Source of the DNA: Prevotella sp.
GTDB lineage: Bacteria > Bacteroidota > Bacteroidia > Bacteroidales > Bacteroidaceae
Length of the DNA: 64,000 bases
NCBI GenBank assembly: GCA_016286585.1
Contig: JAEETC010000003.1
Location: forward strand, 1 to 64,000
Direction: 5' to 3'
The notes beneath the pieces were generated by a model, which was not told where the DNA came from, did not search any database, and saw only the letters and a program-made list of their open reading frames with translations. Both the position numbers and the translations under genes were made by a program. Shown here in pieces: positions 1 to 64,000 of the stretch. Numbering within the stretch: position 1 is the first letter of the stretch; the number at the start of each line of letters is the position of its first letter.

Positions 1-4
1 GACG

Positions 5-910
5 ATGGAGAAAGCGATACAGGAAATGGTGAGACGTTATGTGCGGTATTTGAAGCTGCAACGGAATATGTCGGGCAATACGCTCGACGCCTATCAGCAT
101 GACCTGCGGAAACTGCTCGACTATCTGGAGGCAGAGGGCAAGGACCCAAGGGAGGTGCAGTTGGAGGATCTGGAGCACTTTTCCGCAGGGCTGCACGATA
201 TCGGCATTCATGCCCGCAGCCAATGCAGGATCCTGAGTGGGGTGAGGAGCTTCTTCCGATTCCTGCAGCTCGACGGCTATCGCGATGACGACCCTACGGA
301 ACTGCTGGAGTCGCCACAGATAGGCGACCACCTGCCAGAGGTGCTGACGACGGCAGAGGTAGACCGTCTGGAGGCGAGCATCGACCTCTCGAAATGGGAA
401 GGCCACAGAAACAGGGCCATCATCGAGGTGCTCTTCTCCTGTGGACTGCGGGTGAGCGAGCTGGTGAACCTGAAGCTATCGAACCTCTATCTCGACGAGC
501 AGTTCGTCCGTGTATTTGGCAAAGGCTCGAAGGAGCGGCTGGTTCCCATCTCGAAACGGGCCATCCAGGAACTCGCCTTCTGGTTCGACGACCGCAGCCA
601 CATGAACATCAAACCTGGCGAGGAGGACTACGTGTTCCTGAATCGCCGAGGGGCCCATCTGACGCGAACGATGATCCTCATTATGATCAAGCGACAGGCG
701 GAGGCCGCAGGCATCACGAAGACCATCTCGCCCCACACCCTGCGCCACTCCTTTGCGACGGCCCTGCTCGAAGGGGGTGCTGACTTGCGCGTGATACAGG
801 TGCTGCTGGGCCACGAGAGCATCGGAACGACGGAGATCTATACCCACATCGATACTTCCACCCTGCGACGGGAAATCCTTGAACACCACCCGAGAAATAT
901 GAAAAGGTGA
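5..910 (+). CDS. xerD: Tyrosine recombinase XerD
   Basis: ORF with phage-integrase catalytic motifs (HTLRHSFATALLEGGADLRVIQVLLGHESIGTTEIYTHI) and N-terminal SAM-like domain. Confidence 0.93.
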   Translation: MEKAIQEMVRRYVRYLKLQRNMSGNTLDAYQHDLRKLLDYLEAEGKDPREVQLEDLEHFSAGLHDIGIHARSQCRILSGVRSFFRFLQLDGYRDDDPTELLESPQIGDHLPEVLTTAEVDRLEASIDLSKWEGHRNRAIIEVLFSCGLRVSELVNLKLSNLYLDEQFVRVFGKGSKERLVPISKRAIQELAFWFDDRSHMNIKPGEEDYVFLNRRGAHLTRTMILIMIKRQAEAAGITKTISPHTLRHSFATALLEGGADLRVIQVLLGHESIGTTEIYTHIDTSTLRREILEHHPRNMKR

Positions 911-1052
911 AAAAGTGAGAAGGTGAAAGGGTGAAAAAGGGCGAAAAGGTAAAAAAGTGAAATATCGAGTAGTTTTTCCGTTTTTGCTGCGTCTAATAAA
1001 TAAAAAAGGTGTAACTTTGCACCCGGATTATTAATAACCAATTTTATAGAAA

Positions 1053-3866
1053 ATGAAAAAACTATTCCTTAGCCTCCTACTGGCGCTGACCAGTAGTGTA
1101 ACGCTGACGGCACAAGAGATGCCGGCAATTCCCGCCGATCCCGATGTACGCATCGGCAAGCTCGACAACGGACTGACTTATTACATCCGTCACAACAACT
1201 GGCCTGAGCAGAGGGCTGAGTTCTACATCGCCCAGCGCGTGGGCTCCATCCAGGAGGACGATGACCAACGCGGCTTGGCGCATTTTCTGGAGCACATGGC
1301 CTTCAACGGCTCGAAGCACTTCAAGGGCAACGAATTGCTGCGCTGGTGTGAGAGCGTGGGTATCCAGTTCGGTGGCGACCTGAACGCCTACACCTCAATC
1401 GACCAGACGGTCTATAATATAAGTAATGTACCCACGACACGTGAGGGCATCGTCGACTCTTGTCTGCTGATCCTCTACGACTGGGCCGACGGTCTGCTGC
1501 TGGAGCAGGAGGAGATCGAGAAGGAGCGTGGCGTAATCCACGAGGAGTGGCGCCTGCGCACCAGTGCCATCATGCGAATGCTGGAGCGCGACCTGCCCAA
1601 GCTCTATCCGGGTTCGAAGTACGGCTATCGCATGCCTATCGGACTGATGGAGATCATCGACAACTTCGAGCGTCCCTTCCTGCAGTCGTACTATGAGAAG
1701 TGGTATCGTCCTGACAACCAGGGCATCATTGTGGTGGGTGATGTCGACGTCGACAAGATCGAGCAGAAGATCAAGGATCTCTTCTCGCCCATCGTGCTGC
1801 CTGAGAACCGTGCTCTGGTGACGATGGAGCCTGTGCCCGACAATGCCGAGCCCATCTACGTGATCGACAAGGATAAGGAGCAGCGCACCAACGAAGTGTG
1901 GCTGATGATGAAGCACGAGGTGTTCCCCGACTCCCTGAAGGGTACGCTGGCCTATATGCTGGCCAACTATATGAAGGATGCTGCTGTCACGATGATGAAC
2001 GACCGTCTGAAGGAGTATGCCGAGAAGCCCGAAAGCCCGTTCCTCAACTCTTCAGTTAGCGACGGTGCTTATATCCTCTCACGTAGTGTGGACGCCTTCG
2101 AGCTCGACGTGCGTCCGAAGGATGGACAGACAGAGGCTGCCGTCACAGCTGCCTTTACCGAGTTACGCCGTGCTGCGGAGTTCGGATTCACACCTACGGA
2201 GTACAACCGTTTCAAGCAGAACTATACCAGCCAGCTCGACAAGCAGTATTCCAACAAGGACAAGCGCTACAACAGCCAGTTTGTCAACCAGTGTGTACAG
2301 AACTTCCTGAACAAGGAACCCCTTCCCAGCATCGACTTCACCTATTCGACGATGAAGCAGATCATCCCGATGATTCCCGTCGATGCCGTCAATGCCATCA
2401 TCAAGGAGTATGTGTCGCCTAACGATACCAATCTTGTGGTGTTTAGTCTCAACACAGAGAAAGAAGGTACTGTCTATCCGACGGAGGAGAGTATGAAGAA
2501 GGCTGTCGCCGATGCCCGTAGTGCACAGATTGAGGCCTATGTGGACAATGTGAAGGACGAGCCGCTGATGACCACTCTGCCTCAGAAGGGTAGCATCGTG
2601 AAGGAAGATAAGAACGACCTCTTCGGCTATACCGAGTTGACGCTCTCAAACGGTGCGAAGGTGGTGCTGAAGCAGACGGACCTGAAGAAAGACCAGGTGC
2701 TCCTGCGTGGTGAGGGCTTCGGAGGTTCGGCTCTCTATGGAGAGAAGGACTTTGCCAACATCAAGATGTTTAACGATGTGGTTGAGGCCAGCGGACTGGG
2801 TAACTTCTCGCACACCGAACTGGAGAAGGCCCTCGCCGGCAAAATTGCCAGCGCATCGCTCTCGATGGGTTCCAACCGCGTATATGTCAACGGTAGCTCT
2901 ACGCCGAAGGATGTGGAGACTATGCTGCAGCTGGCATATCTCTACTTCAATAATATCGCCAAGGATCAGAAGTCGTATGACAACCTGATGCAGACTGCAG
3001 AGCTGAATGTGAAGAACCGTCTGCTGCAGCCCGAGGCTGTGCTTCAGGACTCGCTGACGGCTACGTTGACCTGCAACAACCCGCGTAACAAGGCTCTGAC
3101 AACGGAAGACCTGGCAAAGGTGGGCTATGACCGTATTCTCGAGATGGCCAAGGAGCAGACGGCCAACGCTGCCGCCTTTACCTTCACCATCATCGGTAAC
3201 TACGACGAGGAGACTATTCGTCCGCTGATCGAGACCTATCTTGCCTCACTGCCCTCAAAGAAGGACGTGGTGAAGAGCCCGAAGGTATCTACCGAGTTCA
3301 AGGGTGTCGTCATCAACAACTTCAAGCAGAAGGGTGAGACCCCGAAGGCATACGCCGTGATGGAGTGGTATACGAAGGACATCGCCCTGACACCCGAGAA
3401 CGATATCAAGATGGATATGATCTCGCAGGTGCTCGACATGGAGTATCTGAAGAAGATCCGTGAGGACGCTAGTGCCGCCTATACGGTGCAGTCGATGTCC
3501 AGCATCGACCGCGACGACTTCGAGACAACAGCCCAGATCCTCGCTATCTGTCCCATGAAGCCCGAGAAGGCCGACACCGCCATCATGATCCTGCGCGACG
3601 AGGTGACTGCTCTGGCCAAGACCTGCGATGCCGACAAGCTACAGAAGGTGAAGGAATATATGCTGAAGAGCCACGGCGATCAGCTGAAGCAGAACGGCTA
3701 CTGGCTGAGTGTCATCAACGCTTGGCGCAAGTGGGGTATCGACTTCCATACCGACTATGAGAAGCTGGTGAATGCCCAGACACCCGAGAGCATCAGCGCC
3801 ATCGCCGCTGAAGTGCTGAAGGCCGGCAACCGCGCTGAGGTCATCATGCTTCCTGCGGAAGAATAG
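1053..3866 (+). CDS. M16 family zinc metallopeptidase (insulinase/pitrilysin-like), secreted
   Basis: HFLEHMAFNGSKHF (HxxEH motif), signal peptide, two M16-like halves. Confidence 0.92.
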   Translation: MKKLFLSLLLALTSSVTLTAQEMPAIPADPDVRIGKLDNGLTYYIRHNNWPEQRAEFYIAQRVGSIQEDDDQRGLAHFLEHMAFNGSKHFKGNELLRWCESVGIQFGGDLNAYTSIDQTVYNISNVPTTREGIVDSCLLILYDWADGLLLEQEEIEKERGVIHEEWRLRTSAIMRMLERDLPKLYPGSKYGYRMPIGLMEIIDNFERPFLQSYYEKWYRPDNQGIIVVGDVDVDKIEQKIKDLFSPIVLPENRALVTMEPVPDNAEPIYVIDKDKEQRTNEVWLMMKHEVFPDSLKGTLAYMLANYMKDAAVTMMNDRLKEYAEKPESPFLNSSVSDGAYILSRSVDAFELDVRPKDGQTEAAVTAAFTELRRAAEFGFTPTEYNRFKQNYTSQLDKQYSNKDKRYNSQFVNQCVQNFLNKEPLPSIDFTYSTMKQIIPMIPVDAVNAIIKEYVSPNDTNLVVFSLNTEKEGTVYPTEESMKKAVADARSAQIEAYVDNVKDEPLMTTLPQKGSIVKEDKNDLFGYTELTLSNGAKVVLKQTDLKKDQVLLRGEGFGGSALYGEKDFANIKMFNDVVEASGLGNFSHTELEKALAGKIASASLSMGSNRVYVNGSSTPKDVETMLQLAYLYFNNIAKDQKSYDNLMQTAELNVKNRLLQPEAVLQDSLTATLTCNNPRNKALTTEDLAKVGYDRILEMAKEQTANAAAFTFTIIGNYDEETIRPLIETYLASLPSKKDVVKSPKVSTEFKGVVINNFKQKGETPKAYAVMEWYTKDIALTPENDIKMDMISQVLDMEYLKKIREDASAAYTVQSMSSIDRDDFETTAQILAICPMKPEKADTAIMILRDEVTALAKTCDADKLQKVKEYMLKSHGDQLKQNGYWLSVINAWRKWGIDFHTDYEKLVNAQTPESISAIAAEVLKAGNRAEVIMLPAEE

Positions 3867-3902
3867 TTTATAGTTTATAGTTTACAGTTTATAGTTTACA
3901 GA
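3867..3902. repeat. Tandem 7-mer repeat (TTTAYAG x5) between the M16 peptidase gene and metK
   Basis: TTTATAG TTTATAG TTTACAG TTTATAG TTTACAG read directly. Confidence 0.85.
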
Positions 3903-5159
3903 ATGAGTTATTTATTTTCATCTGAGTCAGTATCTGAAGGCCATCCCGATAAGGTGGCCGATCAGATCTCTGACGCCATACTGGACCAGTTCCTGGCATA
4001 CGACGAGAAGGCGCGTTGCGCCATCGAATCGTTTGTCACCACTGGACAGGTAGTCATCATGGGTGAGGTGCGCAGCGATGTGTATATCGACTTGCAGACC
4101 ATTGCCCGTAACACCATCAAGCGCATTGGTTATACCAAGGCGGAGTATCAGTTCGACGGGAATTCCTGTGGTATCCTCAGCGCCATCCACGAGCAGAGTG
4201 CCGACATCAACCGCGGTGTCGATAACGGTAACGAGGATGAGCAGGGTGCCGGCGACCAGGGTATGATGTTCGGCTATGCCACCAACGAGACGGAGAACTA
4301 CATGCCCGTCTCGCTCGACCTGGCCCACCTCATCATGCGCACCCTCGCTGATATCCGCAAGGAAGGAAAGGTGATGACTTACCTGCGTCCAGATGCCAAG
4401 GGTCAGGTGACCGTCCAGTACAGTGACCAGGGCATACCCGAGCGTATTGACACCATCGTCGTCAGCACCCAGCACGATGAGTTTGACGAAGACGAGAAGA
4501 TGCTGGCCAGAATCAAGGATGATGTGATCAATATCCTCATTCCTCGTGTGAAGCAGCAGATTCATAGTCAGAAGGTGCTCGACCTCTTTGGTCTCGACAT
4601 CAAGTACTATGTGAACCCCACGGGCAAGTTCGTCATTGGTGGTCCTCACGGCGATACCGGACTGACGGGTCGTAAGATCATCGTCGACACTTATGGTGGC
4701 AAGGGCGCACATGGTGGTGGTGCCTTCTCTGGTAAGGACTCTTCGAAGGTGGACCGCTCGGCCGCCTATGCTGCCCGTCATATCGCCAAGAATATGGTGG
4801 CCGCAGGTGTGGCCGACGAGATGCTCGTGCAGGTGAGCTATGCTATTGGTATCGCGAAGCCGATGAACATCTACGTGAACACCTATGGTCGCAGTCGTGT
4901 GCAGATGAGCGACGGGGAGATTGCCAAGAAGATCGAGAAGCTGTTCGACCTCCGTCCGAAGGCTATCGAGAGGACCCTGAAGCTGCGTCAGCCCATGTAT
5001 AGCGAGACGGCTGCCTATGGTCACATGGGACGGCAGTGTGAGGTCGTGAAGAAGACCTTCACCAGCCACTACCACGAGACGAAGACCATCGACGTAGAGC
5101 TGTTCACCTGGGAGAAGCTCGATCGTGTGGAAGATATCCGCAGGGAGTTCGGAATCTGA
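3903..5159 (+). CDS. metK: S-adenosylmethionine synthetase
   Basis: [41 protein letters not shown] motifs. Confidence 0.97.
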
Positions 5160-6175
5160 TGCAAGACTCGATATTTATAGAACCACCTGGCATCGTCTCT
5201 ATCGACTTGATGCCAAAGACATCAGCAAGACCGCAGACACCTTATCAGGTGCTGCGGTCATTGCCCAAAGACGCTACGCCTGCCCAACAGGACTCGGCTA
5301 TCCAGGCGTGGTTCTCGCCAAACGAGATTCACTACAGTGAGCAACCTGATACGCTCCACCTGCCTGGTGAGGGAATCCCGCGGGACCTGAAGGAGGTGAA
5401 CCTCCCGCAGTATTATCGTGAGAGTTTCTTTTCCAATGACACCCTGTTTCACTCTGAGCATGGAGGTGCACGCTATGGGGTAGCGGGTGATCCTATTCCG
5501 GAATCACTGAGTAATGACAGTACCGTCACAGGTATCCTCATCCTCTGTTTCCTGATTATCACTTTTGCCTTTTCCCGGATCTCCGGATTCTTCATGCGAC
5601 AAGCCAAGGATTTCTTCTATATCCAGAAGGGTGAGCACAGCAGCATGACGGAGACGGGTAGCGAAATCAAGATGCAACTGGTCATCATGGGTATAACCTG
5701 CCTGACCTGTGCCATACTTTATTATCTGTACACCATCTATAAGGTTGGCGACACGTTCATTTTTTCTTCGGAATATGTTCTGCCGGGAATCATCTTCCTG
5801 ATAATGGTTGGGTATTTCGTGGCGAAATACCTTCTTTATACCATCGTTAATTCCATCTTATTGGGTAAGACTGGAAATAAAAAATTTATTACATCCTTTA
5901 TCTTCCTGTCTTCCGTGGAAGGGGTACTGCTCTTTCCTGCCCTATTGTTGCAGACCTACTTCCAGTTTCCGATACAAAATGTCGCCTATTACTGCTTCGG
6001 AGTGGTGATTTTAATTAAAATACTGACATTTTATAAAACTTATATCATCTTTTTCCGTCAAAATGCTCTTTATCTGCAAAATATTTTGTACTTTTGCGCC
6101 CTTGAAATGGTACCGTTGCTTTCCCTATGGGGTGGATTGGCGGTTATCGTGAATCAGGTAAGAGTAATTTTTTAA
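5159..6175 (+). CDS. DUF4271-like integral membrane protein
   Basis: Multi-TM C-terminal half; located between metK and a hemD-like gene. Confidence 0.65.
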   Translation: MQDSIFIEPPGIVSIDLMPKTSARPQTPYQVLRSLPKDATPAQQDSAIQAWFSPNEIHYSEQPDTLHLPGEGIPRDLKEVNLPQYYRESFFSNDTLFHSEHGGARYGVAGDPIPESLSNDSTVTGILILCFLIITFAFSRISGFFMRQAKDFFYIQKGEHSSMTETGSEIKMQLVIMGITCLTCAILYYLYTIYKVGDTFIFSSEYVLPGIIFLIMVGYFVAKYLLYTIVNSILLGKTGNKKFITSFIFLSSVEGVLLFPALLLQTYFQFPIQNVAYYCFGVVILIKILTFYKTYIIFFRQNALYLQNILYFCALEMVPLLSLWGGLAVIVNQVRVIF

Positions 6176-6182
6176 GACACAG

Positions 6183-6932
6183 ATGATAAAGAAGATTTTA
6201 GTATCACAGCCCAAGCCGACGAATGAGAAGTCGCCCTATTTCGATATCGCGAGCAGGTTCGGCATTGATCTGGTGTTCAGACCATTCATTAAGGTTGAGA
6301 GTATCTCGTCAAGAGATTTCCGTGCGCAAAAGGTTAGTATCCTTGACCATACAGCCATTGTGTTCACCTCAAGACATGCCATCGACCATTTCTTTAATAT
6401 GGCCAAGGAACTGAGGGTCAACATTCCGGAAGATATGAAGTACTTCTGTGTGACGGAAACAATCGCCCTGTATATCCAAAAGTACGTGCAGTACCGCAAG
6501 CGCAAGGTGTTCTTCGGTGAAACTGGTCGTATCGATGACCTGATTCCGGCCATGATGAAGCATAAGAATGAGAAGTATCTCGTACCGATGAGCGACGTCC
6601 ATAATGACAGCATCGCAAATCTTCTGGAATCGAAGAAACTGCATCACAGAGAGTGCGTGATGTATAAGACCGTCAGCAATGATTTCACCCCTGAGGAGAT
6701 CAAGACCTTCGACTATGATATGCTGATTTTCTTCAGCCCGTCGGGTATTGAGTCGCTGACTAAGAACTTCCCTGATTTCAAGCAGGATAAGATTGCTATT
6801 GCGACCTTTGGCCCTGCTACGGCCAAGGCTGCCAAGGAGGCTGGTCTCCGACTGGACATTGAGGCACCGTCAGAGAAATACCCATCGATGACAGGAGCCC
6901 TTCTGCATTATCTGGTAGAGAAACAAGGTTAG
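6183..6932 (+). CDS. hemD: Uroporphyrinogen-III synthase family protein
   Basis: ILVSQPKPTNEKSPYF ... IVFTSRHAIDHFF ... FFSPSGIESL ... IATFGPATAKAAKEAG pattern. Confidence 0.8.
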   Translation: MIKKILVSQPKPTNEKSPYFDIASRFGIDLVFRPFIKVESISSRDFRAQKVSILDHTAIVFTSRHAIDHFFNMAKELRVNIPEDMKYFCVTETIALYIQKYVQYRKRKVFFGETGRIDDLIPAMMKHKNEKYLVPMSDVHNDSIANLLESKKLHHRECVMYKTVSNDFTPEEIKTFDYDMLIFFSPSGIESLTKNFPDFKQDKIAIATFGPATAKAAKEAGLRLDIEAPSEKYPSMTGALLHYLVEKQG

Positions 6933-6936
6933 CACG

Positions 6937-7326
6937 ATGGCAGCAGCGGCTCCTACTTTCAGGAAACGGGAGCGCATGACAAGCAATCTGCTGATGGAGG
7001 CGCTCTTTGAAAACGGCAACAGCCAGTCTGTCACTGCCTTCCCTCTCAGAGCCGTCTATCAGACCATCGAACGACATCGTGACCACGATCCCGCACAGAT
7101 TCTGATCAGTGTCCCCAAAAAGCGTTTCAAACACGCCGTCGACAGGAACCGTGTAAAACGGCAGATCCGTGAGGCCTATCGCCAACATAAACAGTTGCTT
7201 TGGGAGAAAATGACTGAAGGCGAGGAGGTGCTTGTGGGATTCATCTGGCTCTCCGACAGACATTATCCTTCCAAGGAGGTAGAACGACGGGTTGTGAAAA
7301 TCCTTCAGAGTGTTTCTAAAGGGTAA
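6937..7326 (+). CDS. rnpA: Ribonuclease P protein component
   Basis: [24 protein letters not shown] motif. Confidence 0.92.
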
Positions 7327-7561
7327 AAGGGTGAAGTGGTTGTCTCACATATTGTCGTGGCTATTGGTCCTGCCCATCAGGTTTTACCAGATATGCATAT
7401 CTCCGCTGTTGGGACCCTCGTGCCGATTTACACCCACATGCAGTGAGTATGCCCGTCAGGCCATTTTGAAACATGGTCCCATCAAGGGTCTCGGACTGGC
7501 CATCTGGAGGATTTTAAGATGTAATCCCTGGGGTGGATCGGGATATGACCCGGTACCGTAG
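7310..7561 (+). CDS. yidD: Membrane protein insertion efficiency factor YidD
   Basis: [59 protein letters not shown]; overlaps the rnpA end. Confidence 0.95.
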
Positions 7562-7620
7562 GAAAGGTGAGAGGGTGAAAAAATAAAAAGGTGAAAAGAT
7601 AATTATATATATAATAAGGT

Positions 7621-8916
7621 ATGAAGAACTTTATTGAAGAACTGAAATGGCGCGGTATGCTGGCACAGATGATGCCTGGCACAGAAGAACTGCTCCAGAA
7701 AGAAATGGTGACGGCCTATTTGGGAACAGATCCGACGGCTGATTCCTTGCACATTGGTCACCTCTGTGGCATCATGATGTTGCGTCACTTGCAGCGTTGT
7801 GGTCACAGACCCGTCATCCTTGTGGGTGGTGCCACAGGTATGATTGGTGACCCCTCAGGCAAGAGCCAGGAGCGTAATCTTCTCAACGACGAGACTCTGC
7901 GTCACAATCAGGAGTGCATTAAGAAGCAGGTGGCCAAATTCCTCGATTTTGAGTCGAAGGATCCCAATGCCGCCATTATGGTCAACAACTACGACTGGAT
8001 GAAGGACTTTACCTTCCTCGACTTTGCCCGTGAGGTAGGTAAGCATATCACCGTAAACTATATGATGGCCAAGGAGAGCGTGCAGCAGCGCTTGAACGGA
8101 ACAGCCCGTGACGGTCTCTCATTCACGGAGTTCACCTACCAGCTGCTCCAGGGCTATGACTTCCTGTATCTCTACCAGCATTATGGTGTGAAGTTGCAAT
8201 TGGGTGGTAACGACCAGTGGGGTAACATGACCACGGGTACAGAGCTGATCCGTCGTACCCTTGGCAACGAGGTGGAGACGTTTGCCCTCACCTGTCCGCT
8301 AATCACGAAGAGCGACGGTAAGAAGTTCGGTAAGACGGAAAGCGGAAACATCTGGCTCGACCGTAACCGTACAACGCCCTATCGCTTCTACCAGTTCTGG
8401 TTGAACGTGAGCGATGAGGATGCAGAGCGTTATATCAAGATCTTCACTTCTCTCGAAAAGGAAACCATCGATGCGCTCATCGAGGAGCATCAGCAGGATC
8501 CCGGCCGCCGAATCCTTCAGAAGCGTCTGGCTGAAGAGGTGACGGTGATGGTACACTCGAAGGAAGATCTCGACATGGCCATAGAGGCCTCGAACATCCT
8601 CTTCGGTAAATCTACGAAGGAGGCATTGGAGAAGCTTGACGAGCAGACGTTCCTCGATGTATTCGATGGTGTGGAGAAGCACGAGATCTCTCGTGACCAG
8701 CTGGGCCAGCCCGCTATCGAACTGCTGACCACTGCTGCTCCCGTCTTCCCTTCAAAGGGTGAGATGCGTAAGATGGTACAGGGTGGTGGTGTCTCGCTCA
8801 ACAAGGAAAAACTCAGCGACCAGAACCGTCCTGTTACAGCTGAAGACCTTATCGACGGCAAGTATATCCTCGCCCAAAAGGGTAAGAAGAACTACTACTT
8901 GCTCATCGTGAAATAA
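7621..8916 (+). CDS. tyrS: Tyrosyl-tRNA synthetase
   Basis: [22 protein letters not shown] (KMSKS-like) and C-terminal S4 domain. Confidence 0.96.
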
Positions 8917-8925
8917 GAAAGATTG

Positions 8926-8956
8926 GTGAAAATTTGGCGGAATGCCAAATTTTCAC
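8926..8956 (+). terminator. Perfect 13-bp inverted repeat downstream of tyrS; contains the -33 box of the tRNA-Gln promoter
   Basis: GTGAAAATTTGGC-ggaat-GCCAAATTTTCAC. Confidence 0.7.
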
Positions 8957-8964
8957 TAACTTTG
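8933..8964 (+). promoter_or_regulatory. Bacteroidetes-type promoter for tRNA-Gln
   Basis: TTTG (8933-8936) - N20 - TAACTTTG (8957-8964). Confidence 0.75.
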
Positions 8965-8974
8965 CACCCGCAAT

Positions 8975-9045
8975 TGGACGATGGTGTAATGGTAACACTA
9001 CAGGTTTTGGTTCTGTCATTCCCGGTTCGAATCCGAGTCGTCCAA
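8975..9045 (+). tRNA. tRNA-Gln (anticodon TTG)
   Basis: Acceptor TGGACGA/TCGTCCA, T-loop GGTTCGAATCC, anticodon loop TTTTGGT. Confidence 0.93.
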
Positions 9046-9058
9046 CATATTTGAATGT

Positions 9059-9088
9059 TATCTAGCTGTACATCAGCTAGATATTTTT
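9059..9088 (+). terminator. Rho-independent terminator after tRNA-Gln
   Basis: TATCTAGCTG-tacat-CAGCTAGATA followed by a T tract. Confidence 0.8.
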
Positions 9089-9105
9089 ATATATAATGTA
9101 CGCGC

Positions 9106-9117
9106 GAAAACGTTTTC
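9106..9117. promoter_or_regulatory. CG-centred 12-bp palindrome upstream of kduI (LacI-family-like operator candidate)
   Basis: GAAAACGTTTTC perfect palindrome upstream of TATCTTTG at 9173. Confidence 0.45.
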
Positions 9118-9203
9118 AGCGTTTTTTGTCATTTTTAAGTTTTGCAATTTTGTTATCCGTATAATAATTAGTATCTTTGCACACAACAAACGTAAAAGAG
9201 GGA

Positions 9204-10046
9204 ATGAAGACTAATTACGAGATACGGTATGCAACCCATCCGGAGGATGCCCGTCTTTACGATACGACTCGCATTCGTAAAGAATTTCTTATAGAGACCA
9301 TTTTTGCCGCCGACGAGGTGAACATGGTGTATTCGATGTACGATCGTATGGTGGTGGGCGGTGCTATGCCTGTTGCTGAGGCCTTGACACTTGAGGCCAT
9401 CGACCCATTGAAGGCGGAATTCTTCACAACCCGTCGTGAGATAGGTGTCTATAATGTAGGTGGTAAAGGTTCCATCAGGGTAGGGGAAGAAATATTTGAA
9501 TTAGACTTCAAGGAGGCATTATATATTGGTAAGGGCAATCGTAAGGTCGTCTTTAGTAGTTTAGACCCTCAACAGCCTGCCAAGTTCTACTTCAACTCCA
9601 CGACAGCCCACACGGCCTATCCTTGTCGGAAGGTTACAAAGCAGGATGCTGTTGTGGCACACATGGGTTGTCTCGACATGTCGAACGAACGTCACATCAA
9701 CAAGATGATCGTTAATCAGGTGCTGCCTACTTGTCAGCTACAGATGGGTATGACCGAACTGGCTACAGGCTCCGTTTGGAATACGATGCCTGCACATGTC
9801 CACGCTCGTCGCATGGAGGCCTACTTTTATTTCGAGTTGCCTGAGGATCAGGCAGCTTGTCACTTTATGGGTGAGCCACAAGAGACGCGCCACATCTGGC
9901 TTCACAACGAGCAGGCCGTGCTGTCGCCAGAGTGGAGCATCCATAGTGCTGCAGCCACGCATAACTACACCTTCATCTGGGGTATGGGTGGTGAGAATCT
10001 CGACTATGGCGACCAGGACTTTTCAAAAATTACAGAATTAAAATAA
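9204..10046 (+). CDS. kduI: 5-dehydro-4-deoxy-D-glucuronate isomerase
   Basis: MKTNYEIRYATHPEDARLYDTTRIRKEFLIETIF...NERHINKMIV; start placed at 9204 downstream of the promoter rather than 9177. Confidence 0.93.
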   Translation: MKTNYEIRYATHPEDARLYDTTRIRKEFLIETIFAADEVNMVYSMYDRMVVGGAMPVAEALTLEAIDPLKAEFFTTRREIGVYNVGGKGSIRVGEEIFELDFKEALYIGKGNRKVVFSSLDPQQPAKFYFNSTTAHTAYPCRKVTKQDAVVAHMGCLDMSNERHINKMIVNQVLPTCQLQMGMTELATGSVWNTMPAHVHARRMEAYFYFELPEDQAACHFMGEPQETRHIWLHNEQAVLSPEWSIHSAAATHNYTFIWGMGGENLDYGDQDFSKITELK

Positions 10047-10067
10047 ACTTCTAAAACAAACAGAATT

Positions 10068-10871
10068 ATGGCAAATTTATTTTCATTGGAAGGTAAGAAC
10101 GCTTGGATTACTGGCGCCTCTTACGGTATTGGTTTCAACATTGCTAAGGCTTTCGTAGCAGCCGGCATCAAGAACATCATCTTCAACGACATCAATGAGG
10201 CTGCTCTCGAGCGCGGTCTGGCCAACTACAAAGAGGCTGGTATCGAAAACGTAAAAGGCTATGTATGCGACGTGACTGACGAGAATGCCGTGAAGGCACT
10301 CGTGGAGACCATCCACGCAGAGGTTGGCAATATCGACATCCTCGTGAATAATGCTGGTATCATCAAGCGTATTCCCATGCACGAGATGAAGCGTGCCGAG
10401 TTCCAGCAGGTCATCGACATCGACCTCGTGGGTCCGTTCATCTGCTCTTCAGCTGTCATTCCTGAGATGATGGAGCGCCGTGAGGGTAAGATCATCAATA
10501 TCTGCTCGATGATGTCTGAACTGGGCCGCGAGACCGTCAGTGCATACGCTGCCGCCAAGGGTGGTCTGAAGATGCTCACCCGCAACATCTGCTCAGAGTA
10601 TGGTGAGTACAACATCCAGTGTAACGGCATTGGCCCGGGTTACATCGCTACCCCGCAGACAGCTCCACTCCGTGAGAAACAGCCCGATGGCAGCCGTCAT
10701 CCGTTCGACTCGTTCATATGTGCCAAGACTCCTGCAGGCCGCTGGCTTGATCCTTCAGAGCTCGGTGGTCCCGCTGTGTTCTTGGCTTCTCATGCCTCTG
10801 ACGCTGTGAACGGCCATGTGCTCTATGTAGACGGTGGTATTCTCGCCTATATCGGTAAGCAGCCCAAGTAA
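10068..10871 (+). CDS. kduD: 2-dehydro-3-deoxy-D-gluconate 5-dehydrogenase (SDR)
   Basis: SDR Rossmann motif, NNAG, YAAAKGG; adjacent to kduI. Confidence 0.9.
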   Translation: MANLFSLEGKNAWITGASYGIGFNIAKAFVAAGIKNIIFNDINEAALERGLANYKEAGIENVKGYVCDVTDENAVKALVETIHAEVGNIDILVNNAGIIKRIPMHEMKRAEFQQVIDIDLVGPFICSSAVIPEMMERREGKIINICSMMSELGRETVSAYAAAKGGLKMLTRNICSEYGEYNIQCNGIGPGYIATPQTAPLREKQPDGSRHPFDSFICAKTPAGRWLDPSELGGPAVFLASHASDAVNGHVLYVDGGILAYIGKQPK

Positions 10872-10890
10872 GCTTCATCAGTACATACAA

Positions 10891-10922
10891 TTAATGGGGA
10901 TCCCGAAAGGAATCCCCATTAA
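10891..10922. terminator. Bidirectional terminator between convergent kduD and HU genes
   Basis: TTAATGGGGAT-cccgaaagga-ATCCCCATTAA then T-rich. Confidence 0.85.
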
Positions 10923-10944
10923 ATTTTTTATTACAGTTTTTAGC

Positions 10945-11214
10945 TTAGAGAGCGTCTGCGAGCTCAGCACCGGCCTTGAACTTAGCAACCTTCTTGGCTG
11001 CGATCTTGATCTTCTGCTTGGTAGCGGGGTTGATACCCTCACGAGCCGGGCGCTCGTTAACGCTGAAAGTACCGAAACCTACGAGAGCGACCTTGTCACC
11101 TGCTACGAGAGCGTCCTTAATAGCTGCTACTGTGGCGTCAAGAGCCTTCTTTGCGTCTACCTTTGAGAGACCAGCACCTGCTGCAATCTTCTCTACCAAT
11201 TCTGTTTTGTTCAT
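10945..11214 (-). CDS. HU family DNA-binding protein
   Basis: [27 protein letters not shown]...[28 protein letters not shown]. Confidence 0.96.
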
Positions 11215-11459
11215 AATTTTTAATTTTTAATGAATTATTAATAGTAATAAAACTAATTGATTAGCTGAAATTCTTCGCAAATATAGTGTAAACTATTCAA
11301 ACAAACAACAAAAAAAAGGAAAAAGTTGCTTTTTTATTGAAAAATAGTTGTATTCACCCACATTTCAGCATGAAATCGGGATATTTTTCGTAATTTTGCG
11401 CCCAAATACGTGCCTTAGGGCATAATTGTAAAAATGTAAATTGTCAAATAGTAAATGAT

Positions 11460-12401
11460 ATGATGTTCCGTATACCACCTGTCACGAAGAATCTGCTGAT
11501 TATAAATCTGATAGCTTTCCTTGCCACGCTGGTCTTGCAGATGCGCGGTATCGATCTGGCAGATATCGGAGGTTTGCATTTCTTTATGGCCAGCCACTTT
11601 CATCTGTATCAGCTGGTGACTTATTTGTTCCTTCATGCCAGTTTCATGCATATCCTGTCGAATATGTTCGGATTGTGGATGTTTGGCTGCGTCATAGAGA
11701 ATGTATGGGGACCGAAGAAGTTCCTTTTTTATTACATTACTTGTGGAATAGGCGCAGGTCTGTTGCAGGAACTGGCACAGTTCGGCTCGTTTTATATGAC
11801 GGTGGCAGAGCAGGTGCCTGCCACTACTCTGGGCACGGTGCTGGAGTACGGCTCGGTCTATGCTGATGCCCTGAACTCCTGGACAACTATCGGTGCCTCG
11901 GGTGCTGTCTATGCAGTTATATTGGCCTTTGGCATGACATTCCCCAACGAGCGTTTGTTCATCATTCCGTTCCCCTTCCCCATCAAGGCGAAATGGTTTG
12001 TGCTGGGCTATGTGGCTATAGAGTTCTTCTCGGCACTTGGCTCTTCTGGCGATGGTGTGGCCCATACTGCCCATCTGGGCGGCATGCTCTTTGGCTATCT
12101 CATGATCCGCTATTGGAACAAACATCCTAATTCGACATACGACCGTGGTCGTGGACAGCAGTTCTTTGAGAACCTGAGGCGCAACTTTGAACAGCGTCAG
12201 CAGGGCCATCATACTCACGACCATCCGAATATGCATGTCGAGCAGGGGGGTAGGCCCGAGACCGACCAGGAGTATAACGCCCGTAAGCGTCAGAATCAGG
12301 AAGAGATCGACGCCATCCTCGACAAGATCCGTAAGAGTGGTTATGACAGTCTGACAAAGGAAGAGAAGAAAAGGCTCTTTGATGCGAGCAACGAGCGATG
12401 A
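11460..12401 (+). CDS. Rhomboid family intramembrane serine protease
   Basis: HASFMHILSNMFGLWMFG, GASGAVYAV, HLGGMLFGYL catalytic motifs. Confidence 0.92.
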   Translation: MMFRIPPVTKNLLIINLIAFLATLVLQMRGIDLADIGGLHFFMASHFHLYQLVTYLFLHASFMHILSNMFGLWMFGCVIENVWGPKKFLFYYITCGIGAGLLQELAQFGSFYMTVAEQVPATTLGTVLEYGSVYADALNSWTTIGASGAVYAVILAFGMTFPNERLFIIPFPFPIKAKWFVLGYVAIEFFSALGSSGDGVAHTAHLGGMLFGYLMIRYWNKHPNSTYDRGRGQQFFENLRRNFEQRQQGHHTHDHPNMHVEQGGRPETDQEYNARKRQNQEEIDAILDKIRKSGYDSLTKEEKKRLFDASNER

Positions 12402-13495
12402 TCAAACAACTGAAAACCTTTACCGTCAATATCTTTGCCGGTGCCAATGTGGCCATCGTGCTGCTGATGCTGGCTACAGGCTATTCTGACCATATAAGTC
12501 CTGTCTCTTTTCCGTTGCTCTCTACCATGGGTATGGTTTTTCCAGCATTTCTGTTGGCAAACCTTTTGTTTGTGTTTTTCTGGCTTACCTTCAAGTGGCG
12601 GAGAGTGTGGATACCGATTGTAGGCTATCTGTTGGCATATCCGGCTTTAGCTCTCTATATGCCGATGCACTCGACCCAGGACGTGCCCGATGGCACCATT
12701 AAGCTCCTGTCGTACAACGTCTGCTCCTATTCGGGTGTCGACAATTTTAAGGAAAATGAGGGCTTCGATACGATTTATCACTATCTGGCCCGTCAGGATG
12801 CGGATATCGTCTGTCTGCAGGAAGATGTCGACACCTGGCGGCGCTATGTGTTCCATCGCTATGAGAAGATCTATCCTTACAACGATACCATATTCTTCTT
12901 TAATCAGAATGAAGCCAACGGCATGGGTATCCATAGCCGATTCCCCATTATCCGTCGGGAGCGCATTCCTTATGAGTCGAGGGCTAACGGTTCAGTGGCA
13001 TGGTATCTGCAGGTAGGCAATGATACAGTGCTGGTCATCAACAACCATCTGGAGTGTACCAACCTGACCAAAGAGGATCGTTCGCGTTATGAGCAGATAT
13101 TGAAGGGGAAGATGAGTCGTGATACTGCCAGGGAAGAGTCGAAGTTGTTGGTGCAGAAAGTCGGAAGGGCCAATGCTATCCGTGCGATAGGGGCAGAAGC
13201 CGTGCATCGTTATATCGAAGAGCACAGACAATACCCCATGATTGTCTGTGGGGACTTTAACGATAACCCTATTTCCTATTCCCGTCATGTTATCTCCAAG
13301 GGTCTGACGGATTGTTTTGCCGAGACGGGTCGCGGGCTCGGTTTGTCATATAATCGGAAAGGCTTTTATTTCCGTATTGATCATATTTTGTGCTCCGATC
13401 ATTTCACGCCATACAACTGCCAGGTTGACGATGAAATCAATGCAAGTGACCATTATCCTATCTTTTGTTGGCTAAAATTAGTGCATAAACCTTAA
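12398..13495 (+). CDS. Endonuclease/exonuclease/phosphatase family membrane-anchored protein
   Basis: LLSYNVCSY, QEDVD, VCGDFNDNP, RIDHILCSD, ASDHYPIFC motifs; N-terminal TM helices. Confidence 0.9.
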   Translation: MIKQLKTFTVNIFAGANVAIVLLMLATGYSDHISPVSFPLLSTMGMVFPAFLLANLLFVFFWLTFKWRRVWIPIVGYLLAYPALALYMPMHSTQDVPDGTIKLLSYNVCSYSGVDNFKENEGFDTIYHYLARQDADIVCLQEDVDTWRRYVFHRYEKIYPYNDTIFFFNQNEANGMGIHSRFPIIRRERIPYESRANGSVAWYLQVGNDTVLVINNHLECTNLTKEDRSRYEQILKGKMSRDTAREESKLLVQKVGRANAIRAIGAEAVHRYIEEHRQYPMIVCGDFNDNPISYSRHVISKGLTDCFAETGRGLGLSYNRKGFYFRIDHILCSDHFTPYNCQVDDEINASDHYPIFCWLKLVHKP

Positions 13496-13610
13496 AAAAA
13501 GCGTGAAAAACGCCAATATTTTTTTCCATATCTGAAAAAATGTCTATATTTGCACGCTAAAAATGTACGCGAACAGAATATATATATAATAAATAACATT
13601 AAAAATCAAA

Positions 13611-16600
13611 ATGCAAAACAAAGGAATTGTAAAAGTAATCGCAGTGCTTCTTGTGCTCGTGTGCTGCTTCTACCTCTCCTTCTCATTTGTGACACGCCAC
13701 TACGAGAGTAAGGCTGCCGCCATGGGTGAGGAAGCAGGTGCGGAGTACCTCGACTCAATCAACAACGAGAAGGTGTATATGGGCATCTACTCGCTGAAGC
13801 AGTGCCGTGAGATGGAGATTGGCCTGGGTCTTGACCTGAAGGGCGGTATGAACGTAATCCTCGAGGTGTCTGTGCCCGATGTCGTCGACGTGCTCGCCGA
13901 CCACAAGCAGGACGCAGCCTATAAGAAGGCCATGGAGTTGGCTAAGAAGGAAGAGGAGACCAGTCAGAACGACTTCATCTCTCTGTTCGTGAAGTATTGG
14001 AACCAGGAAGGCAATGGCCGTCCCCTTGCTGCTATCTTCGCTACCCAGCAGATGAAGGGCAAGGTGAGCACCCAGAGTACCGACTCAGAGGTGGAGGCTG
14101 CTATCCGTGCAGAGGTTGCCTCGGCTGTCGACAACTCGTTCAATGTGGTTCGTAACCGTATCGATAAGTTTGGTGTCGTTCAGCCTAATATCCAGAAACT
14201 CGAGGGCCAGAGCGGCCGTATCATGGTCGAGATGCCTGGTATCAAAGAGCCGGAGCGCGTGCGTAAGCTCCTCCAGGGAAGTGCCAACCTTGAGTTCTGG
14301 GAGACCTATAACTCTCAGGAGATCACCCCGCTGCTGGCTCAGCTGAACCAGCGTTGGGCTGCTCAGGGCGGTGAGGTTGTCGAAGAGGATACAATCGTTG
14401 CCGAGGCTATCGAGGCTGCTGCCGACACAGTGAAGGTTGCCACCACAGACCTGGCTGCCAAGCTGGCCAAGAAAGACACCAAGGCTGCTGACTCCAAGGC
14501 TGCCGAGCTGGCCAAGAAGCAGAACCCCCTGTTCTCGATCTTCCAGCCCACTCAGGGTAATACCCTTGCCGTCGTAGGTTATGCCAATGCCCGTGATACC
14601 GCTGAGATCGATAAGATCATCTACTCCGAACTCGCCCGTCAGATCTTCCCTGCTGAGCTGAAGCTCCGCTGGGGTGCCAAGGCAGAGGACTTCGGAGGTC
14701 AGAATACCAAGGGTGACATCTTCGAGCTCTATGCCCTGAAGATCACTGAGCCTTCAGGCCGTGCGCCGCTGGAGGGTGATGTCATCACCAACGGTAAGGA
14801 CGACTTCGACCAGATGGGTCATCCCTGTGTGTCGATGCAGATGAACTCTGACGGTGCCCGCCGCTGGAGCCAGATCACGAAGCAGAACATCGGTAAGGCC
14901 GTAGCCATCGTGCTCGACGATGCCGTCTACTCAGCTCCCCGTATCCTGACGCAGATTGACGGTGGTAACTCCCAGATCACTGGTAACTTCACCATCGAGG
15001 ACACCAAGGACCTTGCCAACACGCTGAACTCTGGTAAGATGCCGGCTCCGACCCGTATCGTTCAGGAAGAGGTTGTCGGTCCGTCACTCGGACAGCAGTC
15101 CATCAACCAGGGTATCATGTCATTCATCGTCGCCTTCGTGCTGCTGATGATCTACATGATTTTGCTGTATGGCTTCATTCCGGGTATCCTCTCCGATATC
15201 GCCCTGCTCTTCAACCTGTTCTTCACGCTGGGTATCCTCACTTCGTTCCAGGCTGCCCTGACGATGCCTGGTATTGCCGGTATCGTGCTGACACTGGGTA
15301 CTGCTGTGGATGCTAACGTGCTGATCTACGAGCGTATCAAGGAAGAGCTGAAGAAGGGCCTGAGCATGAAGGAAGCCCTCAACAAGGGTTACTCTAACGC
15401 CTTCAGCGCCATCTTCGACTCTAACCTCACATCATTGATTACAGGTGTTATCCTGCTCTACTTCGGTACTGGTCCTGTGAAGGGCTTCGCCACCACATGG
15501 ATCATCGGTATCCTCGTATCGTTCTTCACTGCCGTGTTCCTGACACGTCTAGTCTACGACCACATGCTGAAGAAGGACAAGTGGACCAACTTGACCTTCG
15601 TGACTGGCTATTCGAAGAACCTGATGCAGAATGCCCACTATAACTTCATGGGCACCTATAAGAAGTCGTTCACCGTCTACGGTGTCTTCGCCATTCTGTT
15701 CCTCATCTCGTTCGCCGTTCGCGGACTGAGCCAGAGCATTGACTTCACCGGTGGTCGTAACTACGTGGTGACCCTCGACAAGGAGACTCCCGTTGAGACC
15801 GTTCGTCAGGCTATGGCTGGTGCTTTCGTCAACACCATGGGCGAGAAGGCACAGCAGGAGGCCAATACCTCTGTCATTGCTCTGGGTACCGACGGGAAGA
15901 CCGTCCGTATCTCCACCAACTGGGATATCGAGTCAAACAATCCTGATGTCGACGACCAGGCAGAGACCATTCTCTTCAACACTCTGAAGAAAGCTGGTCT
16001 TGTCAGCCAGGAGAATGTCGAGCACTTCAAGAACCCCGATGTTCGTGAGGGTGGTTCCATCATTTCTTCTCAGAAGGTTGGTCCGTCAGTGGCTAAGGAC
16101 ATCACCTACGGAGCCATCATCTCCGTTCTGATTGCCTTGGTGGCCATCTTCCTCTACATCCTGCTCCGCTTCCGCAACCTCGCCTTCTCAGTGGGTGCTA
16201 TCGTTGCTCTGGCCCTCGACGCCCTCGTGGTGCTCGGTCTCTACTCCGCCTTGTGGGGCATCGTTCCCATGTCGTTGGAGATCGACCAGGTGTTCATTGG
16301 TGCCATCCTGACGGTGATCGGTTACTCCATCAACGATAAGGTGGTGGTGTTCGACCGTATCCGTGAGAACATCGGTCTCTACGGCAAGCGCGACCGTCAG
16401 CAGCTGTTCAACGATTCGCTGAACCAGACGCTGGCCCGTACCATCAACACCTCTGTGACGACGTTGATCGTGCTGCTCGCCATCTTCATCCTTGGCGGTG
16501 ATTCGATCCGTTCGTTCTCCTTCGCCATGATCCTCGGTGTCATCTTCGGTACCCTGTCTTCACTCTTCATTGCAGCTCCCGTGGCTTACCTGACACTGGG

Positions 16601-16640
16601 TCGCACCATCAAGGAAGAGGAAGCTCCCGCCAAGAAGTAA
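13611..16640 (+). CDS. secDF: Fused protein translocase subunit SecDF
   Basis: LGLDLKGGMNVILEV (SecD) and IDFTGGRNYVV...GYSINDKVVVFDRIREN (SecF) in one ORF. Confidence 0.96.
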   Translation: MQNKGIVKVIAVLLVLVCCFYLSFSFVTRHYESKAAAMGEEAGAEYLDSINNEKVYMGIYSLKQCREMEIGLGLDLKGGMNVILEVSVPDVVDVLADHKQDAAYKKAMELAKKEEETSQNDFISLFVKYWNQEGNGRPLAAIFATQQMKGKVSTQSTDSEVEAAIRAEVASAVDNSFNVVRNRIDKFGVVQPNIQKLEGQSGRIMVEMPGIKEPERVRKLLQGSANLEFWETYNSQEITPLLAQLNQRWAAQGGEVVEEDTIVAEAIEAAADTVKVATTDLAAKLAKKDTKAADSKAAELAKKQNPLFSIFQPTQGNTLAVVGYANARDTAEIDKIIYSELARQIFPAELKLRWGAKAEDFGGQNTKGDIFELYALKITEPSGRAPLEGDVITNGKDDFDQMGHPCVSMQMNSDGARRWSQITKQNIGKAVAIVLDDAVYSAPRILTQIDGGNSQITGNFTIEDTKDLANTLNSGKMPAPTRIVQEEVVGPSLGQQSINQGIMSFIVAFVLLMIYMILLYGFIPGILSDIALLFNLFFTLGILTSFQAALTMPGIAGIVLTLGTAVDANVLIYERIKEELKKGLSMKEALNKGYSNAFSAIFDSNLTSLITGVILLYFGTGPVKGFATTWIIGILVSFFTAVFLTRLVYDHMLKKDKWTNLTFVTGYSKNLMQNAHYNFMGTYKKSFTVYGVFAILFLISFAVRGLSQSIDFTGGRNYVVTLDKETPVETVRQAMAGAFVNTMGEKAQQEANTSVIALGTDGKTVRISTNWDIESNNPDVDDQAETILFNTLKKAGLVSQENVEHFKNPDVREGGSIISSQKVGPSVAKDITYGAIISVLIALVAIFLYILLRFRNLAFSVGAIVALALDALVVLGLYSALWGIVPMSLEIDQVFIGAILTVIGYSINDKVVVFDRIRENIGLYGKRDRQQLFNDSLNQTLARTINTSVTTLIVLLAIFILGGDSIRSFSFAMILGVIFGTLSSLFIAAPVAYLTLGRTIKEEEAPAKK

Positions 16641-16662
16641 GGTATACACCTTATTAATATAT

Positions 16663-16696
16663 AAGGAAGCATCGCCCAGGCGGTGCTTCCTTTTTT
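16663..16696 (+). terminator. Terminator after secDF
   Basis: AAGGAAGCATCGCC..GGCGGTGCTTCCTT + TTTT. Confidence 0.85.
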
Positions 16697-16717
16697 GATG
16701 GTTCCCAAATCCTTAAT

Positions 16718-16789
16718 ATTGTTTAAATAACAGGCACGAAGTGTACAGGTTTAAACAATTAGTATTATCTTTGCAATGTATTGTTTAAG
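16718..16789. promoter_or_regulatory. Three-copy operator candidate (ATTGTTTAA) around the promoter of the 16807 gene
   Basis: ATTGTTTAAA (16718) and inverted TTTAAACAAT (16750) flank the upstream side of TATCTTTG (16766); third copy ATTGTTTAAG at 16780. Confidence 0.6.
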
Positions 16790-16806
16790 TTATAAACGTA
16801 AAACAA

Positions 16807-17400
16807 ATGAATACTACTGACGAACTCGACGTGATTTCCCGCATACGAGGCGAGGTCATTAGTTCCAAGCAACTGACTGGCGAGAACCTCTTTCTGGCTT
16901 GGGGCTATCCCACGGCTATCGTATTATTGTTGGAGTTTGCAGCGCTTTTGATTTGGAATGAAGACTGGTGCGACTGGCTCTGGGCTGGCATCCCTGTGGT
17001 AGGGGTACCGCTGATGATGTATTTCCTGAATGAGGACTATGAGCGCACGCATAGAAGAACGCTCGACCAGAATGTCATCCTACAGATGTGGATATTTATC
17101 GGCTTTGCCTCTTGCCTTGGAGGTTTTGCAACAGGCTTTGCGGGAGTGTTCCAGCAGTGTTTCTTCGCCTATCTCGGTCTGCTCTGCGGCATGGGCTGTT
17201 TTATGACTGGCATCATCCTGCACTTCCGTCCTAAGACCATCTGTGGCATCATCGCATCGCTGCTCTCTGCAGTGCCTCTCTTTTTTCAGGGCGACCTCTG
17301 GCCTTGGCAGTTGCTTGTTACAGCCATCACTGTGGTCATCTCCCTCATCATCCCCGGACATGTGTTCCGCCGATACGTGCGAAGACACAATCATCCGTAA
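16807..17400 (+). CDS. Hypothetical multi-TM membrane protein
   Basis: Several hydrophobic segments; adjacent to a winged-helix regulator. Confidence 0.75.
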   Translation: MNTTDELDVISRIRGEVISSKQLTGENLFLAWGYPTAIVLLLEFAALLIWNEDWCDWLWAGIPVVGVPLMMYFLNEDYERTHRRTLDQNVILQMWIFIGFASCLGGFATGFAGVFQQCFFAYLGLLCGMGCFMTGIILHFRPKTICGIIASLLSAVPLFFQGDLWPWQLLVTAITVVISLIIPGHVFRRYVRRHNHP

Positions 17401-17425
17401 AATCCTCGCCATCTGTGGTCAATTA

Positions 17426-17455
17426 AATAATTCGTGTAATTCGTGCAATTCGTAG
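17426..17455. repeat. Tandem 9-mer AATTCGTGN x3
   Basis: AATTCGTGT AATTCGTGC AATTCGTAG. Confidence 0.8.
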
Positions 17456-17470
17456 TAAAAAAAGAAGTAT

Positions 17471-17806
17471 ATGAGTAATTTCAAGTTCCCAGTTATCAAT
17501 CCTTTGCTGCACAGCGAGCTGCGGCTGAAGGTCATGGTGGCCCTCGACAGTCTCGAGAGTGCCGACTTCATGTATCTGTGTCAGATTACCGATTGCACCC
17601 GTGGCAACCTCAGCGTACAGATTACCATCCTCAAGGATGCCGGCTATCTGGTTGTTAATAAGAGTGGTATAGGCCGTTTCTCACGCACCACTTGTAGCAT
17701 CACAACCAAAGGTCGAGAGGCCCTCCACGCATATGAAGAAGGCCTTCGCCGTCTCTTCGAGCAGCAAGTCCCCGAGAAAGAGCCAGGTGAGGCGGAAATA
17801 GCCTGA
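17471..17806 (+). CDS. Winged-helix transcriptional regulator (HTH_34/MarR-like)
   Basis: LLHSELRLKVMVALDSLESADFMYLCQITDCTRGNLSVQITILKDAGYLVV..TTCSITTKGREAL. Confidence 0.85.
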   Translation: MSNFKFPVINPLLHSELRLKVMVALDSLESADFMYLCQITDCTRGNLSVQITILKDAGYLVVNKSGIGRFSRTTCSITTKGREALHAYEEGLRRLFEQQVPEKEPGEAEIA

Positions 17807-17909
17807 TAGTAGATTATCAGGATGTCCTAATGTCGATGGGCAAACTATGCATTTGCCTGTTTATAATACAAACATTACGAAGAATTATATAATCTAAAAA
17901 AATTTCATT

Positions 17910-18662
17910 ATGAAGAAAACAACTAACCAAGTGGCTGTTATTGCCGTTACTATGATGTTCTTGCTTCCACAACCTGTCCAGGCACAGAACGAAGTGGACG
18001 AGTTTGGAATCTTCGATCACATGTCGGTAGGCCTTAATCTGGGGACTACTGGTGTCGGAATCGATCTGGCCGCTCCGGTCACCGACTATCTGCAGGTGCG
18101 TGCTGGCTACAACTACTTCCCCATCTTCAAATATAAGGAGGATGTAGACTACCGTGCGAAGGGCAAACCGACAAGAGGGTACACCGAGGCTGAGGCAAAA
18201 CACTACCTGAGTACTGCCCATCTGCTGTTTGATGTTTATCCCTTCCGCAATCTCTCATTCCATACTACTGTTGGATTCTATTATGGTACCGACGAGGTGG
18301 CAAAGATTGAGAACCTCATTCCTGTAAAGGACTTCGATGAAGGTGAGGGCATAGCGATTGGCGACTACATCGTAGAGTTTGATAAGAACGGCTACGGCCA
18401 TGGCTCCATCAAGGTCAACAAGTTCCGTCCTTATCTGGGCATCGGTTTCGGCCGTGCTGTCCCTCGTAAGCGATTCGGGGTAAGTGGCGACTTAGGTGTT
18501 CAGTTCTGGGGAAAGCCTAAGGTATATGAGAAACAGACTGGGATGGATCTGGAAGTGACCCGGGATGACTTGGGCAGCGGGAGCGACAAATATTACGATT
18601 TTATCTCCAAGTTTCCCATATGGCCTGTACTGAGTCTCCGTTTTACATATAGATTATTCTAA
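17910..18662 (+). CDS. Hypothetical exported outer-membrane-type protein
   Basis: Signal peptide; beta-rich sequence ending in an aromatic (RFTYRLF). Confidence 0.6.
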   Translation: MKKTTNQVAVIAVTMMFLLPQPVQAQNEVDEFGIFDHMSVGLNLGTTGVGIDLAAPVTDYLQVRAGYNYFPIFKYKEDVDYRAKGKPTRGYTEAEAKHYLSTAHLLFDVYPFRNLSFHTTVGFYYGTDEVAKIENLIPVKDFDEGEGIAIGDYIVEFDKNGYGHGSIKVNKFRPYLGIGFGRAVPRKRFGVSGDLGVQFWGKPKVYEKQTGMDLEVTRDDLGSGSDKYYDFISKFPIWPVLSLRFTYRLF

Positions 18663-18674
18663 TTACCAATATTT

Positions 18675-21600
18675 ATGAAAAAGAAAACTAACCAATTCGC
18701 GAGGACAGCGACGATGCTGCTCTTCGCTGTGCTCAGCTCCTTTATGGCAGTTGGCACCTGTTTTGCTGCAGGAGGAAACCCCACAAACGGAAACTGCGGC
18801 GATAACGACGCACCCGATGCGGTGAAGTGGGAGTTTAATGTCACCACCGGTACCCTCACCATCAGCGGCACAGGAGCGATGCGCGATTATGATCAAGCTG
18901 GTGAACGGCCTTGGTATGCTTGGGGCGATGACATCACCACCGTTGTTATCGGCGAAGGTGTCACGCGTATTGGCGACTATGCCTTCCAGGACTTTCCGTT
19001 GACGAGTATCCAGACGAAGAAAGCCGAAGCTGCGCAAACAAGAGCGGATGGCGGCAGTGAACCTATCCCCAGTGCTCTGCCAGAGGGACTGATTTCCATT
19101 GGTAAATATGCGTTGAGCAACACACACTTGACCAACCTCACGCTGCCCTCCTCGCTCCAGAGGATCGACAAATTCGCCCTATTCTCCAACGATGAGTTGG
19201 CCACGCTCACCTTCTTGGCAACTATGTCGGTACCCTATTTGGAAAATGATGTCTTTGCCAGTTGCGACAAACTGACGGCCATCTATGTGCCCGGAACTTG
19301 TGTGGATGACTATAAGAATGCCGACTGCTGGGGTACATATGCTATCCTCATCAAGGCTATTCCCGAAGGCGGTGATGAGCCGGGAGGCGATGAGCCAACG
19401 GAGGTTAGTGGTAGTGAGGTGGTGTCCGTAGGTAGTGTTGGCAACGCCAATAGTTATCTGCCCAGTTATCCACAAAGTGAGTATTCAACAAGTCAGCAGA
19501 TCTACACAAAGGATGAGATAGGCAAAGCAGGGAAGATTACAAGCATTGCTTTCTACAATTACGAAATGGGAAAAGCCCGTTCCTACGATATTTACCTATC
19601 GCATACTACCAAGGAGCAATTCGACAGCAACACAGACTGGATTACCGTTAGCGAGGCCAATAAGGTGTTTAGTGGTACGGTGACGCTGGGAGACGGGTGG
19701 ACAGTCATCGACTTTGATACGCCGTTCGATTACGATGGAGAGCAAAACCTTCTCCTTACTGTCGATGACAATACAGGCAGGAATACGGGGAGCTACCATA
19801 GTGTCGGTGTGTATAGTCCGTCTGGTCACCAAGCACTGTACTACTATAAGTCTACCAACTTAGACCCCACTCAGCCTATTACGGTGGAAGGGGATTTCCG
19901 TACGAGCTATTCAGGCGACCGAAAGAACGGCATCCAGCTCTGCTTTGAGACTAATCCCAAACCCAGCAGACTCGAAGCTGTCGAGGTTGGCGATGTGAGC
20001 GCAATTGTTCAGTGCTCGCTACGTGGCAATGCCACTGCCTGGAACCTGCGCTACCGCAAGGTGGCCAAAGATGGTGAGGAAGAGCAGACATGGACGGTCG
20101 TTAACAATCTCACAGACCGTTCAAAGACCCTCGAAGGCCTGACACCACTCACCAAGTATGAGGCACAGGTACAGGCTGTATTCCCTGAGGGAGTCTTGAG
20201 CGATTGGACGAATCCCATAACCTTTGTTACCAACTGTTGCCCCGTGGGGCAGCAGGCAGAGATCATCTATGCTCTCAATAGTTTTGGTAGGCACTGGTTT
20301 GGCTATGGTGCACAGATTGTAGATGTTACAGATAAAGACAATCCTGTTGAGGTGGCTTTCCTTCGTGCACCAAATTATCAAGCATACAGCGGCACAATAA
20401 CCCTTTGCTGCGAACACAAATACAAGGTCAACTGGATTTATGATGGAGAAAATTCAGAAATGAACCCATATTATTCTTTGGCACTTTACTTTGAGCCGGG
20501 CGATGAATTCTTCAGTATGGCACAAGGCGAGGCACCAAATAAGAACGCTGAGTTGACAGAGTTCATCATGGACTGTGGAGATTATTGTGCTGCGAAGCCG
20601 AAGAAATTTAAGGTTGAAAGCAGTAACTTCAACTCTGTCACTCTCACCTTCAACTCTGAAACGACGACTGGCGAGTATGTTTACTCCACTGAGGCCGACT
20701 TCAATCCCGATGAAGCCACGCCGACGAGTGTCACCTTCGACGCTGTAGCTGTTAGCGATGAACCTTGGAATTACGAACCCACCCCAACCAACTCGTCCCT
20801 GACACTGACAGGTTTAGAGTCCCTTACTAAATATTATGTCCGTGTACGCAGCGTATGCACAGATGGTGACGGTGGCTTTAGCCGTTGGTCTGATCCTGTA
20901 GAAGTAACGACAGGGTCGAAATACGATGCTCCGGGACAGGTGACGGTTACAAACATCGACAGCCGTACGGTAAAGATCTCGCACACCCGCTTTGGCGGTG
21001 AGAAGAAGAGCAATGTCTACTATCGTCTGAAGGCACCCGGCAATCCCATCGATGCCTCTGCGTTGGTTACCTTCGGTAATGTGAAGGCAAATGGTGAGAA
21101 GGGCTTTGATTTCGATGGAAAAGTCACATGGTCTTCTTATGGCTACGAACAACGTCCGTTCAGCAATGTTCTCTATTATCCAGGCATTCCTGCCGGCAGT
21201 AACGTCAGCTTCAATGTAGGCAATTGGAACTCCAAAGGCGGTCTCGTGAAGTTCCTTTGGGGCTTTAAGAAGGTCAAGGGAAAGACATCGCAAGAGGTCA
21301 TGGAAGCATTTGATATGGAGTGTCTGAGCGATGCAGACCGTGCGGCGAGAATCAAGGAGTTACAGACAAAGATAGCTGAAACCGATGACGAAGAGGTAAA
21401 GGCAAAGCTGCAGGCTGACATCGATCTGATGAATGCTTTGCCCACCGATGCACAGAAACTGGCACGGATGAAGGAACTGGAGAATCTGATTAGTAATAGT
21501 ACCGACGAGGCAGAGAAGGTTCAGTACGCTACAGAGCTGAACAATCTGCGTTCGATGATGTCTGCTGCAGAAAACGACAGAGACAGCGGTTTCTCCATCA

Positions 21601-22841
21601 CCAGGGAAGATAATCAGGCAAATGCCCGTACTCGTGGTCTCGACGATGGCGAATATGCTTTCTTTATCCGTCATGCCAACGATGACGGTTATCTGGCAGC
21701 GAGGGACTTTACCCTCACACTGCCTGAGAATCTCAACGAGTGGATCATTATCCGCAATATCAGCGATACGGAATACACGCTCGCCGGTCTGAAGCCAGGT
21801 ACCACCTATGAGGTGATGGTGGAGCCTGTTTATGAAGACGGCACCACAGGCACTCATAGCGCCATCACCGTGTTCACCACCCTTGGTAGGGACGAAGACC
21901 CCATGAAGGGCGCTTTCTCTGTCAGCAGCGAGAAGAGGGTCAGCTTTGCAAAGGGCAATCTGCGCTATGAGGGCGACATCTACGGTATGGAGGCAAAGTG
22001 GACGATGGCTCCGCAACAGTATGAGATCTTCAGTGAGGATAATGTGAATACAGAATATGATAATACTTATCCCGCCTCTCCGCGAGACCTGTTCTGCTGG
22101 AGCAACTCTGATACACGCTATGGTATCTACAGCTATTATTACGATAGTGCAGAGGATACTCAGCAATACTTCCGCGGCGACTTCACCGACTGGGGTACGA
22201 ATCCGAAATTCTCGGCAGTCTTCGGTTCCGGGTGGTCGACACTGAGCAAGAAAGAGTGGACATACCTGCTCACCGAGCGTGAGAACGCCGATAAGCTGAA
22301 GGCATTTGCCACAGTGGCAGGCGTGAAGGGTCTGGTGCTGCTTCCCGACAAGTGGGATGCACCCGACGGTCTCTTGGTGAAGGATGAGATGACAGCCGAC
22401 GAGTGGGCAGCCATCGAGCAGACTGGTGCCGTATTCCTGCCTGCCGCAGGACAGATGACCGCCGTCTACAATCCAGATACCTACGGAGCTACCACTACCT
22501 ACACTCCAAATACCGTCTACTGGACCAGCACGCCAGCTGATGCAGCAACAGAGAATGCCTTGGACTTCGGATGTGGTCTGACCTTCAACGAGACTGATGT
22601 CACCTTCGCCAACGTCTCCCGCCGTACATATACTGCCGTCCGTCTGGTGAAGACCTTCATCCTCATGGGTGATGCCAACGGCGACGATAAGGTAGATGCC
22701 GCTGATGTCGTGGAGATGATCAACGCCAAGAAGAGTCATGAATCTGAGAAATTCAGGATGGAACTTGCTGACATGGACGGCGACGGATATATAACCGACA
22801 TCGACATCAAGGCCGTTGTCAATAACATCATGACCCCATAG
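18675..22841 (+). CDS. Giant secreted protein: BspA-like LRR, FN3 domains, C-terminal dockerin-like repeats
   Basis: GTLTISGTGAMRDY...IGDYAFQD (BspA LRR), FN3 motifs (LTKYYVRVRSVC), C-terminus MGDANGDDKVDAADVVEMINAK..LADMDGDGYITDIDIKAVV. Confidence 0.8.
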   Translation: MKKKTNQFARTATMLLFAVLSSFMAVGTCFAAGGNPTNGNCGDNDAPDAVKWEFNVTTGTLTISGTGAMRDYDQAGERPWYAWGDDITTVVIGEGVTRIGDYAFQDFPLTSIQTKKAEAAQTRADGGSEPIPSALPEGLISIGKYALSNTHLTNLTLPSSLQRIDKFALFSNDELATLTFLATMSVPYLENDVFASCDKLTAIYVPGTCVDDYKNADCWGTYAILIKAIPEGGDEPGGDEPTEVSGSEVVSVGSVGNANSYLPSYPQSEYSTSQQIYTKDEIGKAGKITSIAFYNYEMGKARSYDIYLSHTTKEQFDSNTDWITVSEANKVFSGTVTLGDGWTVIDFDTPFDYDGEQNLLLTVDDNTGRNTGSYHSVGVYSPSGHQALYYYKSTNLDPTQPITVEGDFRTSYSGDRKNGIQLCFETNPKPSRLEAVEVGDVSAIVQCSLRGNATAWNLRYRKVAKDGEEEQTWTVVNNLTDRSKTLEGLTPLTKYEAQVQAVFPEGVLSDWTNPITFVTNCCPVGQQAEIIYALNSFGRHWFGYGAQIVDVTDKDNPVEVAFLRAPNYQAYSGTITLCCEHKYKVNWIYDGENSEMNPYYSLALYFEPGDEFFSMAQGEAPNKNAELTEFIMDCGDYCAAKPKKFKVESSNFNSVTLTFNSETTTGEYVYSTEADFNPDEATPTSVTFDAVAVSDEPWNYEPTPTNSSLTLTGLESLTKYYVRVRSVCTDGDGGFSRWSDPVEVTTGSKYDAPGQVTVTNIDSRTVKISHTRFGGEKKSNVYYRLKAPGNPIDASALVTFGNVKANGEKGFDFDGKVTWSSYGYEQRPFSNVLYYPGIPAGSNVSFNVGNWNSKGGLVKFLWGFKKVKGKTSQEVMEAFDMECLSDADRAARIKELQTKIAETDDEEVKAKLQADIDLMNALPTDAQKLARMKELENLISNSTDEAEKVQYATELNNLRSMMSAAENDRDSGFSITREDNQANARTRGLDDGEYAFFIRHANDDGYLAARDFTLTLPENLNEWIIIRNISDTEYTLAGLKPGTTYEVMVEPVYEDGTTGTHSAITVFTTLGRDEDPMKGAFSVSSEKRVSFAKGNLRYEGDIYGMEAKWTMAPQQYEIFSEDNVNTEYDNTYPASPRDLFCWSNSDTRYGIYSYYYDSAEDTQQYFRGDFTDWGTNPKFSAVFGSGWSTLSKKEWTYLLTERENADKLKAFATVAGVKGLVLLPDKWDAPDGLLVKDEMTADEWAAIEQTGAVFLPAAGQMTAVYNPDTYGATTTYTPNTVYWTSTPADAATENALDFGCGLTFNETDVTFANVSRRTYTAVRLVKTFILMGDANGDDKVDAADVVEMINAKKSHESEKFRMELADMDGDGYITDIDIKAVVNNIMTP

Positions 22842-22867
22842 GCATAAACACGATCCCTCTCATCATG

Positions 22868-22897
22868 ATCCCCGAGACCCATTGAGGTTTCGGGGAT
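22868..22897 (+). terminator. Terminator after the 18675 gene
   Basis: ATCCCCGAGACC-cattga-GGTTTCGGGGAT. Confidence 0.75.
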
Positions 22898-23047
22898 TTC
22901 TACAGCAAACGGTCACACGGTCACAGCTGTGACCATTTGACCAATAACGCAGATTTAAGCGTGAATTGTAAATAAAATTCAGAACACATCCTTTTGTGTT
23001 TTGCCACTTCGTATATGTATGATTATCAGCGCCTTATGATTACATTG

Positions 23048-23146
23048 ACTTTAGGCTAAGGAAACTCGGACTTTCCTTAGGGTAAACTCGGACTTTACCC
23101 TATCTAAACTCCCACTTTACCCTATCTAAAGTCCCTGTTTACTCTA
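23048..23146. repeat. Tandem degenerate ~22-nt hairpin-forming repeats
   Basis: GGAAActcggacTTTCC, GGGTAAActcggacTTTACCC, then actcccactttaccctatctaa and agtccctgtttactctatg. Confidence 0.75.
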
Positions 23147-23340
23147 TGATTATAAAATATGTAAAATAATTTGACTTCAACTTTTGCCTCTTGTTGTCTC
23201 GGCCTGCAACACTGCATCTGACAATGGTAAATTTGTTAAATAACTCAAAAAGACGCAGTGGATTGATGGTAGTTTAGAAAATAAACACTATATTTGCACT
23301 TATAAGTTTAATAACTGAACATATAACTATAAATATAATA

Positions 23341-26300
23341 ATGAGTATGAAGAGAAAGAATTATTTGGTGCGGACGGCGATGGCGCTGCTCACCCTGTTT
23401 GCGACCATCGGCGCAAAAGCTGATGAACTCACCATTCACGATGGGACAGAAACGAATAGCACTGTTCCTGTATACGGTTACAACGTGGATGGTTACAGTC
23501 GGAGTCAGTTTATCATCCCTGCATCGACTTTGGTATCCATGCAATGGGGAAACATCAATAAACTGACATTTTATGCCTCGCAAACATCCGTTAGCTGGGG
23601 AAAAGCCACCTTCCTGGTTTATCTGAGTGAAGTGGAAGAAACCACCGTTGCTTCACTAAAAGACTGGGGCTCTCTACAGCAGGTCTATGAAGGCAGTCTA
23701 TCTATCAGCGATCAGAAAATGGTGATTACCCTCGCCACGCCTTACCAATATGAAGGTGGCAACCTCTTGGTGGGCATCAACCAATCTGTGTCAGGCAGTT
23801 ACAGCTCAAGTTCTTGGTATGGCGTTACTGCCTCAGGCGCCTCTTTAGGCGGCTATGGGACAAGCATCAGTCAACAAAACTTCCTGCCTAAGACTACTAT
23901 TGATTTTGCACCGGGAACGGCTCCCGCCGTAGCGAAACCATCCGACCTGATGGCTTCGAGCTTGACATCCAGCACGGCTATAATGAGTTGGGCATCTGCT
24001 GAATCGAAGTTCAACCTGCGTTACAAGGAGGTAAGTGCCACTGAGTGGGCCACCGTTGAGAATATTACTGCAAAGACCTACACGATAACAGGCCTTGAGG
24101 CCAACACCATCTATAGAGTTCAAGTGCAGGCCGTTAATGGCGAAGAGACCAGTTCCTGGAGCAATGGGGTGACCTTCACCACAGCCTATGGTATCCCCTA
24201 CAAGCCGACTTTCGCCTCCAAGCTACCTGAGGGATGGGGACACTACTGGGGCAAACTGGAAGATGTGCAGGCGGGAACCACTACGCTGACTGCCTTGAAA
24301 ACAGGTAGCGATTCATACGCTTGGAACATGGGTAATAATCCCTATGTCAATTTAAGTGGCAGTCAGACAAAGACTTGGCTCGTCACCCCGACAATAACAT
24401 TGGAGCAGGCCAGCAACCTCTCCTTCGACTTGTGGGAAACAGGCTATTGGGGTAGCGGTGACCCTGCTACCACTGGCACCGACGACCGTTTTGTGGTGCT
24501 TTACTCCACCGATGACGGAAACGACTGGACCCAACTCGCACTCTGGGACAATGCAGGGTCGGAGCGTGTGCTCAACAACTTGACTTCGACAGCCACCACG
24601 TTCAAGCTCGATTTCCCCGCCGCCTGTGCCGGCAAGAGCGTCAAGGTAGCCTTCTATGCAGAGTCGACGGTGAACAACGCCAGCAACCGTCTGTACTTGG
24701 GCAACATTGTCTTCGACGATGCCAACCGCTGCTTGGAGCCTACCGACCTGACAGCCACCAACGTTACCAGCAGAAAATCAACTGTGGGCTGGACTTCGGA
24801 TGGAAACCTCTTCAACTTGCAATACAAGAAGGTAAGCGACGCAGCCTGGACCACCGTCAGCGGCATCAATGCCAAGACCTACGAACTGACGGGACTCACG
24901 CCCAAGACCGTTTATACCTTCCGCGTGCAGACTGACTGCGGCGGCTCGCAGAGCATCTGGAGCGAAGAGGGCACCTTCACCACCAAGTTCGGCATACCGT
25001 TCACGGAGGCATTTGCCAACAGCAGCAGACCAGAAGGCTGGACGGGCTATTCCACCCTGATGAGCGATGTGCTCGATGGCACGACCACGCTGAGTGACCA
25101 TCAGAATAACGGTGCATGGGGAATCACCGACAGTAGCGGTGATTACTATGCCTACGTTAACCTCAACAATCAGTACGAAAAGCAGTGGCTCGTCACTCCT
25201 GATATCATGATGGACGTGGATAACAGTCAACTAACCTTTGACCTGCAACTGGTAGACTATGACAAGACAGGCACTGACGACCAGTTTGCCGTGCTCGTCA
25301 CCGATGACGGCGGCACTACCTGGGCGCTGCTGGCATTGTGGAACAACAGCGCCTCGACACGTGTTTTTAACGACATCTCCTACAATGGCGAGCAGGTAGC
25401 ACTCGATCTGTCGGCCTACAACGGCAAGACCATCCGACTGGCGTTCTATGCAGAGAGTACCGTCAACAATGCCGACAACGTCATCCGTATTGACAATGTG
25501 TCGGTAGATGTAAAATCCGTTGCCGATGCCCACCTCCCGCAGAACCTGGCCGTCAGCAATATCACCAAAAACAGTGCAACCATCACATGGGATGCCGATG
25601 CTGCCGTGACGCAGTGGAACATACAATACGGGTTGCGGAAAAACACCTTCAGATACGAAAAGACCTCTGACACTAACTTCTGCGACTTGACGCTCCTGAA
25701 TGCAGGTACTAACTATGAGGTGCTGGTGCAGGCCGTCAGTGCCGACGGAAACAGCAGTTGGAGCAATGTTTCATTCGTCACCGACTTCCCCGAAGACCGC
25801 TGTAACATCAGCTACGAGCTGAAGTCGAAGAACGAGTATGGTTGGAACGGCACCACCATCAAGGTCGTTGACAACACTACGGGCATCGAGGTGACCAGTC
25901 TGACCCTTGCCGCTGGAAAGTCCGAAGAGAGTGGTACATTAGAGCTATGTAATAAACGCACGTACAATTTCGTCTGGATACCTGCGAAATACTACGGTGA
26001 CTGCTCTTACTCTTTCTTCGATGTCAACGGTGACGAGTTCCTCTATGCCGACGCTGGGAAGACAGGCCAGAAGACAACGCTGACATCGTACAAGATGGAC
26101 TGCACCATCGTCAGCTGCCATCAGCCTAAGGATCTTAAGGCTGACGATGTGGGCTTCTATTCCGTTACTGCCAGTTGGACACCGGGCGACGAAGATCAGG
26201 AGAAGTGGGAAGTTTTCTGCCGCACGTCCTACGGAACACCCAGCGCTACGACCGTCGGCACGGAGGTGACTACAACTTCCTACACATTTAGTAATCTGAA

Positions 26301-27597
26301 CACCAACTACACTTATTATATTTATGTACGCGGCGTAAAGGGTGAGGAGAAAAGCAAATGGAGTCGTTGCCTGCAAATCATGACCAAAAACGCCAAAGCT
26401 GTGCCTACTGACGTTGAAGCTGACAACGAGACCTTTACGACAGCCGACATCGACTGGACCGTCAACGGCATCGAGACGAAGTGGGAGATACGCTATCGTA
26501 TAGAAGGCCTTTATGGAGCATTTACCACTGTGTCCGCCACAGAACATCCCTATACCCTGACGGGTTTGACGCCTGATACCGAATATGAGGTGCAGGTGCG
26601 ACCCGTTTATGATGACGAAAGTTATGGCACTTGGAGTGAGAAAGGGTATATCTGGACGAAGAGCGAGAAAGCGATGCCCAGCGATCTGGAACAGACCGGC
26701 GCAACGATGACAACCGCCACGCTCGGCTGGACGAAAAACGGCACAGAAACGAAGTGGAACCTGCGTTGGCGCAAGGTAGGGTTTACCAATGAAATCTATT
26801 TGGAAGATTTTGAGAATGGTCTCAACGGCTGGACGGTCTATACCCAAGGTGAAGCACCACAAGAGAATGGTTGGTACGCCTATGAGTACAACAATGCTTA
26901 TAGTGGATACAAGGTTGCCAGTGCATGGAGTTGGTATAACGAGATAGCCTATAATGCCGATAATTGGCTCATCACACCACAGATACCTTTGAAAGGAGTT
27001 GTGAAGTTCTGGGTTCTCACGAACAATGTGGCCCCCGACAGCTATGCCGTTCTGCTTTCAACTACAGGCAAAGCGATAGAAGATTTCACCGTCACATTGC
27101 GGCCCATGGCAGCAGGCCCTACCACTAATGAGTGGACAGAGGTGAGCATCGACCTAAGTGCATACACTGGGCAGCAGGGCTATATTGCTATTCACCATGT
27201 AAGTTCCGACAAAAATTATCTCTTTATTGATGATGCCGGACTCTATGAGGAAGTTGTTCCTACAGGCGAATGGCAAACTGCTGCAGCAACCGAAACCTCA
27301 TGCACCATCACCGGACTGACCTCAGGCACTCTGTATGAAGCACAAGTTCAGGCCGTCTATGACGATGGCACCACCAGCGACTGGACGGATAGTGAATGGT
27401 TCGGCACCATCCCCCTTGGTGATGTTAATGGTGATTTTAGGATTAATGTCGCTGATATCGTGTACCTCCGTCGATATCTGAACGATGGCACACAGCTGCC
27501 ACATTTCGATATGAAAGCAGCTGATGCCGACAACTCAGGTAAGGTGGATGAGAAAGATATCGAAGAGATCAAGAAGATGATTATGACGATGCCCTAA
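23341..27597 (+). CDS. Giant secreted protein: FN3 repeats, choice-of-anchor-J-like domains, C-terminal dockerin-like repeats
   Basis: Repeated WLVTP..., FN3 repeats (YTITGLEANTIYRVQVQAV), C-terminus LGDVNGDFRINVADIVYLRRYLN...ADADNSGKVDEKDIEEIKKMI. Confidence 0.8.
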   Translation: MSMKRKNYLVRTAMALLTLFATIGAKADELTIHDGTETNSTVPVYGYNVDGYSRSQFIIPASTLVSMQWGNINKLTFYASQTSVSWGKATFLVYLSEVEETTVASLKDWGSLQQVYEGSLSISDQKMVITLATPYQYEGGNLLVGINQSVSGSYSSSSWYGVTASGASLGGYGTSISQQNFLPKTTIDFAPGTAPAVAKPSDLMASSLTSSTAIMSWASAESKFNLRYKEVSATEWATVENITAKTYTITGLEANTIYRVQVQAVNGEETSSWSNGVTFTTAYGIPYKPTFASKLPEGWGHYWGKLEDVQAGTTTLTALKTGSDSYAWNMGNNPYVNLSGSQTKTWLVTPTITLEQASNLSFDLWETGYWGSGDPATTGTDDRFVVLYSTDDGNDWTQLALWDNAGSERVLNNLTSTATTFKLDFPAACAGKSVKVAFYAESTVNNASNRLYLGNIVFDDANRCLEPTDLTATNVTSRKSTVGWTSDGNLFNLQYKKVSDAAWTTVSGINAKTYELTGLTPKTVYTFRVQTDCGGSQSIWSEEGTFTTKFGIPFTEAFANSSRPEGWTGYSTLMSDVLDGTTTLSDHQNNGAWGITDSSGDYYAYVNLNNQYEKQWLVTPDIMMDVDNSQLTFDLQLVDYDKTGTDDQFAVLVTDDGGTTWALLALWNNSASTRVFNDISYNGEQVALDLSAYNGKTIRLAFYAESTVNNADNVIRIDNVSVDVKSVADAHLPQNLAVSNITKNSATITWDADAAVTQWNIQYGLRKNTFRYEKTSDTNFCDLTLLNAGTNYEVLVQAVSADGNSSWSNVSFVTDFPEDRCNISYELKSKNEYGWNGTTIKVVDNTTGIEVTSLTLAAGKSEESGTLELCNKRTYNFVWIPAKYYGDCSYSFFDVNGDEFLYADAGKTGQKTTLTSYKMDCTIVSCHQPKDLKADDVGFYSVTASWTPGDEDQEKWEVFCRTSYGTPSATTVGTEVTTTSYTFSNLNTNYTYYIYVRGVKGEEKSKWSRCLQIMTKNAKAVPTDVEADNETFTTADIDWTVNGIETKWEIRYRIEGLYGAFTTVSATEHPYTLTGLTPDTEYEVQVRPVYDDESYGTWSEKGYIWTKSEKAMPSDLEQTGATMTTATLGWTKNGTETKWNLRWRKVGFTNEIYLEDFENGLNGWTVYTQGEAPQENGWYAYEYNNAYSGYKVASAWSWYNEIAYNADNWLITPQIPLKGVVKFWVLTNNVAPDSYAVLLSTTGKAIEDFTVTLRPMAAGPTTNEWTEVSIDLSAYTGQQGYIAIHHVSSDKNYLFIDDAGLYEEVVPTGEWQTAAATETSCTITGLTSGTLYEAQVQAVYDDGTTSDWTDSEWFGTIPLGDVNGDFRINVADIVYLRRYLNDGTQLPHFDMKAADADNSGKVDEKDIEEIKKMIMTMP

Positions 27598-27600
27598 ACA

Positions 27601-27629
27601 ATTAGCCCATGCACTGGGCATGGGCTAAT
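27601..27629. terminator. Perfect 12-bp hairpin between convergent genes
   Basis: ATTAGCCCATGC-actgg-GCATGGGCTAAT. Confidence 0.75.
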
Positions 27630-27662
27630 GAGGGAACCGCCAGAATAGACGGTTTTGAGGGA

Positions 27663-27688
27663 GAAGGTGATCTTATTTGATCACCTTC
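27663..27688 (-). terminator. Hairpin overlapping the stop codon of the pectinesterase gene
   Basis: GAAGGTGATC-ttattt-GATCACCTTC. Confidence 0.65.
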
Positions 27689-30600
27689 TTTCCGTTGATG
27701 ATGAAGATTCCTTTGCTGGCGTTGTTGACACGGATACCCTGAAGGTTGTAGATGACGTTATTGCCATCGGTGGCCTTCACGGTCTCGATGCCAGTAGTGG
27801 CGGTGCCGTCAACGTGTGCGGCGGCTCCGAGACCACCCATCCAGTTGGCAGAGCGGATGGTCAACTCGTCAACAGCGGGATCGATATCAATCTTGAAGGA
27901 ACCATCGGTTGATAGTCCGGCAAACTCACCGTTCTTGAAGATGGCGCAGCCGGTCATGCCGTTGTTCTGGAGACTGAAGGTCACCGTGCCGTTGGCATAC
28001 TTGGCATCGGCGGGAGCCTCCAGTTGCTTGGTCAGCGTGGCGGGATCCCACTGTTTCTCGGGATTCTCGGAGAACATCATCTTGTAGCTGAAATTGGCTG
28101 CCTGTTCGGCATTGATGATGGTCTCAAAGTCTCCACCGTACGACTTGATGATGTTCGAGGCGGGCGTGATGTTATTGCCTGTGGCATCCATCGTGTTGTA
28201 CTCACCGAAGAGCACAGGGTCGGTGTTGTTCATACCCTTCTCGATCCAGCGCGACTTGATGAGCGTAGCGGCGGCATTGTTGTCGAGCGTGGTGTTCAGA
28301 TAGACGGTGATGGGCTGGTTGTTCCAAGTACGTCCGTAGTTCCACGTGCCGTTGCCCTCTGCGAGGTCTATGACCTTACAGTTGTCAAAGACGTAGCCGA
28401 ACTTCACCGTTCCGCGAGGAGCGACAACGGTGCGGCTGCCCTTGAGGTCGAGCTGACGGGGCTCGAGCGTGAGGGTCGTATTCTGGAAGCGTACATCGCC
28501 GCCGCCGCAGATGAAGTCGACGGTGCCGTGGATCTCGCTGTCCTCATAGTACGACTGCATGGCGTCGTTCGAGCTGTAGTAGGTGTCCTGATAGGAGAGC
28601 ATGCGGATGTTCTTGCCGATGGTGCGGTTGCCGGCGTCGTTGATGACGGCAGCGCGTCCGCCCACCTGCTTGTTGTCGAGGGCACCGTAGTAGTCGAGGG
28701 CGTTCTGCAGCGTGAGGTCCTGCATGTAGAGGTTCGTGCCGCTGACGCTGAGCATGTCGGCGCTGCCAAGACCCTCGACGCTCTTGTCGGGAGCAGTCAT
28801 GATCTTAGTGTTCATGGTCGACTGTCCGATGATGGAGATGTTATGTCCGCTGATGGCGGTCTTCACGGTCTCGCCGAGGTCGTAGACACCGTCGGGCAGG
28901 AAGATGAAGGCGCGCTCGGCGTCCTTGCTGGCATTGGTGCCGTTGACGATCTCGAGCACTTCGAGGAGGCTCTCGGCGCTGCCGGGCTTCACGAAGTACC
29001 ACTGGCCCTGGCTCTCGTAGTTGATCTCGCTGGTGTTCACAATCTTCACGCCGTGGAGATACATCTCGCCCTCGGTGCTGAGGTTCAGGGTGATGGTGCC
29101 GCCCTCGCCCTCATAGTTGAAGGCAACGATCTCGGCATCCACGTTCTCATTGTTCTTGCCGGGCAGCTTGCCGATTTCCTTGCCGCTGGCGTCGGTGATC
29201 ACGATGTCGCCGGCAGTGCCGTAGCGGCAGAGGGTGAGCGACACGATGGCCTTCGGGCCTACGAGCAGGTCGATCTTGTTCTCAGCGTCGCCCTTGAAGG
29301 CCCAGCCGTGCTGTGCGTCGTGCCAATAGAAGCTGCCGGAGGGGTTGAAGGCCTCATGGTCGTCGGGATCGAAGAGCTTGTCGGTGAGGTCGAAGGTGTA
29401 CTTCTTGTAGGTGCTGGCGGTCTCGATCTCTGTGGCGACGGCATAGAGGGTGATATTGCTAGTGATGACATCGTCGACAGTCCACTTCTCGCCGCCGGCG
29501 GTCTTCTTGAACCAGCCGCGTACTTTCATGCCCTCCTCGGCGGTGGCGGTGGCATAGTCAACGTCGAACTCGCCGATGGCCTCTCCCTTTTCGCGCTTGA
29601 ACTCGCCCAGCACCGTCTTCTTGTCGGTGTCGACGTAGGTCAGTGTGAAGTCGGGAGCCTGGAAGAACTTCATTACATACTCGACATTGGTCTCGCCGAA
29701 GGTCATCGGGATGGTCACGACGCACTGGGTGGCATCGCCCACATAGCCGATGACACCGATCTCACCCTTCTTGGCCGTTGCCTGGATGGGGTTGGTCTCG
29801 CTGATCATCTCCACCTTCTTCGAGAGTTCGATCCTGGCCTCATAGCTGTCGCCGAAGACGTCCTCGGCAGAGAGCTCAATACCGTTGATGGTCACGGTGG
29901 CGAGGATGGGCACTTCCTTCTCCGTGCCGCTCAGCGTACCCTCGATGACGATGTCGCCGAAGCCGATCTGCTTGCCGCTCTGCAGGTGGTAGAGGTTGAC
30001 GAGCAGGCCGCAGGGACCCTCGCCGGGGGTGGCACCCTCGATGTCGTAAGACAGGTTGCTGACACCGTCGTTGCGCTCAGGCTTCACGCCGATGGCCAGC
30101 GACACCTTCGTCTTGTCGGGATTCTCCCAGGAGAAGTCGAGCAGACCGTTGTCGGTGCCGTAGCGGGTGGTCTTCAGCGATACCTTCTTCGGGGTGAAGG
30201 TCAGGCCGTAGTTAGGCTGGATGACGAAGCGGATGGCGTTGCTCTCGTCGGCTGCCGTGCCGCTCTCGTCTTCGTTCTGCTGGGTCTCGGGCATGAACTG
30301 TGTCTGGTTCTGGCGCGAGCCGTAGATAGACAGGTTGCTACCGTAGGTCACCTTGCTGGTGACGAAGTATTTGCCGGCCTCGCCGAAGTCGGCCTTCTGG
30401 CCGTCGATGCCGGCGCTGAAGGCGAAGGTGGCTGTGACGGGCTCGTTGTCGAGGGTGGCCAGCTCATGGTCGCCGCCTTCCTTGCTGTGGTTCACGATGG
30501 CCACGCTGTGCAGGTACATCTCACCGCTCGACTCCATGACCAGCGAGAGTGTGGTTGCCTTGCCCTTGTATTCGAAGGAGGCTACGCCACCGTCGGCATC

Positions 30601-31644
30601 CGACTTGGCGGGCAGTGAGCCGAGATCAGCTCCCGTATTGGCATCGACAACGGCAATCTTGGTACCGCCGCCATACTGGCAGTTGACGATGGTGATGGTG
30701 GCATCGCCGGCAACCCACAGGTTGATCTTGTCGCCGTTGAAGAGCGCCCAGCCGTGCTGGGAGTCGTGGAAGTAGGCCTTCTCGCTGATGATGTCGATAC
30801 ACTCGTGGTCAGCTGGGTCGAAGTCGGGGTCTGCCAGGTTGTACGAGAAGGTAGCCGTGGGGCCGGGAATCTCCATCGGGGTGGCAACGGCATAGAGTGA
30901 GAGGTCGCTCTCCACCTTGTCCGTCACCTTGTACTTCTTACCGCCCTCGGGCTTGTTGAACCAGCCGCGGAACACGACGCCGACGATGGGCTTGAGGTCT
31001 TCGGCACCGTACTTGAACTCGTCGATGGGCTGCTGGCCCTTCACCTGCTGGGTGCCGATCACGGAACCGTCGAGGTCATAGTAGGTAAGGGTGTAGCTGG
31101 CGTTCAGGGCAGCTATCTCTTCTTCCGTCAGCGCGCTGACAGCTACGTAGGGACAGTAGTCCATGCCCGTGATGGTCAGCGTAGTGGGGTCGCCCTGATA
31201 GTAAAGCACGTCGACATTCTTCTTGTCGTTCTTCCAACAAGCGGGGCCTGCGGGTGTCTTCGAGGCCACCTCCTTGCCATCAGCATTGGTCACAGTAATG
31301 GTTTTGGTGCTGTAGGTGCACTGTCCGACGGTGATCTTTACGTTTGCGGCCTTGGGCACCACTACCTTCAGGGCGGTACAGCCGTGTTCGCTGTGGTACT
31401 TGCCGCTGACGGTGGCTACGGCATTCGCGTCGTCGGCAGCCACGCGGCTCACCTTGCCGTCGTTGCCTACAGCCACGCCAAAGTTAATCTCGGTTCCTTG
31501 GGCTTTCATCTCGTCAGCCGTCAGCAGGGTTCCTTCCTGGTCGTTGACGATGACGCTGAAGTCCTTGAAATCGTCTGCCCTGCTTACTATCGCAAGCATC
31601 AGCAGGAGGCACAATGTGCCAAGTCTCTTCAAATGTTTGGTCAT
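27673..31644 (-). CDS. Secreted pectinesterase-like protein with N-terminal duplicated accessory modules
   Basis: Pectinesterase-type beta-helix motifs (ISIIGQSTMNTKIMTAP, SYQDTYYSSNDAMQSYYEDSEIHGTVDFICGGGDVRFQNTTL), signal peptide. Confidence 0.85.
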   Translation of the reverse strand: MTKHLKRLGTLCLLLMLAIVSRADDFKDFSVIVNDQEGTLLTADEMKAQGTEINFGVAVGNDGKVSRVAADDANAVATVSGKYHSEHGCTALKVVVPKAANVKITVGQCTYSTKTITVTNADGKEVASKTPAGPACWKNDKKNVDVLYYQGDPTTLTITGMDYCPYVAVSALTEEEIAALNASYTLTYYDLDGSVIGTQQVKGQQPIDEFKYGAEDLKPIVGVVFRGWFNKPEGGKKYKVTDKVESDLSLYAVATPMEIPGPTATFSYNLADPDFDPADHECIDIISEKAYFHDSQHGWALFNGDKINLWVAGDATITIVNCQYGGGTKIAVVDANTGADLGSLPAKSDADGGVASFEYKGKATTLSLVMESSGEMYLHSVAIVNHSKEGGDHELATLDNEPVTATFAFSAGIDGQKADFGEAGKYFVTSKVTYGSNLSIYGSRQNQTQFMPETQQNEDESGTAADESNAIRFVIQPNYGLTFTPKKVSLKTTRYGTDNGLLDFSWENPDKTKVSLAIGVKPERNDGVSNLSYDIEGATPGEGPCGLLVNLYHLQSGKQIGFGDIVIEGTLSGTEKEVPILATVTINGIELSAEDVFGDSYEARIELSKKVEMISETNPIQATAKKGEIGVIGYVGDATQCVVTIPMTFGETNVEYVMKFFQAPDFTLTYVDTDKKTVLGEFKREKGEAIGEFDVDYATATAEEGMKVRGWFKKTAGGEKWTVDDVITSNITLYAVATEIETASTYKKYTFDLTDKLFDPDDHEAFNPSGSFYWHDAQHGWAFKGDAENKIDLLVGPKAIVSLTLCRYGTAGDIVITDASGKEIGKLPGKNNENVDAEIVAFNYEGEGGTITLNLSTEGEMYLHGVKIVNTSEINYESQGQWYFVKPGSAESLLEVLEIVNGTNASKDAERAFIFLPDGVYDLGETVKTAISGHNISIIGQSTMNTKIMTAPDKSVEGLGSADMLSVSGTNLYMQDLTLQNALDYYGALDNKQVGGRAAVINDAGNRTIGKNIRMLSYQDTYYSSNDAMQSYYEDSEIHGTVDFICGGGDVRFQNTTLTLEPRQLDLKGSRTVVAPRGTVKFGYVFDNCKVIDLAEGNGTWNYGRTWNNQPITVYLNTTLDNNAAATLIKSRWIEKGMNNTDPVLFGEYNTMDATGNNITPASNIIKSYGGDFETIINAEQAANFSYKMMFSENPEKQWDPATLTKQLEAPADAKYANGTVTFSLQNNGMTGCAIFKNGEFAGLSTDGSFKIDIDPAVDELTIRSANWMGGLGAAAHVDGTATTGIETVKATDGNNVIYNLQGIRVNNASKGIFIINGKKVIK

Positions 31645-31737
31645 AATGGTTTTGTTGTTAGATAATTAAATAGGTGTAATCTTCTGCAAAGATAGTCATT
31701 TTATTCGTTCCCGCCATCGCTTTTAAGGCATTTTCCT

Positions 31738-31751
31738 CGTAAACGTTTACG
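31738..31751. promoter_or_regulatory. CG-centred 14-bp palindrome upstream of the pectinesterase gene (LacI-family-like operator candidate)
   Basis: CGTAAACGTTTACG; pectinesterase -7 box (CAAAGATA on +) at 31687-31694. Confidence 0.5.
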
Positions 31752-31762
31752 TATAGAGAAGC

Positions 31763-31790
31763 AATCGGGGCGCATCCCTGCGCCCCGATT
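31763..31790 (-). terminator. Perfect 12-bp stem / 4-nt loop terminator-like hairpin
   Basis: AATCGGGGCGCA-tccc-TGCGCCCCGATT. Confidence 0.8.
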
Positions 31791-31873
31791 ACTTTACTAA
31801 CCAATTAACTAACAATAACCTAATCTTATGTATGAAAAAACTAAATAATGATATACAGTCTTCCTTTGTTTTG
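31763..31873 (-). ncRNA. Putative ~110-nt orphan small RNA
   Basis: On the minus strand TTTG-N20-TACCTTTG (-7 box complement at 31880-31887), no ORF between, ending in a perfect 12-bp hairpin 31763-31790. Confidence 0.55.
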
Positions 31874-32097
31874 ACGATGCAAAGGTACGAGCAATATTCT
31901 TCATACACAAATCTATTCAGCGAACCAGCTGTTTTTTTCAGTAAACAGTCAGGTACGGCCACGAGTACCCCTAACGCAACTTTTCTCGAACTCATTCCTT
32001 AGAGACCTTGACAAAATTTGGGCACTGAGAGAGTACATTCCAGACCCAATCAAGCCCACGTATAGTAAAACGTAAATTGGCATCAATCGCTGGGATG

Positions 32098-32171
32098 CCC
32101 CTACGGTAGTAGGGGTATACCCATCTATGTCACCTCACTATTCTCTATTTTACTTACTTGATAGTAGGTGT
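32098..32171. repeat. Cluster of hairpins/palindromes upstream of the Rep-like gene (origin-like)
   Basis: CCCCTAC-ggta-GTAGGGG (32098-32115), overlapping GGGTATACCC (32113-32122), CACCTcACTAT..ATAGTaGGTG (32131-32170). Confidence 0.55.
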
Positions 32172-32274
32172 ACAACTGTTTTCCAAATAAATTCTACCAG
32201 CCAAACAAAACTTTTTATCCTCTACTATACCAACTTTTTCTAACTAACGTACTATTTATATTAAAACAACGAGT

Positions 32275-32466
32275 ATGAAGAGACTATATCGAAATTTAGA
32301 AGACGATACCAAGAAGCGTATCGCTCAAAGCCTCAGAGGTCGCACGTTTAGCGACTCGCACAAACAGGCTATCAGTGACGCAATGCGTCAGTATTGGGCT
32401 ACTATACCATATCGCCCATCCGAAAATAACGAGAGTAATAACCAAGACAATGAAACGAGTATGTAG
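32275..32466 (+). CDS. Small NUMOD3-like DNA-binding protein without nuclease domain
   Basis: DDTKKRIAQSLRGRTFSDSHKQAISDAMRQYW resembles NUMOD3 repeats; overlaps the start of the next ORF. Confidence 0.5.
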   Translation: MKRLYRNLEDDTKKRIAQSLRGRTFSDSHKQAISDAMRQYWATIPYRPSENNESNNQDNETSM

Positions 32467-33340
32467 ACGACCAATCCAAATCGATGCTCTGACTATCTGC
32501 TACGAGGTCGTGCATCCTTACTACTATGAACAACTCAGTAACCTTGACTATGGAGAGTGCCTTGATATGTACGAGTTCAGACTATACCGCACAGATGGAC
32601 GCTACTTTGATAACGTCTATGCAATCAGACTATGGAACGGCACAAGAGACATCGAATGGGGCTATTTGAAATTCAATCTCGCACGAGGTGACGAACACAG
32701 CAACACTCACACCAGCGGACTACGCAAAGTGTGGATGAGCCTCAACAATGAGACCCTATACACAGACGATTTCCACTTTCTAACCTACATAGAGCAGAGG
32801 TTAGGGCTTGAGTTTCACAATGTGACGAGCCTTGACCTTTGCCTTGATACACCTTTTATCATCAGTCCATTGATTAAGGCGTACCTACACAAAAAGGACG
32901 TGACAACCATCTTGAACGGCAAACGTATCATAGACCGAGACGAAGACAGAGCAGAAATATCCTATACGACAAGTGGAAGCCTCAACAAGCAAGACAAGTA
33001 CAAGACGGTGAACATCAAGCAACGCAACGCCATCAAAGACAAGACCAAGGGCGTAACCATTCAGACCTACGACAAAGCGGCTGAGATTAGCAATGCCTCA
33101 GATAAGCAATATATTCTTGAACACTACGGCAACCCTAACCGTCTCTATCGTACAGAGGTGCATCTAAATGCTGAGGACATCAAAACCTACGTTGAACGTA
33201 GGGGCATCGAATATACGCCCCTCTTGCTCTCAGATGAGGCTACCCTCGAAGATATGTTTTTCCATTTCTTAGGTAGTGTGATACGTTTTCAGTGCGGAAC
33301 ATCAGATACCAGTTGGGGGCATATCCTCGGACGTTGGTAG
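32450..33340 (+). CDS. Replication-initiator-like protein (rolling-circle/inovirus-type Rep suspected)
   Basis: IQIDALTICYEV ... TSLDLCLDTPF ... YDKAAEI ... LYRTEVHLNAEDIK architecture; start placed at 32450 overlapping the upstream stop. Confidence 0.5.
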   Translation: MKRVCRRPIQIDALTICYEVVHPYYYEQLSNLDYGECLDMYEFRLYRTDGRYFDNVYAIRLWNGTRDIEWGYLKFNLARGDEHSNTHTSGLRKVWMSLNNETLYTDDFHFLTYIEQRLGLEFHNVTSLDLCLDTPFIISPLIKAYLHKKDVTTILNGKRIIDRDEDRAEISYTTSGSLNKQDKYKTVNIKQRNAIKDKTKGVTIQTYDKAAEISNASDKQYILEHYGNPNRLYRTEVHLNAEDIKTYVERRGIEYTPLLLSDEATLEDMFFHFLGSVIRFQCGTSDTSWGHILGRW

Positions 33341-33364
33341 GATTATAACAACCCCCTCTATCAG

Positions 33365-33480
33365 ATATAACCCATCGGTTATATTCCTTTTATATATAGG
33401 GGATGCGTATCAATATTAAAACGTATCAGTATAATCAAGAAATCAACTATACTGGTACGTCATTTTTGTATCACTCTAAC
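33365..33480. repeat. Hairpin plus iteron-like GTATCA repeats downstream of the Rep-like gene
   Basis: ATATAACC-catc-GGTTATAT (33365-33384); CGTATCAATATTA (33406) and CGTATCAGTATAA (33422) direct; ATACTGGTACGT inverted (33449-33460). Confidence 0.55.
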
Positions 33481-33500
33481 TTAAAAGATTATTATTCAAC

Positions 33501-34019
33501 TCATGGTTTGATTTTATTATATATTGAGACTTTTTCCCATTTCTTATCATACTCTATTCTGTAATCCAACTCACGAGGATAGGTCTTGTTATTGATGATA
33601 CCACCAAGATACTCGTGTACGACCTTGGGGTCTTTAACCTGCCATATAACCTCACAAGTTCCATTCCACGTTATCCTTGCTAAATAAACTGCATTTGGTT
33701 GGATAGAGTTGCCCTTAATAGTCTTATCAAGTTCCTCTATGTAATCAAAGACAAAGTTACTTTCGTCTGTTGTTGGCATACCATTCATTGCCATATCCTT
33801 GAACTTAATAACCAGCGAACACGTCCAGCCATAGAGTTCCTTATGCTTGAACTTTCTAAGGCTTGTGTTCACTACTATAATAGCAGGCTTACCATCAGCA
33901 GAACTTTCTACCACAACAAACTTTTCTTCAGGTATCTTAATATCCTTACCACTTGTCTCTGCAAAAGAGAAAATACTTGTAAATAGTCCCATTGCTATCA
34001 ATATCAGTTTATTCATCAT
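33501..34019 (-). CDS. Exported DUF695-like protein
   Basis: Signal peptide MMNKLILIAMGLFTSIFSFAE; WTCSLVIKFKDMAMNGMPTTDE...RITWNGTCEVIWQV...YDKKWEKVSIY pattern. Confidence 0.5.
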   Translation of the reverse strand: MMNKLILIAMGLFTSIFSFAETSGKDIKIPEEKFVVVESSADGKPAIIVVNTSLRKFKHKELYGWTCSLVIKFKDMAMNGMPTTDESNFVFDYIEELDKTIKGNSIQPNAVYLARITWNGTCEVIWQVKDPKVVHEYLGGIINNKTYPRELDYRIEYDKKWEKVSIYNKIKP

Positions 34020-34024
34020 GCTGC

Positions 34025-34342
34025 TTACTTATTGCTTGATTCACAATTATTCAATAGTCTGTCCAGTTCCGCTCTACTATTGAACTGATAAACATTATCA
34101 CGAATACGGATGAAGCCTTCAACATCATCCTGTGGTTCAAACAGGCTCTTCGTCGACACACCCAAGGCAGTGGCTATCTTCTGAACCGTATCAAGCCGAG
34201 CGTTACCATTCAATGCCCTCGTGAGGGATGCTGGGTCTATCCCCATATCCGCAGCAAGGTCTTTCATCTGCTTGCATTTTTCCTTGCATAACCGCCTCAC
34301 ATTGTCAGCCAATATTTTACTCATACAACTATTTTTCTGCAA
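34025..34342 (-). CDS. XRE-family HTH transcriptional regulator
   Basis: NVRRLCKEKCKQMKDLAADMGIDPASLTRALNGNARLDTVQKIATALGVSTKSLF. Confidence 0.9.
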   Translation of the reverse strand: MQKNSCMSKILADNVRRLCKEKCKQMKDLAADMGIDPASLTRALNGNARLDTVQKIATALGVSTKSLFEPQDDVEGFIRIRDNVYQFNSRAELDRLLNNCESSNK

Positions 34343-34395
34343 ATGTAGTCAGAATTGTCGTAAAATACAAATTATTTTAGGTTTATTAGTAAAAT

Positions 34396-34440
34396 AAGTT
34401 AAGGAACATTTGGCGGTTTCTTAACTTTTTTGTGCCTTTG
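34396..34440 (+). promoter_or_regulatory. Resolvase promoter embedded in a 12-bp inverted repeat (XRE operator candidate)
   Basis: AAGTTAAGGAAC-atttggcg-GTTTCTTAACTT (34396-34427); TTTG -33 box 34409-34412, N20, TGCCTTTG 34433-34440. Confidence 0.65.
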
Positions 34441-34470
34441 CAGAGTAAATAATTAACGTATACATCAAAT

Positions 34471-35091
34471 ATGGATAGAATTTGTATCTTTGCCAGAGTC
34501 AGCACCAGCATTCAAGAGTACGACCGTCAAGTGAATGAACTTACCACCCTCGCCCAGCGTAATGGTTGGAACGTTGAGGCTATATTCTGTGAGAAGGTGA
34601 GCGGAGCCAAGAAAAACGCTGAGCGCAAGGAACTGAGCCGTATGGTGGACTACGTACAAGCCCACCATATTAATAAGGTGGCGGTAACAGAACTCAGCAG
34701 GCTGGGACGTGACACACTACAAGTCCTCGAAGTTATTGAGCAGTTCAACAGATTGGGCATCAGCCTCTACATTCAGAACTACGGCATCGAGACTCTGACC
34801 GCCGACGGTGAGGTCAACCCTATGAGTCAGTTCCTCATCACCATTCTGGCTGAGGTGGCACGTATGGAACGCAAGACCATCCGTGAGCGTGTCGAGAGCG
34901 GATATAAGAACTATCGAGCCAACGGCGGTAAGGTTGGACGTAAGGAGGGCTACCGCAAGAGTGAGGCAGATATGCGTGAGCAGTATGCCGAGGAAATACG
35001 CCTATTGCGTAAGGGTATCAGCCTCCGAAATATTAGCAAGATTACAGGTACGAGCGTCAACACAATACGCAAGTGTCAGAGCCTCATCTAA
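34471..35091 (+). CDS. Small serine recombinase (resolvase/invertase family)
   Basis: FARVSTSIQEYDRQV, VTELSRLGRDTLQVLEVIE, ARMERKTIRERVESGYKN; C-terminal HTH. Confidence 0.9.
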   Translation: MDRICIFARVSTSIQEYDRQVNELTTLAQRNGWNVEAIFCEKVSGAKKNAERKELSRMVDYVQAHHINKVAVTELSRLGRDTLQVLEVIEQFNRLGISLYIQNYGIETLTADGEVNPMSQFLITILAEVARMERKTIRERVESGYKNYRANGGKVGRKEGYRKSEADMREQYAEEIRLLRKGISLRNISKITGTSVNTIRKCQSLI

Positions 35092-35112
35092 AAAATGTTC
35101 TTCAAAAATTTG

Positions 35113-35165
35113 GAATTGTGAAATATTTTCTATATCTTTGCACTGAACGTTCAACTCAGCTGAGT
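35113..35165 (+). promoter_or_regulatory. Promoter and tandem palindromic operator for the 54-aa ORF / integrase operon
   Basis: TTTG-N20-TATCTTTG (-7 at 35133-35140); TGAACGTTCA (35144-35153) abutting ACTCAGCTGAGT (35154-35165). Confidence 0.6.
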
Positions 35166-35255
35166 ACTAAAAATAGAGGAGGTGAAAGCCCTCCAGCCCC
35201 TAAGGGTGTGTGGAAAATAAGTGTCGTTTGAGACACACGGTAAATAGATAATAAA

Positions 35256-35420
35256 GTGTTACCACTTGAATATTGTAAGAAAATACTAAACAAAGGAGAA
35301 CGCAAATGTAGCGAAGAAGAAGTAAAACAAATCAGAGAGTTTCTATACTTCATAGGACAAATAGAAATTAATAATAACGAAGTAAATTATACAGAAGATG
35401 AACGTAATACTATATTGTAG
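35256..35420 (+). CDS. 54-aa conserved-looking small protein overlapping the integrase start (GTG start)
   Basis: VLPLEYCKKILNKGERKCSEEEVKQIREFLYFIGQIEINNNEVNYTEDERNTIL*; absent from the supplied ORF track; overlaps the ATG at 35398. Confidence 0.6.
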   Translation: MLPLEYCKKILNKGERKCSEEEVKQIREFLYFIGQIEINNNEVNYTEDERNTIL

Positions 35421-36957
35421 AGTTAGTACAGATGAGCAAGCAGACGGATGCTCGTTAGACGTGCAAGAGGAGCGTTTAAGAACCTATTGCAACAACCACG
35501 AATATAATATAATAGGTGAAGAGCAACCATACAAAGAGGACTTCTCAGCCAAACACTACGACCTTAGAAGACCCAAACTAAAACAAATCTACGAGTACTG
35601 CAAGAAGCATAGGAAGGAAGTCGATAAAATACTGTTCCTCCGTTGGGATAGGTTCACACGAAATCTCGAGTTCGCATTAACATACAAACGCAAATTCTAC
35701 GATGAGTTGGGCATTGAGATAAATTCTATTGAATCGCCTATAGACTTCGATGGAACAGAGTGGTCGATGATGCTTGGTGTTTACTGCGGTGTTGCACACA
35801 CTGAAGACTCAAAAATATCACAGAGGACTAGAGAATGTACACGTAAGAAACAACTTAACGGTAATTGCACAAACAAAGCCCCAAGAGGTTATATTAACAA
35901 GAGAACAGAGAGTGGTGAGGCATATGTTCAAGTCGATGAGCCACAAGCAAGAACCATACGCAAGGTGTTCCAAGAGGTCGCAAAAGGTGTTGAGGCTCCT
36001 AACAATATTAGGCGTAGGCTTTGCCCTTGGATTCCAAAAGATGCGTTCTATAGGATGCTTCGTAATATCTTCTACATTGGATTAATCAGAGTTCCAGCCT
36101 ACAAGGATGACCCAGAGCAGAAAGTCAAAGGTGTTCACGACCCAATTATAGACATTGAGACGTTCGACAAGGTGCAAGACATACTGAGCGGCAAACGTAA
36201 GCACGAGCCAAAGGTGAGCAAGACAATCGACCCAGACCTCTATCTCCGTAAGTATATAGTGTGCCCCATCTGTGGGCACTCTATTACAGGAGCTACAAGC
36301 ACTGGGAAGGGAGGCAAGTATAAGTACTACAACTGCTGCCACGACGGAAAACACCTGCGCAGACCTGCGAACTACGTCAACGACAAGTTTGCCAATTGGG
36401 TAGGCGGTTTACGACCCAACCAAGAGGTGTTAGACCTCTACACTGAGGTACTGCAAGACCTACGAGGTGAACACAAACAAGACGTTCAAAGAGAGGTTGA
36501 GGCTCGACGAAAAGAGATTGAGAAGGTTAAGGAGAGACTTACAACGGCTGACGAAAAGTTCTTAGAGGGGAATCTAAAGGATGAAGACTACAGCCGCATA
36601 ACAGAGAACTGCAAGAAGCAAATCCAAGAACTACAAGGACACATAGACCTCTTACTATCCGACACAAAAGGACTAAAGGAGAAGATAGACTACTCAGTGA
36701 ACATCATAGCAAATTTAAGAAACTTTATGCTTGATGCGCCAGTTAAGGTGAAGTGTAAGATACTGAGTTCGATGTTTCCGCAAAAAATCGAGTTTGACGG
36801 AGAAAAATATCGAACTCACGACTACAACAAGGTGCTCGACCTTATCTTCCAAGAAACCAATAAGTTACGAGGGTACGGAGAAAAAGAAAGTGAGAAATCT
36901 GAGGCGGTTTCTCACTCAGTACCCCGACCGAGAATCGAACTCGGAACTAAGCTTTAG
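35398..36957 (+). CDS. Large serine recombinase (site-specific integrase) with zinc-ribbon and coiled-coil; C-terminus runs into antisense tRNA-Arg
   Basis: LYCRVSTDEQADGCSLDVQEERL, FLRWDRFTRN, RAPRGYIN region, CPICGHSITGATSTGKGGKYKYYNCC; terminal PRPRIELGTKL is antisense tRNA. Confidence 0.92.
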   Translation: MNVILYCRVSTDEQADGCSLDVQEERLRTYCNNHEYNIIGEEQPYKEDFSAKHYDLRRPKLKQIYEYCKKHRKEVDKILFLRWDRFTRNLEFALTYKRKFYDELGIEINSIESPIDFDGTEWSMMLGVYCGVAHTEDSKISQRTRECTRKKQLNGNCTNKAPRGYINKRTESGEAYVQVDEPQARTIRKVFQEVAKGVEAPNNIRRRLCPWIPKDAFYRMLRNIFYIGLIRVPAYKDDPEQKVKGVHDPIIDIETFDKVQDILSGKRKHEPKVSKTIDPDLYLRKYIVCPICGHSITGATSTGKGGKYKYYNCCHDGKHLRRPANYVNDKFANWVGGLRPNQEVLDLYTEVLQDLRGEHKQDVQREVEARRKEIEKVKERLTTADEKFLEGNLKDEDYSRITENCKKQIQELQGHIDLLLSDTKGLKEKIDYSVNIIANLRNFMLDAPVKVKCKILSSMFPQKIEFDGEKYRTHDYNKVLDLIFQETNKLRGYGEKESEKSEAVSHSVPRPRIELGTKL

Positions 36958-36991
36958 GAGAGCCTTGTTATATCCATTTAACTATCAGGGC
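36920..36991 (-). tRNA. tRNA-Arg (anticodon CCT)
   Basis: Minus strand GCCCTGATAGTTAAATGGATATAACAAGGCTCTCCTAAAGCTTAGTTCCGAGTTCGATTCTCGGTCGGGGTA; anticodon loop CTCCTAA. Confidence 0.9.
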
Positions 36992-37061
36992 AGAAGGTTT
37001 CCTGAGAAGAGGAAACGGCATTCTGGCTGCAAAGGTACGCTATTTTTTGCGGACAGCCAAA

Positions 37062-39947
37062 CTATTGGGTGACTTTTTGCTGAAAAAAGTCAAAATCGGC
37101 CTTGCCATCGGGACCGTAACAAAAGAGACCAACGCGGATGCCTTTCCAGTAGCCGCCACGCATGGGGAAGGGGTCGCAGGCTGGGAGATAGGCCTCGCCA
37201 TCGGTACTATAGAAGTACTGGTGACGATTTTGCTCACAGTCGTTGGTGATTTTAAGATAGAGACGTGTGAAGGTGCCAGGTTGGATAATGGTACGTTGGC
37301 CGTTTTTCTCGATGAAAACGCCCTTTTTGCAGAGACCGATGCCAGTAAACAGCTTGCCAGAACAGAAGAGTCCGGCATAACAGTCACCTTCCTCCTCGAC
37401 GGCCGTCGTGCTCTCACTCAGATAGCCTACAACCTTTTGAGTCAGCATGTTACGACAGGCTTTCAGACTGTCGGCAGGCAGGGCATCGATGGTGAGGAAT
37501 CCCTTTCGCTTCAAAAGACTCCAGTGGGCATCGTCGGGATTGTGGTTCCATTGCCAGACGAACTTCAGATTCGAGGAGGAAGGAGTGAGAAGGGAGGAGT
37601 GGAAAATGTCGAAATCGTCGATGAAATCGGATGAAACGTATTGGTTTGTCATGGGAATGGCTTGATGATTTCCGAGAGGTTTTCCCCATTTGGCGACGGG
37701 TTCGCCAATACCGTTGCCGTTGAGGTCGACACCCATCAGTGGCCAGTCGTCCTGCCATCTGGCAGGTTGCAGATGGACCACGCGCCCCAAGACAGGTGTT
37801 TCCTGGAAGTGATAGAACCACCAGCTGCCGTCGGGCGCATCGACCAAAGCTCCCTGATGAGGGCCGTTGATCTTGGTGTCACCCTGTTCAAGCACAATCT
37901 TCCGTTCGTATGGACCGTAGATGTTACGTGAACGGAGCACCGTCTGCCAGCCTGTACCTACGCCTCCCTCAGGGATAATCAGATAATACCAGCCGTTACG
38001 CCTGAGCCACTTGGTGCCTTCGGCAATGGGGCCTTCATAGACGGTCACGCCCTCGTCGAGCAGTGTTTTTCCGTCAGGTGTCATTCGATGGACGATGATT
38101 GGGCCAGCCCCATGACGGCTGCGACCCAGATAGGCCTGGCCGTCCTCGTCCCAGAAAGGACAGGGATCCTCCCATTTCTCCACACGACGGACGAGATGGA
38201 GTGGGGCCCAAGGACCATGCGGGTCCTTAGCGGTGGTCATATAAAGACCTTCCTCGGGTGTACAAAAGAAGATGTAATAGAGTCCGTCGTGATAGCGGAT
38301 AGCGGGAGCCCAGGAGCCTCCGGCATAATGCTGGTTGCTGTCCCATCCAGGCTCATCGAAACGGCGATAAACCTGACTGATATACTGCCAGTTGACCATA
38401 TCTTCAGACTCCAATACCTGCATGCCCATGAAATGGAAGTCAGAGGCCACCATATAATACTTCTTGCCCACCCGGATGACGTCGGGGTCGGAGAAGTCTG
38501 CGTTAATGACGGGATTGATGTAAGTTCCATCGCCCTGATCACCCCAAGAATGGGGATACTGATGGATGTCTGCATCGATGTGGACGAAGTTGGGACGGGC
38601 ATCGGGCTGCTCTGTGACAATCGTCACACGATCGAAACGGATATTCCTTGCGTGTCTGACGAAGAATCCTTTGGCAGGCAGGTTGCCCCACATCGTTGCC
38701 TCAGGATATTCCTTCTCTTTCTCGTCCTTGATGGAATCGTTAATATGTGCCATTTCATCGACAGTTACGCCACCTTGATGGTGGATGGTCACGTTGCTGA
38801 CTGTCACATTCTTGATGGGATGACCGGGAAGTCCCGTGATGCTACAACCCATTGACCCCGCATGGTGGATCTGAATATTGTTCAGCCGGATGCCATTGAT
38901 AGTGCCCACATGGTCTATCGGTATCAAAGTGGCAGATTCCAGGTCAGAAGCGGCAGTTGCATATTGATACCCCCTTCCTCTGTTGCCCAGCCGGATGAAA
39001 ATGGGCGACTCTGTGCCCTCGACGGTCATGTCGGAGACACTAACGTTCTCTAAAATACCCCCGTCGACAATCTCCAGTGAAACGGCTGACGAACCAATCC
39101 ACTGGCCGAAGAACTTCTCCCGTTGGTCGCTACTTGGCTTTACCACAATACCACTGATGTCGATATTTCGGAAACCGCCGTTGGTCTCCGTACCCAGTTT
39201 TACGGCATTGCAATGACTGCTCACCACGCAGTCAAAGATACGGATATCCTCGCAAAGACGGGGTGAGGTAGACTTAAGCGTGATACCGTCGTCGTCGCTG
39301 TCAGACGTCATGCCACGAACAATTACATCATGGCAACCATCCAGATCAAGGGCATCGTTGTTGTAGTTGTTTCGGTTAAAAACCTTGATTCCATCGATGA
39401 AAAGCCGGTCGCAGGCGAGATAGTGCTGCATCCAGCAGCCGCTGTTCCTAAGTGTGATATTCCTTACGATGATATCCTCGCCACGGATGATCCGCAACAG
39501 GTGAGGACGGGTGATACCCTCGTCATTCCATGAGAGTTTCCTGAAGGCACGTCCACGTCCGTCGATAGTTCCCTGACCGTCAATAATCACATTCCTGACC
39601 TTGTCGGCATAGATGAGTTGGATGGTCGCAACATTCGTACGTAGCGACACATAGTCCGATTTCATCGGAATATAGTCCTTCAAATCGGTACTTCCGTAGA
39701 GTGTCGCACCCTGTTCCAGATACAGACAAACGTTGCTCTTCAGCACAATGGTGCCCGACTTATACATGCCTTCCGGAATCACCACCCTGCCGCCGCCTGC
39801 CTCTGAGCATGCGTCGATGGCCTGTTGAATAGCCGTCGTGCTGAGTTGTGTCGTGTCGTTCTTTGCTCCGTAACTGATGATGTTATAGTCGGCCGCGTAA
39901 ACGGTCATGCATCCTGTCATTAGGATGGAAAAAACAATCCTTCTCAT
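37062..39947 (-). CDS. Two-domain GH28 (polygalacturonase) - GH43 fusion enzyme
   Basis: N-terminus IQQAIDACSEAGGGRVVIPEGMYKSGTIVLKSNVCLYLEQGATL, DSDDDGITLKS (GH28); C-terminal part YINPVINADFSDPDVIRVGKKYYMVASDF...YLGRSRHGAGPIIVHRM (GH43). Confidence 0.88.
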   Translation of the reverse strand: MRRIVFSILMTGCMTVYAADYNIISYGAKNDTTQLSTTAIQQAIDACSEAGGGRVVIPEGMYKSGTIVLKSNVCLYLEQGATLYGSTDLKDYIPMKSDYVSLRTNVATIQLIYADKVRNVIIDGQGTIDGRGRAFRKLSWNDEGITRPHLLRIIRGEDIIVRNITLRNSGCWMQHYLACDRLFIDGIKVFNRNNYNNDALDLDGCHDVIVRGMTSDSDDDGITLKSTSPRLCEDIRIFDCVVSSHCNAVKLGTETNGGFRNIDISGIVVKPSSDQREKFFGQWIGSSAVSLEIVDGGILENVSVSDMTVEGTESPIFIRLGNRGRGYQYATAASDLESATLIPIDHVGTINGIRLNNIQIHHAGSMGCSITGLPGHPIKNVTVSNVTIHHQGGVTVDEMAHINDSIKDEKEKEYPEATMWGNLPAKGFFVRHARNIRFDRVTIVTEQPDARPNFVHIDADIHQYPHSWGDQGDGTYINPVINADFSDPDVIRVGKKYYMVASDFHFMGMQVLESEDMVNWQYISQVYRRFDEPGWDSNQHYAGGSWAPAIRYHDGLYYIFFCTPEEGLYMTTAKDPHGPWAPLHLVRRVEKWEDPCPFWDEDGQAYLGRSRHGAGPIIVHRMTPDGKTLLDEGVTVYEGPIAEGTKWLRRNGWYYLIIPEGGVGTGWQTVLRSRNIYGPYERKIVLEQGDTKINGPHQGALVDAPDGSWWFYHFQETPVLGRVVHLQPARWQDDWPLMGVDLNGNGIGEPVAKWGKPLGNHQAIPMTNQYVSSDFIDDFDIFHSSLLTPSSSNLKFVWQWNHNPDDAHWSLLKRKGFLTIDALPADSLKACRNMLTQKVVGYLSESTTAVEEEGDCYAGLFCSGKLFTGIGLCKKGVFIEKNGQRTIIQPGTFTRLYLKITNDCEQNRHQYFYSTDGEAYLPACDPFPMRGGYWKGIRVGLFCYGPDGKADFDFFQQKVTQ

Positions 39948-40109
39948 TTTACACCTTTATTTAATTGTGTGCAAAGATACATAATATTTTTGAAAGTAAC
40001 CAATACTTTTTCATTTATAATGCATGGCAAAGATTTTCGTTCTTAGTACGTACTGCTTTCAATATTAATTCTTATCTTTGCCCTGTTGATTATAAACTTT
40101 AAACCAGAC

Positions 40110-41600
40110 ATGATGAAAAAACTGTTCTTATTGTTGCCGTTATTGGCATTGTTGGGTTGCACTTCGACAGAAGTTGAGAATCCCGTGTTGACCATCGAGG
40201 GTGGTCAGATTCAAGGTGTGTTGGCCGAGAATCCCGGCGTGTATGTTTACAAAGGAATCCCTTATGCTGCTGCTCCTATCGGTGATCTGCGCTGGAAAGA
40301 GCCCCAGCCCGTTGTGGCTTGGGAAGGGGTAAAGGTGTGTGACCGTTTCGGACATCCCGGCTATCAGGCTGTACACTATCCCGGTTTCTATGCTTCTGAG
40401 TGGGGCTACGGTGACGAGGCTCCTTATAGTGAGGACTGTCTTTATCTGAATGTCTACACGAAGGCTCCAGGTCAGGTGGACAAGAAACTGCCTGTGGCCC
40501 TGTGGATTCACGGTGGCGGCTATCGTGAGGGCTGGGGCACAGAGCCAGAGTTCGACGGTCAGGAATGGGCCTCGAAGGATGTGGTGCTCGTGACCATCAA
40601 CTACCGTCTCGGCATCTTCGGCTTCATGCCTTATGGCGAACTCTCCGCAGAGAGTCCTCATGGCGTATCCGGAAACTATGGTATCCTGGATCAGATCCAG
40701 TCTCTGAAGTGGATTAAGGCTAATATCGCCCAGTTTGGTGGCGATCCCGACAACGTGACCATCTTCGGACAGAGCGCTGGTGCCGGCAGTGTGCGCACCA
40801 TCTGTGAGTCACCACTGGCCCGTGGTCTGTTCCACAAGGCTGTCATCATGAGCGGTGGTGGTCTGAACGTGCCCCCGAAGGATGGTGAAGCAGCCAAGCT
40901 GGCTACACCGATGGCGAAGTTCTTTACCTATAATCCCACGCTGAAGGAGGCTGAGGCAGAGACCAAGAAGGTGATGGACTGGGCTGGTCTGACTGATCTT
41001 GCCAAGTTGCGTGCTGCCTCTACGGAGATCCTTTACCCTATGTGCAACATCTATAATATGGTTAATAAGAGCGACCTCTATGTGATGGAGCGCCCGATTG
41101 TCGACGGCTATGTATCCCTGAAGAGTTTCGACGAGGCTGCACGCGAGGGTTCGATTGCCGATGTGCCTTATATGATTGGCTATACGCTGAACGACATGGG
41201 TTCGATGGGGCCTGGCATCGCAGAGTTCTGTAAAGTGCGTCAAGAGAAGGGTGGCAAGGCCTGGGCTTACGAGTTTGCCCGTCCGTTGCCCGATGACGGC
41301 AAGCATCCGGAGATTACGGATCGTCTGAAAGGCGCCTTCCACTCTTCCGACCTTTGGTTTGTCTTCAAGAGCCTGAAGCACTGCTGGCGTCCTTGGACAC
41401 AAGGTGACTGGGACCTCTCGGAGAAGATGCTGACGGCCTGGACGAACTTCGCCAAATATAGTGATCCCAACGGCGCTGAGGGCTCTGAGGGTCTTGGCTG
41501 GGCACCCTGCACGGCTGAAAATCCGCAGTTCATGCTCTTCAAACTCGACGATAAGGATGCTGAGGCCTCTGAGATGGGTGAGCCGATTCTGCCAGAATAA
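40110..41600 (+). CDS. Type B carboxylesterase family lipoprotein
   Basis: Lipobox LLGCTST; VALWIHGGGYREG, FGQSAGAGSV motifs; start moved to MMKKLFLL. Confidence 0.88.
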   Translation: MMKKLFLLLPLLALLGCTSTEVENPVLTIEGGQIQGVLAENPGVYVYKGIPYAAAPIGDLRWKEPQPVVAWEGVKVCDRFGHPGYQAVHYPGFYASEWGYGDEAPYSEDCLYLNVYTKAPGQVDKKLPVALWIHGGGYREGWGTEPEFDGQEWASKDVVLVTINYRLGIFGFMPYGELSAESPHGVSGNYGILDQIQSLKWIKANIAQFGGDPDNVTIFGQSAGAGSVRTICESPLARGLFHKAVIMSGGGLNVPPKDGEAAKLATPMAKFFTYNPTLKEAEAETKKVMDWAGLTDLAKLRAASTEILYPMCNIYNMVNKSDLYVMERPIVDGYVSLKSFDEAAREGSIADVPYMIGYTLNDMGSMGPGIAEFCKVRQEKGGKAWAYEFARPLPDDGKHPEITDRLKGAFHSSDLWFVFKSLKHCWRPWTQGDWDLSEKMLTAWTNFAKYSDPNGAEGSEGLGWAPCTAENPQFMLFKLDDKDAEASEMGEPILPE

Positions 41601-41618
41601 ACCTTCAAAAATATTAAG

Positions 41619-43655
41619 ATGAAAAGACTATTTCTGTTTTCGTTCTTCCTTTGTGCTGCCTTGAGTGCCAGCGCACAGAACCCTTATCTCCCTTTGTGGG
41701 AACATGTGCCCGATGGTGAGCCCCGAGTCTTTGAGGATCCCGACCATCCAGGTAAGTTGCGTGCTTATATCATCGGTTCGCACGACACGAACTATACCGC
41801 CTATTGTGGCAGTGATATCCGCATGTGGTCTGCTCCTGTCGAAGACCTGACGCAGTGGCGCGATGAAGGTCCGATCTTTACCTGGTATGTCGACGGACAG
41901 TGGGACACGATGTTCGCCCCAGATTTGGTGGAGGTAAAGGACAAGGCTACGGGCAAGAAGACCTACTACCTCTATCCTCACTCCCGTGGCTGGCGTCGTG
42001 TGGCGATGGTCTGTAAGAGCGACCGTCCCAATGGTCCCTTCACACCCATCAACCTGACGGAAGATGGTCGTCAGTGTGTGCCTGGCTCACTCATCGACTT
42101 CGATCCCTCCGTATTCATCGAGACTATCACAGACAAGAAGGATAAGGACTTCGACAAGGGCTTCCGCGCCTATGTATTCTATGGTTTCCAGCATTCTACG
42201 GCCTGTGAGTTGGATCAGAACACGATGTACTCCCAACGTCCAGGAACCGAACTGATCGATCCCTTCATTCCCGCCAGCAGTGCTGATGGTCGTTTGCTTG
42301 ACAAGGAGGGTAGCGTGTATAAGGCCCTCTATGAGGGACAGAATCCGCTCGACTTCAACTTCTTCGAGGCATCGTCTATCCGTCAGGTGGGCAATAAGTA
42401 TGTGATGGTGTTCAGCGGCTACAGCGGCAAGGAATATGGTCTGGGCAACACCAATTCCGCCCTGCGCTATGCTTTCGGTGACTCACCCCTCGGTCCCTGG
42501 CGATCTGGTGGTGTGCTGGTTGACTCCCGTGGCGTAGTGGCTGGCGAGAATGGCGCCCAACTCATCACCACCAATGCCGGCCATAACACCCACGGCTCAC
42601 TTCAGGAGATCAACGGTCAGTGGTATGTGTTCTATCACCGTCCGCCACGAGGCTTTGGCTTTGCCCGTCAGCCGATGGTCGCTCCTGTGAAAATCACTTG
42701 GGACAAGAAACCCGTTGCCAAAGGTGGTGTGGTAAAGATTACAGGCTATGACCCATACGCAGCCAACAACGAGTGGACGGCTGCCGCTGCCGACGGTAAT
42801 ACCTATACGGGTGCCGAGGTGACCTCCGAAGGTTTCCAAATCTTCGGACTGCCGCCGTATGCTTATTATTCTGCAGGTTATGCTTGCTATATGACGGGTG
42901 GCACGAATAGCAACGAGTGGATGCAGGACAATCACGATATCTGGAACAACTCTATGGACCTCGTTGGTATTACCAACGGTGGTATCGTGGGCTTCAAGTA
43001 CTTTGGCTTCGGTGGCCTGGCTCAGGACACGAAGGGACTGAAGGCCTTTGAAGGTACGAAGGCTGGCGACGGTACTGGTCTCTATCTGAACCTGACCTCT
43101 GGCGGTCATGGTGCCTTCAAGATTCACGTACGCCTCGATGACCCCTGGAAAGGCGATGAAATCGCGGTTTTTGATATTCCTGCCGATGATTCACGCACAG
43201 CAAAACTGTATCATAAGAATGTGCCAGCCGTTGAGGGACTGACAGGCAAACATGCTATCTACCTCGTGGCTGATGGTCCGGATATCAAGGTGCCAGAGCG
43301 TCCACGCTGGGGTGGTCCCCGTGGTCCGCAGCGTCCTGACGGACTCTTTAATCTCCACGGCATCGGCTTCATGAAGGCAGGCATGAGCCTGAAGGCCCCT
43401 CAGGTGCCACAGGTGACGATTATGGCTGATGGTCAGAAACTGGTGATTCCTACGACGCCTATTCGTTTCACTAATCTCAACGGCTATACTGATCAGACCC
43501 GCTATCAGGTGTACGGCAAGTTGGGCGAGGGTTCGAGACTCACGGCTACCTCCAACAATCCGGAAGTGAAGTTCGAAATCAGTCCCATCGTCGAGGGTCG
43601 TGCCACCATCAAGGCCACTTGGCAGGGCTTGACGAAGATATTCCTGATTAACTAA
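41619..43655 (+). CDS. Secreted GH43-family glycoside hydrolase
   Basis: PRVFEDPDHPGKLRAYIIGSHD, MFAPDLVEVKDKATGKKTYYLYPH, VFYHRPP; CBM-like C-terminal region. Confidence 0.82.
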   Translation: MKRLFLFSFFLCAALSASAQNPYLPLWEHVPDGEPRVFEDPDHPGKLRAYIIGSHDTNYTAYCGSDIRMWSAPVEDLTQWRDEGPIFTWYVDGQWDTMFAPDLVEVKDKATGKKTYYLYPHSRGWRRVAMVCKSDRPNGPFTPINLTEDGRQCVPGSLIDFDPSVFIETITDKKDKDFDKGFRAYVFYGFQHSTACELDQNTMYSQRPGTELIDPFIPASSADGRLLDKEGSVYKALYEGQNPLDFNFFEASSIRQVGNKYVMVFSGYSGKEYGLGNTNSALRYAFGDSPLGPWRSGGVLVDSRGVVAGENGAQLITTNAGHNTHGSLQEINGQWYVFYHRPPRGFGFARQPMVAPVKITWDKKPVAKGGVVKITGYDPYAANNEWTAAAADGNTYTGAEVTSEGFQIFGLPPYAYYSAGYACYMTGGTNSNEWMQDNHDIWNNSMDLVGITNGGIVGFKYFGFGGLAQDTKGLKAFEGTKAGDGTGLYLNLTSGGHGAFKIHVRLDDPWKGDEIAVFDIPADDSRTAKLYHKNVPAVEGLTGKHAIYLVADGPDIKVPERPRWGGPRGPQRPDGLFNLHGIGFMKAGMSLKAPQVPQVTIMADGQKLVIPTTPIRFTNLNGYTDQTRYQVYGKLGEGSRLTATSNNPEVKFEISPIVEGRATIKATWQGLTKIFLIN

Positions 43656-43668
43656 GCCGCCAGTAATC

Positions 43669-43707
43669 AAAAAAGGCAGAGGATCTCACTGATTCTCTGC
43701 CTTTTTT
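43669..43707. terminator. Bidirectional terminator
   Basis: AAAAAAGGCAGAG-gatctcactgatt-CTCTGCCTTTTTT. Confidence 0.88.
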
Positions 43708-43708
43708 A

Positions 43709-45691
43709 TTATGCCTTGGATTTCTTCGTCGCTTGGATGAAGTAAGCTATTAATAATATGTACGCGAGAAGCGAGCAAACCTCGGAGAGTGGATTGGCCA
43801 GCCACTCGTCGCTTACAGGGTTGAAACCTCCGAAACGAAGCAACGCACTGATGACACCCATCAAGGCTCCGCCAGCAATGAAACCAGAGGCAAGGAGCGT
43901 ACCCTTCTCGCTTCGGGCTTCATTCTCCTTCTTATCCTTCGAACGTGTCTCCACATACCAATGTACGGCTCCACCTATCAACAGCGGCACGTTCAGTTCC
44001 AAGGGAATGAACATGCCCAGCGCAAAGGCCAGAGCAGGCACCTTACAGAGTGTGAGTACGATAGCGATAGCAGCACCAATGGCATAGAGTACCCAAGGTG
44101 CCCCCACACCGTTCATCAACGGATCAATCACGGCAGCCATCGCATTAGCCTGAGGCGCAGCGAGCTGTCCGGAGGCAAAGCCGTATGTCTCATTCAACAG
44201 CATCATCACACCTCCGACGGTAGCGGCAGAGACGAGTGTACCGAGGAACTTCCAGGTTTCCTGCTTCCTTGGTGTCGTTCCCAGCCAGTATCCGATCTTC
44301 AAATCCGTGATGAAAGCCCCAGCCATAGAGAGGGCCGTACAGACGACACCACCCATAATGAGTGCAGCCACCATACCGCTGGTGCCCTGCAGACCAACGC
44401 CCACCATCACCACAGAAGCAAGGATGAGTGTCATGAGCGTCATGCCACTTACGGGGTTCGAGCCTACGATGGCAATGGCATTGGCGGCAACCGTAGTGAA
44501 AAGAAAGGCGATGACTGCCACCAGAACGATGGCTACCAGCGCCTGCAGCATATTGCCGTCCATCACGCCAAACCAGAAGAAGATGAACGTGAGAACAATG
44601 GTTACTATCGATGAAATGGCGATAAAACGGAACGGCAGGTCTCGTTCTGTACGCTTTTGTGCCACAGCAGCTTCTCCGCCGCCTTTCATTTCCTTAGCCG
44701 CCAGCGAGACGGCTCCCTTGATGATGCCCCACGACTTGATGATGCCGATGATGCCGGCCATCGCGATGCCGCCGATACCTATCGACTTGCCGTATGCCTT
44801 GAAGATTTGTTCTGGCGACATATCGCCCACGGCCATCGTTATCGACGGATCCCACTGGTTCAGTACCTCAGAACCAAACAACAGTGCAAGGCCTGGCACG
44901 ATGAGCCACCATATGGAGAGCGATCCCAAGGTGATGATGAGCGCATACTTGAAACCAATGATGTAGCCCAGGCCGAGAACGGCAGCGCCCGTATTTACCT
45001 TAAACACTAGCTTGGCTTGATCTGCCACCGTCTGTCCCCATTCCACGACTCGCGAAGTGAAATTCTCATTCCACCAGCCGAAGGTTGCCACGATGAAATC
45101 GTAGATTCCGCCCACTAATCCTGCCATCAGCAAAGGTTTTGCCTGATTACCGCCCTTGGCACCACTGACGAGCACCTGTGTGGTGGCCGTTGCCTCTGGG
45201 AAGGGGTATTTGCCATGCATGTCGGAGACGAAATACTTGCGGAAGGGTATCAGGAACAGGATGCCGATGATACCGCCCAACAGCGAAGCAATAAATATCT
45301 TCAGGAACGAGGCCGACATCTCAGGATATTTCGCCTGCAGGATATAGATAGCCGGCAAGGTGAAGATGGCTCCTGCCACCACAGCACCAGAACAGGCTCC
45401 TATTGACTGGATAATCACATTCTCGCCCAGTGCCTTCGAGCGTCTGGCTGCCGTAGAAACACCTACTGCAATAATGGCAATGGGGATGGCCGCCTCGAAC
45501 ACCTGTCCCACTTTCAGTCCTAAGTAGGCTGCGGCTGCCGAGAAAAGCATCGCCATCAGCACACCCCAAGTGACTGACCATACGTTCACCTCTGGATATT
45601 GGCCTTGAGGCGACATCATGGGTTCATACCGTTCTCCCTCCTTCAACTCCCGAAAAGCATTATCGGGCAATTGTGTCTTCATTTCTTCCAT
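43709..45691 (-). CDS. OPT family oligopeptide transporter
   Basis: PEVNVWSVTWGVLMAMLFSAAAAYLGLKVGQVFEAAIPIAI; many TM helices. Confidence 0.92.
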   Translation of the reverse strand: MEEMKTQLPDNAFRELKEGERYEPMMSPQGQYPEVNVWSVTWGVLMAMLFSAAAAYLGLKVGQVFEAAIPIAIIAVGVSTAARRSKALGENVIIQSIGACSGAVVAGAIFTLPAIYILQAKYPEMSASFLKIFIASLLGGIIGILFLIPFRKYFVSDMHGKYPFPEATATTQVLVSGAKGGNQAKPLLMAGLVGGIYDFIVATFGWWNENFTSRVVEWGQTVADQAKLVFKVNTGAAVLGLGYIIGFKYALIITLGSLSIWWLIVPGLALLFGSEVLNQWDPSITMAVGDMSPEQIFKAYGKSIGIGGIAMAGIIGIIKSWGIIKGAVSLAAKEMKGGGEAAVAQKRTERDLPFRFIAISSIVTIVLTFIFFWFGVMDGNMLQALVAIVLVAVIAFLFTTVAANAIAIVGSNPVSGMTLMTLILASVVMVGVGLQGTSGMVAALIMGGVVCTALSMAGAFITDLKIGYWLGTTPRKQETWKFLGTLVSAATVGGVMMLLNETYGFASGQLAAPQANAMAAVIDPLMNGVGAPWVLYAIGAAIAIVLTLCKVPALAFALGMFIPLELNVPLLIGGAVHWYVETRSKDKKENEARSEKGTLLASGFIAGGALMGVISALLRFGGFNPVSDEWLANPLSEVCSLLAYILLIAYFIQATKKSKA

Positions 45692-45699
45692 ATATGATT

Positions 45700-46860
45700 C
45701 TATTGTTTAATGACTTTCGCAATACGTTCAAGGGCCTCCATCAGACGGCTGCGCTGGGTGGCGATGTTAAAGCGGACGTAGCCTTCGCCCGTCGTCGGGC
45801 CGTACATCGTACCAGGGTTTATCCATACTTTCGCCTCACGGAGCAGACGCTCGCAGAGTTCCTCCGATTTCATGCCCATGGCCGAAATATCTACCCATGG
45901 GAGGTAGGTGCCTTCAAGACGGCTTACTTTCCATTGAGGGATGTTTTTCCCGATGAAATCGCACAAAACTTGATAATTGCCCCATATATATTGGTTCAGT
46001 TCGTCGATCCAATCCTCACTCTCGTTATAGGCGGCTTTCAAGGCTACAGGTCCGAAGGGGTTCAAATCGCAGACCTCGTTGATGTTGATGGCACGATCAA
46101 GTCTTCGACGCCAATCAGGCCGTGAGCAGATGATATTGGCGGTCTGCAGACCAGCAATATTGAACGATTTAGAGGGGGAGTTCAGGATTACGCTGTTCTG
46201 ACGGCAAGCCTCACTGACTGCCGCAAAGGGCTGGAACTGATAACCAGGCATGACCAGTTCGCAATGAATCTCATCGCTGACAACCTTGACACCGTACTTC
46301 AGACAGATGTCGTTCATCCGTTCCAGTTCCTCATGGGTCCAAACGCGACCAGAGGGATTGTGAGGATTGCAGAGCAGGAAGACGGTTGTCTTCTCATCGG
46401 CACACTTCGCCTCGAAGTCGATGAAATCGACCTCAAAGGTGTCGTTCACACGCTTCAAACCACACTCCAGCACCTCGCAGCCGTTGTTGCGGATGGAAGA
46501 GAAAAAGCAGTTGTAGTCTGGCGATAGGATCAGCACCTTTTCACTGGGCATTGTCAGAGCCTTGACGGCAACGGACATGGCAGGCACGACACCAGTGGTA
46601 TACAGGATCTCCTCACGGCAAATCGTCCAGTTATGCCTGCGACGGAACCAGTTGATCACTGCCGTGTAGTAGTCTTCGTCTACCAAGGTGTAGGCGAACA
46701 CACCGTGCTCAGCACGTTCAAGGATAGCTTTCTGGATGGCAGGTGCTGCCTTGAAATCCATATCCGCCACCCACAGGGGAATCACCTCGTCGTCAGGACT
46801 CTCGTCCCATTTCACGCAGTTCGTACCACGTCTCTCTACCAGTTCATCGAAATTATACAT
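45700..46860 (-). CDS. patB: MalY/PatB-type PLP-dependent aminotransferase / cystathionine beta-lyase
   Basis: VIPLWVADMDFKAAPAIQKAI, LLCNPHNPSGRVW, NSPSKSFNIAGLQ. Confidence 0.9.
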   Translation of the reverse strand: MYNFDELVERRGTNCVKWDESPDDEVIPLWVADMDFKAAPAIQKAILERAEHGVFAYTLVDEDYYTAVINWFRRRHNWTICREEILYTTGVVPAMSVAVKALTMPSEKVLILSPDYNCFFSSIRNNGCEVLECGLKRVNDTFEVDFIDFEAKCADEKTTVFLLCNPHNPSGRVWTHEELERMNDICLKYGVKVVSDEIHCELVMPGYQFQPFAAVSEACRQNSVILNSPSKSFNIAGLQTANIICSRPDWRRRLDRAININEVCDLNPFGPVALKAAYNESEDWIDELNQYIWGNYQVLCDFIGKNIPQWKVSRLEGTYLPWVDISAMGMKSEELCERLLREAKVWINPGTMYGPTTGEGYVRFNIATQRSRLMEALERIAKVIKQ

Positions 46861-46879
46861 ATTAACTCTATTTTTGACA

Positions 46880-47035
46880 GACTAACATACTAACATATTT
46901 TTCTTTTTTTAGACAGAAGAACATAAGAACAAATTATTTCCAATACATGATATTGTTATTCTGTTTTTAAATTATGTTCTTATGTTCTTATGTCTAGAAA
47001 AGGTACTTATGTCTTTTCTTTTGTTCTTATGTCTA
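46880..47035. repeat. Intergenic inverted/tandem TTCTTATGT-type repeat running into the DUF3737 gene end
   Basis: ctttttttagacagaagaacataagaac vs gttcttatgttcttatgtctagaaaag; third copy ttgttcttatgtcta. Confidence 0.75.
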
Positions 47036-47864
47036 TCACGCAGTTGGCAGGCTGGCGGACGTTCTCGTCGATGGTGATACTACCGATGGAATCGGCAATA
47101 ATATGTCCGGAAGTCGGATTTTTGATATTTTCGATATGTCCACGGATATCGGCCTCGACGGTGGAATACTCGAACATACGGTCGCACATCTTGTCGATGG
47201 TACAGTTCTCCAGCACGAGGTTCTGGGTGTAGCAGAGCAACTGCTCACCTGCCAGATGGCAGTTCACCAGCCTGACGTTCTTCGAGTGCCACGCCAGATA
47301 CTCGCCATCGAGCACAGAGTCGTAGATGGTGACATTCTCGCACTCCCAGAAAGAGTCCTTCGTCAGGATATTCGCATGATGCACCTCGACGTTCTTGCAG
47401 TACTGGAACACATATTTCGAGTCGCTCTCCAGCCCGTCGACGTAGATATTCTGTGAAAACATAAATGGATACGTGCCCCCGTGCAGCTTCACGTTCTTGA
47501 TACGGATGCCGTCCACCTTCCAAAATGTCTCATCGGCATCGGTGATCTCCACATTCTCCAGCGTCAGGTTCTTCATCTCACGGAAGAACTTCGGTCCGTC
47601 GATACGTGAGTTGGTCATCACCAGATCGTTGGTGTACCAGATGGCAGAACGGGAGCCTAAGGCGAAGTAGCAGTTGTCGATCTTTGCACCGTCAACATGC
47701 CACCAGGGGTATTTGCCGTAGAATTTGCAGTCGTAGGCCTCCATGTTCTGACATTGTTTGATGCCCGACTCTCCGTCGGTGATAGTGACCCGCTCCAGGC
47801 GCAGGTCGTGAGTGGCGAACAACGGACGCTCGCCTCCGAATTGTTGGTCTTTGATTAGTTTCAT
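47007..47864 (-). CDS. DUF3737 family beta-helix protein
   Basis: DQQFGGERPLFATHDLRLERVTITDGESGIKQCQNMEAYDCKFYGKYPWWHVD. Confidence 0.85.
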   Translation of the reverse strand: MKLIKDQQFGGERPLFATHDLRLERVTITDGESGIKQCQNMEAYDCKFYGKYPWWHVDGAKIDNCYFALGSRSAIWYTNDLVMTNSRIDGPKFFREMKNLTLENVEITDADETFWKVDGIRIKNVKLHGGTYPFMFSQNIYVDGLESDSKYVFQYCKNVEVHHANILTKDSFWECENVTIYDSVLDGEYLAWHSKNVRLVNCHLAGEQLLCYTQNLVLENCTIDKMCDRMFEYSTVEADIRGHIENIKNPTSGHIIADSIGSITIDENVRQPANCVIDIRTKEKT

Positions 47865-48017
47865 TGTCTTGGAGTTATATTATCAGGGGACAAAGATACT
47901 GCAAAATGATTGAAATACAAAATAAAATGCATAAAAATTCCGCAATCAGTATCATCCGATTGCGGAATCCATGACCCTTTTTTGGGTTTTTATGTGATGA
48001 GAGAGAGAAATCGTTGT

Positions 48018-48554
48018 TTACTTGACTGCCAGGAGACGATTGCTGATGATGTCCAGCGGTTCCATGCAGAGCAGGCTGTTGGTGAGGAACATGTTATCCT
48101 TGGTCTCATTCATCTTGAAGGTCTTTACCGATGTCACGTTGGGAGCCACCTCACGATAGAGAGTCACCTCGAAGGGCAGGTCGTAGCCGTTCTGCTTAGC
48201 GTCCCACTTGCTGGTCTCCATGTTGTAACCGTTCTTATAATACTTATAGGTGTGGCGGAAGTCGTTCACCCACTGCTTCTTGCTTTCGTCCCAGCGCATC
48301 ACCTCACGAGTGGTCAGGCGGCCCTGCTCGTCGTAGCTGTAGCGATACTCCATCTTGGCGCACATCTGGTTGTCGGCCTTTTTCTCGTACACCTCGATCT
48401 TGTGGATCACACCGTCCTCCAGGTCAGAATTATACATGAAAGGAGCGTTCACGTCGTTAGCGGCGTTGAAGTACATGGTCAGTACTGTTGCGATGGTGAT
48501 AATTGATTCCATATTCTTTGTTCTTTTTGTTACTACACCTGTTAGACGCTGCAA
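48018..48554 (-). CDS. Exported DUF3836-like protein
   Basis: MEYRYSYDEQGRLTTREVMRWDESKKQWVNDFRHTYKYYKNGY; real start probably the internal Met (MESIITIATVL). Confidence 0.6.
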   Translation of the reverse strand: MQRLTGVVTKRTKNMESIITIATVLTMYFNAANDVNAPFMYNSDLEDGVIHKIEVYEKKADNQMCAKMEYRYSYDEQGRLTTREVMRWDESKKQWVNDFRHTYKYYKNGYNMETSKWDAKQNGYDLPFEVTLYREVAPNVTSVKTFKMNETKDNMFLTNSLLCMEPLDIISNRLLAVK

Positions 48555-48726
48555 AGGTAGAATAAACTACAAAAACTTTAAGTTATTTCTATGTTATCTT
48601 TAGGTTAATACGCTAAATGGTGTTAATAAATTCTAAATGACACCTCAAAAGTGTTATCTTTTTGTGTTTTTGCGGTTATATCTGTGGACACTAGTGAAAG
48701 TCCATAAATAAATAATAAGGTATAGT

Positions 48727-49530
48727 ATGAAACATTTTAGTATTGTTCTATCAGTTCTGAGCTTGGCATTGATGATGTCTTGCTCAAAAGAAGATGAAAA
48801 TGAAGTTGTGGTTGTTGACGAGCCCGTTGTCCCTGTTGTGAGTCAAGAACTGACTGGTGAATTCGAGGGTCAATGGGGTTCGTGGTCGTATGTTCGTCAA
48901 GGAAAGATAGTAGTGAACGATGGATATATCTTCATAGATGAACTACCCGCGGATTTAACAGTCCGCAATCTTATAGATGATGTAAGAGATGGTTGCTTTT
49001 ATCATCCAGAGGAAGAGGCAAAAATGAAAGATAGAATAGGGAATTTCTTTTTCGCGACATCCTACAAGTATCCAACTACAGACCTGGAAATCAAGTATAA
49101 ATTGAACTCTTATTCCGAAGGTGTCTATTCTGCTTCGATTCTAGGTATGAAGAACGAATGGTCGGATATCTCCATAACCATCTCGATAGAAAACGAACCT
49201 CCTTATCCTAGTGATACCATTGTCATTGATGCTCCTGAAGCAAACTGTATTTCATTTCCAGTCGAGGCAGACAGCGTGCCTTATCGTGTTGACTTAATCT
49301 GTAAGGGAAATGAGTCCACCGCAGAACTTAATATGACAACAGGATTGTGGAAATTCGACTATTGGTTTAGTTCTTATAGAATTATTAACCTACAGAATGG
49401 TCAGCAAATTGACATGGAAGTTATTTGGGGCTTGCCTTATACATATAAGAAAGAAGACACCATGCTACTACGATTCCACGCAAATAAAAGGATAGGATCG
49501 GCAGAAGAGAAGATTTCTTTCTATTTTTAA
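48727..49530 (+). CDS. Lipoprotein, paralogue A
   Basis: Lipobox MMSCSKEDEN; FEGQW...ELPADLTVRNL. Confidence 0.75.
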   Translation: MKHFSIVLSVLSLALMMSCSKEDENEVVVVDEPVVPVVSQELTGEFEGQWGSWSYVRQGKIVVNDGYIFIDELPADLTVRNLIDDVRDGCFYHPEEEAKMKDRIGNFFFATSYKYPTTDLEIKYKLNSYSEGVYSASILGMKNEWSDISITISIENEPPYPSDTIVIDAPEANCISFPVEADSVPYRVDLICKGNESTAELNMTTGLWKFDYWFSSYRIINLQNGQQIDMEVIWGLPYTYKKEDTMLLRFHANKRIGSAEEKISFYF

Positions 49531-49549
49531 ATTGGAAAATTGTTCAAAA

Positions 49550-50150
49550 ATTTGAAATAGCATACATGCCTACACAAAATGGTCATTTTCGACTGAAATA
49601 CAGTGGTTTACAAAATTTGAAGCATACACTAAGTCTACATAAAGCCTACACTGAGCCTACATAAAATCAGCCATAATTAGGTTTTCAAGTGGCTTACGTG
49701 TCATGGTTTGGACTATGTAAAGTCCTGGATTGAAGGCTTTGCGTACATTGAAAGGTTAGACCTTCGTGCGAAATTCTCTCGAGAATTTTAGAGAAAGGAT
49801 GGGGGTGACTGGGAGTTTACCCTAACTAAACCTCAAAATTCTCGAGAGAATTTTACTCGCACCCTTAGGGTGTCTGCCTCTGTCAATACATTTTCATGGG
49901 ACTTTACTGACTGGTAAATCCCCGTCATCTGCGAACTATCTGCGTTATTTCTGCGACATATCTACGACGTCATCGTCACACTTTTGTCTAATTTTACCCC
50001 ATTTTGTGTAGGCTCAGTGTAGGCTTTATGTAGGCTCCATGTATGCTTGAGTTTCTAAAAACACCTTTAAAATAAGGTCTTTTGAGCGATTTTATGTAGG
50101 CATGTAGGCATTTTGCAAATTTATGTGCAATAACTTTGATTTTTGAAATT
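49550..50150. repeat. Nested palindromic (MITE-like) repeat element with 11-nt tandem units
   Basis: Left AAGCATACACTAAGTCTACATAAAGCCTACACTGAGCCTACATAAAAT vs right ATTTTGTGTAGGCTCAGTGTAGGCTTTATGTAGGCTCCATGTATGCTT; inner AATTCTCTCGAGAATTTT / AAAATTCTCGAGAGAATT. Confidence 0.8.
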
Positions 50151-50268
50151 TGTCATCTGAAGGCAAAGAGACGGGCACAAAATCTTAAAGTATCTTAAAT
50201 ATAGACCAACAAAGTGTAACCTTTTGTATTTTTGCAGTTATATCTATAGACGAACATTTAAATGGGTT

Positions 50269-50919
50269 ATGAAACAAATTGGTATTATTCCATTTGTCCT
50301 CGTGATGGTAATCTTCATGTCTTGTTCAAAGGCTGAAGATGAAGTGATAAATAGACCTTATGAGGATATCATGGAAGATTTATCTACCTACTATGGTACC
50401 TTTGAGGGGGATTGGCAACTGAGCAAATACGGTAAGACCTGTTCAGGGGAGATAGAAGTGAAAGCTAATGAGATTGTCTTCGATCTGCCAGCCGACTATC
50501 TTGTACCCAAATTAGGGTTAGTAAACGAAAAGTCAAAGGCTGACCACTCTGATGAACCATTCTTTATGACAACATCAGGTTATACCTACTTTAATACCAC
50601 TCAGACGATGCACTATTCCATGCTGGGTTATTCGACAGATGCCATTTATATCAAGAATAATCAAGGAGATGGTGGACTATCGTTTGGTGTAAAGGCCGAT
50701 GACGTAAATTACAGATTGAGTTTGGTTGGGTTCAAAGAACAGCCTTCAGCTGTATTTGACTTCAGTTCTGGTCAGTGGAGACTGGCCATACCTATCGACA
50801 AGGCTACTATCTATAATCGAAAAACAGACGTGCAGATATCCATTGCCTTACTTAATGAAGATACACCAGAGACATCTGCTTGGTTGCTCGTTTTCAGGAC
50901 AAAGAAAAAGATCAAATAG
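50269..50919 (+). CDS. Lipoprotein, paralogue B
   Basis: Lipobox FMSCSKAED; FEGDW...DLPADYLVPKL like the 48727 product; start moved to MKQIGII. Confidence 0.72.
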   Translation: MKQIGIIPFVLVMVIFMSCSKAEDEVINRPYEDIMEDLSTYYGTFEGDWQLSKYGKTCSGEIEVKANEIVFDLPADYLVPKLGLVNEKSKADHSDEPFFMTTSGYTYFNTTQTMHYSMLGYSTDAIYIKNNQGDGGLSFGVKADDVNYRLSLVGFKEQPSAVFDFSSGQWRLAIPIDKATIYNRKTDVQISIALLNEDTPETSAWLLVFRTKKKIK

Positions 50920-50921
50920 TC

Positions 50922-51470
50922 GTGCAGGAGTCGGAACGACAGTTGATAGAGGGTATACAGTCTGGTGACAGGGAGGCGTTGCGGCGTCTCTATGAACGAT
51001 TCTCCAGATTTGCGATGGGTGTGGCGCTGAGGTATGTGCCAGAGCGGGAAGATGCGCTCGACGTCGTGCATGACAGTTTTGTCATCATCCTCACCAGCAT
51101 CAACAGCTTTGAATATCGTGGCGAGGGATCTCTGAGAAACTGGGTGTCGAAGATCGTCAGCCATCACGCTATCGACTGGATTAAGAAGCACGAACAACTG
51201 TCGTTCTCTGACCAAATGCCCGATGAAATCGAGGAAGATGAAGAGGCCGTAATCGAGGATATACCTAAAAATCTGCTGAACGAGATGATTGGTCGACTCC
51301 CCCTGAGATACAGGGTCGTCATCAACCTTCGAGCCTTCGAGGAACTCTCTCATAAGGAAATCGCCCTCAGACTAGGCATCAACGAAAATACATCTGTCAC
51401 TCTCTTCTCAAGAGCCAAGCGCAAGTTAGAAAGGATGATGAAAGAATACTTAAACTCACAAAGGATATGA
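50922..51470 (+). CDS. ECF-type RNA polymerase sigma factor
   Basis: LRRLYERFSRFAMGVALRYVPEREDALDVVHDSFVIIL, LPLRYRVVINLRAFEELSHKEIALRLGINENTSVTLFSRAKRKL. Confidence 0.92.
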   Translation: MQESERQLIEGIQSGDREALRRLYERFSRFAMGVALRYVPEREDALDVVHDSFVIILTSINSFEYRGEGSLRNWVSKIVSHHAIDWIKKHEQLSFSDQMPDEIEEDEEAVIEDIPKNLLNEMIGRLPLRYRVVINLRAFEELSHKEIALRLGINENTSVTLFSRAKRKLERMMKEYLNSQRI

Positions 51471-52657
51471 AACAGGACGAATGGATACAACGACTACGAG
51501 ACCATCTGGCAGACTTCGAAGCGCCTGTCCCTGATGATTTGTGGGAGAAGATTGAGGCTCATCTTCCCAATGAACTCGTCGCTGAGGATACAAAATCCCG
51601 TATGATTCCCCTGTGGGTAAGATGGACTGCTGCAGCTGCCATCGTGGGACTCCTCATTGGTACGACAGCCTTGTTATGGTCCAACCACGAAGAAACGAAG
51701 ACGACTCCGATAGCCTCTGCAGCAAAGGAGATGGATAAAGGTGCGGAGGAAACTCAAGTCAAGATTGTATCACCTGTTCTCGCAGAAGCAGTTGAAATGG
51801 AGAGGGCTCCTCAAGCTCTGAACGATACGATTCCTATATATAATAATGAAGTGGAACCAGAGAATGCTGAATCACAGCCCCAACAGCTTTCCGCAGAACC
51901 AACACCTACTGAAGAACAGTCCAAGATCGTGTCCCCACAAGAGACGCAGATAAGAGAACTCGGCCAGAAGATAGCAAAATGCAAGGAACATCGTGGCCGA
52001 GGAACGACGTTCAGCCTCTATGCCTCCAACGGCTTTGGTGACTTGTCGAATAGAAACGGAGTGCTGATGAGCCCACAGATGCAGGCCAACTACGACTATG
52101 ATAACCGCATGGGTGTGTCATCGACCCGTAGTGGTGGTCCCGTCTATCTCGCAAACTACGAGGAACGGCAGAAATATTACCAGCCCGTATCCTTTGGTCT
52201 GACGCTAAACTTTCCCATTTCATCGAGGTTTTCCCTGTCTTCAGGTGTGGTCTATACTCGATTGAGTTCCGACTTCACGAATAGGACGAACAATCTGGAA
52301 TACCAGAAGCACCAGACGCTCCACTACATCGGAATCCCCCTAAACGTGCAGTATCATGTTTGGAAATGGCGCAGTCTGAATGTTTATGCAACGGCTGGTG
52401 GGCAAGCGGATATGAATGTGAAGGCGCATTTAGAGTCGGATGGGCTGGAGAAGGATATGGAGAAAGACCGGATGCAATGGTCGGTGAACGGTGCGATGGG
52501 CGTGCAGTACAATCTCATCCCCCAGTTAGGCCTCTATGCCGAGCCAGGCATTAAGTATTACTTTGATAACGGCAGTCATGTTCGTAACTACTTCAAATAC
52601 CGTCGTACGAACTTCAACCTCCAGATAGGCCTTAGGCTGAACATAGAAAAACCATAG
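51467..52657 (+). CDS. Protein with anti-sigma-like N-terminus, TM helix and C-terminal outer-membrane beta-barrel
   Basis: N-terminal WIQRLRDHLADFEAPVPDDLWEKIEAHL, TM WTAAAAIVGLLIGTTALLW, C-terminal barrel-like sequence; overlaps the sigma gene by 4 nt. Confidence 0.7.
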   Translation: MKQDEWIQRLRDHLADFEAPVPDDLWEKIEAHLPNELVAEDTKSRMIPLWVRWTAAAAIVGLLIGTTALLWSNHEETKTTPIASAAKEMDKGAEETQVKIVSPVLAEAVEMERAPQALNDTIPIYNNEVEPENAESQPQQLSAEPTPTEEQSKIVSPQETQIRELGQKIAKCKEHRGRGTTFSLYASNGFGDLSNRNGVLMSPQMQANYDYDNRMGVSSTRSGGPVYLANYEERQKYYQPVSFGLTLNFPISSRFSLSSGVVYTRLSSDFTNRTNNLEYQKHQTLHYIGIPLNVQYHVWKWRSLNVYATAGGQADMNVKAHLESDGLEKDMEKDRMQWSVNGAMGVQYNLIPQLGLYAEPGIKYYFDNGSHVRNYFKYRRTNFNLQIGLRLNIEKP

Positions 52658-52809
52658 ATTCCCCAGAGTGAAGGGTTTTTGCGTTAATAAACTATAAATA
52701 ATCAAGGTCTCTTGCAGTTTTTGGCTTCCTTTATACATTATATAAATTGAAAGAACTAATTTTGCAATCAAACTTGATGTAAAAAGGAATTGCGAGTAAT
52801 CATTTAGAC

Positions 52810-55788
52810 GTGAAAAAGTATTTATTGGTATTCATCGGCATGATGGCAGTCGTGCAGGGAGTCAGGGCTCAGGAGTATTTCTCCTCTGCCTCTAATTTTG
52901 CGCGCCTGTATGTGGGGGCGGTAGAAGCACAGTACCAGACATCGGTCTGGCATGACAACCCTTATTACAAAGAAAATACCAGCACATATAAAGGCCGTAT
53001 CAGTTATCACGGTGTGGTTTATGATGATGTACAACTGCGTTATGACCAATATAGACAGCGTGTTGTTATCCTTTCACCTGCGTTAAATGTGTTTTGTGTG
53101 CCTGATCAGGAATTTGTTGACTGGTTTGAGATGGATGGTCACAGATTTGTGCACGATCCGGAGGACAGCTTGCGATATGCGTCTCTGCTCTGTGATGGAA
53201 AGTCTAATGGCGTTCGTCTTTATCATAGTGTGTGGAAATTTTATAATGGTCAAAGAGGAGTTGTTGGGGAAAAGTACACTTTGAGTACTCTTCGCACCCT
53301 AGAACATTATACCCTCATTACTCCAGGCGGAGAAAACTATCATGTGGAACGGGCCTCGGATGTGGCAAAGGTCTTTCCTGATCAGAAGAAGCAGATCAAA
53401 CAGTTTGCCAGGAAGAATCATCTTTCCTTCTCAAAGAGTAAGCGTGAGCAGAGCCTTGCGAAGGTTGTGGAGAGTTTAAATAGAAGTGAGAGGTTAGAGG
53501 TGAGAAGTGAGAGGTCAGAGGTGAGAAGTGAGAGAATTGATTCAGTGACAGATTCAAGGGAAGAGTCTAATCTCTCACCCCTCACCCCTCACCTCTCACC
53601 TCTGTCCATTGACGAGAAGTCGCTGATTACCGGCATTCCCGTTCTTGACAGTGATACGATTGCATTGTCCGATGCCAAGGTCTATATTGTGCCAGGTGTG
53701 AAGAAGGCAAGGGCCAGTATTGCCGACGACCAGGAATTGGCTGAGATTGTTGTTGTGGGTGGGCGCCAGTCGACTGTGGATAACATGATGATAGGTGCTG
53801 AGAAGTTCAAGCCCCAGATTCTGAAGAACATCCCGTCAGTTTTTGGCGAGGCAGATATTATGAAGATCGTGCTCACGCTGCCAGGCGTCACCACCGTTGG
53901 TGAGGCTTCGAGCGGTTATAACGTACGAGGCGGTGCGACAGACCAGAACCTCATCCTTTTCAATGGTGGTACTGTGTATAATCCCTCGCATCTGTTCGGA
54001 CTGTTCACTTCGTTCAACTCTGATGCAGTTGAGGATGTGGAGCTGTTTAAGTCGAGTATTCCCGTAGAATACGGCGGCAGGATCAGCAGCGTGCTGAAAG
54101 TGGTCTCGAAAGAGGCTAATATGCGGAAGTTTACTGGTTCGGCCAGTATTGGTGTGCTGACCAGTAAGGCCAATATCGAGATTCCGATCGTGAAGGATCA
54201 TGTGTCGCTGCTCTTAAATGGCCGAACCACTTATAGCGACTGGATCCTTAAGCATCTGCCAGAGAAGAGCGGCTACAAAAACGGTACTGCCAACTTCTAT
54301 GATTTTGGAGGCGTACTGACGTGGAAGCTCAATGATAAGCATCGCTTGAAACTGTATGGCTACTGGAGTAACGACAGGTTCTCGTTCAGTTCAGATGATA
54401 AATATGGCTACCAGAACCGCAATCTGTCTGCTGAGTGGCGCTCTATCCTGAATGAAAAAGTGACAGCGACCTTCTCTGCAGGACTTGACCACTACGATTA
54501 TTTCAATGATGACAAGGCCGTACCATATATGGCTGCCCGACTGAGTTTCGGTATCGACCAGCTGTGGGGTAAACTGCATATCCGCCATCGTCTGACGGAA
54601 AAACAGGTCTTCTCATACGGTCTCTCTGTACAGCACTACGATGTCCAGGCAGGAAAGTATGAGCCTTTGGGTGAGGAGTCATTGATCAAGACCGATCAGT
54701 TACAGAAAGAAAAGGCACTGGAGAGTGCTGTGTATATCGACTATGAGCGTTCGCTCACAGACAAACTGACGGTTTCTGCGGGCTTGCGCTATTCCATGTT
54801 CAATGCGCTTGGTCCTCGTGATGTGAATATTTATTCTAACCATGAACTCCCATCGGAGAAAACTTTGTTGGAAACACGTCACGAAACAGGCATCATCAAG
54901 ACCTATCACGCTCCTGAGATACGCCTGTCGACCCGTTATGCCCTCCAAGAAAACCTTTCCCTGAAGGCGGGCTTTAACACGATGCACCAGTACATCCATA
55001 AGGTGTCGAATACGTCCATCATGTCGCCTACAGATATCTGGAAGCTCTCCGACTTGAATATCAAACCCCAAAATGGCTGGCAATTGGCAGCTGGTATCTA
55101 TTATGAGACAGCCAAAAAGGAGTATGAGCTCTCGGCAGAGGTCTATTACAAGCATATCGGCGATTACCTCAACTATCGCAGTTCGGCTGTCCTGCTGATG
55201 AACCACCACCTTGAGACGGATGTGATCTCTACCAAGGGAAAGGCCTACGGTGTGGAGCTTCAGGTGAAGAAACCAATAGGAAAAGTGAATGGATGGGTGA
55301 GCTATACATTCTCACGTTCTTTGCTCTGTCAGGATGACGAGAGAGTGGCTGTGCCTCTGAACGATGGTGACTGGTATCCTTCAGAATACGACAGACCTCA
55401 CGAGGTGAAGGCTGTGCTCAACTACAAGTTTACTGAGAGATATAGTTTTTCGAGCAACTTCAACTATGCCACAGGCCGCCCCACGACTTTGCCTGCAGGC
55501 CAGTATTACAATTCATATAATCATAGATACATGCCATATTATAGAGACCGCAATACATATCGTATTCCGGACTATATGCGTCTGGATCTGGCGTTTAATA
55601 TAGAGCCGACTCATAAACTGACCAGTTTCCTTCACACGTCGTTCTCCATTGGTGTGTATAATGCCCTTGCTCGCAAAAATGCCTATAATGTCTATTATGT
55701 CAGCGAAGGGAACCAGATAAAGGGATATAAGTTGTCTGTGTTTGGTTCTGCCATTCCTTATGTCTCATTGAATATACGATTTAATTAA
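52810..55788 (+). CDS. TonB-dependent outer membrane receptor, copy 1 (GTG start)
   Basis: Plug motif LPGVTTVGEASSGYNVRGGATDQNLILFNGGTVYNPSHLFG; beta-barrel C-terminus. Confidence 0.9.
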   Translation: MKKYLLVFIGMMAVVQGVRAQEYFSSASNFARLYVGAVEAQYQTSVWHDNPYYKENTSTYKGRISYHGVVYDDVQLRYDQYRQRVVILSPALNVFCVPDQEFVDWFEMDGHRFVHDPEDSLRYASLLCDGKSNGVRLYHSVWKFYNGQRGVVGEKYTLSTLRTLEHYTLITPGGENYHVERASDVAKVFPDQKKQIKQFARKNHLSFSKSKREQSLAKVVESLNRSERLEVRSERSEVRSERIDSVTDSREESNLSPLTPHLSPLSIDEKSLITGIPVLDSDTIALSDAKVYIVPGVKKARASIADDQELAEIVVVGGRQSTVDNMMIGAEKFKPQILKNIPSVFGEADIMKIVLTLPGVTTVGEASSGYNVRGGATDQNLILFNGGTVYNPSHLFGLFTSFNSDAVEDVELFKSSIPVEYGGRISSVLKVVSKEANMRKFTGSASIGVLTSKANIEIPIVKDHVSLLLNGRTTYSDWILKHLPEKSGYKNGTANFYDFGGVLTWKLNDKHRLKLYGYWSNDRFSFSSDDKYGYQNRNLSAEWRSILNEKVTATFSAGLDHYDYFNDDKAVPYMAARLSFGIDQLWGKLHIRHRLTEKQVFSYGLSVQHYDVQAGKYEPLGEESLIKTDQLQKEKALESAVYIDYERSLTDKLTVSAGLRYSMFNALGPRDVNIYSNHELPSEKTLLETRHETGIIKTYHAPEIRLSTRYALQENLSLKAGFNTMHQYIHKVSNTSIMSPTDIWKLSDLNIKPQNGWQLAAGIYYETAKKEYELSAEVYYKHIGDYLNYRSSAVLLMNHHLETDVISTKGKAYGVELQVKKPIGKVNGWVSYTFSRSLLCQDDERVAVPLNDGDWYPSEYDRPHEVKAVLNYKFTERYSFSSNFNYATGRPTTLPAGQYYNSYNHRYMPYYRDRNTYRIPDYMRLDLAFNIEPTHKLTSFLHTSFSIGVYNALARKNAYNVYYVSEGNQIKGYKLSVFGSAIPYVSLNIRFN

Positions 55789-55790
55789 AG

Positions 55791-57035
55791 GTGAAAGAAA
55801 CAGTTATGAAATATATAGGATTTGGAAGTTCAAAGGTGTTTGGTGTGAGGGCTTTAACTTTTCACCTTTTCACCTTTTTACTTTTCATGGCGTGTACGCT
55901 GTCGGGCTGTATCGAGGAATTTGAGGCAGACATCCCTGTAGACGAATCTGACTTGCTCGTTGTCGAAGGTACGATATGTTCCGGCAAATTGAGTACGTTC
56001 TCCCTGTCACGCACGCAGCCTCTCAATGTTTCCTATGCACCACCTCAGTGGGTAAAGGGAGCTGTCGTCTCTGTACGAGGGAGTGACGGCTCCGAGTATA
56101 GGGCGCGGGAGGCTGATGATTGTTACTCCTGCGAGGTTGGCAATCTTTCTCCCGACGAAGAATATTATCTTCATATAGAGATTGGTGGCGAGGTCTATGA
56201 GTCCGAGCCCCAGAAACCGCTTCGTACTGAGAAGATTGCAGATGTGAGTGGAGTGCAGAGCACGCCGAAAAGCAATATCGACGTGGTCCTTACGACTGAT
56301 GCTCCCTTTGATTCCGCAGAGGTGAACTACTATTCGTGGACATACGAAGAGACATGGGAAGTATATGCTGACTATACGACCCATATATATTTCGATACAG
56401 ATAGTTTGGCACCTTTCCCTTTGGAAGAAGGTGTCAGCCTGTTTCCTAACCATGGCTGGAAGGACGGCGCAAGCTCGGAGACAATCATTGGGTCAAGCGT
56501 CAATTACGAGGGACAGCACATTCAAAGACTCAAATTGTATGACATATCTCAGAGCGGCGAGCGTATATATCATAGATACAGTGGTCTGATACATCAACGT
56601 GCCATCTCAAAGGCAGAGTACGAGTATGAACTTGCACGGCGACAGGCAGACTCTGAGATGGGAGGCTTATTCTCTCCACAACCGTCATCGCTACCTACAA
56701 ATATCCGTTGTCTCACGTCAGGCAACCATGCCATTGGGTTCGTGGGATGTTCGTTGAATACGAGTGATTACAGGTTTTTCTTCAATTCCACGGATTTCCA
56801 AGTCACCAACCCACATGGGATCGAGTTCCTATGGCTTGAGTTTGAAGGTAGGAACGAAACAAGATATAAGAAATTCCTTGAGAAATGCCGTCAATTGGCA
56901 TACACCATGTACCTGTGTGAATGGATTGACGAAAGAGACACGCCTGGCGGTAAACTGCGAACAGCGTGGGCATACGAGTATCAACTTGATGTCAGGTATA
57001 AAGGCGCATATCTCGAAAAACCAGACTTTTGGTAA
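55791..57035 (+). CDS. DUF4249-like lipoprotein, copy 1
   Basis: Lipobox TLSGCIEEFEADIP, LLVVEGTICSGKLSTFSLSRTQPL; follows a TonB receptor. Confidence 0.82.
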   Translation: MKETVMKYIGFGSSKVFGVRALTFHLFTFLLFMACTLSGCIEEFEADIPVDESDLLVVEGTICSGKLSTFSLSRTQPLNVSYAPPQWVKGAVVSVRGSDGSEYRAREADDCYSCEVGNLSPDEEYYLHIEIGGEVYESEPQKPLRTEKIADVSGVQSTPKSNIDVVLTTDAPFDSAEVNYYSWTYEETWEVYADYTTHIYFDTDSLAPFPLEEGVSLFPNHGWKDGASSETIIGSSVNYEGQHIQRLKLYDISQSGERIYHRYSGLIHQRAISKAEYEYELARRQADSEMGGLFSPQPSSLPTNIRCLTSGNHAIGFVGCSLNTSDYRFFFNSTDFQVTNPHGIEFLWLEFEGRNETRYKKFLEKCRQLAYTMYLCEWIDERDTPGGKLRTAWAYEYQLDVRYKGAYLEKPDFW

Positions 57036-57104
57036 GTATGAACAGAGAGGATTAATTTTGCAATCAAACTAGATGTAAAATAGAATTGCGGTAATTATTT
57101 AGAT

Positions 57105-60080
57105 GTGAAAAAGTATTTATTGGTATTCGTCGGCATGATGATAGTTGTGCAGGGAGTCAGGGCTCAGGAGTATTTTTCCTCTGCTTCTGATTTTGCTCGC
57201 CTGTATGTGGGGGTGGTAGAACCTCAGTACCAAAAATCGTTGTGGCACGACATCCCCTATTATAATGGCACTATGAATATGTATAAAGGCCGTATTTGCT
57301 ATCATGGTGTCGTGTATGAAAATGTACAACTGCGTTTCGACCAGTTGAAACAATGTGTTGTGGTTCTTCCTCCAGGGGAAAGTGTGGTTTGTCTGCCAGA
57401 TCAGGATTTTGTTGACTGGTTTGAGATGGATGGCCACAGATATGTGCATGATCCAGAGGACAGCTTACAATTTGCGTCTCAGCTCAGTGATGGAAGCGCG
57501 AACGGCCTTCGCCTTTATCATAGAGTGTGGAAGGTTTATAGCGGCGAAAAGAATTTTGGAGGAAAGAAGTATCTGAAGACGCTGAGTACCGAAGAGCAAT
57601 ATACACTTATGACTCCTGACGGAGAGATGCATCACGTAAAACGTGCCTCGGATGTGGCGAAACTCTTTCCTGAGCAGAAAAAGCAGATCAAACAGTTTGC
57701 CAGGAAGAATCATCTTTCGTTTTCAAAGAGAAAGCGTGAGCAGAGCCTGGTGAAGGTTGTGGAGAGTTTAAATAGAAGTGAGAGGTTAGAGGTGAGAAGT
57801 GAGAGGTCAGAGGTGATAAGTGAGAGAATTGATTCAGTGACAGATTCAAGGGAAGAGTCTAATCTCTCACCTCTCACCCCTCACCTCTCACCTCTGTCCA
57901 TTGACGAGAAGTCGCTGATTACCGGCATTCCCGTTCTTGACAGCGATACGATTGCATTGTCCGATGCCAAGGTCTATATCGTGCCAGGTGTGAAGAAGGC
58001 AAGGGCCAGTATTGCCGACGACCAGGAATTGGCTGAGATTGTTGTTGTGGGTGGGCGCCAGTCGACTGTGGATAACATGATGATAGGTGCTGAGAAGTTC
58101 AAGCCCCAGATTCTGAAGAACATCCCGTCAGCCTTTGGTGAGTCGGATATCATGAAGATTGTGCTCACGTTGCCAGGTGTTACCACCGTTGGAGAGGCTT
58201 CAAGTGGTTATAATGTGCGAGGCGGAGCGACAGACCAGAACCTCATCCTTTTCAATGGTGGTACTGTGTATAATCCCTCACACCTGTTTGGACTGTTCAC
58301 GTCGTTCAATTCTGATGCAGTTGAGGATGTGGAGCTCTTTAAATCGAGTATTCCCGTAGAATACGGCGGCAGGATCAGCAGCGTGCTGAAGGTGGTCTCG
58401 AAAGAGGCTAATATGCGTAAGTTTACAGGTTCGGCCAGTATTGGCGCACTGACCAGCAAGGCCAATATTGAGATACCGATCGTGAAGGATCATGTGTCGC
58501 TATTGTTGAATGGCCGTACCACTTATAGCGACTGGATCCTCAAGCAGTTGCCAGAGAAGAGTGGCTACAAAAACGGTTCAGCGAACTTCAACGACCTTGG
58601 TGGTGTGTTGACTTGGAAGGTCAATGATAAGCATCGCTTGAAACTGTATGGCTACTGGAGTAATGACAGGTTCTCGTTCAGTTCTGAGGATAACTATGGT
58701 TATCAGAACCGTAATGTCTCTATGGAGTGGCGCTCTATCCTGAATGAAAAAGTGACAGCGACCTTCTCTGCCGGACTTGACCACTACGACTATTTCAATG
58801 AGGACAGGAACACTCCTACGATGGCTGCCCGTTTGAGTTTTGGCATCGACCAGCTGTGGGGTAAGCTGCATATCCGCCATCGCCTGACGGAAAAGCAGGT
58901 CTTCTCATACGGTCTCTCTGTGCAGCACTACGATGTTCAGGCAGGAAAGTATGAGCCTGTGGGTGAGAAATCTTGCATCACGACAGATCAGTTACAGAGC
59001 GAAAAGGCGTTGGAGAGTGCGATCTACGTAGACTATGAGCGTTCGCTCACAGACAAACTGTCTGTCTCTGCTGGCTTGCGCTATTCCATGTTCAATGCAC
59101 TCGGTCCTCGCGACGTGAATTATTATGATGGGGATGAGTTGCCATCAGAGGAGAACTTGTTGGAGACACGCCACGAAACGGGCATTATCAAGACCTATCA
59201 CGCCCCTGAGATACGACTGTCTACCCGCTACTCCCTCCAGGAGAACCTTTCCCTGAAGGCGGGCTTTAACACGATGCACCAGTATATCCATAAGGTGTCG
59301 AATACGTCCATCATGTCGCCTACTGATATCTGGAAACTCTCCGACCTGAATATCAAGCCCCAGAAGGGCTGGCAGTTGGCGGCAGGTATCTATCATGAGA
59401 CAGCCAGCAAGAAATACGAGTTTTCGGCAGAGGTCTACTATAAGCATATCAGCGATTACCTCAATTATCGCAGTTCGGCTGTTCTGCTGATGAATCCCCA
59501 TCTAGAGACCGATGTGATCTCCACCAAGGGTCGTGCCTATGGTGTGGAGCTTCAGGTGAAGAAACCAATAGGCAAGCTGAATGGATGGGTGAGCTATACA
59601 TTCTCACGTTCTCAGGTCCGTCAGGAGGATGATCGGGCGACCATGCTTCTGAACGATGGCGACTGGTATCCTTCAGAATATGACAGACCCCATGAGGTGA
59701 AGGCCGTGCTCAACTACAAGTTTACCGAGAGATACAGCTTCTCCAGTAACTTCAACTACGCCACTGGTCGTCCGACGACCTTGCCAGCTGGCCAGTATTA
59801 CGACTCGCATAATCAGAAATACATGCCATACTATACAGACCGCAATACCTATCGTATTCCAGACTATATGCGTCTGGATCTGGCGTTTAATATTGAGCCG
59901 ACTCATAAACTGACCAGTTTCCTTCACACGTCTTTCTCCATAGGTGTGTATAATGCCCTGGCTCGCAAAAATGCCTATTCGGTCTATTATGTCACTGAAG
60001 GGAGCAGGGTGAAAGGGTATAAGTTGTCTGTGTTTGGTTCTGCCATTCCTTATGTCTCACTTAATATGCGATTCAACTAG
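57105..60080 (+). CDS. TonB-dependent outer membrane receptor, copy 2 (GTG start)
   Basis: Near-identical plug domain to the 52810 product. Confidence 0.9.
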   Translation: MKKYLLVFVGMMIVVQGVRAQEYFSSASDFARLYVGVVEPQYQKSLWHDIPYYNGTMNMYKGRICYHGVVYENVQLRFDQLKQCVVVLPPGESVVCLPDQDFVDWFEMDGHRYVHDPEDSLQFASQLSDGSANGLRLYHRVWKVYSGEKNFGGKKYLKTLSTEEQYTLMTPDGEMHHVKRASDVAKLFPEQKKQIKQFARKNHLSFSKRKREQSLVKVVESLNRSERLEVRSERSEVISERIDSVTDSREESNLSPLTPHLSPLSIDEKSLITGIPVLDSDTIALSDAKVYIVPGVKKARASIADDQELAEIVVVGGRQSTVDNMMIGAEKFKPQILKNIPSAFGESDIMKIVLTLPGVTTVGEASSGYNVRGGATDQNLILFNGGTVYNPSHLFGLFTSFNSDAVEDVELFKSSIPVEYGGRISSVLKVVSKEANMRKFTGSASIGALTSKANIEIPIVKDHVSLLLNGRTTYSDWILKQLPEKSGYKNGSANFNDLGGVLTWKVNDKHRLKLYGYWSNDRFSFSSEDNYGYQNRNVSMEWRSILNEKVTATFSAGLDHYDYFNEDRNTPTMAARLSFGIDQLWGKLHIRHRLTEKQVFSYGLSVQHYDVQAGKYEPVGEKSCITTDQLQSEKALESAIYVDYERSLTDKLSVSAGLRYSMFNALGPRDVNYYDGDELPSEENLLETRHETGIIKTYHAPEIRLSTRYSLQENLSLKAGFNTMHQYIHKVSNTSIMSPTDIWKLSDLNIKPQKGWQLAAGIYHETASKKYEFSAEVYYKHISDYLNYRSSAVLLMNPHLETDVISTKGRAYGVELQVKKPIGKLNGWVSYTFSRSQVRQEDDRATMLLNDGDWYPSEYDRPHEVKAVLNYKFTERYSFSSNFNYATGRPTTLPAGQYYDSHNQKYMPYYTDRNTYRIPDYMRLDLAFNIEPTHKLTSFLHTSFSIGVYNALARKNAYSVYYVTEGSRVKGYKLSVFGSAIPYVSLNMRFN

Positions 60081-60082
60081 AT

Positions 60083-61255
60083 ATGAGAGCTTCCCCTTTT
60101 CACCTTTTCGCCTTTTTACTTTTTATTCTGTCGGGCTGTGTTGAAGAATACGAAGCAGATATTTCGTCAGATGATTCCGGCTTGCTCGTGGTCGAAGGTG
60201 CGATATGTCCCGGATTGAATAAGTTCGTCCTGACGCGTACTCTGCCCATCAATTCTTCCTATATGCCTCGGATGGTAACGGGAGCCAGCGTCTCTGTACA
60301 TGGGAGTGACGGCTCTGAATATCTGATGCAGGAAGCCAATGGCTATTACGCCTGCAGTATTGATGCCCTCAATCCTGACGCGACCTACTATCTGCGGATC
60401 GAGACTGATGGTGAGGTCTATGAATCTGAACCCCAGAAACCGCTTCCTACCGAGAAGATTGAAGAGGTCAGTTTGGCGCAGGAGACGCCTGAGAGCAATA
60501 TCGATGTGCTCGTCACGCCTGAGGCTCCTGTTGATCCAGGGAAGGCAACCTACTATTCGTGGACATACGACGAGACATGGGAGGTGCATCCTGACTACAC
60601 GACCACCATCTATTTTGATATCAAGACAAGTTCGCCTGTCTTTGACCCTTATCAGTTTCCTTCGCGTGGCTGGAAGAATATGTCAAGCTCGACGATCCTG
60701 GTTGGGAATAGCCGGAATTACGAAGGACAGCACATCCGAAAGCTCAAACTCTATGATGTTGACCGTGCCGATGAGCGTGTGTATTATAAGTATAGCGGTC
60801 TGATTCATCAGCGCACCATCTCCAAGGCTGAGTATGAGTATGACCTTGCCAGGCGTCAGGCGAGTTCAGAGATGGGTGGCTTGTTTACGCCGCTGCCGTC
60901 AGCCTTACCTTCCAATATCCATTGCCTCACGTCAAAAAAGCACGTGATAGGCTTCGTGGGATGCTCATTGAATACGAGTGAATACAGGTTCTTCCTAATC
61001 CCAAAGGATTTCTCTATCAAGTATACCTACCCCAAAGACGCCCGCAGATGGCTCGACGACTGTACTGAATGGGATTGCTACCTCATGGTGGTAAAAGAAG
61101 GCATGTACCTGTGTGAATGGAAAGACGAAAGGTATATGCCAGGCGGTGTGTTGCAAACGGCATGGGCCTACGACTATCAGCTCGATGTCAGATTACGGGG
61201 TGCGTCTGCTGAAGAGCCTGAATACTGGTCATTGGAAGAGAATTTTAGCTATTGA
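60083..61255 (+). CDS. DUF4249-like lipoprotein, copy 2
   Basis: ILSGCVEEYEADISSDDSGLLVVEGAICPG; paralogue of the 55791 product. Confidence 0.82.
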   Translation: MRASPFHLFAFLLFILSGCVEEYEADISSDDSGLLVVEGAICPGLNKFVLTRTLPINSSYMPRMVTGASVSVHGSDGSEYLMQEANGYYACSIDALNPDATYYLRIETDGEVYESEPQKPLPTEKIEEVSLAQETPESNIDVLVTPEAPVDPGKATYYSWTYDETWEVHPDYTTTIYFDIKTSSPVFDPYQFPSRGWKNMSSSTILVGNSRNYEGQHIRKLKLYDVDRADERVYYKYSGLIHQRTISKAEYEYDLARRQASSEMGGLFTPLPSALPSNIHCLTSKKHVIGFVGCSLNTSEYRFFLIPKDFSIKYTYPKDARRWLDDCTEWDCYLMVVKEGMYLCEWKDERYMPGGVLQTAWAYDYQLDVRLRGASAEEPEYWSLEENFSY

Positions 61256-61278
61256 AGATTGAACATTAAAGATAGAAC

Positions 61279-62586
61279 ATGAAGAATAGATTATTATCAC
61301 TGATAGCTGCGATGGTGCTTGTCCTGAGCACCTGTGTTGCAAATCATCTTGCCTTACAGGCAAGCGGGATTCGAGTGGAGACCGATCGTACATGGTATCT
61401 GGCTGGTGAGGCGATGAAAGTCCGCGTAACTGCTGATGATGCCATGATAGCCTACGCAGAACTGTGCGATGCCTCTGGTCTGGCGGCTGGTGTCGTGCTA
61501 AGTCTGAAAGGGGGAAAGGGGACTGGTATTCTCGAACTGCCAGCCTACCTCCATAGCGGGTACTATGTACTGTCTGTCTATACTCGCCACGATGCAGAGG
61601 TGTCTCAACAGCTTGTCGCCGTCATCAATCCGCTGCGCAAGAGTTATAACGACGATATCGAATGGGTCCGTATCACGGATTCCGACTCATTGAGCTATTC
61701 TCTCACTTCTCACCTCTCACCTCTCACCTCTTTTCAAAAAGATCCCCTCATTGGGTCTGTCCGTGAGACAGAAGGCCATATCATCCAGGCGCGTATCAAG
61801 AACGTCTATGATGGCCAGACATTCAAGGGCAGTCAGATTTGCCCATCCTTAGCGATCGTGGGAATGCAGATCCATTATTTTGAGGGGCAGATGATCAACG
61901 ACTCCACCGCTATCTTCTATACCTTTGGCATTCATGGCAAGCAGCCGTTAGTGCTCTCTGCCAGAACAACCACAGGCGTGAGTCTGCCTATCGAGATGAT
62001 CAGTCCGTTTGCCACCCTGCTCCCCAAAGAGCTCCCACATCTCGTGTTCCATTACCAGCGCAGTGAGGTGGAGGCCCGTTCTCTCGACATGCAGCGCCAC
62101 CAGAAGGCCATTGCGCCTGCCAAGCGGGAGTTGAAGATGGGTGATTTGTCTGATGATTCGGCAGAGGAAGGCGTACCTTTAGACTATGACGAAATGGTAT
62201 TTGGCACGAAGCCGGATCTCTCGTATAACCTCGACGAGTACCGTCAGTTTTTCACCGTGAGGGAAGTGCTCCTTGAATATGTGAGTTGTGTCAGCAATCG
62301 GAAAATCAATGGTGTATCTCAGCTGATTGTCCGTAAGGAGCAGGATGTCTTCAATAGTTCTTTGCCAACATTAGTACTGATCGACGGCATGCCAGTCTTC
62401 GACATCGAACGGCTGCTGAACTATGATGCCCGCCGTATTCACTATATCAACATCTACGCAGACCAATACACATTCGGTCATGACATCTATAATGGTATCC
62501 TGTCGTTTGTGACGCGCTCTGGACGGCTCACGAACTTCCCCACCGAGCCCAACACCCAGTATCTGGTCTATGATTTTCCTGAGTGA
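61279..62586 (+). CDS. Hypothetical exported protein, MG2/A2M-like N-terminus
   Basis: IRVETDRTWYLAGEAMKVRVTADD...LPAYLHSGYYVLSVYTRH; C-terminal TonB-plug-like LVLIDGMPVFDIERLLNYDARRIHYINIY. Confidence 0.55.
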   Translation: MKNRLLSLIAAMVLVLSTCVANHLALQASGIRVETDRTWYLAGEAMKVRVTADDAMIAYAELCDASGLAAGVVLSLKGGKGTGILELPAYLHSGYYVLSVYTRHDAEVSQQLVAVINPLRKSYNDDIEWVRITDSDSLSYSLTSHLSPLTSFQKDPLIGSVRETEGHIIQARIKNVYDGQTFKGSQICPSLAIVGMQIHYFEGQMINDSTAIFYTFGIHGKQPLVLSARTTTGVSLPIEMISPFATLLPKELPHLVFHYQRSEVEARSLDMQRHQKAIAPAKRELKMGDLSDDSAEEGVPLDYDEMVFGTKPDLSYNLDEYRQFFTVREVLLEYVSCVSNRKINGVSQLIVRKEQDVFNSSLPTLVLIDGMPVFDIERLLNYDARRIHYINIYADQYTFGHDIYNGILSFVTRSGRLTNFPTEPNTQYLVYDFPE

Positions 62587-62589
62587 AGA

Positions 62590-63879
62590 ATGAAGAACAA
62601 ATATAAATATGTGTCTGTGGCGGCGATGGTGGCAGTGATGCTGCTGTTGGGCCTCTACATGTGGATGACGTGGCGCTCGGCTGTGAGGGATATCAGCGAG
62701 CGGGCTGGCAACCAGCTGCCGTGGGCGATGTTCTACGAGAGTTATACCCGTGCCGAGATTCTGTCGCAGGGCGATACGCTCAGCCTGCCCGAATTGCGTG
62801 GCGACCTCTCGCTCGTGTCGTCGGTAGAAGGCATGAACGATGTGCTGAGCCGTAGGTATCACTCCGAGGTGTCGCTCGATACGCTGGCCCTCTATGTCGA
62901 CTCCCTGCTCAGTGTGGTGAGCCTCGACCGTAACTTCACGGTGATGGAGGTCGACAAAGACGGCAAGGTGCTGCGCCAGAACAACAGCCAGATGACGGCC
63001 ACGTCGCTCAAGACCCGTGTGTTCAGCATCCGTCGCGACCAGTCGAAGGGCATCCTGCTGGCACTCAACAACCCCTATCCTGATCTTCTGCGTCGCGTGA
63101 GCCCCCTGTTCCTCGCCAGTGCCATCATCCTCATCCTTTTTGGTGCCATCCTGCTGAGGCTGTTGCGCTACCTCGACGAACAGCGGCTGATGGCAGAACT
63201 GCGCAACGACTTTAGCTATGCGATGGTCCACGACATGAAGTCGCCTCTGTCGAGCATCATCATGGGTGCCCGCTTCCTCCACAGCGGTAAGGTCGACGAC
63301 AAGCCGCAGATCAAGGAGAAATACTACTCCATCATCGAGAGCGAGGCTGAGCACCTGCTGGCCTTGGTGAACAAGCTGCTCACCATCTCGAAGCTCGAGA
63401 ACAAGAAACTCATCCTGAACAAGCAGACCGTCAACCTGGAGCCCGTCATCGACGATATCGTGGAGAAAGCCCACAACAAGACTGACAAACCCATCGATTT
63501 TACCGTCGATCTGCTGACGAAACACGTGCTGGCCGACGAGCAGTATCTTGCGGAGGCCATCTCGAACCTCGTCGACAATGCCATCAAGTACTCCAAGGAT
63601 GAGATCCGCATCACGATCACCTCGCAGAGCAGCGACAAGTACGTATTCATAAAGGTACGCGACAACGGTATTGGCATCTCCCGCGAAGACCAGCGCATTA
63701 TCTTCGACAAGTTCGGCCGTGCTGCCGTCCACGAGCAGAACCGCAAGGGCGGGGTCTCAGGCTTCGGTCTCGGACTGAACTATGTGGATCAGGTGATGCA
63801 GGCCCACGGCGGCAAGGTCACCGTCGCCAGCGAGAAAGACAAATACTCAGAGTTCACACTCTACATCCCTAAACAATAA
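62590..63879 (+). CDS. Sensor histidine kinase
   Basis: MVHDMKSPLSSIIMGARFL (H box), NLVDNAIKYS (N box), GFGLGLNYV (G box). Confidence 0.95.
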   Translation: MKNKYKYVSVAAMVAVMLLLGLYMWMTWRSAVRDISERAGNQLPWAMFYESYTRAEILSQGDTLSLPELRGDLSLVSSVEGMNDVLSRRYHSEVSLDTLALYVDSLLSVVSLDRNFTVMEVDKDGKVLRQNNSQMTATSLKTRVFSIRRDQSKGILLALNNPYPDLLRRVSPLFLASAIILILFGAILLRLLRYLDEQRLMAELRNDFSYAMVHDMKSPLSSIIMGARFLHSGKVDDKPQIKEKYYSIIESEAEHLLALVNKLLTISKLENKKLILNKQTVNLEPVIDDIVEKAHNKTDKPIDFTVDLLTKHVLADEQYLAEAISNLVDNAIKYSKDEIRITITSQSSDKYVFIKVRDNGIGISREDQRIIFDKFGRAAVHEQNRKGGVSGFGLGLNYVDQVMQAHGGKVTVASEKDKYSEFTLYIPKQ

Positions 63880-63885
63880 TTTTTT

Positions 63886-64000
63886 ATGATCAAACTACTC
63901 TTGGTTGAAGACGATGCATCGTTAGCGTATATCGAGAAGACCGGTCTCGAAGACATCATCGGCGGTTATGAAGTGACCACCGCCACGAACGGCAAGGAAG
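63886..64000 (+). CDS. Response regulator (truncated by window end)
   Basis: MIKLLLVEDDASLAYIEKTGLEDIIGGYEVTTATNGKE; follows the kinase gene. Confidence 0.9.
   Translation, partial: MIKLLLVEDDASLAYIEKTGLEDIIGGYEVTTATNGKE

Follow-up and report, generated by a model that had tools for sequence, protein, structure and literature searches.

Opposed arrays of 11-nt iterons dispersed in rumen Prevotella: a probable initiator-binding site of a BT4734-primase/VapE-helicase

The closest described systems are Rep/ori of the staphylococcal pathogenicity islands (SaPI) and SCCmec Cch2/ori, in which a self-loading initiator helicase is paired with iterons; in the SaPI Rep helicases, the C-terminal domain recognises the origin iterons (PMC7581432). 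Among dispersed repeats, the BrickBuilt MITE of Porphyromonas gingivalis is likewise intergenic, scattered, found in Bacteroidales and composed of internal tandem repeats with inverted ends, while 23-nt repeats, IS5-type ends GAGACCTTTGCA and variable target duplications are its own (PMC4596501). The BT4734-like archaeo-eukaryotic primases (PMC5862659) are the primase family of the gene found beside the element described here, and the part of that paper on which we draw names no origin or iteron partner for BT4734. No prior description of the element was found in the open-licence papers searched. It is a widespread, previously unnamed element of rumen Prevotella, with copies scattered far from the gene of the enzyme. 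On balance we consider it an initiator-binding site that most likely serves a BT4734-primase/VapE-helicase as replication origin and control region, as judged from its sequence and by analogy with the systems above.

The window analysed is a 64,000-nt stretch of a Prevotella sp. genome that is assembled in 338 contigs and 90.6% complete. The lipoprotein-like genes flanking the element were taken for paralogues in the original prediction, and their similarity (26-28% identity, E 2e-8 and 3e-10) agrees with this. The element consists of the following parts:

49547..50122, no strand: whole element, from outer arm to outer arm
49547-49580 and 50089-50122: outer inverted arms, 79%
49560..49574, minus strand: left outer pair, TGTAGGCATGTATGC in minus-strand reading, two units 8 nt apart
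49621..49664, minus strand: left inner array of four 11-nt iterons of TGTAGGC/TGTAGAC/TGTATGC type
49771..49789, no strand: central palindrome 1, AAATTCTCTCGAGAATTTT
49835..49853, no strand: central palindrome 2, AAAATTCTCGAGAGAATTT, 65 nt (register) from palindrome 1
49928..49966, plus strand: second 11-nt array, one-sided, TCTGCG/TCTACG, also in the copy at C203
50007..50046, plus strand: right inner array of four 11-nt iterons
50094..50109, plus strand: right outer pair, ATGTAGGCATGTAGGC

The four-unit 11-nt arm with an inverted counterpart, which had been predicted from the sequence, corresponds to the two inner arrays: the best 44-nt inverted match within 49547-50122 covers 39 of 44 positions, compared with a mean of 26.3 and a maximum of 30 in 200 dinucleotide shuffles. 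These arrays of TGTAGGC-type units are opposed, with about 340 nt between them; the right-hand units (TGTAGGC/TGTATGC) start at 50007, 50018, 50029 and 50040, and on this side 55 nt lie between the last inner and the first outer iteron. The units of the second array, TCTGCG at 49928, 49939 and 49950 and TCTACG at 49961, fall within the right arm. Self-identity of the arms is highest at lags 11 and 22 (0.65-0.81; 0.09-0.37 at the remaining tested lags). The outer and inner inverted arms of the prediction were recovered as well, the inner ones being the central palindromes (AATTCTCnnGAGAATT), which are 19 nt long, 100% complementary to each other and exactly 65 nt apart, each a near-perfect dyad in its own right. 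A long inverted repeat might instead act folded as a single strand, as a structured RNA or a recombination hairpin, and the predicted single-strand fold of the element (-115 kcal/mol vs -54.9 ± 5.5 in shuffled sequences, z -10.9) fits such a role. However, a score of this kind is expected of any long inverted repeat, Rfam covariance models gave no match to the element, and direct repeats at an 11-nt phase with unconserved spacers indicate duplex DNA rather than a folded strand, which makes this explanation scarcely probable.

One anatomy, namely an 11-nt period, mirror arms and an outer pair, recurs with varying unit sequences across 99 loci. The units are ATGTAGGC or ATGTAGTT in class A, to which the window element (ATGTAGGC) was assigned, ATGTC in class B, GTAGA/TAGTAG in class C, and TGTCACC or CACCC in class D, with GGTGGTT and others as further units. 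Among these mutually related loci, 91 of 198 element halves had a lag score of 0.70 or more, 85 of the 91 at lag 11 or 22 (controls, 1 of 198), and left/right inverted identity had a median of 0.85 within a locus versus 0.61 when the two arms came from different loci. The 65-nt palindrome spacing was kept in 90 of 91 paired loci. With regular expressions that were picked after inspection of the arrays, inner array and outer pair were most often separated by 55 nt (class A) or 66 nt (class B), which is 5 or 6 x 11, and the step within the outer pair was 8 or 7 nt; the same expressions failed to retrieve the phased arrays or outer pairs of class D and of some class C loci. The distance from palindrome to array is free to vary, from about 20 to 230 nt. 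Such a fixed helical phase, kept where the sequence itself is not conserved, points to duplex DNA occupied by a protein complex.

A gene encoding a BT4734-like primase and a VapE helicase (the replicase) lies beside the element in approximately 22 of 80 public loci, about a quarter, and such cassettes also occur at several loci of the window's genome and its relatives. At the public loci the replicase starts approximately 100-680 nt from the element centre and always reads outward. The domains found at the cassettes are PF08800, PF05272 and PF18291; the last marks an HU-like gene, often divergent on the opposite side of the element (several of the replicase loci) and missing beside some cassettes. 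The remaining loci, including that of the window, are solo, with the replicase not nearby. No replicase match was found anywhere in the 64-kb window; an iteron array adjacent to an initiator gene is thus a trait of the family and not of the window copy, which is a solo element without adjacent replicase.

Of 16 replicase sides, 12 have a TAnnTTTG promoter motif 46-56 nt beyond the outer pair, compared with none of 11 HU sides and 1 of 49 solo sides. The fixed distance of the outer pair from the replicase promoter suggests self-regulation. The same spacing, measured from the outer pair to -7, would suit a purely regulatory operator, its iterons allowing the replicase or some other regulator to act on promoters close by, with no part in replication. 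We regard this as quite unlikely: solo copies retain both arms and the palindromes, yet the promoter spacing is seen on just that one solo side; the large two-armed structure is more than an operator needs; and the neighbouring enzyme is a primase-helicase.

To relate the iterons to their candidate reader, cassettes were grouped by iteron class and replicase identity was compared within and between classes. The classes were separated with an AUC of 0.999 by the C-terminus (634-704, 71 residues), 0.985 by the N-terminus (1-62, 62 residues) and 0.870 by the helicase core, although the rows share ancestry and, given the value for the core, some of this co-variation could stem from the replicase tree itself. 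Iteron class co-varies with the replicase termini, and the predicted reader is most likely the C-terminal winged helix. The element had been proposed to be protein-binding and not a terminator; helical-phase iterons in a fixed geometry, candidate protein termini that track them and the lack of any terminator-like site in the window element all point the same way.

The HU-like protein was also considered as the iteron reader and was rejected, since its sequence does not follow iteron class (identity 0.61 within and 0.57 between classes, no separation). This bears on a further explanation, a centromere-like partition or nucleoid-organising site of parC/tubC type, perhaps bound by the HU-like protein. 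Arrays of 11-bp iterons in helical phase resemble parC-type sites, the HU-like gene often adjoins the element, and TubR is among the weak winged-helix structural matches of the replicase. Against these points, HU sequence does not follow iteron class, some cassettes have no HU gene, and no ParM/TubZ/ParA-type gene was noticed on reading the flanking ORFs, so a partition site appears very unlikely.

The C-terminus of the replicase is winged-helix-like in a model with a mean pLDDT of 80.6 and its elements in winged-helix order; the full-length model was poor (mean pLDDT 44). A Foldseek search of the C-terminal model against the PDB returned nothing at E <= 0.001, and its leading matches, TubR included, were weak and mostly winged helices; the phage P4 origin-binding domain ranked 25th. 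The sole solved relative by sequence is the 'vapE' chain of 7pds. Replicases of the BT4734 family with about 31-36% identity are also carried by Bacteroides plasmids and by small phage-like records (4.6-15 kb) from the human gut (H1-H12); these match as far as about residue 650, leaving the C-terminal domain unmatched. A search of viral contigs with the replicase profile yielded no confirmed match. Near the divergent VapE genes C268, C137 and C152, no 11-nt arrays were recovered by a scan whose threshold also missed arrays seen by eye (C263, C220), which makes this negative uninformative.

Solo copies were compared with the replicases resident in their genomes. In G085, each of the four solo copies inspected matches one of three resident cassettes. 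The window's genome holds three class-B solo elements, whose class was assigned before the C-terminus of C230, a replicase truncated at a contig end, was checked and found nearest to class B (0.58-0.68; others <= 0.47). C230 was accordingly dropped as a partner of the window element. No class-A replicase was detected in this genome (90.6% complete), and the ATGTAGGC iterons of the window do not recur in it as exact close pairs.

The genome-wide search proposed with the original prediction, for which a single-copy sequence would have been fatal, found related copies in the window's own genome and in many others. The core palindrome AATTYTCNNGARAATT occurs at 14 sites in 11 loci of the window's genome (reversed control, 0). 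Across 119 relatives it is patchy, being absent from most and present at 65, 58 and 32 sites in three genomes. The palindrome pair at exactly 65 nt was found in at least 118 places in public genomes, and the matches listed were all named Prevotella, Xylanibacter, Prevotellaceae, Bacteroidaceae or Bacteroidales; the pair was found in none of 2.9 million viral contigs, and the element DNA had no match in plasmid and phage collections. Within the window's genome, C203 carries a 79% copy of the element core, and the alignment of this copy with the window contains an exact 11-nt indel inside the second (TCTGCG) array. The presence of this array in the window's right arm and in the C203 copy suggests iteron replacement in progress. 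The C203 copy (L040) carries TCTGCG-related units on the left as well. G092 (L078-L084, L098-L127) has 49 matching stretches of a class whose iterons are TGTCAACCT; its palindrome and iteron modules are also found separately and in both relative orientations.

Such dispersal agrees with the term MITE-like in the original prediction, and the element might be a non-autonomous transposable element whose outer inverted pairs are terminal inverted repeats moved by a putative transposase. This description holds as far as form and spread are concerned: the element has terminal inverted repeats, no ORF and many intergenic copies (49 matching stretches in the relative G092, besides the 11 loci of the window's genome), and its solo copies lack the replicase promoter. 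At one locus, G085 has approximately 673 bp, the element included, that are missing from G019, and both ends of this segment read TACGT, a 5-nt repeat. The part concerning mobility fared less well. No transposase gene was seen beside the inspected copies, and only four insertion/deletion comparisons were readable (673 bp, 1.07 kb, 2.1 kb and about 2.5 kb), all of which comprise the element together with neighbouring DNA; no duplication was seen at the three other than the 673-bp case, so that TACGT remains a single candidate and no consistent target-site duplication emerges. Furthermore, the internal geometry is much tighter than a MITE requires, and the palindrome and iteron modules exist apart. 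Transposition of this kind is therefore unlikely to account for the element. Neither the 23-nt repeats nor the GAGACCTTTGCA ends of BrickBuilt are present in the window element.

At L040, L088, L089 and L097, the DNA that is extra relative to a relative's genome consists of the element and adjacent DNA, with a gene included at three of the four loci (amylase-like, ECF sigma-like and MGMT-like, named by eye); the elements may mark sites of gene exchange. The idea that the window locus is a hot spot for insertion was also considered, and was weakened by the syntenic G085 element, which is of another iteron class and lies in the 2.1-kb indel with other genes. In G019 and G082, replicase cassettes adjoin dnaK (identified by eye, from the sequence of its C-terminus), whereas in G085 about 5 kb lie between them (L094, L095, L085); some of what looks like movement may therefore be rearrangement.

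For the initiator-binding origin that we favour, the following mechanism may be proposed, with the C-terminal reading of origin iterons by SaPI/SCCmec initiator helicases as the analogy for loading on mirror arrays. The terminal domains of the replicase, with the C-terminal winged helix as the likeliest candidate, would bind the 11-nt iterons, and two opposed replicase multimers would assemble on the mirror-image arrays and outer pairs. DNA would be opened between the opposed complexes, near the two central palindromes, and the element would fire as an origin; where the replicase gene adjoins the element, the enzyme would also control its own gene. Solo copies would be acted on in trans, and the class-A element of the window would be active only with a class-A replicase supplied in this way. 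A bolder and doubtful extension is a transposase-free selfish system of rumen Prevotella, in which the primase-helicase cassette copies class-matched 'solo origins' in trans and iteron class switches between replicase lineages, the window copy with its two iteron types being an intermediate.

The association ties an orphan primase-helicase family that many Bacteroidales carry to a defined DNA site, and specificity becomes a readable code in the pairing of iteron class with replicase terminal domains. A further question is why solo copies occur by the dozen in some genomes and not at all in others.

Compared with the known systems, the element shares with SaPI and SCCmec a VapE/D5-like helicase with a primase and short iterons beside the gene; here too, a C-terminal DNA-binding domain may carry the specificity. 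Unlike SaPI and SCCmec, it has 11-nt phased iterons, two mirror arrays, outer pairs and palindromes paired at 65 nt, its solo copies are dispersed, no integrase was seen, and the primase is of the BT4734 family. SaPI iterons lie downstream of rep, whereas those described here are mostly upstream, with the gene reading outward. The divergent VapE gene at C263 (L039) has AGACCTCCC units just 3' of its end and a palindrome further out, and these downstream iterons give the locus a SaPI-like arrangement.
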